Below the pieces are notes generated by a model. The model worked only from the letters and a program-made list of their open reading frames with translations. It had not been told where the DNA came from and searched no databases. Below are positions 1 through 64,000 of a DNA stretch of 64,000 bases, in pieces. The stretch is from Streptomyces sp. NBC_00490 (GTDB lineage Bacteria; Actinomycetota; Actinomycetes; Streptomycetales; Streptomycetaceae). Position 1 is the first letter of the stretch; every line of letters starts with the position of its first letter. The position numbers were made by a program, and so were the translations under genes. Where the stretch lies: contig NZ_CP107869.1 of assembly GCF_036013645.1 (NCBI RefSeq), forward strand, positions 1,488,001 to 1,552,000, read 5' to 3'.

Positions 1-359
1 TTGCCGTACAGATCCTGGAAGACGGCGACCGAGCCGTAGGGCTCGTGGCGCGGCTCCTCCAGGAAGGTCACGCCGGCGGCGGTCATCCGGGCGTGGTCAC
101 GGGCGAAGTCGTCGGTGTGCAGGAAGAAGCCGACGCGTCCGCCGGTCTGGTCGCCGACCCGGCCGCGCTGCGCCTCGTTCTTGGCGCGGGCGAGGAGCAG
201 GCCCGTGCCCTGTCCGGACCCCGGCTCCACGACGACCCAGCGCGAGCCGTCGGGGCGCGGGGCGTCCTCGGCGAGCCGGAAGCCAAGGGCCTCGGTGTAG
301 AAGCGGATCGCCTCGTCGTAGTCGTCGACGACGAGGGTGACCAGGGCGACGCGTCTCAT
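1..359 (-). CDS. VOC (glyoxalase/bleomycin-resistance fold) protein, C-terminus outside window
   Basis: About 119 residues are visible from the ATG at 359 before the frame runs off the left edge. The N-terminus (RRVALVTLVVDDYDEAIRFY) is the opening beta-strand and helix of a VOC repeat. The second half contains the GFFLHTDDF strand and the EEPRHEPYGSVAVFQDLYG segment, which usually carries the metal-ligand glutamate and the closing strand. The length fits a single-domain, two-repeat VOC protein of about 125-130 aa, so only a few residues are missing. The family includes glyoxalases, dioxygenases and drug-sequestering proteins, and the substrate cannot be read from sequence. The 174-nt gap to the next gene holds a TATAAC hexamer on this strand (94-99 of the 300s, about position 394-399). 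Confidence 0.85.
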   Translation of the reverse strand, partial: MRRVALVTLVVDDYDEAIRFYTEALGFRLAEDAPRPDGSRWVVVEPGSGQGTGLLLARAKNEAQRGRVGDQTGGRVGFFLHTDDFARDHARMTAAGVTFLEEPRHEPYGSVAVFQDLYG

Positions 360-533
360 CGGGGCCTTTCGGAGGGCGGGGTTAGCGGAAGAGGTTATAC
401 GTAAAACGTCACGGACGCCAGTCGCACCCGGACCGCCGGTCTCCGGCTCGCCCGGACCTAGGACGCACGCCCGAGCCGGAGCGGGCCCCTGGACCGAGGC
501 GGGGTCGGCCGCCGGTTCACTACCGTCCGGTTC

Positions 534-1025
534 ATGAAGATCGACGAGGCCCCGCGCGATGCCGAGGAGCGCAAGCGACACGTCCTGGACCGGCTCGACC
601 GGGAGAGCGACATCTGGGTGGCCTCGGCGGACGACGACGGGCTCCCGTGCATGGTTCCGCTCTGGTTCGTCTGGCACGCGGAGGCCGTATGGCTGGCGAC
701 GCGTCTGACGAACCCGACCGGCCGCAATCTGCGGGACGGCCGCCGGGCGCGGCTGGCACTCGCGGACACCCGGGACGTGGTCCTGGTGGACGGCTCCGTG
801 GAGACCCACACCCTCCAGGAGGTGCCGCCCGCGGCGGCGGCCGCGTTCCTCGCCAAGCACGGCTGGGATCCGCGGGAGGACAGCCCGTCCTACGCCTTCT
901 TCGAGGTGCGGCCGTACGCGGTGCAGGCCTGGCACGAGGTGCGGGAGCTGCCGAAACGGCACATCATGCGGGACGGGGAGTGGGTCGTCCAGGACCCGCC
1001 CCCCGGTCCGGCCGCCACCCCGTGA
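534..1025 (+). CDS. Pyridoxamine 5'-phosphate oxidase-like (PPOX) flavin/F420-binding protein
   Basis: This is a 163-aa split-barrel protein. The pattern DIWVASADDDGLPCMVPLWFVW (residues about 24-45), then LATRLTNPTGRNL and ARLALADTRDVVLVDG, is the PPOX-type fold that binds FMN or F420. The C-terminal segment SYAFFEVRPYAVQAWHEV is typical of the Streptomyces versions. Such proteins reduce or oxidise small molecules using F420H2 or FMN; the substrate is unknown. There is no Shine-Dalgarno sequence before the ATG, and a TACCGT hexamer ends seven bases upstream, so the transcript may be leaderless. The gene is convergent with the aldo/keto reductase, 17 bp away. Confidence 0.85.
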   Translation: MKIDEAPRDAEERKRHVLDRLDRESDIWVASADDDGLPCMVPLWFVWHAEAVWLATRLTNPTGRNLRDGRRARLALADTRDVVLVDGSVETHTLQEVPPAAAAAFLAKHGWDPREDSPSYAFFEVRPYAVQAWHEVRELPKRHIMRDGEWVVQDPPPGPAATP

Positions 1026-1042
1026 TCGGTGACGTCGCCTGA

Positions 1043-1936
1043 TCAACCCCCCTCGGTGTGCGACGAGTCGAGGCGGGTCAGCTCGTCGTCGGTCAGCCGG
1101 ATCGCACCGGCGGCCACGTTGTCGACGAGGTGGTCGGGGTTGCCGGTGCCGGGAATGGCCAGCACGTGCGGGCCCTGGTGCAGGGTCCAGGCGATACGGA
1201 CCTGCGCGGCGCTCGCGCCGTGCGCCCGGGCGACGGAGAGCACCTCGTCGTCGTGGTGCGTGGTCGCGCCCTGTTCGCCCACCGTCCCGGCCACCGCGTA
1301 GAACGGGACGTAGGCGATGCCCTGCTCGCCGCAGATGCGCAGCAGTTCGTCGGGGTGGTCCAGGGCGTAGCGGTTCTGGACGCTCACCACGGGGGCGATG
1401 GCTTGCGCCTCCGCGAGGTGGCGGGGCTTGACGGACGAGATGCCCAGGTGGCGGATCAGTCCGGCCTCGCGCAGTTCGGCCAGGGCGCCGAAGTGCTCGG
1501 CGATCGAGTCCTGTTGCATGCGCCGCAGGTACACCAGGTCCAGGTGGTCCCGGCCCAGCTGGCGCAGGTTCTCCTCGACGTGGCCGCGGAGGTCCTCGGG
1601 GCGGGCCGAGGTGCCCCACTCCCCCGTGTAGTCGCGGAAGGGGCCGACCTTGGCGGCGATGACCAGGTCGTCCGAGTACGGGGCCAGCGCGGTGTTGATC
1701 AGTTCGTTGGCGGAGCGCAGGGACGAGAAGTAGAAGGCCGCCGTGTCGATGTGGTCGACGCCGAGCTCGACCGCCTTGCGCAGTACGGCGATCGAGCGCT
1801 GGCGGTCGCTCGGCGTCCCGTGGTGGAAGGCGGCGCTGCCCGTCAGCCGCATCGCGCCGAGGCCGAGGCGGTTGACGGTCAGGTCGCCCAGTTTCCAGGT
1901 GCCCGAGGCATCCGCTGTGATCGTTTCGGAGGTCAT
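1043..1936 (-). CDS. Aldo/keto reductase
   Basis: A 297-aa TIM-barrel oxidoreductase expected to reduce carbonyls with NADPH in the cytoplasm. Visible landmarks are LGLGAMRLTG near residue 25, VDHIDTAAFYFSS with the catalytic Asp and Tyr (about 60-70), VIAAKVG with the catalytic Lys (about 95), the long helix LRGHVEENLRQLGRDHLDLVYL, and the cofactor end VLAIPGTGNPDHLVDN near residue 265. The position after the fourth strand, normally the catalytic His (LIH), reads YLRR, so the His appears replaced, as in some YdbC-like reductases. The start at 1936 is the first ATG in frame. No regulatory site was identified. Confidence 0.9.
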   Translation of the reverse strand: MTSETITADASGTWKLGDLTVNRLGLGAMRLTGSAAFHHGTPSDRQRSIAVLRKAVELGVDHIDTAAFYFSSLRSANELINTALAPYSDDLVIAAKVGPFRDYTGEWGTSARPEDLRGHVEENLRQLGRDHLDLVYLRRMQQDSIAEHFGALAELREAGLIRHLGISSVKPRHLAEAQAIAPVVSVQNRYALDHPDELLRICGEQGIAYVPFYAVAGTVGEQGATTHHDDEVLSVARAHGASAAQVRIAWTLHQGPHVLAIPGTGNPDHLVDNVAAGAIRLTDDELTRLDSSHTEGG

Positions 1937-1993
1937 CAGCGGAGTGTCACACAGGGACCGCCGAGGAACGCGATCCCTTTACGGACATATGAA

Positions 1994-4342
1994 TCATCCG
2001 TCCCAGCTCCAGTCCGCCACCTCCGGCAGATCCGTGCCGTGTTCGCGGATCCACGCGTGGTGGCGCAGCCGCGCGTCCTCCATCCGCTGCCGTACGGGAG
2101 CGGCGCGCACGGCGAGACCGGGGACGCGGTCGATGACGTCCATGACCAGCCGGTAGCGGTCGAGGTCGTTGCGCACGACCATGTCGAAGGGCGTGGTCGT
2201 GGTGCCGTTCTCCTTGTAGCCGCGGACATGGAGATGCGGGTGGCCGTCGCGGCGGTACGCCAGACGGTGGATGAGCCAGGGGTAGCCGTGGTAAGCGAAG
2301 ATCACCGGCCGGTCGGTGGTGAACAGGCCGTCGTACTCGTAGTCACTCATCCCGTGCGGGTGTTCGTCGCTCGGCATGAGCCGTGCGATGTCGACGACGT
2401 TGACGACGCGTACGGCGAGCTGGGGCAGGTGGCGGCGGAGCAACTGGGCGGCGGCCAGCACCTCCTGGGTCGGGACGTCTCCGGCGGCCGCCAGGACCAC
2501 GTCCGGTTCGCGGTCGCCGTTCTCCGTGCCGGCCCACTCCCAGATGCCTGCACCGCGGGCGCAGTGCGCCTTGGCCTGCTCCATCGACAGCCAGTCGTAG
2601 CTGGGCTGTTTGCCGGCGACGATCACGTTGACGTAGTCGCGGCTGCGCAGCGCGTGGTCGGCGACGGAGAGCAGGGTGTTGGTGTCCGGCGGGAAGTAGA
2701 CGCGCACCACTTCGGGGCTCTTGTTGAGGATGTGGTCCACGAAGCCGGGGTCCTGGTGGGAGAAGCCGTTGTGGTCCTGACGCCAGACGTGCGAGGTCAG
2801 CAGGTAGTTGAGGGAGGCGATGGGGGCGCGCCAGGGCAGTCGGCGGGTGACCCGCAGCCATTTGATGTGCTGGTTGACCATCGAGTCGACGATGTGGGCG
2901 AAGGCCTCGTAGCAGGAGAAGAGTCCGTGCCGACCGGTCAGCAGATAGCCCTCCAGCCAGCCCTGGCAGGTGTGTTCGGAGAGGATCTCCATCACCCGGC
3001 CGTGCCGGTCGAGGTGTTCGTCGACGTCCAGGATGTCGGCCTGCCAGGCCTTGCCGGTGGCCGCGTAGACGGCCTGGAGGCGGTTGGACTCGGTCTCGTC
3101 GGGGCCGACGATGCGAAAGTCCCGCCGGTCGGCGGTGGCGCGCATGACGTCCTCGAGCAACTCGCCCAGGATGCGGGTGGGTTCGTTGAGGGTGGAGCCG
3201 GGTTTGTCGACGGGGACGGCGAACCGTTCGAGGGGCGGCAGGGGCAGGGAGCGCAGGAGCAGGCCGCCGTTGGCGTGAGGGGTGGCGCCGAGTCGGCGCT
3301 TGCCCTCGGGGACGCAGGCCAGGACGTGCGGCTTCGGGCTGCCCTGCTCATCGAACAGGTCCTCGGGGCGGTACGAGCGCAGCCACTGCTCCAGCTGCCG
3401 CAGGTGTTCGGGGTTGTCGCGAACGGCGGCGAGCGGGACCTGGTGGGCGCGCCAGGTGCCTTCCACCGGGAGACCGTCGACCTCGGCGGGGCCGGTCCAG
3501 CCCTTGGGGGTGCGCAGCACGATCATCGGTGGCCGGCCGCGCTCGGCGATGCGGTCGAGCGCGGTGTCCATGGCATGGGCCATGGCGCGGTGGACAGTGG
3601 CCGGGTCGTCGCCGGTGACGTGGAGGGGTTCGTGGCCGTATCCCCGCAGGAGGGCGTCGAGTTCGTCCTCGGGGATGCGGGCGAGCACCGTCGGGTTGGC
3701 GATCTTGTAGCCGTTGAGGTGGAGGATCGGCAGGACGGCGCCGTCGTGGTCGGGGTCGAGGAACTTGTTGGAGTGCCAGGACGCGGCCAGCGGGCCCGTC
3801 TCGGCCTCGCCGTCGCCGATGACGCAGGCGACCACCAGACCGGGGTTGTCGAGCGCGGCTCCGTAGGCGTGCGAGAGGGAGTAGCCGAGCTCACCGCCCT
3901 CGTGGATGGAGCCGGGGGTCTCGGGGGCGACATGGCTCGGCACCCCGCCGGGGAACGAGAACTGTTTGAAGAGGCGGGCCATGCCCTGCGCGTCCCGCGT
4001 GATGTCCGGATAGGTCTCGCTGTACGAGCCCTCCAGCCAGGCGTTGGCGAGCACGGCGGGGCCGCCGTGACCGGGCCCCCAGATGCACAGGGCTTCCAGG
4101 TCGCGGGCCTTGACGGCGCGGTTGAGGTGGGTGTGGACGAGGTTCAGCCCGGGTGAGGTTCCCCAGTGGCCGAGCAGCCGCGGCTTGATGTGCTCGGGGC
4201 GCAGGGGCTCGGCCAGCAGGGGGTTCGCCATCAGGTAGATCTGGCCGACGGCCAGATAGTTGGCGGCACGCCAGTGGGCGTCCAGGGAGGTCAGCTCCTC
4301 GTCCGTGAGTGCGCCGGGCGGATGGCGGGGGTCGACGGACAT
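1994..4342 (-). CDS. xfp: Phosphoketolase (xylulose-5-phosphate/fructose-6-phosphate)
   Basis: This 782-aa thiamine-diphosphate enzyme cleaves xylulose 5-phosphate or fructose 6-phosphate with phosphate to acetyl phosphate plus glyceraldehyde 3-phosphate or erythrose 4-phosphate. Family motifs appear in order: [24 protein letters not shown], the TPP-Mg loop [39 protein letters not shown] with the TPP-activating Glu, [16 protein letters not shown], and [14 protein letters not shown]. The frame is open to 4441, but the ATG at 4342 is chosen because GGAAGGGAA lies just upstream and [17 protein letters not shown] matches the usual N-terminus. Length is normal for the family. A 12-bp palindrome lies about 70 bp upstream (4411-4422). 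Confidence 0.97.
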
Positions 4343-4410
4343 GGGGTTCCCTTCCGGTCGGGTGTCGCGGTGCGGGTCGACGGTGTCCACCGTCCACCTT
4401 CGTCGCGTTC

Positions 4411-4422
4411 CCGGGTACCCGG
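4411..4422. promoter_or_regulatory. 12-bp palindrome upstream of phosphoketolase
   Basis: CCGGGTACCCGG is a perfect palindrome about 70 bp before the xfp start. It is followed on the + strand by the direct repeat CATGGGCC (two copies, 4423-4440). This could be an operator or the end of the upstream transcript. Such GC-rich palindromes also arise by chance in this genome. Confidence 0.25.
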
Positions 4423-4468
4423 CATGGGCCTCATGGGCCAAAGTCTTCGAAAGGGTCTCGGATGTCGG

Positions 4469-5155
4469 TCACCTCGGCGGCGTGGCCGGTGACGCCGACG
4501 CCGCGCGGCCGGGATCGGGGCGGGCCCGGACCACCAGCACATCGGTGTGCAGTTCCTCCGGTGGGACGTCCAGGCCGGCCCAGAGCGCGGCGGCGGCGAT
4601 GAGGCTGAAGGGACGGCGCGGGGCGCAGTGCACGTCGGAGGTGAGGTCGGGCAGCCGTTCTGCCAGGGCCCGGGCGGCGGCTTCGGCGTCGGCGGCGTGC
4701 GGCCCGGACTCCGTGGGGACGGGTTTGTCGGCGCCCGAGACCAGTGCTTCGGCGAGCAGGAGGGGTGGGCCGTCGGGGGCCGTCCAGCGGTCCGGGCGGG
4801 TGGTGGCGGCCGTGCCGGGGAGCACGTCCGCCAGCCGCGCGAGCAGCCAGGCCGCCTGGGCCACTCCGGTGGCCAGCACGCCGGCGCCGGCTCCGGCCGA
4901 CCAGGGGCGGTTGCCCTCCCCCGCGCGTGCCCGGCCCAGCTCCTGCCACCCGACCGGGACCGGTACGGCCATCGGCGCCTCCAGCACGAGCGCGGCACGC
5001 CCTCCGGACGCCAGGCCTTCGGCCAGCGCCAGGACAGCCGTCTCCGGGTCGCTCCCCTGGGCCGCGAGGGTCCACGAGGGTACGTCGACGGCGGCCCAGG
5101 CGAATCGGCCGAGGGCCACCGAACCGACGTCCACTCCTACAACACGCGTGTGCAT
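4469..5155 (-). CDS. DUF429 family protein (RNase H-like fold)
   Basis: This 228-aa protein starts with RVVGVDVGSVALGRFAWAAVDV, the RNase H-like acidic strand (VGVDVG) that defines DUF429 predicted nucleases. Later blocks ALVLEAPMAVPVP, WSAGAGAGVLATGVAQ and the PFSLIAAAALWAGL helix near the C-terminus also fit that family. The biochemical role is not established and no substrate can be inferred. The gene follows the aldehyde dehydrogenase on the same strand after 24 bp and precedes xfp by 126 bp, so it may be co-transcribed with the dehydrogenase. Confidence 0.8.
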   Translation of the reverse strand: MHTRVVGVDVGSVALGRFAWAAVDVPSWTLAAQGSDPETAVLALAEGLASGGRAALVLEAPMAVPVPVGWQELGRARAGEGNRPWSAGAGAGVLATGVAQAAWLLARLADVLPGTAATTRPDRWTAPDGPPLLLAEALVSGADKPVPTESGPHAADAEAAARALAERLPDLTSDVHCAPRRPFSLIAAAALWAGLDVPPEELHTDVLVVRARPDPGRAASASPATPPR

Positions 5156-5179
5156 GGCTCCAGTTCAGCACACGTCCGC

Positions 5180-6502
5180 TCAGCCCAGCGGCTTGTCCAG
5201 CACTGCCTTGTGGTGGCTGAAGGTCTCGATGGAGTAGCGCCCGTGGTAGTTGCCCATGCCGCTCGCTCCCACGCCGCCGAACGGCAGGTCGGAGACGGTG
5301 AGGTGGGCCAGCGGGAGGCCGTAGCCGAGGCCGCCGGAGGACGTCTCGGCGGCGAGGCGGTCCCGGGTGTCCTGCGACGCGGTGAAGACGTACAGGGCGA
5401 GGGGCTTGTCGCGGTCGTTGATGAAGTCGATCGCCGCGTCGAGGTCCGGCACGGTGACGATCGGGAGGATCGGGCCGAAGATCTCCTCCCGCATGACGGG
5501 CGAGGCGGGGTCGACCTCGGCGAGGACCGTGGGCGCGATGTACTTCGTGGCACGGTCGCTCGCACCGCCCACGACGACACGGCCCGAGTCGAGCAGTCCG
5601 CTCAGCCGGTCGAAGTGCCGTTCGTTGACGATCCGGCCGTACTCGCCGGAGGCCGAGGCGTCGCTGCCGTAGATGGCCTCGACCGCCTTGCGGAACAGGG
5701 GCTCCAGGGCGGCGGCGGTCTCCGGGTCGGTGAGGACGTAGTCGGGGGCGACGCAGGTCTGCCCCGCGTTGAGGAACTTGCCGCGGGCCAGCCGGTCGGC
5801 GACGACGGAGAGGTCGGCGTCCCGGTCGACGAACGCCGGCGACTTGCCGCCGAGTTCGAGGGTGACCGGCGTGAGGTGCTCGGCGGCGGCGCGCATGACG
5901 ATACGGCCGACGGTGCCGTTGCCGGTGTAGAAGATGTGGTCGAAGCGCTCGGCCAGCAGGGCCGTGGTCTCGGGGATGCCGCCCTCGACGACGGCGAAGG
6001 CCTCGGTGTCGAGGAACGCCGGCAGGAGCCGGGCCAGGACGGCGGAGGTGGCCGGGGCCATCTCGCTCGGCTTGACGACGACCGCGTTGCCGGACGCCAG
6101 GGCGCCGACCACGGGGGCGAGCAGGAGCTGAGCCGGGTAGTTCCAGGGGGCGATGACGAGGACGACGCCGAGCGGGTCGTACTGCGTCCAGGCGGTGGCG
6201 TCGGCGCCGAGGTGCGCGGGGACCGGGGCGGACTCGACACGCAGCCAGTCCTCGAGGTGGTCGAGGGTGTGGTCGATCTCGCGGATCACGAAGTCGATCT
6301 CGGTGCGGTAGGCCTCGGTGGAGCTCTTGCCCAGGTCGGCGTGGAGGGCTGCGGCCAGGTCGGTGCCGTGCTCGGTGAGCATCTCGCGCAGGCGGCGCAG
6401 CTGCGTGGTGCGCCATTCGACGGGCTTGGTGCGGCCGGTGCGGAAGGTGGCGCGCAGCCGGGCCACGATGTCGGCGGGCTGCTCGGGGGTGGGCTGGTTC
6501 AC
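5180..6502 (-). CDS. Aldehyde dehydrogenase, class 3-like
   Basis: A 440-aa NAD(P)-dependent dehydrogenase that oxidises aldehydes to acids. Motifs are the Asn block PLGVVLVIAPWNYPAQLLLAP (about 110-130), KPSEMAP, FYTGNGTVGRIV, the catalytic-base strand LELGGKSPAFV, and the nucleophile region GQTCVAPDYVL. The C-terminal block is MREEIFGPILPIV, followed by PFGGVGASGMGNYHG. The compact length and LPFGGVGASGMG ending fit class 3/coniferyl-type dehydrogenases. The frame extends to an ATG at 6565, but the GTG at 6502 is preferred because GAGG precedes it and the protein then begins VNQPTPEQPADIV. It lies directly downstream of a MarR regulator on the same strand, with inverted repeats between them. 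Confidence 0.93.
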   Translation of the reverse strand: MNQPTPEQPADIVARLRATFRTGRTKPVEWRTTQLRRLREMLTEHGTDLAAALHADLGKSSTEAYRTEIDFVIREIDHTLDHLEDWLRVESAPVPAHLGADATAWTQYDPLGVVLVIAPWNYPAQLLLAPVVGALASGNAVVVKPSEMAPATSAVLARLLPAFLDTEAFAVVEGGIPETTALLAERFDHIFYTGNGTVGRIVMRAAAEHLTPVTLELGGKSPAFVDRDADLSVVADRLARGKFLNAGQTCVAPDYVLTDPETAAALEPLFRKAVEAIYGSDASASGEYGRIVNERHFDRLSGLLDSGRVVVGGASDRATKYIAPTVLAEVDPASPVMREEIFGPILPIVTVPDLDAAIDFINDRDKPLALYVFTASQDTRDRLAAETSSGGLGYGLPLAHLTVSDLPFGGVGASGMGNYHGRYSIETFSHHKAVLDKPLG

Positions 6503-6546
6503 GATGCCTCGCTGATGCTGCGCGGCCGCTGGGCACGGCCTCGAAC

Positions 6547-6567
6547 GGTTGGATGTAATTACCAACC
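6547..6567. promoter_or_regulatory. Inverted repeat between marR and aldehyde dehydrogenase
   Basis: GGTTGG (6547-6552) and CCAACC (6562-6567) form a six-bp inverted repeat around a nine-bp A/T-rich centre. That centre contains the start of the perfect 8-bp palindrome GTAATTAC (6555-6562). It lies 45-65 bp before the aldehyde dehydrogenase GTG in the unusually A/T-rich 122-bp gap after the MarR gene, the expected place for a MarR operator. A further AAGTAACTT near-palindrome lies at about 6600. Confidence 0.5.
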
Positions 6568-6624
6568 TTTTCTACACCCAGATACATTCCCTCACCACGT
6601 AAGTAACTTTCCGCTACGCCGCGA

Positions 6625-7062
6625 TCACACTCGGGTGGAGGAGTCCAGCGTGCTCGCCAGCCGGTCGAGCAGGGCGCGCAGGAGCTCCTCGTCACTGTCC
6701 CCGAGGGCGGGCCAGTCGGCGCGGACCGCGCGGTCCACGCGCCGCCAGTACTCCTCGCCGCGCGGGGTGAGGTGGGCGAGGATGCGGCGCCGGTCCAGCG
6801 GGTCGACGCGGCGGTGCACCAGGTTCTGGTCGACGAGCTGGTCGACGAGCTTGGTCAGCGTCGGCGGCGGCAGGAACGCGGCCTCGGCTATCGCCGTCAT
6901 GTGATGCCCCTGCCCGTCGCAGAGCAGCCCGAGCACCCGCCAGGCGTCGAGCGAGCAGCCCTCCTCGTCCAGGACCGTCTGGAGGCGGCGCGCCGCCAGT
7001 CGCTCGGCCCGCGTCAGGAGCTGCACCAGGTCGCGGGGCTGACGCGGGGATGAGGTGGGCAT
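6625..7062 (-). CDS. MarR family transcriptional regulator
   Basis: A 145-aa winged-helix DNA-binding protein. The recognition region HHMTAIAEAAFLPPPTLTKLVDQLVDQNLVHRR and the wing VDPLDRRRILAHLTPRG (about residues 50-105) are textbook MarR. Amphipathic helices at both ends form the dimer. TAGGAG lies at a good distance from the ATG at 7062. MarR proteins usually repress themselves and a neighbour and are released by small aromatic or electrophilic ligands. The co-directional aldehyde dehydrogenase, 122 bp downstream across an A/T-rich inverted repeat, is the likely target. Confidence 0.92.
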   Translation of the reverse strand: MPTSSPRQPRDLVQLLTRAERLAARRLQTVLDEEGCSLDAWRVLGLLCDGQGHHMTAIAEAAFLPPPTLTKLVDQLVDQNLVHRRVDPLDRRRILAHLTPRGEEYWRRVDRAVRADWPALGDSDEELLRALLDRLASTLDSSTRV

Positions 7063-7140
7063 CGCGCTCCTAGGTCACGGGGTGCGTACATCGTATGAGA
7101 CAGGCTGGAGTTCACCGGGCGGACCCGAAATCATGACGCC

Positions 7141-8253
7141 ATGTTCCGCCACGATCCCCCCGCGCCCGAGTGGTTCACGGCCGACGCCTCCGTGCTCGGC
7201 GTGGCCCTCGTGGTCCCGATGCAGGGGCCGGCGGGGATCTTCGGGCCGACCTGCGAGCTGTGCGCGCAACTGGCGGCCGAGGAGGTCAACCGGGCGGGCG
7301 GGGTCCTGGGGCGGGAGCTGCGGCTGCTGCCCGTGGACGGCGGCGGTTCGCCGCGGGAGATCGCCGACCATGTCGAGGCGCTGGTGGACCTGGGGGTCGT
7401 GCAGGGCGTCACGGGCTGGCACATCTCCTCGGTGCGGCAGGCGCTGGCGCCGAGGATCGCCCATCGGGTGCCGTACGTCTACACCGCTCTGTACGAGGGC
7501 GGCGAGCACACCGCCGGGGTGTTCCTGACGAGCGAGACTCCGCGCGACCAACTCCGGCCCGCGATGGGACTGCTGGCGCACGAGCGCGCGGTGCGCCGGT
7601 GGTTCGTCGTCGGCAACGACTATGTGTGGCCCCGGCGTACGGCACGGGCCGCGCACGGGTACGCCCGCGAGTCGGGTGGAGCCGTGGACGGCGAGGTCTA
7701 TCTCCCGCTGGGCACCCATGACTTCGAGCCGGTGCTGCGGCGCATCGAGCGGTCGGAGGCGGACGCGGTGCTGATGCTGCTGGTGGGCAGCGACGCGGTG
7801 CGCTTCAACCGGGCGTTCGCCGCCTACGGGCTGCCCGCGCGCTGTCTGCGGCTCAGCACGCTCATGGACGAGAACATGCTGATGGCGAGCGGCCCTTCGG
7901 CCACCGAGGACCTCTACAGCACCGCCGGCTTCTTCGCCTCGCTCGCCAACCAGGACACCCTCGACTTCCACGGGCAGTACGCCGGACGCTACGGCGTCGA
8001 GGCGCCCGCGCTGGGCAGTCTCGGCGAATCCTGCTACGAGGGCGTGCTGCTGCTCGCCGCGCTGCTCAGGCGAGCCGGGACGCTGGACGTCACGGCGATC
8101 GGGGCGGCGGCCGGGACGGTGTCCTACGAGGGGCCGCGCGGGCTCATGCATCTGCGGGGCCGGCATGTGCGCCAGCGGATCTACCTGGCGCGCGCCGACG
8201 GGCTGGACTTCGACGTCCTCACGGAGCTCGATCCGCACGGTTCCCACTCTTGA
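7141..8253 (+). CDS. AmiC/UrtA-like substrate-binding protein without signal peptide
   Basis: This 370-aa type I periplasmic-binding fold resembles urea/short-amide binding proteins: LGVALVVPMQGPAGIFGPTCE, LAAEEVNRAGGVLGRELRLLPVDGG, PYVYTALYEGGEHTAGVF, VGNDYVWPRRTARAAHGY, and LGSLGESCYEGVLLLAAL. It aligns over most of its length with UrtA encoded next door. Unlike UrtA it begins directly with a soluble sequence and has no hydrophobic signal, Tat motif or lipobox. The protein should therefore be cytoplasmic, like Pseudomonas AmiC, which senses amides rather than importing them. It lies 206 bp before urtA on the same strand. A sensory role in urea/amide uptake control is inferred; an AmiR-type partner is not present in the window. 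Confidence 0.8.
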   Translation: MFRHDPPAPEWFTADASVLGVALVVPMQGPAGIFGPTCELCAQLAAEEVNRAGGVLGRELRLLPVDGGGSPREIADHVEALVDLGVVQGVTGWHISSVRQALAPRIAHRVPYVYTALYEGGEHTAGVFLTSETPRDQLRPAMGLLAHERAVRRWFVVGNDYVWPRRTARAAHGYARESGGAVDGEVYLPLGTHDFEPVLRRIERSEADAVLMLLVGSDAVRFNRAFAAYGLPARCLRLSTLMDENMLMASGPSATEDLYSTAGFFASLANQDTLDFHGQYAGRYGVEAPALGSLGESCYEGVLLLAALLRRAGTLDVTAIGAAAGTVSYEGPRGLMHLRGRHVRQRIYLARADGLDFDVLTELDPHGSHS

Positions 8254-8364
8254 CAGGTACCCGGCACCGCCAAGATACTTCCCACAGAAAGTAATTAGAA
8301 TGCCTCGGGCGAATTGTGATTTCTGTTTCTGAATGCAGATCACATGCCGCAAGGGGCGTTTTTT

Positions 8365-8402
8365 GTTGCCTCCGGGAAAGTCGAGCGAAACACCCTGGAA
8401 AC
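8365..8402 (+). promoter_or_regulatory. Tandem GlnR-like boxes upstream of urtA
   Basis: Four pentamers recur at exact 11-bp intervals: GTTGC (8365), GAAAG (8376), GAAAC (8387) and GAAAC (8398), each separated by six bases. This follows the known Streptomyces GlnR layout gTnAc-n6-GaAAc-n6-GtnAC-n6-GAAAc with a few mismatches. The array ends 57 bp before the urtA start. GlnR controls nitrogen scavenging genes, so control of a urea importer by it is expected biology; binding itself is inferred. Confidence 0.6.
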
Positions 8403-8459
8403 AGGGGGACTTGAGTCTGTGGACCGCACTTCAGCAGGCAGTCACCCGAGGGGGTTGGT

Positions 8460-9728
8460 TTGTCCAGCGGTTCCAGCAGTTCCCGTATTCTCCGCCGACG
8501 TTTCCTGGCCGGCGGCGCCGCGCTCACCGCGGTGGTGGCCCTCTCCGCGTGCGGCGCGAAGACCGACGCGGCCGGCACGTCGTCCGACAAGGCCGCGAAG
8601 ATCGACGTCAGCGGTGACACGGTCAAGGTCGGTCTGCTCAACTCGCTCTCCGGCACCATGGCGATCAGCGAGGTGACCGTACGCGACTCGCTGAAGCTGG
8701 CGATCGCCGAGATCAACGCCTCCGGCGGGGTGCTCGGCAAGCAGATCAAGCCCATCAGCGAGGACGGCGCCTCCGACTGGCCGACGTTCGCCGAGAAGGC
8801 GCAGAAACTCATCAGGGAGGACGGGGTCGCGGCCACCTTCGGCTGCTGGACCTCCGCCAGCCGCAAGGCCGTCAAGCCGGTCTTCGAGAAGAACAAGTCG
8901 CTGCTGTTCTACCCGGTGCAGTACGAGGGCCTGGAGGAGTCCCCGTACATCTTCTACACCGGCGCGACCACCAACCAGCAGATCGTCCCGGGCCTCGACT
9001 ACCTCAAGAGCAAGGGCCTGAAGAAGATCTACCTGGTCGGCAGCGACTACGTCTTCCCGCGTACCGCCAACAAGGAGATCAAGGCGTACGCCAAGGCCAA
9101 CGGCATGACGATCGCCGGCGAGGACTACGCGCCGCTGGGCTCCACGGAGTTCTCCACGATCGCCAACAAGGTGAAGGCGTCGAAGGCGGACGCCGTCTTC
9201 AACACCCTCAACGGCGACTCCAACGTGGCCTTCTTCAAGGAGTACAAGTCCGCGGGGCTCACCGCCAAGACCATGCCGGTCGTCTCGGTGTCGATCGCCG
9301 AGGAGGAGGTCAAGTCGATCGGAACGCAGTACCTGGCGGGCCAGTTGACGGCCTGGAACTACTACCAGACCACCCCGGGCGCGGCGAACGCGAAGTTCGT
9401 GAAGGCGTACAAGGCCAAGTACGGCCAGGACAAGCCGACCAGTGACCCGATGGAGGCCGCGTACACCTCGGTCTACCTGTGGAAGGCGATGGTCGAGAAG
9501 GCGAAGTCCTTCGACCCGGAGAAGGTGAAGGCCGCCTCCGACGGCATCACCTTCGAGGCTCCCGAGGGCAAGGTCACCGTCGACGGCGCCTCGCAGCACG
9601 TCTACAAGACCGCCCGGATCGGCGAGATCGGCACCGACGGCCAGATCAAGGAGGTCTGGAACTCCGGCAAGCCCATCAAGCCGGACCCGTTCCTCAAGGG
9701 CTACTCCTGGGCCTCCGGCCTGTCCTGA
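8460..9728 (+). CDS. urtA: Urea ABC transporter substrate-binding lipoprotein UrtA
   Basis: A 422-aa extracytoplasmic urea-binding protein. The N-terminus has a Tat-like [11 protein letters not shown] core, a hydrophobic stretch and a lipobox ending LSAC (Cys about 31), so it is a membrane-tethered lipoprotein. Family signatures include [73 protein letters not shown] and [20 protein letters not shown]. The start is a TTG at 8460 with GAGGGGG just upstream; no better start lies in frame. It heads the urtABCDE operon behind the GlnR-like boxes, and a strong hairpin separates it from urtB. Confidence 0.97.
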
Positions 9729-9739
9729 CCGACCGTCAC

Positions 9740-9767
9740 ACGGCGGCCCCGCCCACGGGGCCGCCGT
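9740..9767 (+). terminator. Perfect hairpin between urtA and urtB
   Basis: An 11-bp perfect inverted repeat, ACGGCGGCCCC at 9740-9750 and its complement at 9757-9767 with a 6-nt loop, begins 12 nt after the urtA stop. There is no T-tract. In binding-protein operons such structures often cause partial termination or protect the 3' end, so UrtA would be made in excess over the permease; this is inferred. Confidence 0.6.
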
Positions 9768-9791
9768 CTCACGCCTCTCCGGAGCCGCCGT

Positions 9792-10688
9792 ATGACCGTG
9801 ATCCTCGGTCAGACCTTCACCGGCATCAGCATCGGTGCCGTCCTGCTGCTCATCGCGCTCGGCCTCTCGCTCACCTTCGGCCAGATGAACGTCATCAACA
9901 TGGCCCACGGCGAGTTCATCATGGCGGGCGCCTACACGACATACGTCCTGCAGAAGTCCATTTCCAGCGCGGGAATTTCACTGCTGGTCGCACTTCCCGT
10001 CGCATTTCTCGTCTCGGGCGCGCTGGGCGCGTTGCTGGAATGGCTGTTGATACGGCGCCTGTATCTGCGGCCACTTGACACTCTTCTCGTCACCTGGGGC
10101 GTCTCGCTGATGCTCCAGCAGCTGGCCCGGGACATTTTCGGCGCGCCCAATGTCCAGACCCGCGCGCCCGACGTCCTCACCGGGAACATCACCGTCATCG
10201 GCGGCGACGACCCGCTCACCTTCGCCAACAGCCGCCTGTTCATCCTGGGACTGGCGGTGGCGGCCGTGGTCGTGCTGTCGCTGACGCTGCGGCTGACCTC
10301 GCTGGGGCGCCGGATCAGGGCCGTGGTGCAGAACCGGGACCTGGCCGAGGTGTCCGGCATCTCGACCTCGACCGTGGACCGTACGGCCTTCTTCATCGGC
10401 TCCGGGCTCGCGGGGGTCGCCGGGGTCGCGCTCACGCTGGTCGGTCCGATCGGGCCCACGATGGGCACCAACGTCATCATCGACGCCTTCCTGGTGATCG
10501 TGGTCGGCGGCATCGGACAGCTCAAGGGCACGGTCATCGTCGCCTTCGTGCTGGGCGTGCTCCAGTCGGTCCTGGAGTACTCCACGACCGTCAGCGTCGC
10601 CAAGGTGCTGGTGCTCGTCGCCATCGTCGCGTTCCTCCAGTGGCGGCCCCAGGGGCTGTACACGCTGCGTACGAGGAGTCTCGTATGA
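9792..10688 (+). CDS. urtB: Urea ABC transporter permease UrtB
   Basis: A 298-aa inner-membrane permease of the branched-chain-amino-acid (LivH) type. It has about eight hydrophobic segments, the family block LSLTFGQMNVINMAHGEFIMAGAY near the N-terminus, LTSLGRRIRAVVQNRDLAEVSGIS (coupling region, about 175-200), and VVGGIGQLKGTVIVAFVLG near the end. GGAG stands eight bases before the ATG. The stop overlaps the start of urtC (ATGA), indicating translational coupling. It pairs with UrtC to form the transmembrane channel for urea. Confidence 0.96.
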   Translation: MTVILGQTFTGISIGAVLLLIALGLSLTFGQMNVINMAHGEFIMAGAYTTYVLQKSISSAGISLLVALPVAFLVSGALGALLEWLLIRRLYLRPLDTLLVTWGVSLMLQQLARDIFGAPNVQTRAPDVLTGNITVIGGDDPLTFANSRLFILGLAVAAVVVLSLTLRLTSLGRRIRAVVQNRDLAEVSGISTSTVDRTAFFIGSGLAGVAGVALTLVGPIGPTMGTNVIIDAFLVIVVGGIGQLKGTVIVAFVLGVLQSVLEYSTTVSVAKVLVLVAIVAFLQWRPQGLYTLRTRSLV

Positions 10689-11773
10689 ACCTCCTGACAG
10701 GCCGCTCGGCACGGGCGTGGGCGGGTTTCGCCGGGGCCGCCGTCCTCCTCTTCGCCGTCGCTCCGCTCGCGCTGTCCGACTTCCGGCTCGGGCTGCTCGC
10801 CAAGTACCTGTGCACGGCCATGGTCGCCGTCGGCGTCTGTCTGGCCTGGGGCCGCGGCGGGCTGCTGACGCTCGGGCAGGGGGTGTTCTTCGGGCTCGGC
10901 GGCTACGCCATGGCGATGCATCTCAAGATCGCCGATGCCGGGCCGGGCAACCTGCCCGACTTCATGCAGCTGTACGGCACGGCCACCGAACTCCCCTGGT
11001 GGTGGAAGCCGTTCGAGAACCCGCTGTTCGCCCTCGCGGCGACCGTGCTGCTCCCGATGGCCGTCGCCGCGCTGCTCGGTCTGTTCATCTTCCGGCGCCG
11101 GGTCAAGGGCGCCTACTTCGCGATCCTCAGCCAGGCCCTCGCCGCGGCGCTGGCCATCTGGCTGATCGGCCAGCAGGCCACCACCGGCGGCACCAACGGA
11201 CTCACCGACATCCAGGGCTTCTTCGGCTACAGCCTCGACGACCCGGTCAACCAGCGGATGGTGTACTTCGTCATCGCCGCGGCCCTGCTGCTGCTGATCG
11301 TGATCGCCCGCCAGCTGATCAACAGCCGGTACGGCGAACTCCTCGTCGCCGTACGGGACTCCGAGGAGCGGGTGCGCTTCCTGGGGTACGACCCGGCGAA
11401 CGTCAAGCTCGTCGCGTACGTCGTCGCCGCCGGTATGGCGGGCCTCGCGGGGGCGCTGTTCGTGCCGGCGGTCGGCATCATCTCGCCGGCGCTGATCGGC
11501 ATCGTGCCGTCCATCGAGTTCGTGATCGGCGCGGCGGTGGGCGGCCGGGCCAGCCTGGTGGGCGCGGTCCTGGGCGCGGTCGCGGTCGCGTGGGCCAAGA
11601 CCGCGCTGTCGGAGGAGTTCCCGGCGGCCTGGACGTACTTCCAGGGGCTGCTGTTCATCGTGGCGCTGGCCTTCCTGCCGGGCGGACTCGCCTCCCTGGC
11701 GGTCCTCGTACGGCGACGCAAGGCGACCACCGAGAAGAAGCCGACCGTCGTTCCCGTGGGAGAGGCAGCATGA
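10685..11773 (+). CDS. urtC: Urea ABC transporter permease UrtC
   Basis: A 362-aa LivM-type permease with about ten hydrophobic segments. It carries the block AWGRGGLLTLGQGVFFGLGGYAMAM (about 55-80), then LIGQQATTGGTNGLTDI, and the coupling region VAVRDSEERVRFLGYDPANVKLVAYVVAAGMAGLAGALF. The frame is open from 10640, but the ATG at 10685 is taken because it overlaps the urtB stop by ATGA. Its own stop overlaps urtD in the same way. The UrtB/UrtC heterodimer should form the membrane pore. Confidence 0.96.
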   Translation: MNLLTGRSARAWAGFAGAAVLLFAVAPLALSDFRLGLLAKYLCTAMVAVGVCLAWGRGGLLTLGQGVFFGLGGYAMAMHLKIADAGPGNLPDFMQLYGTATELPWWWKPFENPLFALAATVLLPMAVAALLGLFIFRRRVKGAYFAILSQALAAALAIWLIGQQATTGGTNGLTDIQGFFGYSLDDPVNQRMVYFVIAAALLLLIVIARQLINSRYGELLVAVRDSEERVRFLGYDPANVKLVAYVVAAGMAGLAGALFVPAVGIISPALIGIVPSIEFVIGAAVGGRASLVGAVLGAVAVAWAKTALSEEFPAAWTYFQGLLFIVALAFLPGGLASLAVLVRRRKATTEKKPTVVPVGEAA

Positions 11774-12531
11774 GCGAGCTGGAGATACGCGGACTGCGGG
11801 TGACCTTCGACGGGTTCACCGCCGTCGACGGGGTCGATCTCGATGTCAGCCCGGGTGATCTGCGCTTCCTCATCGGGCCCAACGGCGCGGGCAAGACGAC
11901 CCTCGTCGACGCGGTCACCGGTCTGGTGAGGGCGCAGGGCTCGGTGCGGTTCGACGGCCAGGAGCTGCTGGGGCGTGCCGTGCACCGGATCGCGCGGTCC
12001 GGGATCGGGCGGACCTTCCAGACGGCCACCGTCTTCGAGGAGTTGACGGTCCTGCAGAACCTGGACATCGCGGCGGGCGCCGGCCGGAGCATGTGGACCA
12101 TGCTGCGGCGCCGCAAGGACGTCCCGGAGCCCGTCGCGAGGGCGCTGGCGACCGTCGGGCTCACGGATCTCGCCGACTCCCCCGCCGGAATCCTCGCCCA
12201 CGGCCAGAAGCAGTGGCTGGAGATCGGCATGCTGCTCGTGCAGGACGTGAAGCTGCTGCTCCTCGACGAGCCGGTGGCCGGTATGAGCCACGACGAACGG
12301 CAGGCGACCGGGGAGCTGTTGCAGCGCATCAGCGAGGAGCGCACCGTCGTCGTCATCGAGCACGACATGGACTTCATGCGCTCCTTCGCGCGCAGCGTCA
12401 GCGTGCTGCACGCCGGCAAGGTGCTCAGCGAGGGCACGGTGGCCCAGGTGCAGGCGGACCCGAAGGTGCAGGAGGTGTACCTCGGGCACGCGGTGACCGA
12501 GGCCGTCCCTGCCGTCGTACAGGAGGCGTGA
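11770..12531 (+). CDS. urtD: Urea ABC transporter ATP-binding protein UrtD
   Basis: A 253-aa LivG-like ATPase. The Walker A is GPNGAGKTTL (about 38-47), followed by FQTATVFEELTV (Q-loop). The signature region is the variant AHGQKQWLEIGMLL, as is usual for UrtD in place of LSGGQ, followed by Walker B LLLLDEPVAGM and the switch His in VVVIEHDMDFM. GAGAGG precedes the ATG, which overlaps the urtC stop (ATGA). It powers urea import from the cytoplasmic face together with UrtE. Confidence 0.96.
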   Translation: MSELEIRGLRVTFDGFTAVDGVDLDVSPGDLRFLIGPNGAGKTTLVDAVTGLVRAQGSVRFDGQELLGRAVHRIARSGIGRTFQTATVFEELTVLQNLDIAAGAGRSMWTMLRRRKDVPEPVARALATVGLTDLADSPAGILAHGQKQWLEIGMLLVQDVKLLLLDEPVAGMSHDERQATGELLQRISEERTVVVIEHDMDFMRSFARSVSVLHAGKVLSEGTVAQVQADPKVQEVYLGHAVTEAVPAVVQEA

Positions 12532-13223
12532 TGCTGCAGATCGAGGACGTCCGCGTCGGCTACCACCGCAGCACGGTCCTGCACGGGGTGTCGGTCGAGG
12601 TACCGAAGGACGGCGTGGCCGCGGTGCTCGGGCACAACGGCGCCGGCAAGAGCACGCTGCTGCGTGCCGCCGTCGGTCTGCTCACCCCGAGCAGCGGGAC
12701 GATCCGTCTCGACGGTGAGGACATCACCCGTCGCAAGCCGCACGAGCGGGTCGCGCGGGGGATGGCGTACGTCCCGCAGGGGCAGCAGTCGTTCCCGCAC
12801 CTGACCACCGCGGAGAACCTTCAGCTCGTCGCGGACGGCCGTCGACGCGGCAAGGAGGCGATCGCCGAGGCGCTGGACCTGTTCCCCGCGCTGCGAACCC
12901 TCTCGGGCCGACGGGCGGGACTGCTCTCCGGCGGTCAGCGGCAGCAACTTGCCATCGCCCGAGCCCTGGTGACGGAGCCTCGGATCCTCCTCCTCGACGA
13001 GCCGACCGAGGGCATCCAGCCGTCGGTGGTGGCCGAGATCGAGGAGACGATCCTCGCGCTGGCCGCCCGGGGCGGACTGTCGGTGCTGCTGGTCGAGCAG
13101 CACGTCGGCTTCGCGATGCGGGCGGCGCAGAAGTACTACGTCCTGGAGGCCGGGCGGGTCACGTCCTTCGGCGAGGGCGGCAAGGAGTCGGAGCTCGCGG
13201 TGCGGGAGGCGCTCAGCGTGTGA
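12531..13223 (+). CDS. urtE: Urea ABC transporter ATP-binding protein UrtE
   Basis: A 230-aa LivF-like ATPase with Walker [11 protein letters not shown] (about 34-43), Q-loop [13 protein letters not shown], signature [16 protein letters not shown], Walker [14 protein letters not shown] and switch [15 protein letters not shown] stands immediately before the ATG, whose A is the last base of the urtD stop. It closes the urt operon. Its last 11 bases overlap the 3' end of the convergent sigma factor gene, so the two transcripts run into each other and no separate terminator is visible. Confidence 0.96.
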
Positions 13224-14382
13224 GGCGGCGTGCGAGCCAGGCGCGTTCCGCCGGGTTCCCGGCCAGGGCGACGGCGGCCTCGTAGGCCTGCGCCGCCTCC
13301 GTGTCCCGGCCCAGGCGCCGCAGCAGGTCGGCGCGGACCGCGTGGAAGACGTGGTAGCCGTCGAGGTCGAGGGTGTCGACGAGGTCGAGTGCCGGGCGCG
13401 GTCCCTCGACCTCGGCCACGGCGACCGCCCGGTTCAGGGCCACGACCGGGCCGGGGGCCAGGGCCGTCAGCTGGTCGTACAGCTGGAGGACCTGCGTCCA
13501 GTCCGTCGGCGGCCCGTCGCTGTGGACGGCCTGGATGGCGGCCTGGATCTGGTACGGCCCCGGCTGGTTGCGGCGCAGACACCGTCGTACGAGATCCTGC
13601 CCCTCGGCGACGAGCTCGCGGTCCCAGCGCCCGCGGTCCTGCTCGGGCAGCGGCACGAGCACGCCCTCGCCGTCCTGCCGCGCCGCCCGGCGGGACTCGA
13701 CGAGGAGCATCAGGGCGAGCAGGCCCGTGGCCTCGGGCTCGTCCGGCATCAGGTCGGTCAGCAGGCGGCCGAGGCGGATCGCCTCGGCGCACAGGTCGGC
13801 CGAGCCCTCGTTGAAGATCAGGTAGACGACGGCGAGGACCCCGCGCAGCCGGTCCGGGAGGTCGGCGTCGCGGGGCACGCGGTACGGGATCCGGGCGTCG
13901 CGGATCTTCGCCTTGGCGCGGACCAGGCGCTGCGCCATGGTCGGCTCGGGGACGAGGAAGGCGCGGGCGATCTGGGGTGTGGTGAGCCCGCCGAGCAGGC
14001 GCAGGGTCAGGGCGACCCGGGCCTGCGGCGCGAGGGCGGGATGGCAGCAGGTGAAGATCAGACGGAGGCGTTCGTCGCGCACGGGGCCCTCCTCGGGCGG
14101 CGCGTCAGGGGTGTGCAGGAGGGCGGCCTCGGCGTGCCGGCCGTCCCGTTTGGCCTCGCGGCGCAGCCGGTCGATCGCGCGGTTGCGGGCGGTGGTGATG
14201 ATCCAGCCGGCCGGGCTCGGCGGCACTCCGGTCTCCGGCCAGCGCCCGACGGCCGTGGTGAAGGCGTCCTGGACCGCTTCCTCGGCGAGGTCGATGTCGC
14301 CGAGGAAGCGGACGAGGACGGCGACGGCCCGGCCGTACTCGGCTCGGAAGACGGCCTCGACGTCGACGGGCGCCGGCATCAT
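13213..14382 (-). CDS. ECF42-type RNA polymerase sigma factor with C-terminal extension
   Basis: A 389-aa sigma factor. Region 2 (about 8-85) reads [30 protein letters not shown] then [16 protein letters not shown]. Region 4 (about 120-165) holds [20 protein letters not shown] and [22 protein letters not shown] roughly 200-residue TPR-like extension follows ([41 protein letters not shown]). This architecture with a DGPF partner gene defines group ECF42, where the extension rather than an anti-sigma factor controls activity. The frame is open to 14454, but the ATG at 14382 overlaps the partner's stop (ATGA). Stimulus and targets beyond its own operon are unknown. Confidence 0.9.
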
Positions 14383-14735
14383 TCCTCTGCCTGGTGCATG
14401 AACGGGCGCACCTCGATGGCCAAGATGGTGGCCCGGGCCGCCTTCTTGCCCCATTCCAGGGCCGCGTCCAGGTCGGGGGCCTTGATGAGACAGATGCCGC
14501 CCAGGTACTCCTTGCCCTCGGCGTACGGTCCGTCGGTGATCAGGACGTCGCCGTCCCCGGGACGCAGCACGGTGGCCGTGTCGGGGCCGTGGAGTCCCCC
14601 GGCGAAGACCCAGGCGCCGGCCTCGCGCAGTTCCGCGTGGAAGGTGTCGAGGTTGCGGACGATCTCCGCCATGGCCTCGGGTCCGGGCGGTGTTCCGTCG
14701 GTCGGGGTGATCACGCTGAGCAGGTAGTACTGCAT
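14379..14735 (-). CDS. YCII-related (DGPF) domain protein
   Basis: A 118-aa ferredoxin-fold protein. [17 protein letters not shown], the [17 protein letters not shown] motif (the DGPF signature, here DGPY) and [21 protein letters not shown] are diagnostic. The family's chemistry is not firmly established. Genes of this type are regularly paired with ECF42 sigma factors, as here: its stop overlaps the sigma start. AAGGAGG precedes the ATG, and an ECF-like promoter lies 40-66 bp upstream, so this gene is probably the first gene of the self-activated operon. Confidence 0.92.
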
Positions 14736-14774
14736 GACGTCCTCCTTGGTGGCGTGTCGTTCTCTCAGCTCCTA

Positions 14775-14801
14775 CACGAACGGCTCACCCCCGGATCGAC
14801 A
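14775..14801 (-). promoter_or_regulatory. ECF42-type promoter for the DGPF-sigma operon
   Basis: On the minus strand TGTCGA (14801-14796) is followed after exactly 17 bp by CGTG (14778-14775). Work on ECF42 factors, as I recall it, gives a TGTCGA -35 with a CGA/TC-type -10 upstream of DGPF genes. The -35 match is perfect and the -10 close. The distance to the DGPF ATG is about 40 bp. This predicts autoregulation. Confidence 0.6.
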
Positions 14802-14833
14802 CCGCGCACGACGACATCGGGAGAATCTTTTCC

Positions 14834-15892
14834 ATGACCATGGCACCGCACCCGCTCGTCGTCCGCACCCAGGAGCTCGCCGACCGCCTCCTCGCCCCGC
14901 AGGCGGCGCGGGTCGACCTGGCGGAGGTGCCCGTGAGTCATGTCGCGGAGATCAGGCGGTCGGGGCTGCTCGGGGTGAGCGCGCCGCGGGAGTACGGCGG
15001 GGCGGGCGCCCCCGACCCGGTGGCGCGGGAGATCCAGGAGATCCTGGCCGGGGCGTGCTGCTCGACCTGGTTCGTGCAGACCCAGCACCACACTCCGGTG
15101 CGGATGCTCGCGAAGTCCGCAAGCCCGCTCCGGGAGCGGCTGTTGCGCCCCCTGGCGACCGGCGAGCTGCTGGCCGGGATCGCGTACGCCCATGTCCGCT
15201 CGTTCCCCCGGGTCCCCGTGCGGGCGAGGGCGGAGCGGGACGGCTGGCGGTTCGACGGAACGGTGCCCTGGTACACGGGCTGGGGGCTGAACGACGTGAT
15301 GCTGCTCGCGGGCGTGACCGACTCCGACGAGATCGTGTTCGCCTTCGCCGACGCCCGTGAGCAGCCGGGCCTGCGGGCCTCGGAGCCGATGCGGCTGGCG
15401 GCACTCACGGCCGCCCGTACGGTCTCCCTGGAGCTGGACGGACTGTGGCTGCCCGAGGAGAGCGTGGTCCTGCGCACCCCGCGGGAGAGGTTCGCCCTCG
15501 TCGACCTGCCCCGGAGCACCAACACGTCCCCGGCGGTCTTCGGGGTGGCGTACGCCGCGCTGCGTGTGCTGGAGGACGCCGGGGAGGCGGAGGCGGCCCG
15601 TGAACTGCGCGGGCAGGTCGACGAGGTGCGGCGGCGGGCGTACGAGCTGGCCGACCACCCCGTCGCGCACGAGCGCGTCGAGGAACGCCTGGCACTCAAG
15701 ACCCGCTCGTACGACCTCATGCGCGCCGCCACGACCGCCGCGGTCGTGGCCGGGGGCGGCCGCACCATGGACGTACGCCATCCCGCCCAGCGGCTGGCCC
15801 GGGAGGGACTCTTCCTGCTGGTGCAGGGGCAGACGTCGCCGGTGCGCGGGGCGCATCTCGACGCACTGACACAGACCCGGGAGGCCGAATGA
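14834..15892 (+). CDS. Acyl-CoA dehydrogenase-family flavoprotein
   Basis: A 352-aa protein with the acyl-CoA dehydrogenase fold: an N-terminal helical part with LRRSGLLGVSAPREYGGAG-like residues (about 36-57), a central beta domain with GIAYAHVRSF and FDGTVPWYTGW, and a C-terminal helical bundle. It is shorter than true dehydrogenases (about 380-400 aa) and lacks the usual catalytic base block, so it may act as a flavin-dependent monooxygenase or oxidoreductase. It starts the plus-strand half of the organosulfur region and overlaps the NTF2-like gene by ATGA. The substrate is unknown; association with sulfur metabolism is only by position. Confidence 0.75.
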   Translation: MTMAPHPLVVRTQELADRLLAPQAARVDLAEVPVSHVAEIRRSGLLGVSAPREYGGAGAPDPVAREIQEILAGACCSTWFVQTQHHTPVRMLAKSASPLRERLLRPLATGELLAGIAYAHVRSFPRVPVRARAERDGWRFDGTVPWYTGWGLNDVMLLAGVTDSDEIVFAFADAREQPGLRASEPMRLAALTAARTVSLELDGLWLPEESVVLRTPRERFALVDLPRSTNTSPAVFGVAYAALRVLEDAGEAEAARELRGQVDEVRRRAYELADHPVAHERVEERLALKTRSYDLMRAATTAAVVAGGGRTMDVRHPAQRLAREGLFLLVQGQTSPVRGAHLDALTQTREAE

Positions 15893-16239
15893 ACACCAGC
15901 CCGACCGCCGTCGTCGAAGCGGCGTTCCGCCACTACCGTTCACAGGACCGCGAGGCCGCCTTCGCGCTCTACGCCGAGGACTTCACCTTCACCAGTCCGC
16001 GGGACGACCACATCGACAAGGCGGCCTTCTTCGAGCGGTGCTTCCCGACCGCGGACCGGTTCGCGGAGCAGCGACTGCTGCACGTCGTCCCCGCAGACGG
16101 GGAGCTCGTATTCGTCCACTACGAGTACGAGCTCACGACCGGCGGCCGGTACCGCAATGTCGAGGCGATCACCGTCCGGGACGGACTCGTCCGTGAGGTG
16201 CAGGTCTTCTTCGGCGGCGAGGTCGGCGGCAGCCGCTAG
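15889..16239 (+). CDS. NTF2/SnoaL-like small protein
   Basis: A 116-aa cone-shaped alpha+beta protein. VEAAFRHYRSQDREAAFALYAEDFTFTS at the start, FVHYEYELTTGGRYRNVEAITVRDGLVREVQVFF at the end and the internal DHIDKAAFFERCF are typical of SnoaL/limonene-epoxide-hydrolase-like folds. Members act as small hydrolases, isomerases or binding partners. Its ATG overlaps the preceding flavoprotein's stop, so the two are coupled. Its 3' end overlaps by 4 bp that of the convergent LLM monooxygenase. Confidence 0.82.
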   Translation: MNTSPTAVVEAAFRHYRSQDREAAFALYAEDFTFTSPRDDHIDKAAFFERCFPTADRFAEQRLLHVVPADGELVFVHYEYELTTGGRYRNVEAITVRDGLVREVQVFFGGEVGGSR

Positions 16240-17381
16240 CTCGCGAACGGCACCTGTGCCGAGGGAGCGGCCGGCTTCTCGAACGGGTGCTGCCACAGCC
16301 CCTGGGCGGCGAGCCGCGGCAGGACGCCCTCGCCGAACCAGTAGGCCTCCTCCAGGTGCGGATAGCCGGAGAGGACGAACTCGTCGATGCCGAGGGCGTG
16401 GTACTCCTTGATCCGCTCGGCGACCTCGTCGTGGCTGCCGACCAGGGCGGTGCCCGCGCCGCCGCGGACCAGGCCGATGCCGGCCCAGAGGTTGGGGTGG
16501 ATCTCCAGCCCGTCGCGGTTGCCTCCGCTGTGCAGGGCGAGCATCCGCTGCTGCCCCTCGGACTCGCTGCGGGCGAGTCCGGCCTGGACCGACTTCACGG
16601 TGTCCGGGTCGAAGCCCGCAAGGAGCCGGTTCGCCTCGGCCCACGCCTGCTCGGAGGTGTCGCGGGTGATGACGTGCAGCCGGATGCCGAAGCGCAGGGT
16701 GCGGCCGTGCTTCGCGGCGAGCCCCCGGATCCAGGCGATCTTCTCGGCAACCGCTGCCGGGGGCTCGCCCCAGGTCAGGTACACGTCGACGTGCCGCGCG
16801 GCGATCTCGCCGGCGATCGGCGAGGAGCCGCCGAAGTACACCTCGGGGACGGGGTCGGGCACCCGGGCGAGCTTGGCGTCCTCGACCTGGAGGTGTTCGC
16901 CCTTCAGGTCGACCGTCTTGCCCTCCCACAACCCGCGTACGACTTCGAGGAATTCGCCGGTACGGCGGTAGCGGTCGTCCTTGTCGAGGAAGTCGCCGTA
17001 GGCGCGCTGCTCATGGCTCTCGCCGCCGGTGACGACGTTGAGCAGGAGCCGTCCGCCGCTCTGCCGCTGGAAGGTGGAGGCCATCTGCGCGGCGAGGGTC
17101 GGTGAGACGAATCCGGGGCGGAAGGCGACCAGGAACTTCAACCGCTCGGTGTGCTGGCTGACCATGGCGGTGGTCAGCCACGCGTCCTCGCACCAGGCGC
17201 CGGTCGGCGTGAGCGCGCCGACGAAACCGAGGTCCTCGGCGGCGCGGGCGATCTGGCTCAGATAGGCCACCGTCGGCGGCCGGTCGCGCCCGGAGACGGT
17301 GGCCGGGGTGCCGTGGCCGCCGCCGACGACATGGCGGCTGTCCCCGTTGGTGGGCAGGAACCAGTGGAAGGTGAGGGACAC
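16236..17381 (-). CDS. LLM-class FMNH2-dependent alkanesulfonate monooxygenase (SsuD-like)
   Basis: A 381-aa bacterial-luciferase-like enzyme. Landmarks are LTFHWFLPTNGDSRHV, ARAAEDLGFVGALTPTGAWCED, LKFLVAFRPGFVSPTLAAQMASTFQR, GRLLLNVVTGGESHEQRAYGDFL, DRYRRTGEFLEVVRGLW, PEVYFGGSSPIAGEIAARHVDVYLTWGE and FVLSGYPHLEEAYWFGEGVLP. These match SsuD, which uses FMNH2 and O2 to split the C-S bond of alkanesulfonates to aldehyde plus sulfite. It is the last gene of the minus-strand sulfur operon, 37 bp after the SfnB-like gene. The reduced flavin would come from the FMN reductase encoded three genes earlier. Confidence 0.9.
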   Translation of the reverse strand: MSLTFHWFLPTNGDSRHVVGGGHGTPATVSGRDRPPTVAYLSQIARAAEDLGFVGALTPTGAWCEDAWLTTAMVSQHTERLKFLVAFRPGFVSPTLAAQMASTFQRQSGGRLLLNVVTGGESHEQRAYGDFLDKDDRYRRTGEFLEVVRGLWEGKTVDLKGEHLQVEDAKLARVPDPVPEVYFGGSSPIAGEIAARHVDVYLTWGEPPAAVAEKIAWIRGLAAKHGRTLRFGIRLHVITRDTSEQAWAEANRLLAGFDPDTVKSVQAGLARSESEGQQRMLALHSGGNRDGLEIHPNLWAGIGLVRGGAGTALVGSHDEVAERIKEYHALGIDEFVLSGYPHLEEAYWFGEGVLPRLAAQGLWQHPFEKPAAPSAQVPFAS

Positions 17382-17418
17382 GTGGGGGTCTCCGATCAGG
17401 GCTTCGGGATCTTCGGGG

Positions 17419-18603
17419 TCAGAGCAGACCGTGGCGGGGCGGCCTGGTGCCGTTGAGCACGTACCGGCCGATGTGCTGGATCTTCCAGCGGGTCGGGTCG
17501 TGCAGGGTGTGTGTGCGGGCGTCGCGCCAATGACGGTGCAGGTTCAGGGAGTTGAGGGCCGAGCGAGTGCCGGAGACCTCGAAGAGCGCGCTCGCCACCT
17601 CGACAGCCGCCTCGGCGGCCCGCACCTTGGCGGCGGCCACGGCGATCGACGCCTCGGCCGCCGAGTCGTCGGTCAGGTCGGCCTGCGCCGCTTCTACGGC
17701 ACGCGCGGCTTCCCGCAGCAGCGCTTCAGCCGCCCTTACCTGGAGGGCGAGTTCACCGAAGCGCTGGATCAGCAGCGGGTCCTCGGCGGCCGTCTCGAGG
17801 CCGCTCTCGAACCACGGCCTGCTCTTCGTCCGTACGAACTCCGCCGCCTCCGCCAGCGCTCCCCCGGCGATCCCGGTGTCGATGGCGGCGTGCAGCAACT
17901 GGGCGACGGCGCCGTGTAGTTGGGGGCCCTCGAAGGTGAGGTGATGGGGCAGGACCCGGTCGGCCGGGACCTCGACGCCTTCGAGGCGGACCGTGCCGCT
18001 GGCGGTGGTGCGCTGGCCGAGGCCGTCCCAGTCGTCGATCACGGTGACGCCGGGTGCGTCCCGGGGCACGTACGCGACGTGGAGCTTGTCGTCCTCGGCG
18101 CGGGCGAGCACGGGGATCCAGTCCGCGAAGAGGGCGCCGGTGGAGTAGTGCTTGACGCCGTCGAGGACGTACGAGCCGTCGGGTCGCGGCGTGAGGCGGG
18201 TGCGGATGTCCTGGACGTGCCGGGTGCCGGCCTCCGACTGGGCGTTGCCGAGGCGGCGGCCGGAGAGGAGTTCGGCGAAGAAGAACTTCCGTTGCTCCTC
18301 GGTGCCCTGACGGCGGATCACGTTGACGTAGGCGAAGTGGCTCTGCGGGATCTGCGCGAGGCTGGCGTCGGCCGCGGCCAGCAGCCGGAAGATCTCGGCG
18401 AGGGTCAGCGGGCCGACGTCCGCTCCCCCGTGCTCCGCGGGAACGGTGACGGCCAGCAGGCCGGACGCGGAGAGCCGGTCCAACTCGGCGCGCGGCAGCC
18501 TGCGTTCGGCGTCCCGTGCGGAGGCTCCCGCGCGGAACTCCTCGGCCAGGGCAGCCGCGACGGCGAGGGCCTCCGCGTCGTCGGCGATCACATGGGCGGT
18601 CAT
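17419..18603 (-). CDS. SfnB-family sulfur acquisition oxidoreductase
   Basis: A 394-aa acyl-CoA-dehydrogenase-fold flavoenzyme. Key blocks are LSASGLLAVTVPAEHGGADVG (about 48-68), IPQSHFAYVNVIRRQGTEEQRKFFF, NAQSEAGTRH, LDGVKHYSTGALFADWIPVLA, and the C-terminal signature HRHWRDARTHTLHDPTRWKIQHIGRYVLNG. The last is characteristic of the SfnB/DszC group that oxidises organosulfur compounds. It is separated by 5 bp from the FMN reductase gene upstream and sits inside the sulfone/sulfonate cluster, supporting a role in organic sulfur scavenging. Confidence 0.88.
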   Translation of the reverse strand: MTAHVIADDAEALAVAAALAEEFRAGASARDAERRLPRAELDRLSASGLLAVTVPAEHGGADVGPLTLAEIFRLLAAADASLAQIPQSHFAYVNVIRRQGTEEQRKFFFAELLSGRRLGNAQSEAGTRHVQDIRTRLTPRPDGSYVLDGVKHYSTGALFADWIPVLARAEDDKLHVAYVPRDAPGVTVIDDWDGLGQRTTASGTVRLEGVEVPADRVLPHHLTFEGPQLHGAVAQLLHAAIDTGIAGGALAEAAEFVRTKSRPWFESGLETAAEDPLLIQRFGELALQVRAAEALLREAARAVEAAQADLTDDSAAEASIAVAAAKVRAAEAAVEVASALFEVSGTRSALNSLNLHRHWRDARTHTLHDPTRWKIQHIGRYVLNGTRPPRHGLL

Positions 18604-18608
18604 CCGGG

Positions 18609-19163
18609 TCAGCTCGCCGCGGCCAGGACCGGGGTGCGGCCCAGGGCCGCCGAGAACTGGTCGACGACCTGCGTCAGGGCCTCGGTGCTGGTCGCCACGA
18701 CGCTGAGGGTGCCGTCCTCGTGCACGGTGATGTCCTTGTCGAGGGTGAACCAGCCCTGGACGATGTGGGCGGCGCCCATGGAGTTGAGCACCGGGCGCAG
18801 CGCGTAATCGATGGCGAGGACGTGGGCGGTGGTGCCGCCGGTGGCGAGCGGAAGCACGGTCTTGCCGGTGAGCGCATACTGCGGGAGCAGGTCCAGCAGG
18901 GCCTTGAGGACTCCGGAGTAGGACGCCTTGTAGACCGGGGTGGCGACGACGACCCCGTCGGCGCGGGCGAAGAGCTCGGTGGCCTCGACGATCGCGGGGT
19001 GCTGGAAGTCGGCGCCGAGGAGGGCCTCGGCGGGGATGGTGCGGACGTCGAGCGGGATCACCTGGTGGCCCTGTGCGGCCAGCCGCTGGTCGAGGTGGCG
19101 CAACAGGCGGTTGGTGCGGGAGGAGGCGGAGGGGCTGCCGGAGACGGACAGGACGGTGGCCAT
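18609..19163 (-). CDS. NAD(P)H-dependent FMN reductase (SsuE/MsuE type)
   Basis: A 184-aa flavodoxin-like reductase that supplies FMNH2 to the neighbouring monooxygenases. The start VLSVSGSPSASSRTNRLL is the phosphate-binding loop of the NADPH-dependent FMN reductase family. VVVATPVYKASYSGVLKALLDLLPQYALTGKTVLPLATGG is the SsuE/MsuE hallmark, including the helix inserted after PVYKASYSG. The frame opens at 19196, but AGAGGA before the ATG at 19163 and the family N-terminus (MATVLSVSG) decide the start. It lies between two acyl-CoA-dehydrogenase-like genes in the same operon. Confidence 0.93.
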   Translation of the reverse strand: MATVLSVSGSPSASSRTNRLLRHLDQRLAAQGHQVIPLDVRTIPAEALLGADFQHPAIVEATELFARADGVVVATPVYKASYSGVLKALLDLLPQYALTGKTVLPLATGGTTAHVLAIDYALRPVLNSMGAAHIVQGWFTLDKDITVHEDGTLSVVATSTEALTQVVDQFSAALGRTPVLAAAS

Positions 19164-19221
19164 GCGGTCCTCTTTCGGGGAGCGGGGCGCCCGCACACGG
19201 CGGGCGCCCCCGGGGAAGCGG

Positions 19222-20439
19222 TCAGGAGTACCAGGTGGGTTCGGGCAGTTCGCCCTCGAGGACCCAGCGGCCGACCTCGCGCCGCTTGTAGGCGACCGGA
19301 TCGTGCAGGGTGTGGGTGCGGACGTTGCGCCAGAACCGGTCGAGACCCTCGGCGCTGGCCGTGGAGCGGGCTCCGGTGACCTCGAAGATCCGGTTCGAGA
19401 TCTCCAGGGCGACGTCGGTGGCGCGCGCCTTCACGGCGGCGACCCGCACCTCGAAGTCGCCGCGGGTCTGCTCGGTGACCGCGTCGGGGTCGTCGTGCAG
19501 CTTCTGCCCCTCGGCGGCGACGGTGTCGGCGAGCGCCTCGACCGCCCAGAGCTTCGCGGTGAGGTCGCCGTAGATGTCGATGACGTACGGCTCGTCGACC
19601 GCGCGCTCGTGGCCGCCGTGCAGCCAGGAGCGGGACTTCTCACGGGTGTAGGCGGCGGCCGTCTCCAGGGCGCCGCCCGCGATGCCCAGGTAGAAGTTGA
19701 CGAAGATCAGCTGGATGGTGGGGACGTTCAGGGTGTTGTAGACGCGCGGCTGGAACACCTTGTCGACGTATCCGGCCGCCGACGACCACGGTGTGCGTAC
19801 ACCATCGAGGGTGACGCCGCCGCTCTCGGTGAGCCGCTGGCCGATGTTGTCCCAGTCGTCGTGGAAGGTCAGGCCCGGCGAGTCGGAGGGCACGATGGCG
19901 AAGACGTGGTCGTCGGTGCCTTCGAGTACGCCTTCCAGGACGGTGACGTCGGAGACCTTGCTGCCGGTGGAGAAGGTCTTGCGGCCGGTGAAGACGAGGT
20001 CGTCGCCGTCCTCGGTGACGGTCACGTCCTTGTCGCGCGGGTTGACGGCGCCGCCGAAGAACCAGCGGTTGCGTGCTGCCTCGGCCTCCACGTGCTGCCA
20101 CTGTTCGCGGGTGCCGACCAGACGGGCGGCCCAGTTCCACAGGTAGTGGTAGCCGAGGAGCTGGCCGATGGAGCCGTCGGCCCTGGCGACCTCGCGGACG
20201 ACGCGGTACGCGGTCGGCCAGTCCTGGCCCGCGCCGCCGTGCTCCGTGGGGCCGAGCAGGGTGACAAGGCCGGAGTCCTTGAGGAGCTGGACCTCGGCGT
20301 GGGGGGTGGCGCCGGCACGGTCGCGGGCGGCGGCGTCGGTGGCGAGGACGGCGGCGACGTCGGCGGCGCGGGCGATCCAGTCCTGGGCGCTCTCGGGCGC
20401 GGGACGGTTGTGCCAGTCGGTGTTGGTGACGGTGCTCAT
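19222..20439 (-). CDS. DszC/SfnB-like flavin monooxygenase (acyl-CoA dehydrogenase fold)
   Basis: A 405-aa enzyme related to dibenzothiophene monooxygenase DszC and SfnB. It shows LLKDSGLVTLLGPTEHGGAGQDW (about 53-75), DGSIGQLLGYHYLWNWAARL, RWFFGGAVNPRD, FTGRKTFSTGSKVSD, the FHDDWDNIGQRLTESGGVTLDGV strand, and RFWRNVRTHTLHDPVAYKRREVGRW at the end. It is expected to use FMNH2 and O2 to oxygenate organosulfur or related substrates. It lies 14 bp after the sfnG-like gene and 59 bp before the FMN reductase. Exact substrate is uncertain. Confidence 0.88.
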   Translation of the reverse strand: MSTVTNTDWHNRPAPESAQDWIARAADVAAVLATDAAARDRAGATPHAEVQLLKDSGLVTLLGPTEHGGAGQDWPTAYRVVREVARADGSIGQLLGYHYLWNWAARLVGTREQWQHVEAEAARNRWFFGGAVNPRDKDVTVTEDGDDLVFTGRKTFSTGSKVSDVTVLEGVLEGTDDHVFAIVPSDSPGLTFHDDWDNIGQRLTESGGVTLDGVRTPWSSAAGYVDKVFQPRVYNTLNVPTIQLIFVNFYLGIAGGALETAAAYTREKSRSWLHGGHERAVDEPYVIDIYGDLTAKLWAVEALADTVAAEGQKLHDDPDAVTEQTRGDFEVRVAAVKARATDVALEISNRIFEVTGARSTASAEGLDRFWRNVRTHTLHDPVAYKRREVGRWVLEGELPEPTWYS

Positions 20440-20452
20440 GTCGGTGACCTCC

Positions 20453-21562
20453 TCAGACCTGGGCGGGGACGGACTCGGGGAGCTGGGCCTCCAGTTCGCG
20501 CACCAGCGGCAGGACGCGTTTGCCGAAGTACTCGACCTCCTCGTGGTAGTGGAGGAAGCCGAGGAGGAGCAGGTCGACGCCGAGCTTCTTGTAGGCGACG
20601 ATCCGTTCGGCGATCTGCTCGGGGGTGCCGATGAGCCCGGTGCGGAAGCCGTCGTTGTACTGGACGAGGTCCTCGAAAGAGGAGTCCTGCCACATGCCCT
20701 TCTTGTCGGCGGTGGACTGGCCGGCCTGCTTCACGGCGTTGCCGAAGCCCTCGACGGCCTCGGTGTCGGCCTTGGCGACGATCTCCCGGAGGGTGTCGCG
20801 GGCCTCGGCCTCGGTGTCACGGGCGATGAGGAAGCCGTTGAGGCCGAACTTCGGTGCGGTGCGGCCGGCTTCGGCGGCGGACTTGCGGACGTCCTCGATC
20901 TGCTCGACGACCCCGTCGAAGTCCTTGCCGTTGGAGAAGTACCAGTCGGAGACCCGGCCTGCCATCCGCCGTGCGGCGCTGGAGTTGCCGCCCTGGAAGA
21001 TCTCCGGGTGCGGGCGCTCGGGGGTGTTGAGCGGCTTGGGCTTGAGGGAGAAGTCGCGCAGCCGGTAGAAGTCACCGGCGAGTTCGGTGTGGTCCTCGGT
21101 CCAGATCTTGCGCAGGGCGGTGATGAACTCCTCGGAGCGGCGGTAGCGCTCGTCGTGCTCCAGCCAGGGCTCGCCGAGGGCGGTGAACTCGCCCTTGAAC
21201 CAGCCGGACACGACGTTCACGGCGAAGCGGCCGTTGGACAGGTGGTCGGCGGTGGCGCCGAGCTTGGCCAGCACGCCGGGGTGCCACAGCCCGGGGTGGA
21301 CGGCGGCGATGACCTTCAGACGCTGGGTGGCGAGGAGGAGGGCGAGGCTGAAGCTGGTCGACTCGTGCTGGTACTCGGCGCCGTAGCTGGCCATGTAGCG
21401 GACCTGGCTGAGCGCGTAGTCGAAGCCGTTGTTCTCGGCGAGGACGGCGAGTTCGCGGTTGTAGTCGTAGCCCCAGTCGGTGCGCTGCTCGATCTTGCTG
21501 GTGACGAGTCCCCCGCTGACGTTGGGGACCCAGTAGGCGAATTTCACGGGCTCTGCGGGCAT
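20453..21562 (-). CDS. sfnG: Dimethylsulfone monooxygenase SfnG-like LLM protein
   Basis: A 369-aa FMNH2-dependent luciferase-fold monooxygenase. KFAYWVPNVSGGLVTSKIEQ at the N-terminus is the SfnG signature. It is followed by NGFDYALSQVRYMASYGAEYQHES, GRFAVNVVSGWFKGEF, LEHDERYRRSEEFI, PEIFQGGNSSAARRMAG and KLGVDLLLLGFLHYHEEVEYFG. SfnG converts dimethyl sulfone to methanesulfinate. The frame is open to a GTG at 21595, but GGAG six bases before the ATG at 21562 marks the start. It is the first enzyme gene after the Cys leader peptide; the hairpin and anti-SD at 21599-21642 lie in between. Confidence 0.9.
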   Translation of the reverse strand: MPAEPVKFAYWVPNVSGGLVTSKIEQRTDWGYDYNRELAVLAENNGFDYALSQVRYMASYGAEYQHESTSFSLALLLATQRLKVIAAVHPGLWHPGVLAKLGATADHLSNGRFAVNVVSGWFKGEFTALGEPWLEHDERYRRSEEFITALRKIWTEDHTELAGDFYRLRDFSLKPKPLNTPERPHPEIFQGGNSSAARRMAGRVSDWYFSNGKDFDGVVEQIEDVRKSAAEAGRTAPKFGLNGFLIARDTEAEARDTLREIVAKADTEAVEGFGNAVKQAGQSTADKKGMWQDSSFEDLVQYNDGFRTGLIGTPEQIAERIVAYKKLGVDLLLLGFLHYHEEVEYFGKRVLPLVRELEAQLPESVPAQV

Positions 21563-21598
21563 GCGGAACTCCAGTTGCGGAATGTTTTCGAGCACGCC

Positions 21599-21642
21599 GA
21601 ATTCAAGGAGGTCGTCAAAGGGAACGCGGACGCGTTGAATTC
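21599..21642 (-). promoter_or_regulatory. Candidate attenuator hairpin between Cys leader peptide and sfnG
   Basis: GAATTCAA (21599-21606) and TTGAATTC (21635-21642) form an 8-bp inverted repeat. It encloses a second one, AACGCG-GA-CGCGTT (21623-21636). In the minus-strand RNA the segment also reads CCUCCUU, the exact complement of a Shine-Dalgarno sequence, and sfnG's own GGAG lies about 40 nt further on. Its position 42 nt after the leader stop fits attenuation or SD masking. The switching mechanism is inferred. Confidence 0.45.
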
Positions 21643-21684
21643 AGGCGTGAAGAGCGAAAAGCGCGGCGGATCTCGAGGGAGTGA

Positions 21685-21768
21685 TCAGGCCGCGGGGCAA
21701 CAGGAGGCGCTGGAGACGCGCGCGAGGTCGACATGGCGTCGCCGCGTGAGGTCCAGTCGCATCATCAT
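21685..21768 (-). CDS. Cys-Cys leader peptide of the sulfur operon (27 aa)
   Basis: The minus-strand frame reads MMMRLDLTRRRHVDLARVSS, then ASCCPAA and stop. It matches the short actinobacterial 'putative leader peptide' family (RLxLTRRRHVDLxRVSS...C) found upstream of sulfur and cysteine genes. The consecutive Cys codons near the end should stall ribosomes when cysteinyl-tRNA is scarce, coupling sulfur starvation to expression of the downstream operon. Three ATG codons in tandem (21768, 21765, 21762) form the start region, with only GAGA upstream. The next gene, sfnG, starts 122 nt downstream. No other cysteines occur in the peptide. Confidence 0.88.
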   Translation of the reverse strand: MMMRLDLTRRRHVDLARVSSASCCPAA

Positions 21769-21906
21769 GTTCTCGATCGTGACAGCCGCCGGTCCGGGCC
21801 GTCAAGGTAAACCCGACCGGTCTCGTATCGCGGACCATTGAATTTCACGAAGGTGTGACAGGGAAACCCTTGAACACGCCGGGAAATGCGCCGCATTCTT
21901 CCTGCC

Positions 21907-22815
21907 ATGCGGACCGAACAGCTCGAATACATCGCCGCGGTGACCCGGCTCGGTTCCCTGCGCCGGGCCGCGGAGGAACTGCGCCTTTCCCAGCCCGCGT
22001 TGAGCGAGACCGTGCGGAATCTGGAACGTGAGCTGGGCGTGGACCTCCTGGAGCGCAAACGCTCGGGCGCGACGATGAGCGCGGAGGGCCGGGAGCTGCT
22101 GCCGCACATCATCAACGTCCTGGACGCGGTGGACCGGCTGCGGTCGGCGGCGGGCGAGCAGCACCGCATCAGCCGGATGGTGCGGGTGGGGACGGTGAAC
22201 GCGGCGACCGTGCCGCTGCTGATCCCGGCGGTGCGGGAGTTCCGCGCCGGCCATCCGGTGACCCAGGTCGAGGTGGTCGGCGCCCAGCAGAGCGACATCC
22301 ACCGGGCGCTGTCCGAGGGCGGTTTCGATCTCGGCCTGGTGAACCATCTGGAGGGCGACGACGTGCCGGCCGAGCTGGAGAGCACGGAGCTGCTGCGCGG
22401 CCGCCCCGTGGTGTGCCTGCGTCCGGACAGTCCGCTGGCCTCGCGTACCGCGCTGTCGGTGACCGACCTCCTGGACACGCCGCTGATCGCGATGCGCTCG
22501 GGCTATGTCATGCACCGCTATGTGCACCGGCTGCTGGACGGCAGGGCGCCCTCGTTCTCGTACTCCACCGACGGCGCCGAGATGGGCAAGCTGATGGTCG
22601 CGGAGGGGCTCGGTGTGACGGTGCTGCCGGACTTCAGCGTCGTGGACGATCCTCTGGTCCGTGGCGGCGCGCTCACCCACCGCCCGCTCACCGACGACTC
22701 GACCCGGGTCCTGCTGATGCTCCAGCGCCGCCGCGCGGACCCGGTGCCGCGCGCGGTCCAGGACCTGCACGACGCGTTCGTGGCGCGGGCCCGGGAGCTG
22801 GTCTCAGGGGACTGA
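21907..22815 (+). CDS. LysR family transcriptional regulator
   Basis: A 302-aa regulator. The N-terminal winged helix-turn-helix reads MRTEQLEYIAAVTRLGSLRR followed by AAEELRLSQPALSETVRNLE and LGVDLLERKRSG. The effector domain (about 90-295) starts VRVGTVNAATVPLLIPAVREF. It is divergent from the leader peptide/sfnG operon, 138 bp apart, so it is probably the operon's activator, as CysB/SfnR-like regulators are elsewhere. The family length (about 300 aa) is normal. A second possible ATG lies at 21886, but the usual LysR N-terminus begins at 21907; neither has a strong Shine-Dalgarno sequence. Confidence 0.92.
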   Translation: MRTEQLEYIAAVTRLGSLRRAAEELRLSQPALSETVRNLERELGVDLLERKRSGATMSAEGRELLPHIINVLDAVDRLRSAAGEQHRISRMVRVGTVNAATVPLLIPAVREFRAGHPVTQVEVVGAQQSDIHRALSEGGFDLGLVNHLEGDDVPAELESTELLRGRPVVCLRPDSPLASRTALSVTDLLDTPLIAMRSGYVMHRYVHRLLDGRAPSFSYSTDGAEMGKLMVAEGLGVTVLPDFSVVDDPLVRGGALTHRPLTDDSTRVLLMLQRRRADPVPRAVQDLHDAFVARARELVSGD

Positions 22816-22894
22816 ACGTCCGGGAGTGGGAAGGCGATCACGAATATCGTGCGGCGGACTTCTCGTGGGCGAGCGGCTGAGCGGCGTAGCTGAT

Positions 22895-23292
22895 GGGTCG
22901 TGAGGACCGCCTTGGTGACGCCGGTGCTGCGGATCAGGTCCAGGAGCTCGAAGCGGGCGCGGATGCCGAGGTGGTTGGTGAGTTCGTCCAGGACCAGGAG
23001 CCGGGGTCGCTGGGTGAGCGCGCGGGCCGGCAGGACGCGTTGGCGTTCGCCGCCGGAGAGGGTGGCGTGGTCACGGTCCGCGAGACAGTTCCCCTACGTC
23101 GTCGCCGCCCACTCCGACCACGCCGTCGGCCGACCGCAGGGAGCGGTGGACGGTGCACAGCAGGGTGGACCTGCCGCTGCCGTTGGGGCCGACGAGCCCG
23201 ACGGTGTCCCGCTTGTCCGCCTCCGGATTCACGGCGCGGAGGACCGGTGTGCGGTCCAGGGTGATGTGGAGCTGGTCCACGGTCAGTTGCAT
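22895..23292 (-). pseudogene. Decayed iron-siderophore ABC transporter ATPase (FecE-like)
   Basis: From the ATG at 23292 the frame gives LTVDQLHITLDRTPVLRAVN and VGLVGPNGSGRSTLL (Walker A, with Arg in place of the Lys) and reaches VGGDDVGEL. It then loses the reading frame and about 60 residues of normal sequence. In another frame from about 23075 it resumes with ADRDHATLSGGERQRVL, ARALTQRPRLLVLDELTNHL (Walker B, Pro changed to Leu) and ELLDLIRSTGVTKAVL. The C-terminal third with the switch His is gone. It is therefore a frameshifted, internally deleted and truncated relic, unlikely to be functional. Confidence 0.75.
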
Positions 23293-23369
23293 ACGGTATC
23301 CAGGCCCTTGCAGCGGCGCAGCAGCCCCAGGAAGAAGGGGGCGCCGAGCAGGTAAGTGCCGCCCAGGAG
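23283..23369 (-). pseudogene. Remnant of siderophore ABC permease C-terminus
   Basis: About 28 codons reading LLGGTYLLGAPFFLGLLRRC to a stop at 23283 resemble the last helix and cytoplasmic tail (GxPFFLxLLRR) of FecD/FepD-type permeases. The stop overlaps the ATG of the ATPase relic exactly as in intact operons. Everything upstream of about 23370 is missing, so a deletion removed the binding protein and most of the permease. Confidence 0.55.
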
Positions 23370-23436
23370 TGCCGGTGAGCAGGGCGTTGAGTCGACGTCC
23401 GAACAGGGTCAGGAGGGGTGCTTCGTCACCCGGGCA

Positions 23437-23476
23437 GGGCGCCGGTGCCGGGGTTCACCGCTCGGCACCGGCGCCC
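23437..23476 (-). terminator. Strong hairpin downstream of the SigC-like gene
   Basis: A perfect 14-bp stem (23437-23450 with 23463-23476) and 12-nt loop begins 12 bp after the sigma factor's stop at 23488. It separates that gene from the decayed transporter. No T-tract is present, as usual in Streptomyces. Confidence 0.7.
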
Positions 23477-23487
23477 TCTTCCGTCGT

Positions 23488-24102
23488 TCAGACCGCCTGC
23501 AGGGCGGGCCGCTCCGACTCGTCCAGCAGGTCCATCAAGGCCGTCCGGGCGCGGGCGACGCGGGAGCGGACGGTGCCGACGGGGCAGTCGCTGACCTCGG
23601 CCGCCTCCCCGTAGGGCAGGCCCACCAGCTGGGTGAGGATGAACGCCTCACGGCGTTCGTCCGGCAGCGACTCCAGCAGGTCCAGCAGCGCGATGCCGTC
23701 GTCGAAGCCGGGCAGGTCCCGCGGCTGCGCGTTCTCGACGGCCAACTGCCAGTCCGGTACGTCGGAAAGGCGGGGCCGGGCCGAGGCGTACCGGTAGCTG
23801 TCGATCACCGCGCGGCGGGCGATGGACAGCAGCCAGGAGCGGGCCGAGGAACGGCCCTCGAACCGGTGCAGGCTGCCGAGCGCGCGCAGGAACGTGTCCT
23901 GGGCGAGGTCGTCGGCGGCCTGCGGGTCGCCGCAGAGGTGGGCGACATAGCGCGTCACGTCGAGGTGCAGGGCGCGTACGAAGTGCTCGACCGCGTCCGC
24001 GTCACCTCCGCGGGCGGCCAGCGCCCACGCGGTTATCGACTCGTCCATCGACATCGCCGCGTCGTGGTTCTCGCGCGCGGCCGACAGGGCAGAAGTGATC
24101 AC
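23488..24102 (-). CDS. SigC-like ECF RNA polymerase sigma factor
   Basis: A 204-aa ECF sigma factor. Region 2 shows LDVTRYVAHLCGDPQAADDL then AQDTFLRALGSLHRFEGRSS and ARSWLLSIARRAVIDSYRY. Region 4 shows LDLLESLPDERREAFILTQL and GLPYGEAAEVSDCPVGTVRS. The phrase-level resemblance is to mycobacterial SigC. The start is taken at the GTG at 24102, with AAGGA eight bases upstream; the frame is open far further but without features. No anti-sigma gene adjoins. A Met/His-rich membrane protein lies 158 bp upstream on the same strand, suggesting metal-responsive function. Confidence 0.9.
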   Translation of the reverse strand: MITSALSAARENHDAAMSMDESITAWALAARGGDADAVEHFVRALHLDVTRYVAHLCGDPQAADDLAQDTFLRALGSLHRFEGRSSARSWLLSIARRAVIDSYRYASARPRLSDVPDWQLAVENAQPRDLPGFDDGIALLDLLESLPDERREAFILTQLVGLPYGEAAEVSDCPVGTVRSRVARARTALMDLLDESERPALQAV

Positions 24103-24260
24103 TTGGTGTCCTTCTCGGTCATCCGTGATCCGGACCTGGGCGCGTGGAGAGCGCGGGCGGTCCGGTGCGTGGGGAGACGGGCGTACGACACCCTGCGTGG
24201 GCGGCGTACGGCCAAGGCCCGAGGCGCCTTGAGGGGCGGCCTCGGGGATACCGGCTGTCG

Positions 24261-24926
24261 TCAGACGACAGCGGTCCCCACGGGCGGACCCCGAGAAGTG
24301 ATCGCGTGGACGAGGAGGAGCCGCGGCACCCGGTCCGAGGAAGGCCGGTGCGCACGGACGCGTGGCCGCTCCGGAGGAAGGGGCAGAGCGGCGAGCAGCA
24401 GCCGCAGCGGTGCGGCCAGCCATCCGGCCACGGCCCGCAGGATGCGGAACGCGGCCCGCTCGCCGTACGCCAGCCACAACCCGCACAGCGACGCGGCCAG
24501 CAGGTGGGCGGCGAGCATGCCGAGGGATGTCGAGCCGGTCATGGAGTCGCCCGCGTGATCCATGTGCCTCGTATCCATGGGGTCCATGGAGTGCATGTGC
24601 ATCGAGCCCATGTGCATGGCGCCCATGTCCATCGACCCCATGTCGTGCCCCGTGGCACCCGCGCCCCCGGTCGCCGACTGGGCGAGCGAGAAGGCCGAGT
24701 GCAGCCCGGTCTGTGCGGCGACCACGACGGCCACGATCAGCGGCAGCCCGCGCTCGCGGCCCGCCAGGCACCACCCCACGCCGCCGGTCACGACCGTTCC
24801 GGCCGCCAGCGCCCACACCGGGACGTCACTGCCGGACATCATCGCGTGGCCCAGGGCGGCGAGCAGCACACAGACGGCGGCGAACACCGCGGCCCGTACC
24901 GTGCGAGAACACCACCCTGCAGTCAT
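24261..24926 (-). CDS. Met/His-rich multi-pass membrane protein, probably copper-associated
   Basis: A 221-aa protein with about four hydrophobic segments (about 10-28, 37-52, 58-78, 135-155) and a basic C-terminal tail. Between segments three and four lies a run of about 35 residues built almost only from Met, His, Asp, Gly and Ser (for example MDMGSMDMGAMHMGSMHMHS). These are typical soft-metal (Cu) ligands. No characterised family is recognised beyond this. GAGG precedes the ATG at 24926. The neighbouring SigC-like sigma factor strengthens a copper-handling guess, since mycobacterial SigC has been tied to copper acquisition. Function remains inferred. Confidence 0.8.
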   Translation of the reverse strand: MTAGWCSRTVRAAVFAAVCVLLAALGHAMMSGSDVPVWALAAGTVVTGGVGWCLAGRERGLPLIVAVVVAAQTGLHSAFSLAQSATGGAGATGHDMGSMDMGAMHMGSMHMHSMDPMDTRHMDHAGDSMTGSTSLGMLAAHLLAASLCGLWLAYGERAAFRILRAVAGWLAAPLRLLLAALPLPPERPRVRAHRPSSDRVPRLLLVHAITSRGPPVGTAVV

Positions 24927-25046
24927 GGCGCCTCATCCTCGCATCCGGGCCCGGGTCGTCGGACAGGGGTACGGAAATCGCCCCCGCTCCGCTCACACGG
25001 GATGGCTACCACCCACGGGCATGCGTTACGCCCGCTCACGAACCCG

Positions 25047-25075
25047 GCCCGTCCACCGCGACGCGGTGGACGGGC
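25047..25075 (-). terminator. Perfect 13-bp hairpin
   Basis: GCCCGTCCACCGC and its exact complement enclose a three-base loop (25047-25075). It lies about 100 bp after the stop of the small ORF at 25172 and 120 bp before the Met/His-rich gene's ATG. It most likely ends the small ORF's transcript. Confidence 0.65.
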
Positions 25076-25171
25076 TCGAGGACCTCCCGGCGGGGCACGC
25101 CGGGCATGTTCAGTTGTACGAACGACGGGGACACCGCACCCGAGGCCCGCGAGTTGGGTGTTGCGCCGGGG

Positions 25172-25357
25172 TCAGTCCCCCTCCGCCGGGACCACGACCA
25201 GAAACGCGTCCGACTTCAAGTCCATGACTACTGTCGCCGGTTCACCCTCCTCGCGGCGCTCGGCCGCGTACTCCTCCGCCGGCCACGATCCGCGCGGAGC
25301 CCCCGCAGGAAACCGCTCCAACACCTTCGCGCCCATAGCGGCAGCCACCTCCAGCAT
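25172..25357 (-). CDS. Small hypothetical protein (about 61 aa)
   Basis: The frame from the ATG at 25357 encodes LEVAAAMGAKVLERFPAGAP, an acidic-basic middle, and a hydrophobic beta-like end ATVVMDLKSDAFLVVVPAEG. An alternative ATG at 25336 has GGAGG ten bases upstream. I do not recognise the family. In favour of reality are third-position GC bias in most codons, a probable SD for the inner start, and a strong terminator-like hairpin downstream. Against it are its short length and lack of a conserved partner. It lies in the 530-bp space between the Met/His-rich gene and the MMPL exporter; the rest of that space shows nothing recognisable. Confidence 0.4.
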   Translation of the reverse strand: MLEVAAAMGAKVLERFPAGAPRGSWPAEEYAAERREEGEPATVVMDLKSDAFLVVVPAEGD

Positions 25358-25458
25358 CGGTCTTCGACTCTGAACGACGACTGAGCGTCGTAGCAATTCG
25401 CCTGCCCGTAACCGACGTGTCCATGCCCCACCGAACCGAACCCGTCTGACGGAGCCGG

Positions 25459-27531
25459 TCACTTGGAGGCAGGGAAGGCGCCTGACCCTGGCCACCACGC
25501 GACGGCCCCGAGATCGCGGGCCAGGGCGGGTACGAGCAGTGAGCGCACGACCAGGGTGTCGAGGAGCACCCCGAAGGCGACGATGAAGGCGATCTGCGCC
25601 AGGAACGCCAGCGGGATCACCCCGAGCGCGGCGAACGTGGCCGCGAGCACCACACCGGCCGAGGTGATCACGCCCCCGGTGCCGACCAGACCGCGCAGCA
25701 CCCCCTGGCGCACGCCGTGCCGCAGGGACTCCTCCCGCACCCGCGACATGAGGAAGATGTTGTAGTCGACGCCGAGGGCGACGAGGAACACGAAGCCGTA
25801 CAGCGGCACGGAGGGATCGGTGCCGCCGAAGCCGAACACGTGCGGGAAGACCAGGGCCGAAACGCCCAGCGTGGCCAGGTAGTTGAGCGCCACAGTGGCC
25901 ACCAGCAGGGCGGGCAGCAGCAGGGAGCGCAGCAGGACCGTCAGGATCACGAGGATGATCACGAGGACCACGGGGACGATGAGCGTGCGGTCCCTTTCGG
26001 CCGTCCGCAGGGTGTCGTACTGCTGGGCCGTGTAGCCGCCGACGAGGGCGTCCGCGCCGGGCACCGCGTGCAGGGCCGTGCGCAGCCGGGCCACGGTTTC
26101 CTTGGCGGCGTCGCTGTCGGCGGCGGACGCCAGCGTGACGTCGACGCGTACCCGGCCGCCGACGACCAGCGCGTCACCGCCGGGACGCCCGGACTCCGTG
26201 ACACCCGCCGCCGCGGCGACGCCCTCGGTGGAGAGAGCCGTCCGGACGACCCGGTCGAGGCGGTCGGCGTCGGCGATGACGACGGTGGGGTTGCTGGAGC
26301 CGCCGGGGAAGTGCCGGGCCAGCGTCTGCTGCGCGGTCACCGAGGGTGCCCCGTCCACGAAGGTCTCGGCGAGCGGGACGCCCCGGGAGCTGAGCGCGGG
26401 GGCGAAGGCGGCGCAGGCCAGCAGTCCCGCGAGGCTCACGGCCCATACCTTGCGGGGCGCGCGGTCGACCAGGGCGGCGACGCGCCGCCAGACACCCTGA
26501 CCGGCGGTCGTGGGGCGCGGGGCGGCCGGCCAGTACGCGGAGCGGCCCAGCAGGACGAGCACCGCGGGCAGGAAGGTCAGCGAACTGAGCACGGCGCAGC
26601 CGATGCCGATCGCGCCGACCGGCCCGAGCGCGCGGTTGTTGGTGAGGTCGCTGATCAGCAGGGCGAGCAGCCCGAGGGCGACGGTGGCGGCGCTGGCCAC
26701 GATCGCGCCCCACGATTGCCGCAGCGCGGCCCGCGCGGCCGCGAACCGGTCGGTGCGCTCGGCCAGTTCCTCCCGGTAGCGCGCCGTGAGCAGCAGGGCG
26801 TAGTCGGTGGCGGCGCCGATGACCAGGATGGACAGGATGCCCTGGACTTGGCCGTCGACCCTGACGATGTCGTGGTCGGCGAGCACGTAGACCACGGCGC
26901 AGGCGAGGCCGAGCGCGAAGACTGCCCCGAGGATGATCACGAGGGGCAGCAGCACGCTGCGGTAGACGAGCAGCAGGATGACGAGGACGGTGACCAGGGC
27001 GACGGCCAGGAGCAGTCCGTCGATACCGGCGAAGGCCTCGGACAGGTCCGCCTGGGTGGCGGCGGGGCCCGCGAGCCGGACGGTGCTGCCGGGGACGCGC
27101 TCGGCGGCGGCACGGACACGGTCGAGGGTGTCGGGCAGCCGGTCGCCGAGGCCGGGGCTGAGCCGTACGACGCCTTGCAGGGCCTCGCGGTCCTTGGAGA
27201 CGAGCGCGGGCGACACGTCCCCGACCACGCCCGGCAGGTCGCCGAGGGAGGCGAGCGCACGTCCGGCCGTGGCCCGGCGGTCCTGGATCCGCCCGCCCCG
27301 CTCATCGGTCCAGACGACGATCACCGGAAGCGACTCGTCCTGCCGGAAGGCCCGCTGGGCGGCGATGACCTCGGTCGATTCGGCGCTGCGCGGCAGGAAG
27401 GCGGCCTGGTCGTTGGTCGCGACCTCGCCGAGCCGTCCGGCGTAGGGGCCCAGGGCGCCGCCGATGCCGAGCCAGACGACGAGCAGAAGGAGCGGCACGA
27501 GGAATCGGCCTCGCCGCGGGGTGAGGGACAT
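25459..27531 (-). CDS. MMPL/RND family transporter
   Basis: A 690-aa inner-membrane protein with the 12-helix RND layout: one N-terminal helix (FLVPLLLLVVWLGIGGAL), an extracytoplasmic loop of about 140 residues, five helices, a second loop (about 360-510) and five more helices. Family motifs are GAATDYALLLTARYREELA in helix 4 and FLVALGVDYNIFLMSRVREE in the second half, carrying the Asp/Tyr pairs of the proton relay. MMPL proteins export lipids, siderophores or drugs using the proton gradient. CGGGAG precedes the ATG. The MarR gene upstream on the same strand, with an operator-like repeat between them, suggests an inducible efflux pump. Confidence 0.94.
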   Translation of the reverse strand: MSLTPRRGRFLVPLLLLVVWLGIGGALGPYAGRLGEVATNDQAAFLPRSAESTEVIAAQRAFRQDESLPVIVVWTDERGGRIQDRRATAGRALASLGDLPGVVGDVSPALVSKDREALQGVVRLSPGLGDRLPDTLDRVRAAAERVPGSTVRLAGPAATQADLSEAFAGIDGLLLAVALVTVLVILLLVYRSVLLPLVIILGAVFALGLACAVVYVLADHDIVRVDGQVQGILSILVIGAATDYALLLTARYREELAERTDRFAAARAALRQSWGAIVASAATVALGLLALLISDLTNNRALGPVGAIGIGCAVLSSLTFLPAVLVLLGRSAYWPAAPRPTTAGQGVWRRVAALVDRAPRKVWAVSLAGLLACAAFAPALSSRGVPLAETFVDGAPSVTAQQTLARHFPGGSSNPTVVIADADRLDRVVRTALSTEGVAAAAGVTESGRPGGDALVVGGRVRVDVTLASAADSDAAKETVARLRTALHAVPGADALVGGYTAQQYDTLRTAERDRTLIVPVVLVIILVILTVLLRSLLLPALLVATVALNYLATLGVSALVFPHVFGFGGTDPSVPLYGFVFLVALGVDYNIFLMSRVREESLRHGVRQGVLRGLVGTGGVITSAGVVLAATFAALGVIPLAFLAQIAFIVAFGVLLDTLVVRSLLVPALARDLGAVAWWPGSGAFPASK

Positions 27532-27573
27532 GGTTCTCCCGGTCGATGAACAGGTATCTCAACGATAAACAAT

Positions 27574-27586
27574 CTCAATCATTGAG
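27574..27586. promoter_or_regulatory. MarR operator-like inverted repeat before the MMPL gene
   Basis: CTCAA-TCA-TTGAG is a perfect 5-3-5 inverted repeat, and a further CTCAA half-site lies about 16 bp away (about 27558). It stands 43-55 bp before the MMPL ATG in an A/T-rich patch, directly downstream of the MarR gene. TTGA-type half sites are usual for MarR operators. Confidence 0.55.
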
Positions 27587-27648
27587 CTTTCTGTGGGCAG
27601 GGGGTCCCTGGATGCAGCTGACGCGAAGTTCTTCGGTCCTGAAGGACT

Positions 27649-28155
27649 TCAGGACCCGGAGGATCTGAGCGTCGACATCTCCTCGTTCATCGCCGCGAGG
27701 AAGCGGGCCGCCACGGCGAGTTCCTCCTCCGTGAAGCGCGCGCGAGCCTGCTCGGCGGCCCTGGCCAGAGGACGGAAGTAGGTGCGGGCCGCGACCCTGG
27801 CGTCGGAGGCGTAGTACAGGTGCACCACGCGCCGGTCGCTGCTCTCCCGGACACGGCGGATGTGGCCGGCGCCCTCCAGCCGGTCCAGACAGGCGGTGAC
27901 AGCCCCGGAGGTCAGCCCCAGGTGGGCGCGCAGCCGCCCCGGCGTCATCGGTCCGTCGGCGTCCAGGATCGCCGCCAGCGCCTGCACATCGGTGGCGTGC
28001 AGTCCGTGCTCCCCGGCGAACCCGTGGACCAGACGGTTGATCTCGCCGTTCATCCGCCGCAGCTGCACGGCGAGCGATTGAAGATCGGTCCCCGTGGGAA
28101 CCGTGGGAGGTCCGGCCGTCGTCGCGCGCTGGTCCGGGTCGTCTGCTGTGGCCAC
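27649..28155 (-). CDS. MarR family transcriptional regulator
   Basis: A 168-aa winged-helix regulator starting at a GTG (28155). The recognition domain DVQALAAILDADGPMTPGRL and LRAHLGLTSGAVTACLDRLE followed by RVRESSDRRVVHLYYASDAR is clear (about 55-115), flanked by dimerisation helices. The N-terminal 20 residues are low-complexity. It lies 117 bp before the MMPL exporter on the same strand, with an operator-like CTCAA/TTGAG repeat in the gap, so repression of the exporter is likely. It is divergent from the SDR-DUF2867 gene. Confidence 0.92.
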   Translation of the reverse strand: MATADDPDQRATTAGPPTVPTGTDLQSLAVQLRRMNGEINRLVHGFAGEHGLHATDVQALAAILDADGPMTPGRLRAHLGLTSGAVTACLDRLEGAGHIRRVRESSDRRVVHLYYASDARVAARTYFRPLARAAEQARARFTEEELAVAARFLAAMNEEMSTLRSSGS

Positions 28156-28246
28156 GCGAGCAGCCTATAGAAACGACCGCATCCGTTACGGCTCCGCCGG
28201 TGGAAGTGATCACAGGGGGGACGTCGACACGGAGGACCGAGGACAG

Positions 28247-29776
28247 ATGAACGCCGAGGACACCGGACCCGGGCTGCGCTGCCTGGTGACCGGCGCTACG
28301 GGATACATCGGAGGCCGGCTCGTCCCCGAGCTGCTGACCGAGGGGCACCGGGTGCGCTGCCTGGCCCGGTCCCCCGGCAAACTGCGCGACTATCCGTGGG
28401 CGGGCGAGACGGAGGTGGTGCGCGGAGACGTCCTGGACGGGGCCGCGGTCGCCGAGGCCATGCGCGGGATCGACGTCGCCTACTACCTGGTCCACGCGCT
28501 CGGCACGGGCGCCGGCTTCGAGGAGACCGACCGGCGCGCGGCCCGGATCTTCGGCGAGCAGGCCCGCGCCGCGGGCGTACGGCGGATCGTCTACCTGGGC
28601 GGACTCACCCCGAAGGGCGTGCCCGAGCGGGAGCTGTCGCCGCATCTGCGGTCGCGGGCCGAGGTGGGCCGCATCCTGATGGCCTCCGGGGTGCCCACCA
28701 CCGTCCTGCGGGCGGCGGTCGTCATCGGCTCGGGCTCCGCGTCCTTCGAGATGCTGCGCTATCTGACCGAGCGGCTGCCGGTGATGGTGACGCCGAGCTG
28801 GGTGCGCACCCGGATCCAGCCCGTGGCCGTGCGGGACGTGCTGCGCGCTCTCGTCGGGAGCGCGCGTATGCCGGCCGAGGTCAACCGCGCGTTCGACATC
28901 GGCGGGCCGGACGTCCTCACGTACCGGGAGATGATGACCGGGTACGCGGCCGTCGCGGAGCTTCCGCGGCGGATCATCCTCCCCGTGCCCGTGCTCACCC
29001 CCGGCCTGTCCAGTCACTGGGTCGGACTGGTGACGCCCGTGCCGGCCGCCATCGCGCGACCGCTCGCCGAGTCCCTGCGTCACGAGGTCGTCTGCCACGA
29101 GCACGACATCGCCCGGTACGTGCCCGATCCACCCGGTCATCCCCTCGGCTTCGACGAGGCGGTGCGGCTGGCCCTCCAGCGGGTCCGCGACGCTCAGGTG
29201 GTGACGCGCTGGTCCTCGGCGTCGTTCCCCGGCGCCCCCAGCGACCCGCTGCCCACCGACCCCGACTGGGCCGGCGGCAGCCTCTACACGGATGTGCGGG
29301 AGCTGCCCGTGGACGCCTCGCGCGCGGACCTGTGGCGGGTCATCGAGGGGATCGGCGGGGACAACGGCTGGTACTCCTTCCCGCTGGCCTGGGCTGTGCG
29401 CGGCCGCTTGGACCGGCTGGTGGGCGGCGTCGGTCTGCGCCGGGGACGCCGTGACGCGGCACGGCTGCGGGTCGGCGACTCCCTGGACTTCTGGCGGGTG
29501 GAGGAGATCGAGCCCGGGCGTCTGCTGCGGCTGCGGGCCGAGATGCGGCTGCCCGGCCTCGCCTGGCTGGAGATGTGCGCGGAGACCGACGACGACGGCC
29601 GCACCCGCTACCGCCAGCGGGCGCTGTTCCATCCGCGCGGTCTGCTCGGACACGCGTACTGGTGGAGCGTCTCGCCCTTCCACGCAGCGGTGTTCGGCGG
29701 GATGGCCCGCAACATCGCACGGACCGCGGCCCGCACCCCGGCCGCCGCCGCGCACCGCCCCACCCCCACCGGCTGA
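28247..29776 (+). CDS. SDR/NAD(P)-binding epimerase-like protein with C-terminal DUF2867
   Basis: A 509-aa two-part protein. Residues 10-300 form an atypical SDR Rossmann domain (CLVTGATGYIGGRLVPELLTEG, the VVRGDVLDGAAVAEAMRGID strand, YYLVHALGTG, RIVYLGGLTPKG). Residues about 340-500 match DUF2867 (SLYTDVRELPVDASRADLWR, IEGIGGDNGWYSFPLAWAVR, GDSLDFWRVEEIEPGRLLRL, RQRALFHPRGLLGHAYWW). The start at 28247 follows GAGGACAG. Such proteins are often encoded with photolyases, as here (49 bp upstream of phr), and may work on quinone or pigment substrates, but the reaction is unknown. It belongs to the putative light-response island. Confidence 0.9.
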   Translation: MNAEDTGPGLRCLVTGATGYIGGRLVPELLTEGHRVRCLARSPGKLRDYPWAGETEVVRGDVLDGAAVAEAMRGIDVAYYLVHALGTGAGFEETDRRAARIFGEQARAAGVRRIVYLGGLTPKGVPERELSPHLRSRAEVGRILMASGVPTTVLRAAVVIGSGSASFEMLRYLTERLPVMVTPSWVRTRIQPVAVRDVLRALVGSARMPAEVNRAFDIGGPDVLTYREMMTGYAAVAELPRRIILPVPVLTPGLSSHWVGLVTPVPAAIARPLAESLRHEVVCHEHDIARYVPDPPGHPLGFDEAVRLALQRVRDAQVVTRWSSASFPGAPSDPLPTDPDWAGGSLYTDVRELPVDASRADLWRVIEGIGGDNGWYSFPLAWAVRGRLDRLVGGVGLRRGRRDAARLRVGDSLDFWRVEEIEPGRLLRLRAEMRLPGLAWLEMCAETDDDGRTRYRQRALFHPRGLLGHAYWWSVSPFHAAVFGGMARNIARTAARTPAAAAHRPTPTG

Positions 29777-29825
29777 CCGCCCCGCACCGCACCGACCCTC
29801 ACCCCTCCCTCCCGGAGCTCGCACC

Positions 29826-31199
29826 ATGACCGTCTCGATCGTCCTGTTCACCGCCGACCTGCGCCTCCACGACCATCCGCCGCTGCGGGCCGCACACGAG
29901 GCCGCTCAGGTGATCCCCCTGTTCGTGCGCGACCGGGGGGTGACCGGCGCCGGGTTCACCGCGCCGAACCGGCTGGCCTTCCTCGCCGACTGTCTGCGCG
30001 ACCTCGACGCGGGGTTGCGCCGACGGGGCGGCCGCCTGGTGATCCGCTCCGGTGACGTCGTCGAGGAGGTGTGCAAGGTGGCCACCGAGACGGACGCCGA
30101 CGAGGTGCACATGGCGGCCGATGTCAGCGCCTACGCGCACCGCCGCGAACAGCGGCTCAGACGCGCGCTGGAGGCGGAGGGCCGACGGCTCCACGTCCAC
30201 GAGACGGTCACCTCGGCGGTCCCGCCGGGCGCGGTGGCACCGGCCTCCTCGGACCACTTCGCCGTGTTCACCCCGTACTTCCGGCACTGGAGCGGCGTTC
30301 GGCTGCGCGAACCCGTCACGGCCCCGCGCGCGCTACGGGTCCCGGACGGCATCGGCTCGGAGCGACTGCCCGACCGCGGCGGACTGCCGGGCCTCTCGGA
30401 GGGGCTGGCGACCGGCGGGGAGGAGGAGGCCCGGTCCCGTATGACGTCCTGGCTGCGCACCGGCATCGCCTCGTACGAGGACCGTCACGACGACCTGGCC
30501 GGCGATGCCACCTCACGCTTCTCGCCGCATCTGCACTTCGGCACCCTGTCCCCGGTCGAACTGGTCCACCGGGCGCGCAAGGCGGGCGGACCGGGCGCCG
30601 AGGCCTTCGTACGACAGCTCGCCTGGCGGGACTTCCACCGGCAGGTCCTCGCGGCGCGCCCGGCCGCCGCCACCGCCGACTACCGCACGAAGCACGACCG
30701 TTGGCGGTCCGAGGAGTCGGCACGCGAGGACATCGAGGCCTGGCGGAACGGACGCACCGGCTTCCCGGTCGTCGACGCGGCGATGCGCCAGCTGCGGCAC
30801 GAGGGCTGGATGCACAACCGCGGCCGGCTGCTCACCGCGAGCTTCCTCACCAAGACGCTGTACGTCGACTGGCGCGTCGGCGCCCGGCACTTCCTGGAGC
30901 TCCTGGTCGACGGTGACGTGGCGAACAACCAGCTCAACTGGCAGTGGATGGCGGGCACCGGCACCGACTCCCGGCCCAACCGGGTGCTCAACCCGGTCAC
31001 CCAGGCCAAGAGGTACGACCCGGACGGCGCGTACATCCGGCGCTGGGTGCCCGAACTGGCGGGCCTGGACGCCCGCTCGGTGCACGAGCCGTGGAAGCTG
31101 CGCGGCCTGGACCGGGCGGCGATCGACGACTATCCGGACCCGGTGGTCGAACTGTCCGACGGCCTGGCCCGGTTCAAGCGGGCCCGCGGACTGGACTGA
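29826..31199 (+). CDS. phr: Deoxyribodipyrimidine (CPD) photolyase
   Basis: A 457-aa class I photolyase that repairs cyclobutane pyrimidine dimers with blue light and FADH-. The N-terminal antenna domain begins VSIVLFTADLRLHDHPPLRA. The FAD domain shows TSRFSPHLHFGTLSP (about 235-250), FVRQLAWRDFHRQVL, WMHNRGRLLTASFLTKTLYV, WRVGARHFLELLVDGDVANN, QLNWQWMAGTGTDSRPN and RVLNPVTQAKRYDPDGAYIR. The length is normal. It lies 49 bp after the SDR-DUF2867 gene, so the two are probably co-transcribed. It is convergent with the LitR-type light regulator. Confidence 0.97.
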   Translation: MTVSIVLFTADLRLHDHPPLRAAHEAAQVIPLFVRDRGVTGAGFTAPNRLAFLADCLRDLDAGLRRRGGRLVIRSGDVVEEVCKVATETDADEVHMAADVSAYAHRREQRLRRALEAEGRRLHVHETVTSAVPPGAVAPASSDHFAVFTPYFRHWSGVRLREPVTAPRALRVPDGIGSERLPDRGGLPGLSEGLATGGEEEARSRMTSWLRTGIASYEDRHDDLAGDATSRFSPHLHFGTLSPVELVHRARKAGGPGAEAFVRQLAWRDFHRQVLAARPAAATADYRTKHDRWRSEESAREDIEAWRNGRTGFPVVDAAMRQLRHEGWMHNRGRLLTASFLTKTLYVDWRVGARHFLELLVDGDVANNQLNWQWMAGTGTDSRPNRVLNPVTQAKRYDPDGAYIRRWVPELAGLDARSVHEPWKLRGLDRAAIDDYPDPVVELSDGLARFKRARGLD

Positions 31200-31204
31200 G
31201 GCGA

Positions 31205-31224
31205 GCCCGCACCGCCCTGTGGGC
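31205..31224. terminator. Short hairpin between phr and litR
   Basis: GCCCGCA (31205-31211) and TGTGGGC (31218-31224) pair with one G-U wobble around a six-base loop. It lies in the 26-bp convergent gap and could terminate both transcripts. Confidence 0.4.
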
Positions 31225-31225
31225 G

Positions 31226-32251
31226 TCAGTGCCGTTCGCCGGTGCCCGCGGTCGCGATCGCTCCGGACAGGACCGCGACCGCGTCCCGCAGGGTCGGTGG
31301 CCGCGGCAGTTCCCGCGCCGCCGGTCCTGACCAGCCGGGTCCGCCCACCACGACCAAGGGCCGGCGCCGGGCGCCCTTGACCCCCCATGAGGTGTCGGCG
31401 ACATGCCGGGCCAGGGGCAGGCTGGCGGTGGAGCGTGCCTGCGCCCAGAGGAACACCGCCACGGGACCCAGGCGCTGTACCGCGGTGGTGAGTGCCTCTC
31501 CCGGCACTGCCGCACCGAACATCCTGGTGGGCAGGCCGAGTTCACACAGCGCGGCGTTGAGCGCCTCGATCGCCAGGGTGTGCTGTTCACCGGGCACACA
31601 GGCCAGGACGACCGGCCCGGCGGCGGAGGCCGTGCCCTGCGGTGCGGCGGGTGTGTACCGGCGCAGCGCGGTCGACACATGCCAGGACAGCAGATGCTCG
31701 ACCTCCACGTAACGGTCGCCGGAGGACGCCCACTTGCGCCCCACCGCGTGCAGCGTGGGCACCATCACCTCCTGCCAGGCGCCGGTGATGCCGTACTGCT
31801 CCACGGCGGCCTCGAGCTGTCGCTCGACAGCGGGGGCGTCGAGCCGCACGGCGGCTCGCGCGAGCCCCCGGCACTCCTGGCGTACATCGCCGAGCGGCAG
31901 TGTGCCCGCCGCCCGCGAACGCGGACGGGGCTGTTCGGGGACGTCGACGACGGACGGTGGGGAGCCCGTCGCCCGCCGGGCGAGGCGGGCGGCCTCGGCC
32001 GGCGGCACCCCTGACGAGGTCAGCCGGCACATCCTCTCCAGCACCTCGACGTCCGCGGGACTCCAGCGACGGTGACGTCCGTCGGCGCGCACGGCGGGCC
32101 CGATGCCGTACCGGCGGTCCCAGGAACGCAGCGTGGTGGGCGAGACCCCCAGACGCCGGGCCAGCGCACCGGTCGTCAGGGGCACGTCGGCGGTCTCCGC
32201 GGGCGGTCCCGGTAGGACCTGGGGTCCTGGTTCGACCGGCGGCTCAGTCAT
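31226..32251 (-). CDS. litR: LitR/CarH-type MerR regulator with cobalamin-binding domain
   Basis: A 341-aa regulator. The MerR winged helix (about 27-95) reads LTTGALARRLGVSPTTLRSW, DRRYGIGPAVRADGRHRRWS, PADVEVLERMCRL. The helical cap and B12-binding domain follow, with WASSGDRYVEVEHLLSWH, the lower-ligand motif CVPGEQHTLAIEALNAAL and the Rossmann end VVVGGPGW. This is the CarH/LitR architecture, which senses light through adenosylcobalamin. Two departures are seen: the cap motif is W-x10-EH rather than W-x9-EH, and the ligand motif is E-x-H-x-x-A rather than -G. The ATG at 32251 has no SD; TATAGT ends six bases upstream, so the mRNA is probably leaderless. It diverges from an ECF sigma gene, as LitR does from LitS in S. 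coelicolor. Confidence 0.8.
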   Translation of the reverse strand: MTEPPVEPGPQVLPGPPAETADVPLTTGALARRLGVSPTTLRSWDRRYGIGPAVRADGRHRRWSPADVEVLERMCRLTSSGVPPAEAARLARRATGSPPSVVDVPEQPRPRSRAAGTLPLGDVRQECRGLARAAVRLDAPAVERQLEAAVEQYGITGAWQEVMVPTLHAVGRKWASSGDRYVEVEHLLSWHVSTALRRYTPAAPQGTASAAGPVVLACVPGEQHTLAIEALNAALCELGLPTRMFGAAVPGEALTTAVQRLGPVAVFLWAQARSTASLPLARHVADTSWGVKGARRRPLVVVGGPGWSGPAARELPRPPTLRDAVAVLSGAIATAGTGERH

Positions 32252-32257
32252 GGGGCG

Positions 32258-32263
32258 ACTATA
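32258..32263 (-). promoter_or_regulatory. -10 element of litR (leaderless transcript)
   Basis: TATAGT on the minus strand ends six bases before the litR ATG, which places the transcription start at or next to the initiator codon. No Shine-Dalgarno sequence exists. The 19-bp repeated element abuts it upstream. Confidence 0.6.
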
Positions 32264-32282
32264 CGACGCAGAACCGATGCAA
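32264..32282. repeat. 19-bp element, copy 1, between litR and ECF sigma
   Basis: CGACGCAGAACCGATGCAA lies directly against the litR -10 box, in the -35/-10 spacer region where MerR-type regulators bind. A second copy with 16 of 19 identical bases lies at 33013-33031, on the other side of the sigma gene, in the same orientation. It is a candidate LitR operator or ECF-sigma element. Confidence 0.55.
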
Positions 32283-32363
32283 GTTGATGACCTTGCTCGA
32301 CCGCTTCCACGATGGCTGACAGGACGCGTCCGGAAGACGCCCGACGAGTGAGGAGCGGTCGGC

Positions 32364-32981
32364 ATGAGCCAGCAGCGGAACGCCACACTCCCGTCCTCCA
32401 CCGCACCCCGGTGGGCCCCGGTGGAGGAGTCGTACGCCGACGAGGAACTCGCCCGCGGTCTGGTCGCCGGCGACGAGGCATGCCTGGAAGCGGCCTATCG
32501 CCGGTGGTCGACGCTGGTGCACACACTCGCCTGGCGTTCCCTGGGGGACCCCAGGGAGGCCGAGGACGTGACCCAGCAGGTGTTCCTCGGGGTGTGGCGG
32601 GGCCGCGGCGGATTCCGTCCCGAGCGGGGCGCGTTCGGCGGCTGGATCATCGGCATCACCAGGCGGAAGATCGCCGACGCGCTCACCGCCCGGACCCGCC
32701 GCACCGACCTCCTCGCCGCCGTCGGCGCCACCCTGCCGCTGCCGCTCACGGATCCTTCCGTACGGCAGACCGAGTCGGTGCTGGACCGGGTCGTCGTCCG
32801 CCAGGAGCTGGCGAAGCTGCCCTCGGCCCAGCAGAAGGTCCTGAAGCTGACCTTCTACGAGGACCTGACCCAGGCGCAGATCGCGGAGTGCACCGGCTGG
32901 CCGCTGGGCACGGTCAAGAGCCACGCGCGGCGCGGACTCCACCTGCTGCACCGCCGCCTGCGTGACGAGGCGTTCGGCTAG
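32364..32981 (+). CDS. ECF RNA polymerase sigma factor (LitS-like position)
   Basis: A 205-aa ECF sigma factor. Region 2 (about 27-105) contains DEACLEAAYRRWSTLVHTLA, DPREAEDVTQQVFLGVWRGR and FGGWIIGITRRKIADALTAR. Region 4 (about 145-200) contains LAKLPSAQQKVLKLTFYEDL, TQAQIAECTGWPLGTVKSHA and RRGLHLLHRRL. AGGAG precedes the ATG. It is divergent from the LitR-type regulator with a 112-bp shared control region, the same arrangement as litR-litS in S. coelicolor, where light induces the sigma factor. No anti-sigma gene is adjacent. Likely targets would be the photolyase operon and the SPW gene, but this is inferred. Confidence 0.88.
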   Translation: MSQQRNATLPSSTAPRWAPVEESYADEELARGLVAGDEACLEAAYRRWSTLVHTLAWRSLGDPREAEDVTQQVFLGVWRGRGGFRPERGAFGGWIIGITRRKIADALTARTRRTDLLAAVGATLPLPLTDPSVRQTESVLDRVVVRQELAKLPSAQQKVLKLTFYEDLTQAQIAECTGWPLGTVKSHARRGLHLLHRRLRDEAFG

Positions 32982-33012
32982 GTACCTCCGCGGCCTGAGC
33001 CGCACGCTCTTT

Positions 33013-33031
33013 CGACGCAGAAACGTTGCAT
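33013..33031. repeat. 19-bp element, copy 2, downstream of ECF sigma
   Basis: CGACGCAGAAACGTTGCAT matches the element beside litR at 16 of 19 positions. It lies 32 bp after the sigma stop, in a 374-bp non-coding stretch. It is followed by an ATG-initiated but unconvincing frame (33034) and a strong hairpin (33171-33202) before the SPW gene. It may control a short untranslated RNA or the SPW gene. Confidence 0.5.
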
Positions 33032-33170
33032 GCATGAAGCACACGGCAGTCGACATCTCGGGACCCCGACCCTGCATCCGTCGCCGGGACCGCTCCAGAA
33101 GAAGGGACGCGTCGAGGAATCGGCCGACCGGGTCGCACCGGCCGGACCGTCCCCCTCCGGTTCCTCGACA

Positions 33171-33202
33171 GCCTCCGGGGAGAGTCGGTGCTCCCCGGAG
33201 GC
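33171..33202 (+). terminator. Perfect 12-bp hairpin after the ECF sigma gene
   Basis: GCCTCCGGGGAG and its complement enclose an 8-nt loop at 33171-33202, 190 bp after the sigma stop and 150 bp before the SPW gene. It looks like the terminator of the sigma transcript or of a short RNA starting near the 19-bp element. The remainder of 32982-33355 shows no convincing gene. Confidence 0.6.
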
Positions 33203-33355
33203 CACCACCTCTTAGCTCGGACATCTCCTGACATCTCACGCCGTACCGGCTGACCTCTACACATAAGGGCGAAATAAGCGCATGATGTATCTGCGCGGCG
33301 CTTACCGCACACCGCACAAGACGCGGTTCGGCCTGTGAGTCAAAGGAGACGAGTC

Positions 33356-33796
33356 ATGGCCAACGTCTCGCCCACCCGAGGTGACATCACCAGCCACCCT
33401 GACGCTTCCGAAATGCGGGCACGGTACGCCCGTATGCTCGGCGGCCGCGATGTGGCACTCGTGGACGGACCGGTGTTCCTGCTCGGTCTGTACTGCGCCG
33501 TATCCCCCTGGATACTCCACTACACGACGAGCCAGCCCGCCCTCGTGCCCCACAACCTGATCGTGGGCATCGCGATCGGCCTGCTGGCCCTCGGATTCAC
33601 CCAGACCCCGGAACGCATGTACGGCCTCAGCTGGGCCTTCTGCGCGGTCGGTCTGTGGATGATCGTGTCGCCCTGGATCGTCGGCGACAGCCCGGATGCG
33701 GGCGTCATCCTGAACAACGTCATCATCGGCGCCCTGGCCGTCATCCTGGGGCTGATGTGCACGGTCACCGCGGCGAAGAGCGTCCCCAGGGCCTAG
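33356..33796 (+). CDS. SPW-repeat membrane protein
   Basis: A 146-aa inner-membrane protein with four predicted helices. Each helix pair contains the SPW motif (LYCAVSPWILHY and LWMIVSPWIVGD), which gives the family its name. The 45-residue N-terminus is polar. AAAGGAG lies eight bases before the ATG at 33356, deciding against the longer frame from 33335. The family is associated with stress in actinobacteria, but its function is unknown. It follows the ECF sigma gene and may be one of its targets. Confidence 0.88.
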   Translation: MANVSPTRGDITSHPDASEMRARYARMLGGRDVALVDGPVFLLGLYCAVSPWILHYTTSQPALVPHNLIVGIAIGLLALGFTQTPERMYGLSWAFCAVGLWMIVSPWIVGDSPDAGVILNNVIIGALAVILGLMCTVTAAKSVPRA

Positions 33797-33821
33797 GAAC
33801 ACCCGGAGAGGAAGCGACCCC

Positions 33822-33848
33822 GGCCGGTCCGCGCCCCGCGGGCCGGCC
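33822..33848. terminator. Bidirectional terminator between SPW and ArsR-SRPBCC genes
   Basis: A 12-bp stem (33822-33833 with 33837-33848, one G-U pair) with a three-base loop fills the convergent gap. It serves the SPW gene on the plus strand and the regulator gene (ends 33857) on the minus strand. Confidence 0.7.
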
Positions 33849-33856
33849 GCCCCGCG

Positions 33857-34618
33857 TCACGGCACCAGCCACGGCTCCTGCGGGAGCGGACTGCCGGTCT
33901 CCAGCAGCGACTTGAGGTTCGACAGCACCGCCGCCCAGCCCGAGGCCGCCTCGGCGCGCTCGCCGTCGTCGGCCAGGTTCTCGTGGGTGACGGTGAGGCG
34001 GACGATGTCGCCGTGCTGCCGGATGTCGAAGGTGACCCGGGAGTACCTGTCGCCCCGGCCCTCGTCCTCGGGCGCGGCCCAGCTGGTGACGAGGCGGGTG
34101 GGACGCTCACTCTCCACGACGGTGCCGACGACGTCGGCGACACCGGAACCGTCGGTCCGTACATGCTCCCAGCGGGACCCCTGCTTCCAGTCGGAGACAT
34201 TGCTGTGCCCCCAGTAGGCCGCGGTGAGGTCGGCGTCGGTGAGGGCGTCCCAGACCTTTTCCGGTGTGCTCTCGATGTAGGTGACGTACACGAACGTGGG
34301 CTTGTCGGTCATGGCTTCCTCGGCTCGTCGCTTCACGGCACCGAGCGCGCTCAGGCGCGGGCGCTCGAACTTGTCGATCCACCGCTCCTGGATCTCATGG
34401 AGCGGGACCGGATTGAGGTAGTGCAGCTTCTCCCGCCCCCGCCGCACCGCGCCGACCAGGTTGGCCGCCTCCAGGAGGGCCAGGTGCTGGGTCACCGACT
34501 GACGCGTCATGGCGATGCGCTCGCACAGCTCGCCGAGCGTCTGGCCGTTGTGCTCGTGCAGCCGGTCCAGCAGCAGTCTGCGCGTGTCGTCGGCCAGCGC
34601 CTTGAAGACCCTGTCCAT
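33857..34618 (-). CDS. ArsR-family regulator fused to an SRPBCC (AHSA1-like) domain
   Basis: A 253-aa fusion. Residues 1-95 are an ArsR winged helix (DRVFKALADDTRRLLLDRLH, TLGELCERIAMTRQSVTQHL, LLEAANLVGAVRRGREKLHY). From about residue 103 an SRPBCC/START-like ligand-binding domain follows (FVYVTYIESTPEKVWDALTD, YWGHSNVSDWKQGSRWEHVR, VTFDIRQHGDIVRLTVTHEN). Usually the two are separate neighbouring genes; fusion suggests that DNA binding responds to a hydrophobic ligand held by the second domain. The frame is open to 34732, but the ArsR domain starts at the ATG at 34618. A 7-6-7 operator overlaps its promoter, implying autorepression. Confidence 0.9.
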   Translation of the reverse strand: MDRVFKALADDTRRLLLDRLHEHNGQTLGELCERIAMTRQSVTQHLALLEAANLVGAVRRGREKLHYLNPVPLHEIQERWIDKFERPRLSALGAVKRRAEEAMTDKPTFVYVTYIESTPEKVWDALTDADLTAAYWGHSNVSDWKQGSRWEHVRTDGSGVADVVGTVVESERPTRLVTSWAAPEDEGRGDRYSRVTFDIRQHGDIVRLTVTHENLADDGERAEAASGWAAVLSNLKSLLETGSPLPQEPWLVP

Positions 34619-34652
34619 TCCCGAGTCGCCCTCTGATCGCACACTCCACGTT

Positions 34653-34677
34653 ATGCAGGCATTTACCTGCATGTCAA
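34653..34677 (-). promoter_or_regulatory. Autoregulatory operator and promoter of the ArsR-SRPBCC gene
   Basis: ATGCAGG-CATTTA-CCTGCAT is a perfect inverted repeat (34653-34672). On the minus strand TTGACA (34677-34672) is a consensus -35, followed after 18 bp by TAACGT (-10). The inverted repeat fills the spacer, so a bound ArsR dimer would block RNA polymerase. The ATG lies about 30 bp downstream. Confidence 0.75.
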
Positions 34678-34730
34678 CGCGGCACGAAAGGAGGTGTCCG
34701 ACGGCACGGGACGACTGCCACGCTCCCACC

Positions 34731-35174
34731 ATGGATCACTGCGAGGTGTTGCTCATCGGCGGTCGCGCCGGCGTCGGCAGGACGAGCGTGGGCTGGGAGG
34801 TCTCGGCACGGCTCCGGAGCGCGCGCGTCGCTCACGCCGTGATCGACGGGGACTTCATGGGGCAGGTGCATCCTGCCCCCGAAGGGGATCCGCACCGGGC
34901 GGCGATCAGCGAGCGCAACCTGGGTGACGGTGTCCGGATCGTCAGGGTCCTGCTCACCGCGACCGACGAGACAACGGAACGACGCCTGCGCGGACGGGAG
35001 TTGGGCTCCGAGCTGGACGCGGAACTCCGCAGCAGCGCACGCGAGGCACGGCTGCTGGACGAGCGTGCGCCGGCCGGCACCCTGCGGGTGGGGACCGACG
35101 GGCGCTCCGTGATCGACATCGCGGCCGAAGGGGTGGCCGCCACCGGATGGGTTTCTGGAGGGGCCAGAGCTTGA
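34731..35174 (+). CDS. P-loop nucleotide-binding protein, apparently internally shortened
   Basis: A 147-aa protein beginning EVLLIGGRAGVGRTSVGWEV, a Walker A loop whose usual Lys is Arg (GVGRTS). It then has AHAVIDGDFMGQVHPAPEGD, ISERNLGDGVRIVRVLLTAT, RRLRGRELGSELDAELRSSA and DIAAEGVAATGWV. Relatives that I recall are about 180 aa, with roughly 35 residues between the ERNL and VRIVRVLL segments; here these are almost adjacent, implying an in-frame deletion. With the Lys change, nucleotide binding may be lost. Function of the family is unknown (kinase-like). Confidence 0.65.
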   Translation: MDHCEVLLIGGRAGVGRTSVGWEVSARLRSARVAHAVIDGDFMGQVHPAPEGDPHRAAISERNLGDGVRIVRVLLTATDETTERRLRGRELGSELDAELRSSAREARLLDERAPAGTLRVGTDGRSVIDIAAEGVAATGWVSGGARA

Positions 35175-35268
35175 CGCCCTGTTGACCGGTGGGGGATACC
35201 GAACGGACTGTACGGGCCGCCCGGGGGCATCCGGACTACTGCGGGGGTCTTGAGAAGAGGGGCTGGAG

Positions 35269-35538
35269 ATGGAGATCTCGGGCATCATCAGCGCGATCGT
35301 GATCGGCATCGTCATCGGTGTGCTGGGCCGACTCGTGATCCCGGGCCGGCAGCGCATCGGGATCCTGCTGACCATCGTCGTCGGCATCGTGGCCGCACTG
35401 CTCGGCTCGGCGATCGCCGCGGGGTTCGACGTGGCCGACACCAAGGGCGTCGACTGGGTCGAATGGCTCATCCAGATCGCTCTCGCCGCGCTCGGCGTCG
35501 CCGCTCTGGACCGGTCGAGGCCGAGGGCGCGCCGCTGA
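35269..35538 (+). CDS. GlsB/YeaQ/YmgE-family stress membrane protein
   Basis: An 89-aa membrane protein with three hydrophobic segments (about 4-22, 31-52, 65-80). It has the glycine-rich family pattern ISAIVIGIVIGVLGRLVIPG followed by IGILLTIVVGIVAALLGSAI. The loop LVIPGRQRIG matches the conserved LxPGxxxxG turn. These 'transglycosylase-associated' proteins are induced by stress; a biochemical function is not established. GGAGATGGAG surrounds the start. It stands alone, about 95 bp after the P-loop gene. Confidence 0.85.
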   Translation: MEISGIISAIVIGIVIGVLGRLVIPGRQRIGILLTIVVGIVAALLGSAIAAGFDVADTKGVDWVEWLIQIALAALGVAALDRSRPRARR

Positions 35539-35640
35539 CCGTGTGCGGCGGGCGCGCATCGAAATCCCGTTGCGGGCGTGGTCCGGCGATGGTTTGCTTC
35601 TGCGGCCCATCGCCGGACACGACTCTGACACGGAGCCCCG

Positions 35641-36513
35641 TTGACCCTGCGCATCATCCCGCTGGCCGACCCCGAACCCGGCGCTTCCAGTCGCCGCCTG
35701 GCCTGGCTGGCCGCGGCGGCCGACGGAGCACCGACCGGGTCCGCCTTCCTGCGGCTGTTCACGAAGGCCGGGCAGGAGCATCTCGCGGAACTGGAGATCG
35801 CCGTGCACGGCGCCGAGCGGCGGCGGGGCGTCGGCACCCGTCTGCTGGAGGCCGCCGTGGCCACGGCGCGGGCCGAGGGACGGCGGACCGTCGTCGCGCA
35901 GGCCGAACAGGGCTCCCCCGCCGACCGGTTCCTGGCGGCCCGGGGCTTCCGTCCGGTGCTCTCCCTGACCTACGCCAGGCTCGCCCTGGCCGAAGCGGAC
36001 GTCACCGCGGTAGGTGAACAGCCTTGCCTCGGCTATGAGTTGACCGAGTGGGACGGCGTCGTGCCGGACGAACTCGCCCAGTCGTACGCCGACTCACGCC
36101 GCGCCATGGACGACATGCCGATGGAGGGCACCGACTACGGCACGGTCGTCTGGGACGTGGAGCGGGTGGTCGCCGCGGCCGAGGCGGTCGCGCGGCGCGG
36201 TGAACTGCTGCACACCGTCGCCGCGGTGGACACGGTGAACGGATCGGTCGTCGGCTTCTCCGAACTCGTCGTGCCGGGCGACGGCCGGGGCGACGGACAG
36301 CACTACGGTACGGCCGTGCTGCCGGAGCACCGCGGCCATGGCCTCGCCCGCTGGATGAAGGCGGCGTCGATCCGCCGCGCCCGTGAACGGCACCCGGAAC
36401 TCGCCGGGTTGCTCACCGACACCGCGAACAGCAACGCGCCCATGCTCGCCGTCAACGAGGCCCTCGGCTACGTGCCCACCCACAAGGCGGTGGAGTACCA
36501 GCTAGACCTGTGA
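35641..36513 (+). CDS. Tandem GNAT N-acetyltransferase
   Basis: A 290-aa protein made of two GNAT domains. The first (about 5-120) has the acetyl-CoA loop ERRRGVGTRLLEAAVATARA and AEQGSPADRFLAARGFRPVL. The second (about 130-285) has VVGFSELVVPGDG, QHYGTAVLPEHRGHGLARWM and SNAPMLAVNEALGYVPTH. It is likely to acetylate a small amine or antibiotic-like substrate. The start is a TTG at 35641, seven bases after GGAG; no ATG suits. Its 3' end overlaps by 12 bp that of the convergent SDR gene. Confidence 0.88.
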   Translation: MTLRIIPLADPEPGASSRRLAWLAAAADGAPTGSAFLRLFTKAGQEHLAELEIAVHGAERRRGVGTRLLEAAVATARAEGRRTVVAQAEQGSPADRFLAARGFRPVLSLTYARLALAEADVTAVGEQPCLGYELTEWDGVVPDELAQSYADSRRAMDDMPMEGTDYGTVVWDVERVVAAAEAVARRGELLHTVAAVDTVNGSVVGFSELVVPGDGRGDGQHYGTAVLPEHRGHGLARWMKAASIRRARERHPELAGLLTDTANSNAPMLAVNEALGYVPTHKAVEYQLDL

Positions 36514-37416
36514 GGCACGCAGCGCGGCCACACCCTCGCGGCAGGACGGGTACACCGGCGACCAGCCCAGTTCCCGCTCGGCCTTGGCGATGGACACCCG
36601 CAGCGTCGCCGCCACCACCACCTGTGCGTAGGACATCGGCCGCATCAGCCACATCGGTACGGTCATCGGCTTCGGCAGGCCGAACTCCTCGGACACGCAC
36701 TCGAGATAGCCCCGGAACCCCATGGGGGTGCGGTCCGCGATGTTGTACGCCTGTCCCGGACGGCCCTTGTCGACGGCGGCCGCCATGGCGCGGCCCGCGT
36801 CGGCGAGTTCGATCCACGGCAGGACCCGACCGTGGTCGGCGGGAGCGGGCAGTTGCCGCTTGCGCAGCATCGGCACGAGGTTCTCGGTGCCGCCAGGGCC
36901 GTAGAAGGCGCCGTAGCGCAGCGCGATGCCCTCCAGCCCCTCGGCCTCGAAGGTCAGCCGCTCCTTGGTGCGCATGCCGTCGAGGTGCCGTTCCAGCTCC
37001 GGGTTGTTGCCGCGCGGGCCGAAGGTGTCGTCCTCGGTGAGTTCCCGGTCGCCGTGGTCGCCGTAGCCGTAGCCGAAGACCATCGACTCCGACACGAAGC
37101 GGCGGGCACCGGCGGCCTGGGCGGCCTCGATCAGGTGCGCGGTGCCCTCGATGCGCAGTGCGTCGGTGGCGTACATGTCGCGGTGCCGCATGGGCGGCTT
37201 GCTCAGGGCCGTCGCCGCGTGGATCACGGTGTCGAAGCGGTGGCCGTCGACGCCGCGCAACACGGCGTCGCGGTCCAGGAGGTCGGCGCGGATGTCGCTG
37301 CCCGGCCTGCGGCCGAGCCCGGTGACCTTGTGGCCCGCCTCGGTGAGGGCTCGGCTGATCTGGCGGCCGAGGGCTCCGCTGGCGCCTGCGAGGAGGATGC
37401 TCTGGTTCATCGTCAT
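36502..37416 (-). CDS. NAD-dependent epimerase/dehydratase family protein
   Basis: A 304-aa extended SDR. SILLAGASGALGRQISRALT is the Rossmann GxxGxxG loop. DTVIHAATALSKPPM, RRFVSESMVFGYGYGDHG and the PGGTENLVPMLR / LPWIELADAGRAMAAAVD blocks fit nucleotide-sugar epimerase-like enzymes. The canonical Ser-Tyr-Lys triad is only partly visible (SESMVFGYG; the YxxxK is not clear), so the reaction is uncertain. The start is the ATG at 37416, with an alternative two codons later. It stands alone on this strand after the GNAT gene at 37474. Confidence 0.85.
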   Translation of the reverse strand: MTMNQSILLAGASGALGRQISRALTEAGHKVTGLGRRPGSDIRADLLDRDAVLRGVDGHRFDTVIHAATALSKPPMRHRDMYATDALRIEGTAHLIEAAQAAGARRFVSESMVFGYGYGDHGDRELTEDDTFGPRGNNPELERHLDGMRTKERLTFEAEGLEGIALRYGAFYGPGGTENLVPMLRKRQLPAPADHGRVLPWIELADAGRAMAAAVDKGRPGQAYNIADRTPMGFRGYLECVSEEFGLPKPMTVPMWLMRPMSYAQVVVAATLRVSIAKAERELGWSPVYPSCREGVAALRASQV

Positions 37417-37473
37417 GCCCTTGCGACGGATCGGGTGGCCGCGGATGTGACATCCCCCGGAGTGGGGTCCGCG

Positions 37474-38250
37474 TCAGGGTGTGTACAGGTACGGAGTGGT
37501 CGTGGTGAGCGGCTCGAAGCCGAGCCGTTCCAGGATGGGGCGGCTGGCCGGCATGGCGTCCACCTGAAGATAGCGGTAGCCGCGCTCCGCCGCCTCGCGG
37601 GCGCGCACGGCGACCAGGGCGCGGTAGATGCCACGGCCGCGCCAGGCCTCGACGGTGCCGCCGCCCCACAGACCGGCGAACCGGGTGCCGGGTACAAGCT
37701 CCATCCGGGCCGCGCTGACCGGGGTGTCCCCCGCCAGGGCGACGACGGCGACCACGCTGTCCGGGTCGGCGGTGAGCTGGGCCAGCAGCTGGTGGCGCAG
37801 CCGGGTGCTGTCGGAGCCGAAGGCCGCCTCGTGCACGTCAGCGACGAGGTCGACGCCCGCCCGGTCGGTGACGGGCAGGATGCGCACGCCCTCGGGCGGC
37901 TCGGCGTCGAGGGTCAGGTCGTTGACCTCACCGATCATCAGGGTCTCCTCCGGCTGCGCGGTGAACCCCGCTGTCCTGAGCCGCTGCCCGAGGTCGACCG
38001 GCAGGTCGTGCCCGTAGAGCTTCCACTCGAACTCGCGACCGAGTCCGGAGAAGTACGAGATCTGCTCGGCTATCGCCGCGTCCGCGCCGTCGGCGTCCAG
38101 GTCGGACCAGACCACTCCGTTCCATCCCTGCTCGGAGGAGACCTGGCGGACCACCTTGCCGACCCGCTCGATCCGGGACTCGGGGCTGTCCGGCTGTGCG
38201 CCTTCGCGCATGTCCCGGTCGTACAGGGCGAGTACCGCGGTGTGATCCAT
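37474..38250 (-). CDS. GNAT family N-acetyltransferase
   Basis: A 258-aa protein with a C-terminal GNAT domain: VVAVVALAGDTPVSAARMEL, GGGTVEAWRGRGIYRALVAV (acetyl-CoA-binding loop RGRGIYR) and GYRYLQVDAMPASRPILERL. The N-terminal 130 residues (DHTAVLALYDRDMREGAQPD onwards) form a degenerate first half, as is common in actinobacterial members. The substrate is unknown. It is divergent from the deaminase gene, with a 142-bp shared upstream region. Confidence 0.88.
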   Translation of the reverse strand: MDHTAVLALYDRDMREGAQPDSPESRIERVGKVVRQVSSEQGWNGVVWSDLDADGADAAIAEQISYFSGLGREFEWKLYGHDLPVDLGQRLRTAGFTAQPEETLMIGEVNDLTLDAEPPEGVRILPVTDRAGVDLVADVHEAAFGSDSTRLRHQLLAQLTADPDSVVAVVALAGDTPVSAARMELVPGTRFAGLWGGGTVEAWRGRGIYRALVAVRAREAAERGYRYLQVDAMPASRPILERLGFEPLTTTTPYLYTP

Positions 38251-38392
38251 GGATTCACTCCAGCATCAGGGAGCCCGGGCGGCAACACGTTTACGGGCCA
38301 TCACCAGGAGGCGCGGACGCCGCGCCTTCCCGCTCGCGGGCGGACAATAGGGTGCCTGATCGAAGATCACACCGCCGGAAGGGTTGTACGTC

Positions 38393-38872
38393 ATGGTCGT
38401 GAAGGACGCCGAGCTGCCGTATCTGCGCCGCTGTGTGGAGCTGGCCGCGGAGGCCCTGGAGGCGGGGGACGAGCCGTTCGGTTCGGTGCTGGTGGGAGCG
38501 GACGGCGAGGTGCTCGCCGAGGACCACAACCGGGTGGCCTCCGGCGACCGCACCCGCCACCCCGAGTTCGAGCTGGCGCGCTGGTCCGCGGCCCACATGT
38601 CGCCCGAGGCGCGGGCGGCGGCGACCGTCTACACCTCCGGCGAGCACTGTCCTATGTGCGCGGCCGCCCACGCCTGGGTGGGCCTCGGCCGCATCGTCTA
38701 TGTCGCCTCCTCGGAACAACTGGCCCAGTGGTTGAGCCAGTTGGGGGTTCCGGCACCACCGGTGCGAACCCTGCCGGTGCACGAGGTGGCGCCCGGGGTG
38801 GCCGTGGAGGGCCCGGTGCCGGCGCTCACCGAGGAGGTGCACGCACTCCACCGGCGCTTCCACCAGGGGTGA
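38393..38872 (+). CDS. Nucleoside/guanine deaminase-family protein
   Basis: A 159-aa cytidine-deaminase-fold zinc enzyme. The active-site motifs are TRHPEFELARW (HPE, where most members have HAE: Zn-binding His and catalytic Glu) and TSGEHCPMCAAAHAW (CxxC zinc ligands, with His instead of the usual Pro before the first Cys). GDEPFGSVLVGADGEVLAED is the standard substrate-loop strand. The frame opens at a TTG (38384), but GGAAGGG fits the ATG at 38393. It probably deaminates a nucleobase or nucleoside. Confidence 0.85.
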   Translation: MVVKDAELPYLRRCVELAAEALEAGDEPFGSVLVGADGEVLAEDHNRVASGDRTRHPEFELARWSAAHMSPEARAAATVYTSGEHCPMCAAAHAWVGLGRIVYVASSEQLAQWLSQLGVPAPPVRTLPVHEVAPGVAVEGPVPALTEEVHALHRRFHQG

Positions 38873-39060
38873 CGCCTACGGTCTCGCCCTCGTACCGGCG
38901 TACGGCACCCGAAGGACGGGGACGGTCTCGCTCTCCGTGGTGTCTCCGACGGGAAAGCCCCGGCGTCCTGACGAGAAGGGCCCGTGTGTGCTCGGCCGGG
39001 GTCGGCGGAGGCCCCACCGGTCACCGCCCGGAGGGGCCTTCCGTCTCCGTGAAGGAACCG

Positions 39061-39711
39061 TCAGCGCTCCGACCGCGGGCGGAAGCGGCGGTACAGGGCG
39101 GCTCCGCCCAGCATCAGCGCGGCGCTGCCCGCGACGGCGGGGAGGGTCTGGTCCGCTCCCGTGTGAGCGAGCGAGGACGCAGGCTGCTCCGGCCCGGGCT
39201 CGTCGGCCTTCGGACCCGGGCGCGGCTTCGGAGGGGCGGCCTCCGGCTCGGGTGCCGGCTTCACGGGGGTCTCGGCGGGCTGTTCGCCAGAGGTGTTGAC
39301 GGACTCGTTGCCGACGGCCGCGTTGCCGACCCCTGCCACGCTCACACCGTTCCCGCTGACGTTCACCGGGAGGTGGACCGGAAGCTGGACACCGTTGCCG
39401 GAGACCACCCCCGGCGAATCCTTTCCGCTGCTCTGCGCGGCGGCGCCCGCGGGCGCCGGGCCGTTCTCGCCGCCCTCGTTCACACAGGTGTTGCCCGCGG
39501 CGGGGTTGAGGAGCCCCACCACGTTCACGGTGTTGCCGCAGACGTTCACCGGGACATGCACCGGGAGCTGGATCGTGTTGCCGGAGACGACCCCGGGCGA
39601 GCCGGCCGTCTCGCCGTCCGCCGCGGAGTCGGCGTAAGCGGGCATCGCCGCAGCCATCGCGCCGGACACGGCGGCGACGGCGATCACACCGTTTCGGGTA
39701 ACCCGTTTCAT
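39061..39711 (-). CDS. chpB: Long chaplin with two chaplin domains and sortase signal
   Basis: A 216-aa secreted hydrophobic aerial-hyphae protein. It has a signal peptide (KRVTRNGVIAVAAVSGAMAA, cleavage near YADS). Two chaplin domains follow: GSPGVVSGNTIQLPVHVPVN plus VCGNTVNVVGLLNPAAGNTC (about 45-85), and SPGVVSGNGVQLPVHLPVNV plus SGNGVSVAGVGNAAVGN (about 105-145). A Pro/Glu-rich spacer, the sortase motif LAHTG, a membrane helix and a basic tail complete it. Domain 1 has the paired cysteines; domain 2 has Ser and Glu there. The start at 39711 has AGGGAA upstream. The symbol is chosen for long-chaplin architecture and a nearby Nsd gene, recalling S. coelicolor chpB; chpA/chpC cannot be excluded. 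Confidence 0.85.
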   Translation of the reverse strand: MKRVTRNGVIAVAAVSGAMAAAMPAYADSAADGETAGSPGVVSGNTIQLPVHVPVNVCGNTVNVVGLLNPAAGNTCVNEGGENGPAPAGAAAQSSGKDSPGVVSGNGVQLPVHLPVNVSGNGVSVAGVGNAAVGNESVNTSGEQPAETPVKPAPEPEAAPPKPRPGPKADEPGPEQPASSLAHTGADQTLPAVAGSAALMLGGAALYRRFRPRSER

Positions 39712-39732
39712 AGGTTCCCTGCCTTCCAGAAC

Positions 39733-39780
39733 ATGGTTCGCGGGCACTCACCCGCATGCCATAAAACGCGGGCGAACCAT
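39733..39780 (-). promoter_or_regulatory. Inverted repeat in the chaplin 5' region
   Basis: ATGGTTCGC (39733-39741) and GCGAACCAT (39772-39780) are perfect complements 30 bp apart, with a nested GCGGG/CCCGC pair inside. They begin 22 bp before the chaplin ATG. It could be a 5'-UTR stem-loop near the ribosome site or a dimer-binding operator. Confidence 0.45.
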
Positions 39781-39984
39781 CCGAGTTATGGCTTATCGGC
39801 CTTTCACCCCATCGAGCGTCACGGTTGTCGAACTAGTCGTAAAACCTTCGAATGCTTGCGGAAGGGCGCAGGGTAAGGCACTCCGCACGGGCCCGCCCGT
39901 CCGGAGGCGGCGCCTCCGGGGGCCGCTTATCGTGATCGAGGGCGCTGTTCTCGCGGTCCGCAGCGGGCGCCCCTGGAGGCATCG

Positions 39985-41541
39985 ATGCTGGCCAAGCTGT
40001 CCACGCGGCGCTGTGCGCTGACCGGAGCGGTGGGCCTCGCTCTGCTGAGCGCGGGGCTGCCCACGGCGACCACCCACCGCGACGGGCCCGACCTCTCACG
40101 GTTCTACGACCAGAAGGTCAGGTGGTCGAAGTGCGAGGGCATGGAGGCCCCCAAGGATCTCCAGTGCGGCAAGATCACGGTCCCCCTCGACTACGCCAAG
40201 CCCAAGTCGGGAACCCTCCAACTGGCCCTGGCCCGTTATCGGGCGACCGGGAAGCCGAAGGGTTCGGTGCTGCTGAACTTCGGCGGCCCCGGTGGCGCCG
40301 GCGTGAGTGAACTCGCCTCGAGCGGCGACGAGTTCATGGGTCTGGCCAAGGGGTACGACGTCGTGTCCTTCGATCCGCGCGGGGTCGGCCGGTCCTCGCC
40401 GGTCAGCTGCGGGGACGGCACCGACGAGGCGCTCGCGGCGGCGGAGGGCGGTGACGATCCGCGGGCGCTGCTGCGGCAGTTGAAGCGGGTCGCCGCCGCC
40501 TGTGCCGAGCACTCCGGCCCCGTCCTCCCGCACATCGGCACGGTCAACGCCTCCCGCGACATGGACGTCATGCGCGCGGCCCTCGGCGACAAGAAGCTCA
40601 ACTACCTGGGCTTCTCCTACGGAACCCGGCTCGGCGCGGTCTACGCCGCTCAGTTCCCGAAGAAGGTCGGCCGGTTGGTGCTCGACGGTGTGGACACACT
40701 GACGGAGCCGCTCACCGAGCAGAGCAGGGTGGGTGCGGAGGGCCAGCAGATCGCGCTGGAGGACTTCATCGACTGGTGCACCGAGGACATCGCCTGCCCC
40801 TTCGGCCAGGATCCCCGCACGGCCCGGGAGCAGGTCGTCCGGCTCGTCGACTCGCTCGACCAGGATCCGCTGCCGTCCGACTGGGGCTACGACTTCACCG
40901 GCCAGGACCTCGTGGGCGCCATCGCACAGGCCCTCTACAGCAGGGAACTGTGGCCCTTGCTGGAGCGGGCCCTCGCCCAGCTCGTCGAGGACGGGGACAC
41001 CCGGGGCATCGAGGCGTTCGCCTCGGGCGGGATCACGCTCCCCCGCCACGCGAAGAGCGACGGCGAGCTGGCCGACGGGGACGAGGTCCCGCTGGACAAT
41101 CTGCCGGCGGCGCTGATGGCGATCAACTGCGCGGACGACCCCGACCGGCCCACCGCCGACGAGATCACCCGCGGCCTCGGCCGGCTGCGCGCCGCGTACG
41201 AGGACGCCTCCCCCGTCTTCGGCCGCTACCGTCTCACCGAGGTGCTGACGTGCTACGGCCGCCCCAAGGGCACCGACTTCATCCGCGACGAGGTCCGGGA
41301 CGTCGACACCCCGAAGATGCTCCTCGTGGGCACCCGCGGCGACCCGGCGACGCCGTACCGCTGGACCGTGGAGACGGCGAAGCGGCTCGGCGGCTCGGCG
41401 GTCGTGCTCGACAACAAGGGCGACGGCCACACCGGGTACGCCTCCTCCCGGTGCGTCCAGCGCAAGGTCGACACCTTCCTCCTGTACGGGACCCTGCCGC
41501 CCAGCGGCAGCTCCTGCGGTTCGGAGACGGACGACGAGTGA
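39985..41541 (+). CDS. Secreted alpha/beta-hydrolase peptidase (S33, tripeptidyl aminopeptidase-like)
   Basis: A 518-aa exported protease. The N-terminus STRRCALTGAVGLALLSAGL is a signal peptide without a lipobox. LNFGGPGGAGVSEL is the oxyanion HGGPG-like block, DVVSFDPRGVGRSSPVSC follows, and the nucleophile elbow is LGFSYGTRLGAVYA (Ser about 206). The catalytic Asp and His lie in LLVGTRGDPATPYRW and DGHTGY near residues 445-480. It resembles SlpD/SlpE tripeptidyl aminopeptidases of Streptomyces that trim N-terminal tripeptides from secreted proteins. It lies 273 bp from the divergent chaplin gene. Confidence 0.92.
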   Translation: MLAKLSTRRCALTGAVGLALLSAGLPTATTHRDGPDLSRFYDQKVRWSKCEGMEAPKDLQCGKITVPLDYAKPKSGTLQLALARYRATGKPKGSVLLNFGGPGGAGVSELASSGDEFMGLAKGYDVVSFDPRGVGRSSPVSCGDGTDEALAAAEGGDDPRALLRQLKRVAAACAEHSGPVLPHIGTVNASRDMDVMRAALGDKKLNYLGFSYGTRLGAVYAAQFPKKVGRLVLDGVDTLTEPLTEQSRVGAEGQQIALEDFIDWCTEDIACPFGQDPRTAREQVVRLVDSLDQDPLPSDWGYDFTGQDLVGAIAQALYSRELWPLLERALAQLVEDGDTRGIEAFASGGITLPRHAKSDGELADGDEVPLDNLPAALMAINCADDPDRPTADEITRGLGRLRAAYEDASPVFGRYRLTEVLTCYGRPKGTDFIRDEVRDVDTPKMLLVGTRGDPATPYRWTVETAKRLGGSAVVLDNKGDGHTGYASSRCVQRKVDTFLLYGTLPPSGSSCGSETDDE

Positions 41542-41579
41542 GATCCGCCGCCGCGGACAGGGCACCGGGGGCCCGGGAC

Positions 41580-42005
41580 TCACTCTTCCCAGTGCGCGAG
41601 GCGGTCCATGGCGGCCGCGGTCCGCTCGAAGCCGTCGTCGCCGAGCAGGGCGCGCACTTCGGCGTTGAAGCGGTCGATCTCGGGCCGGGCCGCCTCCAGT
41701 GCCGCCTGCCCGCCCTTCGTCAACTCCAGCACCACGGCCCGGTGTTGCCTCGGGTGCGCCTGCCGCGAGAGCAGCCCCGACGTGGTGAGGCGTCCGACGA
41801 GCCCGGTGACCGCGGACTCTCGCAGACCGAGCGCGTGGGCGAGCCCCTGCTGGGTGATGCCCGGCTCTTCCTGTACGGCGAACAGCGCACCGAGCTGTGC
41901 GGTGGTGACGCCGGCGACGGCGAGGCAGCGTCGGTCCAGCGTGGTGCGCAGACGGTGTGCCGCCCGCTGCATCAGGTAGTACAGGCGCTGATCCGGCTCG
42001 ACCAT
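41580..42005 (-). CDS. MarR family transcriptional regulator
   Basis: A 141-aa winged-helix protein: LYYLMQRAAHRLRTTLDRRC, TTAQLGALFAVQEEPGITQQ, GLAHALGLRESAVTGLVGRL and SRQAHPRQHRAVVLELTKGG. The ATG at 42005 is the first consistent start. It is divergent from the hotdog thioesterase gene with an 80-bp gap that contains a perfect 20-bp palindrome, so it very probably represses both itself and that gene. Confidence 0.92.
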   Translation of the reverse strand: MVEPDQRLYYLMQRAAHRLRTTLDRRCLAVAGVTTAQLGALFAVQEEPGITQQGLAHALGLRESAVTGLVGRLTTSGLLSRQAHPRQHRAVVLELTKGGQAALEAARPEIDRFNAEVRALLGDDGFERTAAAMDRLAHWEE

Positions 42006-42043
42006 GGGCCGATCTTGACAGAGGACACCGAGCCGCGCCACCC

Positions 42044-42063
42044 TCACTTCACTAGTGAAGTGA
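42044..42063. promoter_or_regulatory. Perfect 20-bp palindrome, MarR operator
   Basis: TCACTTCACT followed immediately by its reverse complement AGTGAAGTGA. It lies 38 bp from the marR start and 21 bp from the thioesterase start, in the middle of their divergent promoter region. The length and symmetry fit a MarR dimer site. Confidence 0.8.
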
Positions 42064-42084
42064 CAGTGAGAGGTGGGCCTGACC

Positions 42085-42498
42085 ATGGATCTGGACCTCG
42101 CACAGAAGGTCCTGGCGGAGCAGCCCTTCAGCAGACTGCTGGGCGCCCGTGTGACGGCGTTCGGGGACGGTGAGGCGACCCTCGAACTGGACATCCGGCA
42201 GGACCTGTTCCAACAGTACGGCTTCGTCCACGGCGGAGTGGTCTCCTACGCGGCCGACAACACGCTGACGCTCGCCGCGGCCACCGTGGTGGGGCCGGGC
42301 CTGATCACCTCCGGCTTCACCATCGACTACCTGCGCCCCGCGACGGGCGAGATCCTGCGCGCGCACGCCCAGGTGGTGCGGGCCGGCCGCACCCGGGTCG
42401 TGAGCCGCTGCGACGTGAGCACGGTGGACGCCGACGGCCAGCGGACGCTGTGCGCGGTGGCCCAGGGGAACATCGCGGTGATCGACGCGAAGAACTAG
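42085..42498 (+). CDS. PaaI-type hotdog-fold thioesterase
   Basis: A 137-aa hotdog protein. The core YGFVHGGVVSYAADNTLTLA (about 45-65) carries the PaaI-type HGG active-site turn, with the Asp of AADN at the catalytic position. SGFTIDYLRPATGEILRAHA then matches the following strands. It should hydrolyse an acyl- or aryl-CoA thioester. GAGAGG lies upstream of the ATG at 42085; a GTG at 42073 abuts the SD and is less likely. Its start lies beside the MarR palindrome. Together with the MarR regulator, an aromatic- or fatty-acyl-CoA-linked stress role is plausible. Confidence 0.9.
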   Translation: MDLDLAQKVLAEQPFSRLLGARVTAFGDGEATLELDIRQDLFQQYGFVHGGVVSYAADNTLTLAAATVVGPGLITSGFTIDYLRPATGEILRAHAQVVRAGRTRVVSRCDVSTVDADGQRTLCAVAQGNIAVIDAKN

Positions 42499-42499
42499 G

Positions 42500-43756
42500 T
42501 CAGAACTCCACCGGGTCCCGCACGATCGGGCACGTCATGCAGTGCCCACCGCCACGCCCGCGCCCCAACTCGGCGCCGACGATGGTGATGACCTCGATGC
42601 CCGCCTTGCGCAGCAGGGTGTTGGTCTGCGTGTTGCGGTCGTAGGTGAACACCACGCCGGGCTCGAGCGCGACCGCGTTGTTGCCGCTGTCCCACTGCTG
42701 GCGCTCGGAGGCGTAGATGTCCCCGCCGGTCTCCACGACCCGCAGGCCGGGCAGGCCCAGCGCCTTGGCCACGACGTCCACGAAGGGCGTCGAGCCCTCG
42801 TCGACGAGTTCCACGCCCGGCGCCTTGTCGCCGGGCCGCAGGGAGAACGTGTGGACGCCGTCCATGATGGCCGGGTAGAGGGTGACCAGGTCGCGGTCGG
42901 CGAACGTGAAGACCGTGTCGAGGTGCATGGCGGAGCGCAGTTTCGGCATGCCGGCGACGATCACGTGCTCGGCGGCGCCGTTCCGGAACAGCGCCGCGGC
43001 CACCTGGGTGATGGCCTGACGTGAGGTGCGCTCGCTCATGCCCATCAGGACGACGCCGTTGCCGACGGGCATGATGTCGCCGCCCTCGAACGTCGCCTGC
43101 CCCCAGTCGAGTTCGGGATCACCCCACCAGACGGTGGAGCCCGCGAAGTCGGGATGGAAGGTGTAGACCGCCTTCATCAGCAGCGTCTCGTCGTGCCGGG
43201 CCGGCCAGTACAGCGGGTTGAGCGTGAGGCCGCCGTAGAGCCAGCACGTGGTGTCCCTGGTGTAGAGGGTGTTGGGCAGCGGAGGCATGAGGTACTCGCG
43301 CACGCCGGTCGACTCCCGGGCGAGTTCGAGGTAGGGCGTGCGGAAGTCGTCGGGCAGGTCGGTCGTCGCGAGACCGCCGATCAGGTACTTGGCCAGGCGC
43401 TCCGGTTCGAGGGACTCGAGGAACGCGCGCGTAGTGTCGACCAGGCCGAGGCCGACCTCGTTGGCGACGATCTTCCGGTCCAGGAGCCAGTCCCGAGCGC
43501 CCGGGACCGCCATGGTCTGGGCGAGCAGGTCGTGCAACTCGACCACGTCGACGTCGCGTTCGCGCAGTTTGTTGACGAAGTCGGCGTGGTCGCGCTGGGC
43601 GTTCTCCACCCACATGACGTCGTCGAAGAGCAGGTCGTCGGAGTTGGTGGGGGTGAGTCTGCGGTGGGCGAGCCCGGGCGCGCAGACCAGCACCTTGCGC
43701 AGTCTGCCGACCTCGGAGTGGACGCCATGGGCGGGACGGCTGTCTTGACTGGTCAC
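42500..43756 (-). CDS. arcA: Arginine deiminase
   Basis: A 418-aa enzyme converting arginine to citrulline and ammonia. [20 protein letters not shown] and [20 protein letters not shown] open the guanidino-transferase fold. [60 protein letters not shown] (catalytic His) and [18 protein letters not shown] (nucleophile Cys in the HCMT stretch) are diagnostic. The length is normal. It lies 30 bp downstream of the antiporter gene on the same strand. The rest of the pathway (arcB, arcC) is absent from the window. Confidence 0.97.
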
Positions 43757-43786
43757 GGTGGGGCACCTTTCCGGACGACTGGGAGG

Positions 43787-45205
43787 TCAGAGGCTGATCC
43801 AGCCGAGGGCCAGCGCGACGATCCCGAGGACCGCGCCGGCCACCGAGACGGCGAGGATGACGTACTCGCGCGGCGAGAACAGCGCTCTGCCCTGCTCCCT
43901 GCGCGCCATCACGAACAGCACGGTGGCGGGGGCGTAGATGATGAAGGAGACGAGGACGAACTTCAGCCCGGCCGCGTAGATGAGGAACGCGGTGTAGACC
44001 GTGGCGAGGGCGGCGATCATCAACTGCCCCCGCTGCCCGCCCCAGCCGATCTTCACCGCGAAGGCGGCCGCCAGCAGGAACGGGATCAGCGTCAGCGCAC
44101 TGGTCAGATCGAGGGCGAAGTTGAACGCGTCGTCCGAGAACAGTGTGATGACGAGGAAGATCTGACTGAGCAGCGTGGACATCACGAGGGCCGGCACGGG
44201 CACGTCGGCCGGCGTCGCGCGCTTCAGGAACCGCGGCATGTCGTCGTCCTTGGCGGCCACGTACAGCACCTCGGCGGCCATCAGCGTCCAGGCGAGATAC
44301 GCGCCGAGGACGGAGACGATCAGGCCGACGCTGACGAAGACCTGGCCCCAGTTGCCGACGGCGTGCTCCAGCACCCCCGCCATGGAGGGCTGACGCAGTT
44401 CGGCGATCTCGGCCATCGGCATCAGGCCGTACGACACGATGGTCACCGACGCGAAGACCGCGAAAACGCTGAGGAATCCGAGGATCGTGGCCCGGCCGAC
44501 GTCCGCACGGCGTTTGGCGTGCCGGGAGTAGACGCTGGCGCCCTCGACGCCGAGGAAGACGAAGACGGTGGCCAGCATCGTGCCCTTGACCTGGTTGAAC
44601 AGGGAACCCGCGTAGTCGGCGCCGCCGAAGTTGTCGGCGAAGACGCTCGGCTCGAGGTAGAAGAGCGCGAGGATGACGAAGACGATGATCGGCACGACCT
44701 TGGCGACCGTGACGATCCGGTTGATCGCCGCCGCCTCCTTCACGCCCCGGCTGATGAGCGCGAAGAACAGCCACAGCCCCACGGAGGAGAGCACCACCGC
44801 GAGCACGGTGTCGCCGTCGCCGAGCGCGGGTGCGATCGCCCCGACCGTCGACATGATCAGCACCCAGTACGTCACGTTGCCGACGCAGGCGCTCGCCCAG
44901 TAGCCGAACGCCGAGAAGAAGCCGAGGTATTCGCCGAAGCCCGCCTTGGCATAGGCGTACACGCCCGCGTCGAGGTCGGGTCTGCGCACCGCGAGCGTCT
45001 GGAAGACGAAGGCCAGCATCAGCATGCCGGTGCCGGCCACGGCCCACGCGATCAGGGCACCGGCGACTCCGGTCTCCTGCGCGAACCTGCGGGGCAGGGA
45101 GAAGACGCCGGCACCGACCATCGAGCCGACCACCATGGTGGTGAGCGTCGGGAGGGAGAGTTTCGCGGCGGGGGGAGCCTGGGTCTGTGTGTCGGCCTGG
45201 GTCAT
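43787..45205 (-). CDS. Arginine/ornithine antiporter-like APC transporter (ArcD type)
   Basis: A 472-aa, 12-helix inner-membrane transporter. It opens with LSLPTLTTMVVGSMVGAGVF then SLPRRFAQETGVAGALIAWA, the APC-family substrate loop. Further blocks are DAGVYAYAKAGFGEYLGFFS, FVFLGVEGASVYSRHAKRRA and VLGAYLAWTLMAAEVLYVAA. Together with the immediately downstream arcA it should exchange arginine for ornithine or citrulline. An ArcD-versus-ArcE (arginine/citrulline) distinction cannot be made. It is divergent from the BaeRF3 gene, sharing a 171-bp region with a 22-bp-spaced direct repeat. Confidence 0.9.
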   Translation of the reverse strand: MTQADTQTQAPPAAKLSLPTLTTMVVGSMVGAGVFSLPRRFAQETGVAGALIAWAVAGTGMLMLAFVFQTLAVRRPDLDAGVYAYAKAGFGEYLGFFSAFGYWASACVGNVTYWVLIMSTVGAIAPALGDGDTVLAVVLSSVGLWLFFALISRGVKEAAAINRIVTVAKVVPIIVFVILALFYLEPSVFADNFGGADYAGSLFNQVKGTMLATVFVFLGVEGASVYSRHAKRRADVGRATILGFLSVFAVFASVTIVSYGLMPMAEIAELRQPSMAGVLEHAVGNWGQVFVSVGLIVSVLGAYLAWTLMAAEVLYVAAKDDDMPRFLKRATPADVPVPALVMSTLLSQIFLVITLFSDDAFNFALDLTSALTLIPFLLAAAFAVKIGWGGQRGQLMIAALATVYTAFLIYAAGLKFVLVSFIIYAPATVLFVMARREQGRALFSPREYVILAVSVAGAVLGIVALALGWISL

Positions 45206-45313
45206 GTGCGTCCTACGACGGTGGGAGCACCACCGTCGTGCGCGGCACAGGGCCGTCCCTCGGTGATGCGGAGAACGTCATCCGGCGACTCAGGCGACGC
45301 TAACAGCGAATCA

Positions 45314-45347
45314 CCCTGAATGCCCGACTTGGTTGCCCCTAATGCCC
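45314..45347. promoter_or_regulatory. Direct repeats in the antiporter/BaeRF3 divergent region
   Basis: CCCTGAATGCCC (45314-45325) and CCCTAATGCCC (45337-45347) are near-identical and about two helical turns apart, on one face of the DNA. They lie just upstream of a TATCGT -10 candidate (45365-45370) six bases before the BaeRF3 ATG. They are a likely activator or repressor site. Confidence 0.5.
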
Positions 45348-45376
45348 TATCCGGCAATCAGTCCTATCGTGCTGAT

Positions 45377-46474
45377 ATGGAGCACGCACTCAGTCCCACG
45401 ACCCTCACAGAGCTGCGGCGCCCGCGCCCCTATCCGGCCGTGTCCGTGCTGACGCCGACACATCGCCGGGAGCCCGAGAACACCCAGGACCCGGTCCGGC
45501 TGCGCAATGTCGTGGCCGCGGCCAAGAAGCAGTTGGAGGCCGATCCCGCGGTCAGCCGGGAGCGGCGCGCCGATGTCGAACGACAGCTCGACCAGGCCCT
45601 CTCCGAGGTGGACCTGGCCCATGCCGAGGACGGCCTGGTGATCTTCGCCGCTCCGGGTGAGCACCAGGTGTGGTCGCTGGCCCGCGCCGTACCCGAACGC
45701 GTGGTCCTCTCGGACACCTTCCTGACCCGCAATCTCGTCTCCGCGCAGGCCTCCGAGCGGCCGTTCTGGGTGCTCTCGGTCTCCGCCGACCAGGTCACGC
45801 TGTGGAACGGCGGCACGGACCGGGTCACCGAGCACCGCGCCGGCGGCTTCCCGCTGACCAGGAGCCGGGAGAACTTCGACGCCGAGCGCCAGGAGCGGAT
45901 CGGCGATCTGCCGAGCACCTTCCGCGACGAGGACACCCGTCACTTCCTGCGGGATGCCGACACCGCGATGGGCAGACTCCTGCGAGAGGACCCGCGGCCG
46001 CTCTACATCACGGGCGAGACCGCGGCGCTGTCCGCGCTGGACGAGGTCGGAAGCGCCACCAAGGACGCCGTCCACGTCCCGCACGGCGGCCTCGCGCACG
46101 GCACCCCGGACGCGGTGTGGCAGGCCGTACGACCGCTTCAGGAGGCCGAGGCCCGCAAGAACACCGCCGCCGTGACCCGCGAGCTGGAGACGGCACGCGG
46201 TCGCCGGGCCTTCGCGGCCGGCGTCGACGAGGTGTGGCAGAGCGCCCGGGAGGGCCGCGTCCGCTTGCTGGCCGTCGAGGAGAACTACCGGGTGACCGTC
46301 CGCGACGAGGGCGGCGACCATCTGGTCCCCGCGCTGAGCGGCGATCTCGACGCCCGCGAGGACATCGTGGACGAGATCGTCGAGCAGTGTCTGGAGACCG
46401 GCGCCGAGGTCCGCTTCGTACCGGACGGCACGCTGGGCGACGCGAGCGGGATCGCGGGGGTTCTGCGGTACTGA
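45377..46474 (+). CDS. BaeRF3-domain (bacterial eRF1-like) protein
   Basis: A 365-aa protein with the layout of bacterial archaeo-eukaryotic release-factor-like domains, family 3. PYPAVSVLTPTHRREPENTQ is the starting strand and loop. RNVVAAAKKQLEADP and DGLVIFAAPGEHQVWSL follow, then a helical middle, and the C-terminal RVRLLAVEENYRVTVRDEGG and EDIVDEIVEQCLETGAEVRF. The family is proposed to act at ribosomes, but its function is unproven. There is no SD; a TATCGT hexamer six bases before the ATG at 45377 suggests a leaderless mRNA. It is often found in stress or dormancy loci, which fits the arginine genes opposite. Confidence 0.82.
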   Translation: MEHALSPTTLTELRRPRPYPAVSVLTPTHRREPENTQDPVRLRNVVAAAKKQLEADPAVSRERRADVERQLDQALSEVDLAHAEDGLVIFAAPGEHQVWSLARAVPERVVLSDTFLTRNLVSAQASERPFWVLSVSADQVTLWNGGTDRVTEHRAGGFPLTRSRENFDAERQERIGDLPSTFRDEDTRHFLRDADTAMGRLLREDPRPLYITGETAALSALDEVGSATKDAVHVPHGGLAHGTPDAVWQAVRPLQEAEARKNTAAVTRELETARGRRAFAAGVDEVWQSAREGRVRLLAVEENYRVTVRDEGGDHLVPALSGDLDAREDIVDEIVEQCLETGAEVRFVPDGTLGDASGIAGVLRY

Positions 46475-46480
46475 AGACCG

Positions 46481-46513
46481 GAGCGCCCTCACACACTTCC
46501 GAAGAGGGCGCTC
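46481..46513. terminator. Bidirectional hairpin between BaeRF3 and SsgA-like genes
   Basis: GAGCGCCCTC (46481-46490) and GAGGGCGCTC (46504-46513) are perfect complements with a 13-nt loop in a convergent junction. The structure overlaps the last codons of the SsgA-like gene. Confidence 0.65.
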
Positions 46514-46902
46514 AGACCGCGGTCCACCTCCGCACTCAGATCCTCCTCGCCGGCCGCGACCACGGCGTACGTCCGCAGCAGGAAGCGGTGCAGCGCGGAG
46601 GTGTCGAACTGCAGCAGGGCCAGCCCGTACGGCGAGTGGAGCTCCACGACCGTACGGGCGCGTCCGCACGGCCACAGGTGCACGTCCCCGGCGCCCGCCG
46701 GGCCGCGCAGCCCCGCCTCCAGCAGGGAGCGGGCGAAGGTCCAGCTGACCACCTCACCGTCGAGCGCGACCTCGGGCGGGAAGTCGAGGTGCACCGCGAG
46801 CGGGTCCGCGGAGGTGTAGCGGAGCGTCGTGGGGACGGGCAGTTCCTGCTCGTCGCCGGTGATCAGGCGGCCGTGGGCGGACTGTTCGAGGTCGATGTCC
46901 AT
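46489..46902 (-). CDS. SsgA-like sporulation/cell-division protein (SALP)
   Basis: A 137-aa member of the Streptomyces SsgA-like family: LPVPTTLRYTSADPLAVHLD, FPPEVALDGEVVSWTFARSL, LEAGLRGPAGAGDVHLWPCG, ELHSPYGLALLQFDTSALHR and FLLRTYAVVAAGEEDLSAEV. SALPs guide septum placement and spore-wall assembly by recruiting FtsZ and wall enzymes. GGAG precedes the ATG at 46902. A CRP-type site lies about 100 bp upstream. I cannot assign the paralogue (ssgA to ssgG). Confidence 0.93.
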   Translation of the reverse strand: MDIDLEQSAHGRLITGDEQELPVPTTLRYTSADPLAVHLDFPPEVALDGEVVSWTFARSLLEAGLRGPAGAGDVHLWPCGRARTVVELHSPYGLALLQFDTSALHRFLLRTYAVVAAGEEDLSAEVDRGLSALFGSV

Positions 46903-46991
46903 GGTCGGTCTCCACTACGGGTCGGAGGTCGGCCGTATTTGCCGATGTCTGTACGAGCTCGCAGATGCCGTTTGCATTACGCCGAAGCCCG

Positions 46992-47017
46992 CATCAATTG
47001 ATGTGACCTGCGTCACT
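46992..47017. promoter_or_regulatory. Palindrome plus Crp-like site upstream of the SsgA-like gene
   Basis: CATCAATTGATG (46992-47003) is a perfect palindrome. It runs into TGTGA-CCTGCG-TCACT (47002-47017), a close match to the CRP consensus TGTGA-N6-TCACA. The site is 90-115 bp upstream of the SsgA-like ATG. The 480-bp region 46903-47382 holds no convincing gene; a 63-codon frame at 47143 lacks Streptomyces codon bias. Confidence 0.5.
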
Positions 47018-47382
47018 CGCCAAGCGGTGTGAGCGGTTCTTCGCCCGCCGAACCCGCCCATCGGGACCCCTGCGCGCGACGCCCCGGCACCGTCCGGTCC
47101 CCGCCTGCCGACCCATAGAACAGGGGGCCGTCGAACACATAAATGAATGCTGACCCGGAGGCCCTCAGGATCCGTCAACTCACGTACCCTGACTACGACT
47201 TGCCCCATCGGGTGACGTACGCCAATCGCACGGGGAAACCCCTCCGTGAAGACTGTGGCATATGCCAGAAGCACCACCGTATCGTGTGTTGCCGAATCCC
47301 TTACAGGGCGTCGCGGGCTGTGCCACAGTCGTAACGGTCCCTCCGCCAGCCTTGGCCGTATCTCCCCGCATCGGAGCGCGTC

Positions 47383-48810
47383 ATGCCGTCCCATCTCTCT
47401 GCGGACCGCCCACCCGCCCAGCCGCCGGGCGGCGGCTCGGTCGACGCGCTCATATCGCAGACGCGACGGCTCAAGGGCGACGTGCACGCCGTACGACGGG
47501 ACGCCCAGGACGACGGATCGGACCCGCAGGGACGCTGGCAGCGCGCGCTGTACGACCTGGCGCTGCACCAACTCAACGACCTGGACGAGCACTTGGCCCA
47601 GCTGCGGGAGGGCCCACCCGCGCCCGCGGTGGTCGAGCCGGCCCCCGCCACCGGAACCGCGCCGACCGCTCCCCGGCGCGACTCCCTGCTCAGCAGGGTG
47701 GGCAGCGCGGAGTGGAACCTGCTGACGGACGAGGCCAGTTGGTCCGGCGAGCTCTACCAGATCCTGGGCCGCGATCCGCAGACTCCCCCGCTCACCCTCG
47801 ACGAACTGCCGTCCCTGGTCCTCGACGAGGACCGGCCGAGGCTGACGTCGATGGTCACGGACTGCCTCGTCGACGCCAAGCCCATCGACGGGGAGTTCCG
47901 CGTCCTGCGCCCGGACGATGCCGTGCGCACCGTGCACATGATGGGCGAGCCCGTGCTCGACGCCGACGGCAGCACCGCGTCCATGTGGGCCGTGCTGCGG
48001 GACGTCAGCGAACTGCGCCGCAGCCAACGGGTGGTGAGCGAGACCCGTGACTCGCTGCAGCACCACCAGCACCGCGCGCAGACCGAGCACCGGCTCGCGG
48101 TCGAGCTGCAGGAGGCTGTGCTACCGCCGTGGCGCGGCTCCCTGCGGCTCCCGCGACGCAGCCCCGAGACCCTCGATCTGGCGGCGCGCTATCTGCCGTC
48201 CTCGACGAGCGCGATGATCGGCGGCGACTGGTACGACGCCCTCGAACTCGCCGACGGCGACATGCTGCTCAGCGTCGGCGACCTCACCGGCCACGGCGTC
48301 GCCGTGACCTCGGGCATGGCGACCCTGCTGGGTGCCGTGCGCGGCATGGCCATGGCGGGCACCCAGCCGGGACAACTGCTGTCCTGGCTCAACCAGTTAC
48401 TCGACGCCACCGTGCAGCCCGCGCTCGGCAGCGCGATCTGCTGCCGCTACCGGCCCGAGACCCGCACCCTCGCCTGGGCGCAGGCCGGACACCCCGCCCC
48501 GCTGCTGTTCCGCGACGGGACGGGGCGCAGGCTGAGCGCACCGGACGGCGTCCTGCTCGGCGCGACCTCGGGCGCCTCCTACGAGCAGGCCGAAGAGCCC
48601 CTCGAACCCGGCGACCTGCTCGTGCTGCACACCGACGGGCTGGTGCCCGGGCACGACAGCATGGCGGCCGTGAACCGTCTCCTCGACCTGGCCCCGCGTT
48701 TCGACGAGGCGCGCACCGCACAGGACTGTGTACGGATGGTCGTGGAGGAGTTCGGCGGGACCGAGCGCGAGGACGACGCCTGCGTGCTCATCGCCAAGGT
48801 GACCGGCTGA
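47383..48810 (+). CDS. PAS-domain SpoIIE/RsbU-type PP2C phosphatase (TTA-containing)
   Basis: A 475-aa serine phosphatase that would dephosphorylate an anti-anti-sigma factor. An N-terminal coiled helical part, a PAS domain (about 105-215: AEWNLLTDEASWSGELYQIL, GEFRVLRPDDAVRTVHMMGE) and a short coiled coil precede the PP2C domain. The metal-binding motifs are IGGDWYDAL, SVGDLTGHGVAVTSGMATLL, HTDGLVPG and EREDDACVLIA. The sequence CAG TTA CTC puts a TTA leucine codon in frame (48397-48399, codon 339), so full translation should need the bldA tRNA and occur late in development. No cognate kinase or STAS gene is adjacent. Confidence 0.92.
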   Translation: MPSHLSADRPPAQPPGGGSVDALISQTRRLKGDVHAVRRDAQDDGSDPQGRWQRALYDLALHQLNDLDEHLAQLREGPPAPAVVEPAPATGTAPTAPRRDSLLSRVGSAEWNLLTDEASWSGELYQILGRDPQTPPLTLDELPSLVLDEDRPRLTSMVTDCLVDAKPIDGEFRVLRPDDAVRTVHMMGEPVLDADGSTASMWAVLRDVSELRRSQRVVSETRDSLQHHQHRAQTEHRLAVELQEAVLPPWRGSLRLPRRSPETLDLAARYLPSSTSAMIGGDWYDALELADGDMLLSVGDLTGHGVAVTSGMATLLGAVRGMAMAGTQPGQLLSWLNQLLDATVQPALGSAICCRYRPETRTLAWAQAGHPAPLLFRDGTGRRLSAPDGVLLGATSGASYEQAEEPLEPGDLLVLHTDGLVPGHDSMAAVNRLLDLAPRFDEARTAQDCVRMVVEEFGGTEREDDACVLIAKVTG

Positions 48811-48838
48811 GAATCGGCCGCCTGAGAATTCGGGGTTC

Positions 48839-48869
48839 CAGCGCACAAACCCCCTATGCCCGTGCGCTG
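48839..48869. terminator. Inverted repeat at the phosphatase/nsdB junction
   Basis: CAGCGCAC (48839-48846) and GTGCGCTG (48862-48869) are perfect complements with a 15-nt loop in a convergent junction. The second arm is inside the nsd coding end. Confidence 0.5.
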
Positions 48870-50344
48870 TTGCCGCCCTTGGCCACCCTCGGCAGGGCCA
48901 GCTTGATCTCCTCCCTCAGCTCGTAGATCTTCGGGTAGCTGGAGTACTCGGCGGTGAGCCGGTACATCTGCCGCAGCCGGTCCCAGGTGCGGTGCGAGGA
49001 GTTGGATCCCATCGACACCAGAGCCAGCCGGGCGTACCGGTCCGCCTGTTCCGGGTCGTCCGCGATGAAGCAGGCCGAAGCCATCGACAGGAAGTCGAAG
49101 ATCTTCGACCGCTGCCGTCCGTCGACCCGCAGCGCCAGGGCCTTCTCCGCGTAGTGCTGGGCGTGCACGGCCGCGGTCGGCTCGTGCTCCGCCAGCGTGC
49201 GGTAGGCCAGGGCCTGCATGCCGTACAGATCCTCCTCCTTGAAGGTCTGCATCCAGCTGGGCGGTGGCACGTCGCCCTGGTCCGAGACGAAGAGGTCCTC
49301 CGCCTGTCCGAGGGTGCGGCGCATCGCCTGCCCCTTGCCCATGGACGCCTGTGCCCAGGCCTCGATGGTGTAGAGCATCGCCCTGGTGCGCGGCAGCACC
49401 TGTTCCCCGGAGCCGGACTGGGCGAGCTTCATCAGGTCGAGTGCGTCGTCGGGCCGGCCCAGGTGCACCATCTGGCGAGCCGCTCGGGAGAGCGCCTCCC
49501 CGGCGCGGGGCCGGTCGCCGCCCTCACGGGCCGCATGGGCGGCGATGACGAAGTACTTCTGGGCCGTGGGCTCCAGGCCGACGTCGTGCGACATCCAGCC
49601 CGCGAGCACGGCGAGGTTGGCGGCGACGCCCCACAGGCGCCGCTGCAGATGATCGGGGTGTCGGTAGGCGAGCATGCCGCCCACCTCGTTGAGTTGGCCT
49701 ACGACCGCCTTGCGCTGCAGCCCGCCGCCGCGAGCCGCGTCCCACGCCCGGAACACCTCGACGGAACGCTCCAGTTCCTCGATCTCCTGCGATCCGATGG
49801 GGGCGGCCTCGTAGCGGTCGAACCCAGCGGGGTCGGCGTGCAGGGGATCGTCGAATCTGGGGGCGTCGGCCGTCAGGGACGGATCGGAGTGCAGCCAGTC
49901 GTGCATGGCGCTGCTGAGTGCGGATCCTGCGGTGAGCGCGACGCCCGCACCCACCAAGCCGCGTCGGTTGAGCATGAGGTCCATTCCCGTGAATTCGGTG
50001 AGGACCGCCGCGGTCCGCTCGGGCGCCCACGGCACACCGTCGGGATGTTCCACACTCCCGGCGTCCTGCCGTTTCCCCGTACGCCCGTGCCGGACCAGAC
50101 CGAGGTCCTCGATGGTCACGACACGGCCGAGACGCTCGGTGAACAGGGCAGCCAACACACGGGGCACCGGATCGCGCGGGATCTCTCCCGTGTCGATCCA
50201 ACGCCGCACCCGTGAGGTGTCGGTCGACAGCTGGGGGTGACCCATGGCCGCCGCCTGCCGGTTGACCAGCCTCGCGAGTTCACCCTTGGACCAGCCGGCC
50301 AGGCCGAACAGGTCCGAAAGGCGGGTGTTGGGTTGTCCGCTCAC
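48854..50344 (-). CDS. nsdB: NsdA/NsdB-type TPR-like negative regulator of antibiotic production
   Basis: A 496-aa cytoplasmic protein. The N-terminal DNA-binding-like region reads LSDLFGLAGWSKGELARLVN and HPQLSTDTSRVRRWIDTGEI, then PRDPVPRVLAALFTERLGRV. A linker with a hydrophobic stretch (MLNRRGLVGAGVALTAGSAL) is followed by TPR-like helices (QLNEVGGMLAYRHPDHLQRR, MVHLGRPDDALDLMKLAQSG, EEDLYGMQALAYRTLAEHEP). This matches NsdA/NsdB, which repress antibiotic production in S. coelicolor. NsdB is favoured because of the nearby long chaplin, as recalled from that genome; NsdA remains possible. Tandem 10-bp repeats lie 62-90 bp upstream. Confidence 0.8.
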   Translation of the reverse strand: MSGQPNTRLSDLFGLAGWSKGELARLVNRQAAAMGHPQLSTDTSRVRRWIDTGEIPRDPVPRVLAALFTERLGRVVTIEDLGLVRHGRTGKRQDAGSVEHPDGVPWAPERTAAVLTEFTGMDLMLNRRGLVGAGVALTAGSALSSAMHDWLHSDPSLTADAPRFDDPLHADPAGFDRYEAAPIGSQEIEELERSVEVFRAWDAARGGGLQRKAVVGQLNEVGGMLAYRHPDHLQRRLWGVAANLAVLAGWMSHDVGLEPTAQKYFVIAAHAAREGGDRPRAGEALSRAARQMVHLGRPDDALDLMKLAQSGSGEQVLPRTRAMLYTIEAWAQASMGKGQAMRRTLGQAEDLFVSDQGDVPPPSWMQTFKEEDLYGMQALAYRTLAEHEPTAAVHAQHYAEKALALRVDGRQRSKIFDFLSMASACFIADDPEQADRYARLALVSMGSNSSHRTWDRLRQMYRLTAEYSSYPKIYELREEIKLALPRVAKGGNSARA

Positions 50345-50405
50345 GTCAAGCCCCCAGGTTCTCGGCTGAGTTGACAGTAGCCCGGTGGGAGGTGCCGAGC
50401 GACTA

Positions 50406-50433
50406 TTCGCCAGGGTTCGCCAGGGTGCGCCAG
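50406..50433. repeat. Tandem 10-bp direct repeats in the nsd/phosphotransferase divergent region
   Basis: TTCGCCAGGG (50406-50415) is repeated exactly at 50416-50425 and followed by TGCGCCAG (50426-50433), giving almost three copies with one helical turn per copy. On the minus strand they run straight into AATAGT, a possible nsd -10 box. The rest of the 253-bp gap shows no gene. Confidence 0.65.
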
Positions 50434-50597
50434 ATGGTGTGCCACTGGGCCATGGGTGTCAGGTAGGAACGCGCCACCCCGACCCGGCCGCTGCCATATG
50501 ACGGGAGCACTCCCCAGGGTGCACCTCGGGCGGTCGGGCCGGGTCAGCGCACTGCGCAGACATGCACTGCAGGCACACGAAGGGATCTGTTTCGCCC

Positions 50598-51737
50598 ATG
50601 TACGCAGCATCGTCCTCCGTGTCCGCCCCGCCCCGGCCGCTGCACCCCCGCCCGGCGGGCAGCGGTCCTTACCTCGACCCCGCTCGCCCGGCGGCCCCCG
50701 TGCTCGGTGCCGGCAGGACGCGGCGCGCTCCGGGGCTCGGCACCCAACCGCTCAGCGGGAGACTCGACTTGTCCGGCCCTCAGGGCGCGCAGCTGCGTAC
50801 GGCGATCGCGTCGGTGCACCGGATCTGTCCGGAGTTCGCTCCGGTCCAGGTGTTGCGCCGCAGCGGTCGCTCCGTCCTCCTGGTGGGGACGACCGGGCGC
50901 AGCACGGCCGTCGCGAAGTGTTTACTGGACCACTCCCCCGCGTGGGCGGAGCGGATCCGCCACGAGATAGCGGCATACCGCTCGTTCGTCCGGCACCGCC
51001 CGCCCGTGCGGGTGCCCCGGTTGATCGCGGCGGACCCGGACAACTGCACCCTGGTGATCGAGCGGATGCCGGGACGCGTGGCGGCGCTGCACCGGCACCC
51101 GGCGGAGGCCCCGCCGCGGGCGGACATCCGGGCGGCGCTCGGCGCGATCTGCCGGCTGAACGCCTGGCGGCCGCCGGCGGGCACCTTCGACGCCCCGCTG
51201 GACTACGCGGCCCGTATCTCCCGCTACCACGAGCTGGGGCTGCTCACCGACCGGGACATGGGTGACCTGCAGAAGCTGCTGCACGGCATCGCGACGACCT
51301 CGGGCCGGCACGGCATGGGACAGTTCTGCCACGGCGACGCACTGCTCTCGAACATCCTTCTGTCACCGGCCGGTCCAGTGCTGGTGGACTGGGAGCACGC
51401 GGGCTGGTATCTGCCGGGGTACGACCTGGCGACGCTGTGGTCGGTGCTCGGGGACGCGCCGGTGGCCCGTCGTCAGATCAGCCAGATCGCGCAGTCGGCG
51501 GGCCCGGCCTCGCGCGACGCGTTCCTGGTGAACCTGATGCTCGTGCTGACCCGTGAGATCCGCACCTATGAAACGGCCGTGCAGCGTTCGATGCACGACA
51601 CGACCCCGGCGGCACCGGGAGTGGCCCACCCCGGTGCTGCGCCGTCCGGCGAGGAGCAGCGCCTACTGCTGAGGCGGCTGCACGACGACTGCCAGCTGGC
51701 CCGACGGGCCGTACGCGCGGCGGTCGGCACTCGCTGA
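50598..51737 (+). CDS. Aminoglycoside phosphotransferase-like kinase (TTA-containing)
   Basis: A 379-aa protein with a protein-kinase-like APH fold. The N-lobe (about 80-135) has [20 protein letters not shown], with the ATP-binding Lys in VAKC, and [16 protein letters not shown]. The C-lobe has [10 protein letters not shown], the catalytic loop [17 protein letters not shown] and the Mg-binding [20 protein letters not shown]. The substrate (sugar, choline or antibiotic) is unknown. Codon 109 is an in-frame TTA (50922-50924), so translation should depend on bldA. The ATG at 50598 is chosen as it directly precedes the conserved part. It is divergent from the Nsd regulator. Confidence 0.87.
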
Positions 51738-51747
51738 CGGGGACGAG

Positions 51748-51786
51748 GGTCCGCGGTGCGCCCGAGACAGCGGCGCACCGCGGACC
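51748..51786 (+). terminator. Perfect 15-bp terminator hairpin after the phosphotransferase
   Basis: GGTCCGCGGTGCGCC (51748-51762) and its exact complement (51772-51786) with a 9-nt loop begin 10 bp after the stop codon. The following region, 51787-52011, contains a TTGACA hexamer (51894-51899) but no clear -10 partner and no riboswitch I can recognise. Confidence 0.85.
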
Positions 51787-52011
51787 TTCGTATGTCCGCC
51801 CTCGCACGGCCGCTCGCAAACAGCCCATTGGTGTAAGCCACTGACGCCCCGCAGGCCCGCAAGGTGCCGCCACGAAACTCCCGGGACACCCGCTTGACAA
51901 GGGAATTCGTCTTTCCCTGGGCATGATTGACGGATCGTCGGCCAGCCGGTACCACTGACGCACGCCCGGCCCCGCACGGCTCATCGCGACCGACCGTCCC
52001 AGGAGGCTGCA

Positions 52012-53967
52012 ATGCGAGGATCCGACCCGACCAGCGCCTCCGGGCACAGACATACGCGAGCCGCCGTCGGCGCGGTCGCCACCGCGGCACTGCTGCTGCC
52101 CCTGCTCGGCGCGACCCCCTCCGGCGCACAGAGCTCGGCGAACAGCCTCCAGCTGGCGTTCGCCTCGGCGGCCGCCCGGTACGAGGTCCCGCAGAGCGTC
52201 CTCCTCGGCGTCTCCTACCTTCAGTCCCGCTGGGACGCGCACGCCGGGGCACCGAGTGTGACCGGCGGCTACGGCCCGATGCACCTGACCGACGCCCGGA
52301 CCGCGCTCGCCGAGGCCCCGCACCACAGCGAGGGCACGGAGGACGCGCGCGGCGACAGCGCCCGGGCGGCCCTGCTGCCCGAGACGGAGGTGCCGGCGCC
52401 GAAGGAGTTCCCGGCCCGGCTCACGACGTTGCCGAAGGCGGCGGAACTGACCGGGCTCAGCGCCGAGGAACTGCGGACCGATCCCGCGGCGAACATCGCC
52501 GGCGGCGCCGCACTCCTGGCCGACGCGCAGAAGGACCTGGGCGAACCGCTCAGCGATGACCCCGCGGATTGGTACGCGGCGGTGTCCCGCTTCTCGGGCG
52601 CCGACGACACCGCGACGGCGACGGCCTACGCCGACGACGTGTACGACGTGATCCGCACCGGCGAGGAACGCGCCACGGACGCCGGCCAGCTGGTCGCCCT
52701 GGCGGCCCAGCCGGACGTCACCCCCGACACCTCCGCCATGAAGCGGGCCGGTCTCCGCACGCTCGGCCGCGGGGCCACGCAGTGCCCGAAGTCGGTGTCC
52801 TGCGAGTGGATCCCGGCACCGTACGAGGAGTTCGGCGACAACGACTACGGCAACCACGACCTGGGCGACCGCCCGACGTCACAGAGCATCAAGTACATCG
52901 TCATCCACGACACCGAAGGCACCTGGGAAGGCGTCCTCAACCTCGTCCAGGACCCCACCTACGTCTCCTGGCAGTACACACTGCGCTCCACCGACGGGCA
53001 CATCGCCCAGCATGTGAAGGCCAAGGACGTGGCCTGGCACGCGGGCAACTGGTACGTCAACGCCAAGTCGATCGGTCTGGAGCACGAGGGCTTCCTGGCC
53101 AATCCGGACGCCTGGTACACGGAGGCGATGTACCGCTCCTCGGCGCGGCTGGTGAAGTACCTCGCCAAGAAGTACGACATCCCGCTGGACCGGCAGCACA
53201 TCCTCGGCCACGACAATGTGCCGGGCCCGACCACGGCCACCGTCGGCGGCATGCACACCGACCCCGGGCCGTACTGGGACTGGCGGCACTACTTCGAGCT
53301 GCTCGGCCACCCCTTCAAGGCCGCCGGCGGCAAGGAGGCCGCGCTGGTGACGATCCGGCCCGACTACGCGACCAACCAGCCGGAGTACACGGGCTGCGTC
53401 ACCAAGGGCGAGCCGTGCGCGGCGCACGGCTCCAGCGAGGTACGCCTGTACTCCGGGCCGGGCAGGAGCTACCCCCTGATCAAGGACATCGGTCTGGGCA
53501 CGGTGCCGGGCACCGGGGTGAACGACATCTCCTCGCGGGTCTCCACCGGTCAGCAGTACGCGGTCGCCGGGCGCGACGGAGACTGGACGGCGATCTGGTA
53601 CCTGGGCCAGAAGGCCTGGTTCGAGAACCCGAGCAAGGACCCGGCCGCGGTCAGCGCGAAGGGCCAGGTGGTGACGCCCAAGGCCGGCGTGGAGAGCGTC
53701 CCGGTGTACGGGCGCGCGTACCCCGAGGCCTCCGCGTACCCGGCGGGAGTGCCCGCGCAGGCGGTGTCGCCGCTGCCGTACAAACTGCCCAAGGGCCAGA
53801 AGTACGTGGTCGGCGACAAGGTGCCGGGTGAGTACTACTATGCGGTCACGTTCACCACGGACTCGCACCAGGTCGTGGTCGGCAAGGATCTCTACTACGA
53901 GATCCAGTTCGGTCACCGGGTGGCGTTCGTGCGGGCGGCCGACGTCGACGTGCAGGTCTCCCGGTAG
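52012..53967 (+). CDS. Secreted amidase fused to a degenerate transglycosylase-like domain and SH3
   Basis: A 651-aa exported cell-wall enzyme. It has a signal peptide (TRAAVGAVATAALLLPLLGA). A lysozyme/SLT-like segment lies at about 45-230 (FASAAARYEVPQSVLLGVSY, LQSRWDAHAGAPSVTGGYGP, YAAVSRFSG), in which the usual ES pair reads QS. An Amidase_2 domain lies at about 295-440 (IKYIVIHDTEGTWEGVLNLV, VSWQYTLRSTDGHIAQHVKA, DVAWHAGNWYVNAKSIGLEH, HILGHDNVPGPTTAT), with zinc-ligand histidines in IHDTEG and MHTDPG. SH3-like wall-binding repeats end it (EVRLYSGPGRSYPLIKDIGL). It should cleave MurNAc-L-alanine bonds. AGGAGG precedes the ATG. Confidence 0.9.
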   Translation: MRGSDPTSASGHRHTRAAVGAVATAALLLPLLGATPSGAQSSANSLQLAFASAAARYEVPQSVLLGVSYLQSRWDAHAGAPSVTGGYGPMHLTDARTALAEAPHHSEGTEDARGDSARAALLPETEVPAPKEFPARLTTLPKAAELTGLSAEELRTDPAANIAGGAALLADAQKDLGEPLSDDPADWYAAVSRFSGADDTATATAYADDVYDVIRTGEERATDAGQLVALAAQPDVTPDTSAMKRAGLRTLGRGATQCPKSVSCEWIPAPYEEFGDNDYGNHDLGDRPTSQSIKYIVIHDTEGTWEGVLNLVQDPTYVSWQYTLRSTDGHIAQHVKAKDVAWHAGNWYVNAKSIGLEHEGFLANPDAWYTEAMYRSSARLVKYLAKKYDIPLDRQHILGHDNVPGPTTATVGGMHTDPGPYWDWRHYFELLGHPFKAAGGKEAALVTIRPDYATNQPEYTGCVTKGEPCAAHGSSEVRLYSGPGRSYPLIKDIGLGTVPGTGVNDISSRVSTGQQYAVAGRDGDWTAIWYLGQKAWFENPSKDPAAVSAKGQVVTPKAGVESVPVYGRAYPEASAYPAGVPAQAVSPLPYKLPKGQKYVVGDKVPGEYYYAVTFTTDSHQVVVGKDLYYEIQFGHRVAFVRAADVDVQVSR

Positions 53968-54021
53968 GGAACGTCCGGCGGTTGGCGGCGCCACTCCTCG
54001 GTGAGAGGCGGTCGCGGAGGT

Positions 54022-56376
54022 TCAGGCCTTCCAGGTGTAGTGGCGGCCCGCGACCGCCTTGAACGTCAGCTCGCCGCTTGCGAACAGGTCACTGCGCAGG
54101 GTCAGTTCACGTGTCCGTACCGCCGCCAGCGCGATCCGGGTCGCCCGGCCGCCGACCCACTCGACGTCGACGGTGGCACCGCCACGGGCCCGCAGTCCGC
54201 GGACCGAGCCGTCGGGCCAGGCGGCGGGCAGGGCGGGCAGCACCTCGATCACGCCGTGCTGGCTCTGCAGGAGCATCTCCACGATCCCCGACGTGGCACC
54301 GAAGTTGCCGTCGATCTGGAACGGCGGGTGGGTGTCCCAGAGGTTGGGCAGGGTGGAGAGCCGGAGTTGTTCACCGAGCATGAGGTGGGCGTGGTCGCCG
54401 TCGCGCAGCCGGGCCCAGAAGTTGACCTTCCACGCCTTGGACCAGCCGGTACCGCCATCACCGCGGGCGGTGAGGGAGACCTTGGCCGCCTCGGCCCACC
54501 GGCTGCCGGGCTCGATCTGGCGTCCCGGGTGGAGGGCGAACAGGTGGGAGACATGGCGGTGTTCGTCGGTGGGATCGTCCAGGTCGGCCTTCCACTCCTG
54601 GAGTTGTCCCCAGGAACCGATGCGCAGGCCGGGGTCGAGCCGCCCGAGCGTCTCTTCCAGACGGCGGCGGAAGCCGGGTGAGTCACCGAGGATCCGGGCC
54701 GCTTCGAGGGTGTTGGTGAACAGGTCGTGGACGATCTGCTGCGACATGGCCGCACCGGCCGTGAAGTCCCCGTGCTCCGGCGAGTAGCTGGGCGTGACGA
54801 CGAGGGTGCCGTCGCGCGGGTCGGTGCGCAGGTTGTCCAGCCAGAACTCGGCGGCCTCCTTCAGCACCGGGTAGGCGGTGGTGCGGAGGTAGGCCGTGGA
54901 GCCGCCGAACCGGTAGTGCTCGTAAAGCTGTTGGGTGAGCCAGGCCGCCGCCTCGGGGAACCAGAACGCGGTCGCCCAGTCGTGCACTCCGGTGAAGCCG
55001 TACGGATTGGTCTCGTTGTGCACGACCCAGCCGCGCGAGCCGAACATCTCCCGTGCGCTGCGGCGTCCCGGAGCGCGCAGCGCCTCGACGAAACGGTCGT
55101 AGGGCTCCGTCGTCTCGGCGAGGTTCGCGGCCTCGGCGAGCCAGTAGTTCATCTGCAGGTTGATGTTGACGTGGTAGTCGGCGGACCAGGGCGGCGAGGT
55201 GCTCTGGTTCCAGACGCCCTGGAGGTTGGAGGGCAGGGAGCCGGGGCGTGAGGAGGCGATGAGAAGGTAGCGGCCGTACTGGAAGAAGAGGGCTTCCAGG
55301 GCGCGGTCGGCCGCGGTCGGGCCGGCGGTGTAGGCGGACAGCAGCCGGTCCGTGGGGACGTCCGCGGGCGGTTCCTGGCCGATGTCGAGGGCGACCCGGC
55401 GGAACAGAGCGCGGTGGTCACGCAGATGGCGGCGCAGGAGCGCCCGGTGGTCGGTGCCCGCCTGCTGGACGGTCCGGGTGACGGTGGTGTGCGGGTCCGC
55501 GCCCCGGTAGTCGGGGTAGGTGTCGGCGTAGTCGGTGCCCGCGGCCAGGACGAACCAGGCGCTGTCGGCGCCGGTCACGGTGACGGTGCCGTCGGTGCGG
55601 GAGCTGAGGGTGCCGCCCTGGCTGTGGACCCGGATCCGCGCCTCGAAGCGCAGACCGTTGTCGGTGAGCGCGCCCCGCACGGTCAGGGTCCCGTCGGCCG
55701 CGGTGGTGGTGAAGTCGGCGCGCGGCGAGGTGTACCGGAGGGTGAAGGTGACGCTGCCGGGCCGGTCGGCGCTCAGCCGGCCCACGATCGCGCCGTCGGG
55801 GTGGGAGGCGAAGAACTCCCGCCGGTGGCGCACCCCTTGGTCGGTGTACGTGACGGACGCGACGGCCTTGTCGAGGTCGAGCTCGCGGCGGTAGTCGTCC
55901 GGGGTGGTGGCCGGTGCGCCGGGGAGGTCGAGGTGGAGGTCGCCGAAGGTCTGGTGGGCGCCGTAGCCGACGCGGCGCTGGCCGAGGCGGGCGGCGACCG
56001 CGTCGGGGTCGAGGGTGGTCCGGGCGTCGAGATCGTCCTGGACGGCGGTGACGGCGCCGGGGCGGGCGTCGCGCCAGTTGCCGTGGTCGTAGCCCTGGGC
56101 CGAACCGGGGCCGCCGGTCCACAGGGTCTTCTCGTTGAACTGGAGCCGTTCGGAGGCGAGGGTCCCGAAGATCATGGCGCCGAGTGCGCCGTTGCCGATG
56201 GGGAGGGCTTCGCGTTCCCAGTCGGTGGCGGGGGTGGCGTACCAGAGCACCAACGGCTGCCCCGATACATCGGAGGAATCGGCGGCCGCTTCTCCGACAC
56301 CGGCCCCTAACGCGAGCGCACCGGCACCGCTTGCCGCGGCCTTTAACGTCGTTCTTCGAGTGATCTCATACGACAT
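54022..56376 (-). CDS. GH95 family alpha-L-fucosidase/galactosidase, Tat-exported (TTA-containing)
   Basis: A 784-aa glycoside hydrolase. The N-terminus ITRRTTLKAAASGAGALALG is a Tat signal. LPIGNGALGAMIFGTLASER and QFNEKTLWTGGPGSAQGYDH are GH95 landmarks. Residues known to be catalytic in bifidobacterial AfcA are represented: the NxN pair in YHVNINLQMNYWLAEAAN, Glu in PSYSPEHGDF, and Asp in FQIDGNFGATSGIVEM. Length is full. It probably releases alpha-1,2-fucose or alpha-galactose from glycans outside the cell. Codon 11 is TTA (minus strand 56346-56344), the early position typical of bldA-controlled genes. The frame is open to 56412, but MSYEITRRT at 56376 is the natural start. Confidence 0.92.
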   Translation of the reverse strand: MSYEITRRTTLKAAASGAGALALGAGVGEAAADSSDVSGQPLVLWYATPATDWEREALPIGNGALGAMIFGTLASERLQFNEKTLWTGGPGSAQGYDHGNWRDARPGAVTAVQDDLDARTTLDPDAVAARLGQRRVGYGAHQTFGDLHLDLPGAPATTPDDYRRELDLDKAVASVTYTDQGVRHRREFFASHPDGAIVGRLSADRPGSVTFTLRYTSPRADFTTTAADGTLTVRGALTDNGLRFEARIRVHSQGGTLSSRTDGTVTVTGADSAWFVLAAGTDYADTYPDYRGADPHTTVTRTVQQAGTDHRALLRRHLRDHRALFRRVALDIGQEPPADVPTDRLLSAYTAGPTAADRALEALFFQYGRYLLIASSRPGSLPSNLQGVWNQSTSPPWSADYHVNINLQMNYWLAEAANLAETTEPYDRFVEALRAPGRRSAREMFGSRGWVVHNETNPYGFTGVHDWATAFWFPEAAAWLTQQLYEHYRFGGSTAYLRTTAYPVLKEAAEFWLDNLRTDPRDGTLVVTPSYSPEHGDFTAGAAMSQQIVHDLFTNTLEAARILGDSPGFRRRLEETLGRLDPGLRIGSWGQLQEWKADLDDPTDEHRHVSHLFALHPGRQIEPGSRWAEAAKVSLTARGDGGTGWSKAWKVNFWARLRDGDHAHLMLGEQLRLSTLPNLWDTHPPFQIDGNFGATSGIVEMLLQSQHGVIEVLPALPAAWPDGSVRGLRARGGATVDVEWVGGRATRIALAAVRTRELTLRSDLFASGELTFKAVAGRHYTWKA

Positions 56377-56458
56377 GACCTTGACGCTAGAGGTCCGATG
56401 ACTTGGCGACAAGGGTCATGACAAGGCGTGCGGGATCCCGAACAGGGAGGGGTCGGGG

Positions 56459-56956
56459 TCAGCCCTGCTGGAAGAGCTCCGCCGGCAGCGGCTTCAGGAG
56501 GGCGTACAGATCGTCGGTGATCGGGCGGTCCCACGCGGCGATGGTCACCAGGACGTTGTCGCTGCGGTCGAACTGCACGCAGGAGATCCGGCCCTCGGAG
56601 AGCTTCAGGCGCCGCACCACCAGGAGGTTGTCGCCCTGCATCACCGGCACGTCCTCGGCGCCCACGACGGTCACCTCCTCCTCGTTCTCCAGCGCGATCA
56701 GCAGCTGGGCCACCTCGAAGGGGACCTCGCCCTCGGCGAGCTCCCGGGCCGGGGAGCCCTCGGGGAGGTTGCCGATGATCATCGCGGGGCCGCGGCCGCC
56801 GAACAGGTCGTAGCGCAGGAAGACACCCTGGCAGGTGCCGTCGGGAGCGGGCAGCAGACCGGCGCCGAGGTTGCCGGGCCAGTCGCCCGGGTCCATGGCC
56901 AGGACGTCGAAGTCGGGGCCGGCGGGAGTTGCGCTGCGGCGGCGGAGGAACGACAT
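56459..56956 (-). CDS. Conserved hypothetical protein
   Basis: A 165-aa soluble acidic protein with no recognised family. It starts SFLRRRSATPAGPDFDVLAM and continues DPGDWPGNLGAGLLPAPDGT, GVFLRYDLFGGRGPAMIIGN, LAEGEVPFEVAQLLIALENE, DNLLVVRRLKLSEGRISCVQ and FDRSDNVLVTIAAWDRPITD. The alternation of strands and short helices suggests a compact alpha+beta domain. There is no signal peptide or membrane helix. Codon bias is typical of Streptomyces, supporting a real gene. It lies between the GH95 gene and the LAL regulator on the same strand. No function is proposed. Confidence 0.75.
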   Translation of the reverse strand: MSFLRRRSATPAGPDFDVLAMDPGDWPGNLGAGLLPAPDGTCQGVFLRYDLFGGRGPAMIIGNLPEGSPARELAEGEVPFEVAQLLIALENEEEVTVVGAEDVPVMQGDNLLVVRRLKLSEGRISCVQFDRSDNVLVTIAAWDRPITDDLYALLKPLPAELFQQG

Positions 56957-57106
56957 GCGCCCATGGTACGGGGTGCCGTTCGACGATGGGCACGTGCGGT
57001 CCTGGGGTGCTTCGGTCGATATCCGGGTGCGGGTGGGTGGGAGCTGGGCGCGCCCGCGCGGCGGAGCCGTCCATCGACACGGCCCCGCGCCCCTTGGTGG
57101 GTGGGG

Positions 57107-59989
57107 CTACGTCGGTTCGAGAGCCGACGCCAGTCCACTGTGGTCGGTGCCCAGCTTTCGGTAGACCGCCGAGAGCAGGCGGGTGACCGCCGGCTCGTCG
57201 ATGCCGAGCCCGTCGGCGATCTCACGCTTGGTGCGGCCCTCGGCCGTCATGGTGGCTGCCGTGCGCTCGCGAGTCGTCAGCGTGTCCGTATCCGTGCTGT
57301 GGAGGCGACGCGGGCGCAACCCCGCCGCCGCGAGTTCGTCGCGGGCCGCCTCCACCAGGCCGTCCGCTCCGCACTGCACCGCCGCGTCCAGGCCTCGGTA
57401 GAGGTGCTCCGCCGCCTCCGTGGGGCGCCCCGTGCGCCGTAGCTCCGTCCCCAGCGCCACCAGCGCGCATGCCAGCTCGTAGGCGGCCGGGGAGCACTCC
57501 AGGTGGGCGACCGACTCCTCGAGGTACTTCACCCGGACCGTGCCCGAGGACACCTCGGCGGCCGTGCGCAGAGCCTGGCCGATGGCGGAGGGGGCGCCGA
57601 ACTGGCGGGCGCGGGCCAGCGCTTCGAGGGCGGTGGAGACCGCGCGTTCGGGGGCGTCGTGGCTCTCGGCTCGGGCGAGGTGGAGCTGCCAGGGGCACCA
57701 GGCGGGGTTGCGGATGCCACGGGGGTCGAGACGGCGGCCCGCCGCCGCGAGCTCGGCGGCCGCTTCCTTGGTGAGGCCGCGGGCGAGCAGCAGTTCGCCG
57801 TGGACCGTCTGGACGTCGGGGAAGACCACGGCGGCCGGGAAGGGTTCGTTGAAGGAGTAGTCCTCGGCGGTCTGCGCGGCTTCCGTGACGCGCCCGCGGG
57901 CCAGCAGGACCTCGATCAGGATGCCGACGGCGTACCAGTGGGCGGGTGTGCCCGGCCCGACGCGTTCGGCCAGCCTCAGTCCCGCGCGCACGAAGTCCTC
58001 GGCCTCGGCGAGCCGGCCGCGGCGGAAGCGGAGGTAGGCGAGGAGCGTGTAGCCGAAGGAGAGGTGGGCGCCGCGCCAGCCCTGCCGTTCGAAGTCGGCG
58101 ATCCCGGCGGCGAAGAGCTCTTCCGTACGGCCGGGGCGGTCCGCGTACATGAAGGCCATCGCCACCAGTACGGGCACCTCGAAACCGCGGTCGGGTTCGG
58201 CCCAGCCGAGACCGCCGACGAGGGCGCGTTCGGCGTGGTGGAGGACGACGTGGGCGGGTTCGCCGCGCAGCGTCGCGTCCCAGGCGCGCAGGCCGATGAT
58301 GTACCGCTCGGTGAGGTCGCGGCCCTTGAGACGGTCGGCGAGTCTGGTGAGACGGCGGGAGCGGGAGGGGTGGTCGGGCTCGTCGGCACGGAAGGCGTCC
58401 CACATGAACTGCTCGGCGACCATGCGCAGTTTGACGCGCGCGTCCTCGGTGACGCGGATCTCCCGGGCGAGGGTGTCGGAGGCCTCGGCGAGCCGGTCGC
58501 TGTGGGCGAGGACCTGGGAGAGCCGGTAGACGATGTGATGCCGCAACTGTCGGTCGGCGATGGGCTCCTCCAGCGCGGCGCGCAGATGGTTCACCGTGGT
58601 CGCCGGTTCGGTGAGCAGGGACGCGCTGCCCAGTTCGTACAGCACGGCTGCCCGGTCCTCGAAGAGCGGGGGCTCGCGCAGGGCCCGGGCGAGGTAGCTG
58701 CGGGCGGCGTCGGGGGCTCCGGAGCGGACCGTCTCGCCTGCGGCGGCGCGCAGTTGCTGTACGACCCAGGTGTCGCCGTCGGGGTGGGTCTCCAGGAGAT
58801 GGCGGGCGGCGGCCGAGGGGCCCTGTCCGTCGTCGATGACGCACCAGGCGGCCTGGCCGTGCAGGGCGACACGGACCCCCGGGGGGATGGCCCGGTAGAC
58901 GGCGGTGGCGATGAGCGGGTGGACGAACTCCAGGGTGTCGGCACCGGTGAGGACACGGGCGCCGCGCAGGGCGTCCGCGGCGTCTGCGGCCTCCTCCTGG
59001 CCGAGCCCCGCGACGGCGGCGGCCAGCAGGGGGTGGATCTCGGTGCCGAGGACGGCGCAGGCCCAGGCGAAGCGGACGGTGGAGGTGCCGAGCCGTTCGA
59101 GCCGGGCGATCAGTCCGCTGCCCTTGACCGCGGCGGCGAGGTCGCGCAGCAGATGGGCACCGGCCTCGGTGGGGGTCAGGCCGCGGTCGCGCACCTTGGC
59201 CGTGAGTTCGACGGTCTCGAAGGGGTTGCCCGCGGTGACGGCCCAGCACTCGCGGCAGAACGCGTCGTCGGCGTAGGTGCCGAGTGCTTCGCGGACGAGA
59301 CCGGCGACGGCGACCGCGCTGAGCGGCTCCAGGTCGAGGGGACGGCCCCCGGACCGGCCGGGCAGCACCCGGAACGACTCGGCGTGATCAGGGAGTTCGT
59401 CGGGCCGGTACCCGACGACGAGCAGCAGCGGGAGTTCCTCGGCGCGCGGCGCGAACGCGGCCAGCCAGCGCAGTGATTCAGGATCCGCCCAGTGGGCGTC
59501 GTCGAGGACCAGGACCATCGGCGCGCGCTGCACGGCGAGATGGGTGAGCACCCAGTCCAGTCCGTCCCGCAGACCCTGCTGATCGGGCGGGGCGCCGTCG
59601 GTGGGCGCGCACAGTCCGAGGGCCGGGCCGACGATGTCGTACCAACTGCCCAGCCGGGCCCGGAGATCGGTCTCCGCCGCGCCGGCGAACTGGGGTTGCA
59701 GAAGTTGCCGGGCCACGTGGAAGGCGACGCGCTGCTCCTGGTCCCCGCCGCGCGCGGAGAGCACGGTGCAGCCCCGTGCGGCGGCACGTCGGCGGACCTC
59801 GGCCAGCAGGGTCGTCTTGCCGATCCCGGCCCTTCCGGCGAAGGCGAGCAGCGCGCCGCGCGGCCGGCCGGACGACTCCGACCCGTCCGCGCGCAGACCG
59901 GTGAGCTCGCCCAGCGCCTCGTCCACGGCGGCGAGTTCACTCTCACGCTCGAAAAGCGTTTTGCTGCTCCTGGTGCTGCGCCGACCCAT
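57107..59989 (-). CDS. Large ATP-binding LuxR-family (LAL) transcriptional regulator
   Basis: A 960-aa regulator. The N-terminal AAA/STAND ATPase has Walker A in LLAFAGRAGIGKTTLLAEVR (about 55) and Walker B in PMVLVLDDAHWADPESLRWL (about 155). A long TPR-like middle (about 400-880) follows. The C-terminal LuxR helix-turn-helix begins TLTTRERTAATMTAEGRTKR and ends YRKLGTDHSGLASAL; the usual recognition helix TVxxH is here AVTRLLS, so it is divergent. LAL proteins are typically pathway-specific activators that respond to ATP and sugars. The start at 59989 is preferred (GGGG SD, protein starts GRRSTRSSKTLFERES); the frame extends to 60115. No adjacent biosynthetic cluster indicates its target. 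Confidence 0.92.
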   Translation of the reverse strand: MGRRSTRSSKTLFERESELAAVDEALGELTGLRADGSESSGRPRGALLAFAGRAGIGKTTLLAEVRRRAAARGCTVLSARGGDQEQRVAFHVARQLLQPQFAGAAETDLRARLGSWYDIVGPALGLCAPTDGAPPDQQGLRDGLDWVLTHLAVQRAPMVLVLDDAHWADPESLRWLAAFAPRAEELPLLLVVGYRPDELPDHAESFRVLPGRSGGRPLDLEPLSAVAVAGLVREALGTYADDAFCRECWAVTAGNPFETVELTAKVRDRGLTPTEAGAHLLRDLAAAVKGSGLIARLERLGTSTVRFAWACAVLGTEIHPLLAAAVAGLGQEEAADAADALRGARVLTGADTLEFVHPLIATAVYRAIPPGVRVALHGQAAWCVIDDGQGPSAAARHLLETHPDGDTWVVQQLRAAAGETVRSGAPDAARSYLARALREPPLFEDRAAVLYELGSASLLTEPATTVNHLRAALEEPIADRQLRHHIVYRLSQVLAHSDRLAEASDTLAREIRVTEDARVKLRMVAEQFMWDAFRADEPDHPSRSRRLTRLADRLKGRDLTERYIIGLRAWDATLRGEPAHVVLHHAERALVGGLGWAEPDRGFEVPVLVAMAFMYADRPGRTEELFAAGIADFERQGWRGAHLSFGYTLLAYLRFRRGRLAEAEDFVRAGLRLAERVGPGTPAHWYAVGILIEVLLARGRVTEAAQTAEDYSFNEPFPAAVVFPDVQTVHGELLLARGLTKEAAAELAAAGRRLDPRGIRNPAWCPWQLHLARAESHDAPERAVSTALEALARARQFGAPSAIGQALRTAAEVSSGTVRVKYLEESVAHLECSPAAYELACALVALGTELRRTGRPTEAAEHLYRGLDAAVQCGADGLVEAARDELAAAGLRPRRLHSTDTDTLTTRERTAATMTAEGRTKREIADGLGIDEPAVTRLLSAVYRKLGTDHSGLASALEPT

Positions 59990-60161
59990 GGTGCACCCCC
60001 TGCCACGGTGGTACACCCACGCGGGGAGCGGGCGCGCACCGTGACCTACAGGCACCTCAGCGTACGCTTCCGGCGGGCGGCGCGAGCCCGTCTCGGCGGG
60101 CTCCGCCCAAGTCAACTCGAACAGGTCGGCCTTGATCGGTCCGACTCGTCACGGTGTGCGG

Positions 60162-60761
60162 CTAGGCGCTCCCCTTGTGCCGCTCATGATGCCGGGCCAC
60201 CCGGGCCCGGTTCCCGCAAGCCGGCTTGCACCACTCCTGTCGCGGATGCTCCTTGACGAAGTACCGCACACAGCGCGGCGCGTGGCACGCGCGCAACCGC
60301 TCCCGGTCGGGGCCCGCGAGGAAGCCGATCACGGCCTGCGCGAGGACCGCCGTCAGTTCCCCCTCGCCGCGCACCGCCCGATGCCGTACGGAGGGTCCGG
60401 AGCCGTCGGGCCAGCGCAGAACCGGGACGGTGGGGGTGCGAGCGGCAGCCGCGTTGAGCAGTTCGACGGCTTGCGGTGCGGGCAGCAGCCGCGCGGCGTC
60501 GGCGGGGCTCGGCTCTCCGGGTCCTACCGCGCGGGCGAACAGGGCCCGGACGGCGGCGCGCAGCTCTCGTACGGCGGTCAGCTCCGCGTCTGCGGCCTCG
60601 TACGCGGCGGCGTCCGGCACCACGTCGGGGTGGGCCCGCACCCATGCGGTGAGCCCGGCGGGCTCGCCCAGGTCATCGGCCACGCCCCCGTGTCCGTCGT
60701 GGCGGACGGTGAGGGCGAGGTCGAGCGCGAGGCGGGTGTCCCTGTCGGTCGAGTCCTGCAT
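60162..60761 (-). CDS. CGNR zinc-finger (ABATE domain) regulator
   Basis: A 199-aa protein. The N-terminal ABATE-like domain starts TRLALDLALTVRHDGHGGVA, with PAGLTAWVRAHPD and LRAAVRALFARAVGPGE following. The C-terminal zinc finger shows RACHAPRCVRYFVKEHPRQE then WCKPACGNRARVARHHERHK, with four Cys and the CGNR motif. The family is thought to sense stress and bind DNA; details are not established. The start is the ATG at 60761, with no clear SD. A CCTAATG/CATTAGG inverted repeat starts four bases upstream (60765-60796), so autoregulation is likely. Confidence 0.9.
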   Translation of the reverse strand: MQDSTDRDTRLALDLALTVRHDGHGGVADDLGEPAGLTAWVRAHPDVVPDAAAYEAADAELTAVRELRAAVRALFARAVGPGEPSPADAARLLPAPQAVELLNAAAARTPTVPVLRWPDGSGPSVRHRAVRGEGELTAVLAQAVIGFLAGPDRERLRACHAPRCVRYFVKEHPRQEWCKPACGNRARVARHHERHKGSA

Positions 60762-60764
60762 GGA

Positions 60765-60796
60765 CCTAATGATAGGCGGCCCTCTCACCCATTAGG
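60765..60796. promoter_or_regulatory. Inverted repeat between the CGNR regulator and the Usp gene
   Basis: CCTAATG (60765-60771) and CATTAGG (60790-60796) are perfect 7-bp arms separated by 18 bp. They lie right before the CGNR start and overlap the Usp stop. They are a probable operator of the CGNR regulator. Confidence 0.5.
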
Positions 60797-61727
60797 CATT
60801 CCCGGGTTCCGGCGGGACCACCGCCACCGGGCTCGCCGCGTGCAGCAGTACCGCCTGTGTCACCGAGCCCATCATGCGGGCAGGCGCCAGCAGCCGGCGC
60901 CGGTGGCGGCCGACGACGACCAGCTCGGCGTCCTGGGAGGCCCCGACGAGATACCCGGCCGCGTCACCCGGGGCCACTTGGAGGTCGACCCGCACCTCGA
61001 CATGGCGCTGGCGGTGCGGGGCGAGGAAGCCCTCGGCCAGCGTGCGGGCCTCTCTCTCGACGGCGTCCTGGTCGATCATCACGGGCACGAGCTCGCCCGG
61101 CATCGCCCACGACTGGAGCGGCCACTGGTAGGCGGTGACGACCTGGAGGCGGGCGCCCCGCAGGGCGGTCTCGGTGAAGGCGAAGGCGAGCGTGGTCTCG
61201 TCGGGGCTGTCGGCCTGGAGGCCGACGACCACGCGCGGTCCCGCTCCGGCAGGCGTCCGCGAGTCCTCCCCCACTGCCCCAAAGGCGTGGGAGGTGCCCC
61301 CATCACGACCCGGCCGCGGCACCACGACCACCGGGCACTCCGCGTCGCGTGCGGCGGCCATGCCGTTGGAGCCGAGCAACAGGCTCGCGAAACCGCCCCG
61401 CCCCCGCGAACCGAGCACCAGCAGCTGCGCGGTCGAGCCCAGTTCGGGCAGCAGCGCGGGCGGTGCGCCCTCCAGCGCGAGGTATTCGGTCGTAGGCGGG
61501 TCGGCGATCTGCGCCACCCGGGTGCGCGCCTCGTCCAGCACCGAGTCCCGGTCCGGCTCCGGCGGAGCTGCGGTCAGGACGTCGGGCCGGGCCCACGCGG
61601 CGTACTGCCGGACATGGACCACCCGCAACGGTGCCCGGCGCCTGCGGGCGGCGTCGAGGGCCCAGTCCAGGGCGCGCAGGCTGTCGTCCGAACCGTCGAC
61701 CGCCGCGATGACCGGCAGAGTGCTCAT
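60792..61727 (-). CDS. Tandem-domain universal stress protein
   Basis: A 311-aa cytoplasmic protein with two Usp domains. The first (about 3-145) begins PVIAAVDGSDDSLRALDWAL and has the ATP-binding pattern G-2x-G-9x-G in LVLGSRGRGGFASLLLGSNG, ending CPVVVVP. The second (about 165-305) begins RVVVGLQADSPDETTLAFAF; its loop VVGRHRRRLLAPARMMGSVT keeps the last G-S but has a degenerate front. Tandem Usp proteins are typical of hypoxia/dormancy regulons in actinobacteria. GGTGAGGA precedes the ATG at 61727. The CGNR regulator lies 30 bp downstream. Confidence 0.93.
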   Translation of the reverse strand: MSTLPVIAAVDGSDDSLRALDWALDAARRRRAPLRVVHVRQYAAWARPDVLTAAPPEPDRDSVLDEARTRVAQIADPPTTEYLALEGAPPALLPELGSTAQLLVLGSRGRGGFASLLLGSNGMAAARDAECPVVVVPRPGRDGGTSHAFGAVGEDSRTPAGAGPRVVVGLQADSPDETTLAFAFTETALRGARLQVVTAYQWPLQSWAMPGELVPVMIDQDAVEREARTLAEGFLAPHRQRHVEVRVDLQVAPGDAAGYLVGASQDAELVVVGRHRRRLLAPARMMGSVTQAVLLHAASPVAVVPPEPGNA

Positions 61728-61856
61728 GGGTTCCTCACCTCCGGGGTACGACCTGTCCCCCGGCAGCCAGCGTCGCTCAGACGCCGGCCCCGGCGGGCTG
61801 CTCAAGGTCGCGTGTCCGGAAAAACAGGTGGAACACCGCCGGATCGGCCCGTCACC

Positions 61857-62099
61857 TCATGTGAGGTCGAACTCCCCTTCCCGCGCGCCCGACACGAACG
61901 CGCCCCACTCGGCAGGCGTGAAGATCAGGGAAGGGCTCTCCGGGCGGCCGCTGTTGCGCATCGCGATGAAACCCTCGACAAAGGCGATCTGGACATCCCC
62001 CAGGCCACGGCTGCTGGAGTGCCAGTCGGCGCTGGTGAGGTCCAGCTCGGGCTTGTCCCAGCCCATGAGCGGCTGTTGCTGGATGGTGGTCTCGGCCAC
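61857..62099 (-). CDS. DUF397 domain protein
   Basis: An 80-aa protein. LDLTSADWHSSSRGLGDVQI then AFVEGFIAMRNSGRPESPSL and IFTPAEWGAFVSGAREGEFD match DUF397 (WxKSSxS ... VAVRDSKDPxGPxLxFTxxEWxAFxxGVKxGEFD). Proteins of this type are usually partners of XRE-family regulators in Streptomyces development, but no XRE gene is adjacent here. The start is set at the GTG at 62099 because GGAGGAG lies nine bases upstream; the longer frame is open but unlikely. Confidence 0.85.
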   Translation of the reverse strand: MAETTIQQQPLMGWDKPELDLTSADWHSSSRGLGDVQIAFVEGFIAMRNSGRPESPSLIFTPAEWGAFVSGAREGEFDLT

Positions 62100-62205
62100 G
62101 TCCGTGCTCCTCCCGATTGCGTCGTCCGCGGTCAGCCTAGCGATCGACTCCGAGTGCCGACAGGCCACGTGAGGGGGACCTTTCGGTGACCTTCCGGGAG
62201 GCAAT

Positions 62206-63368
<1,163 letters not shown>

Positions 63369-63372
<4 letters not shown>

Positions 63373-64000
63373 CGCGGATCCCCTTCCAGTACGGCGACCA
63401 GGTTCTGTTGCAGACAGGGGCCGGAGGTGGCGTGTGCGAGGGCCCGGTCGGACTCCCCGCGATGGATGCGGGCGGCGGCCTCGCCGATGCGGATCAGTCC
63501 GGCGGCCATCATCGGGTTGGCGGCGAGCGCCCCGCCGGACGGGTTGACCCGGACGTCGGCGTCCAGCCTCAGTGCCTTGCGCAGCACGATCTCCTGGGAG
63601 CTGAACGGCGCGTGCAACTCGGCGGTTTCGACGGGCCGTTCGAAGGCGCCCGCCTTCTCGGCGGCGAGGCGGGTGGAGGGCGAGTCGGTCAGGTCGCGGA
63701 CGCCGAGGGAGTGTGCCTCGATGCGGTGGTCGATGCCGCGGATCCAGGCGGGGCGCGTGCACAGGTCGCGGGCCCGCTCCCCGGCGGCGAGCACCACCGC
63801 GGCCGCTCCGTCGCCGATCGGCGGGCAGTCGCCGGTGCGCAACGGCCGTACGACGTACTCCCCTTGCGGGACGTCTCCCTTGAGCTGGGCGCGCGGGTTG
63901 TCGACGGCACGGCTGCGGGCGCCGATCGCGGCCAGCGCCGGTTCGTCGGTGGCGCCCGCGTCGATGAGTGCCTGCGCCTGGAGGGCGGCGAGGGCGACCG
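63369..64000 (-). CDS. Thiolase-like protein, N-terminus outside window
   Basis: At least 210 residues are visible; the frame continues past the right edge. LQAQALIDAGATDEPALAAI and GARSRAVDNPRAQLKGDVPQ precede GDCPPIGDGAAAVVLAAGER (thiolase mid-domain GDGAAA). ADVRVNPSGGALAANPMMAA then GLIRIGEAAARIHRGESDRA is the C-terminal NPSGG...NP block of the same family as the downstream gene. The two overlap by ATGA and should form a heteromer. Active-site residues upstream are beyond the window. The pair, usually with a DUF35 protein, acts on steroid- or fatty-acyl-CoA. Confidence 0.88.

Follow-up and report, generated by a model that had tools for sequence, protein, structure and literature searches.

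Upstream of sfnG, on the minus strand of the window (the whole stretch of 64,000 nucleotides analysed here, from Streptomyces sp. NBC_00490), is a 27-codon open reading frame; profile score and conservation identify it as a true and conserved representative of an already described leader-peptide family. This frame probably makes the translation of sfnG, and probably also that of the genes that follow, depend on cysteine, as a leaderless leader peptide acting through translational attenuation. Across the family, one cysteine codon at a fixed distance from a conserved aspartate is nearly always UGU. The leader set is large, is little described in the literature searched, and probably brings sulfur assimilation in antibiotic producers under the control of cysteine at the level of translation. 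Why UGU is almost invariant is a sharp question, and this rule, which holds across the family, most deserves specialist attention.

The leader and the sfnG locus

Read from 21768 to 21685 on the minus strand, the leader comprises 27 codons and a TGA stop; the plus strand of the same interval reads otherwise and has no comparable coding. The initial annotation had described a leader-family frame of this length with the exact coordinates, leaving its strand unstated, and had placed it between a LysR-facing promoter and sfnG; the flanking frames are a divergent LysR-type gene and sfnG. The features of the locus are listed below in the order of transcription from the putative leader promoter region, preceded by the divergent gene.

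21886–22815, plus strand: divergent LysR-type regulator (open reading frame, profile search)
21800–21805, minus strand: −35-like hexamer TTGACG (sequence)
21776–21781, minus strand: −10-like hexamer CACGAT (sequence, by eye)
21685–21768, minus strand: leader frame, translation MMMRLDLTRRRHVDLARVSSASCCPAA and stop (profile match, translation, kept in orthologs)
21697–21706, minus strand: CUCCUGUUGC, the Ser-Cys-Cys codons, complementary to the sfnG Shine–Dalgarno (SD) region (consensus fold and register count)
21700–21702, minus strand: conserved cysteine codon at D+9, UGU (UGU in 59/59 sfnG leaders, the window included)
21596–21684, minus strand: spacer 3′ of the leader stop, C-rich and G-poor, with 35 C, 25 T, 17 G and 12 A (base count)
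21569–21578, minus strand: GCAACUGGAG, the sfnG SD region, forming 9 of 10 pairs with 21697–21706 (register count)
20453–21562, minus strand: sfnG, dimethylsulfone monooxygenase (TIGR04021, 637 bits, cut-off 383)
19222–20439, minus strand: DszC/SfnB-like flavoprotein (profile match below the cut-off of the best model)
18609–19196, minus strand: SsuE (profile match)
17419–18603, minus strand: SfnB (profile match)
16236–17381, minus strand: SsuD-like monooxygenase (profile match below the cut-off of the best model)

The longest frame of sfnG (20453–21595, minus strand) begins with GTG at 21595. The ATG at 21562, which lies behind a GGAG and 122 nt downstream of the leader, is favoured as the start because SD and ATG are kept in orthologs. 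The sulfur genes at 16236–20439 share the minus strand with sfnG, and together they would form one operon. Searching the window against Rfam at gathering scores gave no matches. Behind the LysR-type gene, at 22840–23200 on the minus strand, is a stretch that by eye resembles a decayed fragment of an ABC-transporter ATPase (VLDELTNHL).

Against the NCBIfam model NF042934 (‘putative leader peptide’, class cis_reg_atten), the leader scores 29.9 bits (E = 3e-7), above the curated cut-off of 27, so that the frame is annotatable, real and of a known kind; the earlier remark that it is too short for routine annotation does not hold, as a curated NCBI model recognises it. It shares the RRxHVDLxRVSSxxC body of this family and looks like a regular member, with no difference found in a comparison covering the name and the description line of the model, neither of which states a mechanism. 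The Cys-rich families Ms5788A (NF042933) and Ms4527A (NF042936) have a similar body with cysteines near the C-terminus; the leader scores 28.4 and 25.1 bits against them, below the cut-off of 45 that applies to each, and is a member of neither.

Within the best 80 of at least 590 confirmed loci of sfnG relatives, the 420 nt before the match were scanned for the leader motif, which was present at 57/57 Streptomyces and Actinacidiphila loci and at 2/23 loci of other groups. One locus (L080) was left out of this set by the motif, although a leader is present; its cysteine is also encoded by UGU. The distance from the leader stop to the sfnG ATG spans 109 to 264 nt in the 57 sequences, and the peptide changes little. 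Among 52 non-redundant sfnG leaders, pS is 0.296 and pN is 0.081 over 16 codons. At the level of sequence, the observation of a conserved leader frame is confirmed as more than chance.

Paralogous leaders precede many sulfur genes. The same genome contains 11 further matches to NF042934 (E ≤ 1.1e-4), nine of them over the cut-off. With the window leader included, 12 matches reach E ≤ 1e-3, of which nine pass the cut-off by core score and one more together with its frame. Three weaker matches (E 0.07–0.27) were retained as leader-like on inspection, and five (L016–L020, E 0.38–1.2) were excluded. The frames behind these leaders encode CysM-like, cysteine dioxygenase, sulfite/nitrite reductase, rhodanese, O-acetylhomoserine/O-acetylserine (OAH/OAS) sulfhydrylase and taurine-dioxygenase-like proteins, an NtaA/DmoA monooxygenase and a flavin reductase, and also a ROK protein, sugar-type and peptide-type binding proteins and an ABC permease; these are best matches for sequences cut at 350 residues, several of them below curated cut-offs, and two frames gave no family call at the thresholds used. 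Among 70 downstream frames picked from 123 in other genomes were 14 NIR_SIR, 13 rhodanese, 11 DUF4395 and 6 PAPS reductase matches. Of 60 genomes sampled from the class, 50 have a match to NF042934 at E ≤ 0.001.

A near-invariant UGU codon

The family was sampled at 152 loci, 15 from the same genome, 57 from genome searches and 80 fetched (68 of the 80 over the cut-off); of the search matches that came with no locus, those beyond these 80 were left aside. Two were dropped, L153 as a mis-registered, truncated locus and L230 as having no leader. Once redundancy was removed, the analysed set comprised 144 leaders; they come from 74 genomes and 27 families and are not independent of one another. 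At D+9, nine residues past the aspartate, cysteine is encoded by UGU in 139 of 141 cases. Taking one leader per genome gives 72/74; each of the 27 families has UGU at least once, and 23 have it without exception. The sfnG set, for which per-codon pN/pS values extend through D+8, has no synonymous change at D+9.

Elsewhere the same codon is infrequent, with UGU at 25 of 140 other cysteine positions of the same leaders (p = 8e-51) and for 28 of 276 cysteines, about 10%, in the 138 frames behind them. The codon of the aspartate itself varies (GAC 103, GAT 41), and other positions ending in C or T have T in 104 cases and C in 363. Following UGU is a pyrimidine in 134/139 leaders (C 111, U 23). At the position after the cysteine the peptide mostly has R, P, C, L, Q or S (136/141), and a pyrimidine kept despite this variation looks like a constraint at the RNA level too. 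The D+9 cysteine is isolated in 122/144 leaders and, counting from D−8 on, is the only cysteine in 64.

The exceptions are L219 and L229, with UGC, and L006, L207 and L237, with no cysteine at D+9. L006 and L207, paralogs from two Streptomyces genomes, read RHIDL.RVCSAI, with CGC and TGA at D+9 and a cysteine (TGC) at D+5; they are a diverged kind of the same leader. Two other leaders (L130 and L132) carry six adjacent cysteines at the site (AGCCCCCCSC) and are polycysteine-like; they too have UGU at D+9. No report of the UGU constraint, or of these leaders in Streptomyces, was found in the literature searched, most subscription papers being outside its reach.

Proposed coupling of the leader to sfnG translation

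On the minus strand of the window, TTGACG is followed by 18 nt, CACGAT, 7 nt and the leader ATG. Among 58 leaders upstream of sfnG, TTGAC lies 37 nt from the leader ATG in 43 and 36 nt in 2, and is absent in 13, so that the spacing expected of a leaderless start fits 45 of the 58. Family-wide, TANNNT is placed 7 nt before the start codon in 29/142 leaders, 6 nt in 6 and 8 nt in 2; any other single distance is found in at most 6 of the 142. A scan of 21500–21900 for the sigma-70 consensus flagged no promoter, and the window hexamer CACGAT does not fit TANNNT. The spacing in the orthologs suggests a leaderless transcript that starts at or beside the leader ATG. Leaderless transcripts make up a reported 17% in Streptomyces lividans, where other leader peptides are described as leaderless as well (PMC8079986). 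Nine Streptomyces sfnG leaders seem, by eye, to have an SD before the leader; in these relatives the mode of initiation would have shifted while the peptide was retained.

When 20 leaders with near spacers are folded to a consensus, pairing between leader and sfnG SD is predicted, with the Ser-Cys-Cys codons occupying the SD. The consensus energy is −33.2, as against −7.8 ± 2.8 for column shuffles, which keep neither dinucleotides nor relatedness and make the z of −9 a generous one. In the fixed register CUCCUGUUGC:GCAACAGGAG, all 10 pairs are present in 19 of 57 sequences, and the window has 9, with one U·U mismatch. Sliding the register by 1–4 nt lowers the mean number of pairs from 8.30 to at most 5.60 (57 sequences). 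Part of this complementarity is the common CUCC/GGAG, the covariation between leader and SD is not beyond chance (405 of 5,000 shuffles match the observed pairing of the 57 sequences), and the helix weakens in distant Streptomyces. Two loci without an SD by the GGAG..ATG pattern (L039 and L049) were left out of the fold, register and blocking tests.

A 30-nt block at UGU, imitating a stalled ribosome in silico, takes the mean probability of an unpaired SD from 0.103 to 0.230 (57 sequences, p = 1.4e-6), whereas with the block elsewhere in the spacer it is 0.108 (p = 2.9e-6). With the block at the leader stop codon it reaches 0.201 (p = 0.00056 against the free RNA), nearly the same opening, so the fold alone cannot single out a stall at UGU. 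The RNA of the window is among the weaker cases: with UGU blocked, opening over five bases is nil (0.21 to 0.21), GGAG alone opens slightly (0.03 to 0.21), and the fold of the whole leader is mildly stable (z −1.72, with 12 of 200 shuffles as good). The structure hiding the SD is a prediction for the sfnG orthologs, weak in the window and lacking covariation. Between leader and sfnG, at 21599–21642 of the minus strand, GAATTC, often as CTGAATTC, occurs twice; it is seen by eye in many orthologs among L021–L050 and could be bound by a protein or could base-pair, either with itself or with a GAGTTC that overlaps the SD.

The initial annotation had proposed cysteine-dependent attenuation. Its leader, its family and a control of sulfur genes by cysteine are supported by homology, placement and the genes downstream; attenuation of transcription fares less well. 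A consensus scan of the minus strand over 21500–21900 gave no intrinsic terminator, which makes classical transcription attenuation less likely than translational attenuation by sequestering of the SD, perhaps with Rho. Most plausibly, the supply of cysteine acts through translational attenuation, which has been reported for the polycysteine leaders of mycobacteria. RNA synthesis would begin at the leader AUG, and a ribosome would translate the leader. With ample Cys-tRNA it would clear UGU-UGC, terminate at UGA and depart, whereupon the Ser-Cys-Cys stretch would pair with the sfnG SD and sfnG would stay untranslated; the C-rich untranslated RNA might then undergo Rho termination. With scarce Cys-tRNA the ribosome would wait with UGU in the A site, covering the anti-SD stretch, and sfnG would be translated. 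The conserved peptide body (R...D..R) probably assists the pause at the single UGU.

Rho could also carry the regulation itself, in the manner of the tna operon. In Escherichia coli, the ribosome stalled on tnaC sits beside the Rho entry region, and the operon is Rho-dependent and induced by tryptophan. In the corresponding scheme, a ribosome stalled at UGU would cover a C-rich Rho entry site behind the leader stop, and without the stall Rho would terminate transcription before sfnG. A C-rich, G-poor stretch does lie directly behind the stop: in the 15 nt up to the end of the stop codon C makes up 0.33 and G 0.31 of the bases, and in the next 15 nt 0.47 and 0.28 (143 leaders). Over the 80 nt after the stop the C–G skew is 0.232 for the same 143, whereas 96 intergenic control windows give 0.014 (p = 2.8e-24); these controls were drawn from sfnG loci, mostly of Streptomyces, and so represent the genomes of the family set incompletely. 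The stop itself is the first to fifth codon past the conserved cysteine in 166/191 leaders. For mycobacterial cys leaders, which are described as having no conserved terminator hairpins, Seliverstov et al. proposed Rho while calling the prediction weak (PMC1262725). C-richness may, however, merely keep the spacer unstructured, and a Rho site and a structure-free spacer are inseparable in these data; the scheme also leaves the exact complementarity to the SD before sfnG unexplained. The direction of control differs as well, as tryptophan induces tna and here low cysteine should induce. We consider regulation by Rho itself possible but doubtful.

A role of the nascent chain beyond assisting translational attenuation is likewise conceivable, though we think it improbable: R−4, D0 and R+3 in the exit tunnel would cause or tune the pause at UGU, and the leader would read more than the supply of Cys-tRNA. 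Conservation at these tunnel positions is at the level of the peptide, the three residues being invariant in 144/144 leaders with varied codons (pN/pS 0.05, 0.00 and 0.03), albeit in a set recruited with a peptide profile and anchored row by row on the aspartate, a procedure biased towards conserved residues, even if the lack of an aspartate excluded no row. By the theory of Elf and Ehrenberg (PMC1183508), plain codon starvation should be insensitive in the many leaders with an isolated or sole cysteine. The tunnel residues conserved in tnaC include an aspartate 8 residues before the P-site residue, a spacing that may resemble that between aspartate and cysteine in the leader. An arrest induced by a ligand would need the sense opposite to that of tna. 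A chance frame, or a regulatory RNA with an accidental coding look, is suggested by the short length and by the many open frames of GC-rich DNA, and is contradicted by the family score, the 57/57 orthologous loci and the synonymous variation around fixed residues to the point of being extremely improbable.

Decoding of UGU and known cysteine leaders

Pattern searches found two tRNA-Cys genes in the genome, both with the anticodon GCA (L245:1470–1543 and L246:1469–1543); one of them is part of a Gly/Cys/Val cluster, and the other stands by itself in a 3-kb locus. The single match to an ACA-anticodon pattern in the genome is not a tRNA by ARAGORN, which makes G:U wobble the most likely mode of reading UGU. 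Isoacceptor-selective charging would then not explain a rare synonymous codon, and the decoding of UGU itself should matter. In the theory of Elf and Ehrenberg, as presented in PMC1183508, sensitivity is gained through many control codons and through selective charging of isoacceptors. With one cysteine codon and one anticodon neither route would apply, a point in favour of assistance by the peptide or by decoding. A pyrimidine following a codon is a weak context.

We suggest only tentatively, as a reading that may well fail, that the cysteine leaders of actinomycetes are mostly single-codon sensors and not counters of polycysteine: a UGU (almost never UGC) followed by a pyrimidine, at fixed spacing to the tunnel residues R/D/R, would be sensitised by wobble, by the weak 3′ context and maybe by tRNA thiomethylation. 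MiaA and MiaB are both present in the genome, and tRNA-Cys, which reads UNN codons, is likely to have its A37 as their target. For a Ser-UCA codon in the Uof leader of E. coli, a preference for methylthiolated tRNA is reported that couples fur to iron (PMC7466049). By analogy, we hypothesise that UGU also senses sulfur (or iron) through thiomethylation of tRNA-Cys, as a sulfur counterpart of Uof/fur. In the boldest reading, UGU would be a slow-read control codon, perhaps one sensitive to tRNA thiomethylation.

Three other demands on UGU were tried and rejected. A family-wide anti-SD role was not apparent in the comparison of own with swapped leader/SD duplexes (p = 0.12, 138 loci), in the frequency of ACA near starts (0.254 of 138 leader genes and 0.259 of 305 control starts), in the best helix falling on the SD (19/127, with 15.7 expected) or in the opening of the SD by a block at UGU (0.184 without the block and 0.228 with it, control blocks giving 0.199; p = 0.064 in 88 loci); the sfnG subset, reduced to 10 loci as the start finder needs longer sequence, had no excess of own pairs either (p = 0.62). 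Hungry-codon frameshifting at UGU found no clear support, with a median open run of 59 codons in +1 against 50 in shuffles and of 43 against 50 in −1 (143 leaders, mononucleotide shuffles). Leaders fold slightly better than their synonymous variants (mean z −0.35, p = 0.0003, 139 leaders). A local hairpin was considered in the same 139, in which UGC in place of UGU lowers the probability that the codon is unpaired from 0.505 to 0.396, an effect that is real and was judged too small to account for 139/141.

The closest relatives in mode of action may be the mycobacterial leaders. According to papers citing Canestrari et al. 2020, leaderless frames with contiguous cysteines in Mycobacterium smegmatis regulate translation of the next gene through the cysteine-dependent speed of the ribosome (PMC9031893, PMC13236596); mycobacterial polycysteine leaderless frames are also treated in PMC9094748. 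The window leader resembles them in its likely leaderless start, in its cysteine codons near the stop and in the sulfur genes downstream. In the system of Canestrari and colleagues, a structure hiding the SD is reportedly opened by the paused ribosome, and such a structure is predicted here for the sfnG orthologs. Unlike those frames, the window leader has two adjacent cysteines, and most of the relatives examined have an isolated one; one position is fixed as UGU, and the body other than the cysteines is conserved. A further likeness is to uORFC-8-2, the cysS leader of Rhodobacterales, described as a short frame with conserved cysteine codons before a cysteine-related gene; that leader belongs to another phylum and differs in having an intrinsic terminator and tandem cysteines encoded mostly by UGC (PMC8632094).
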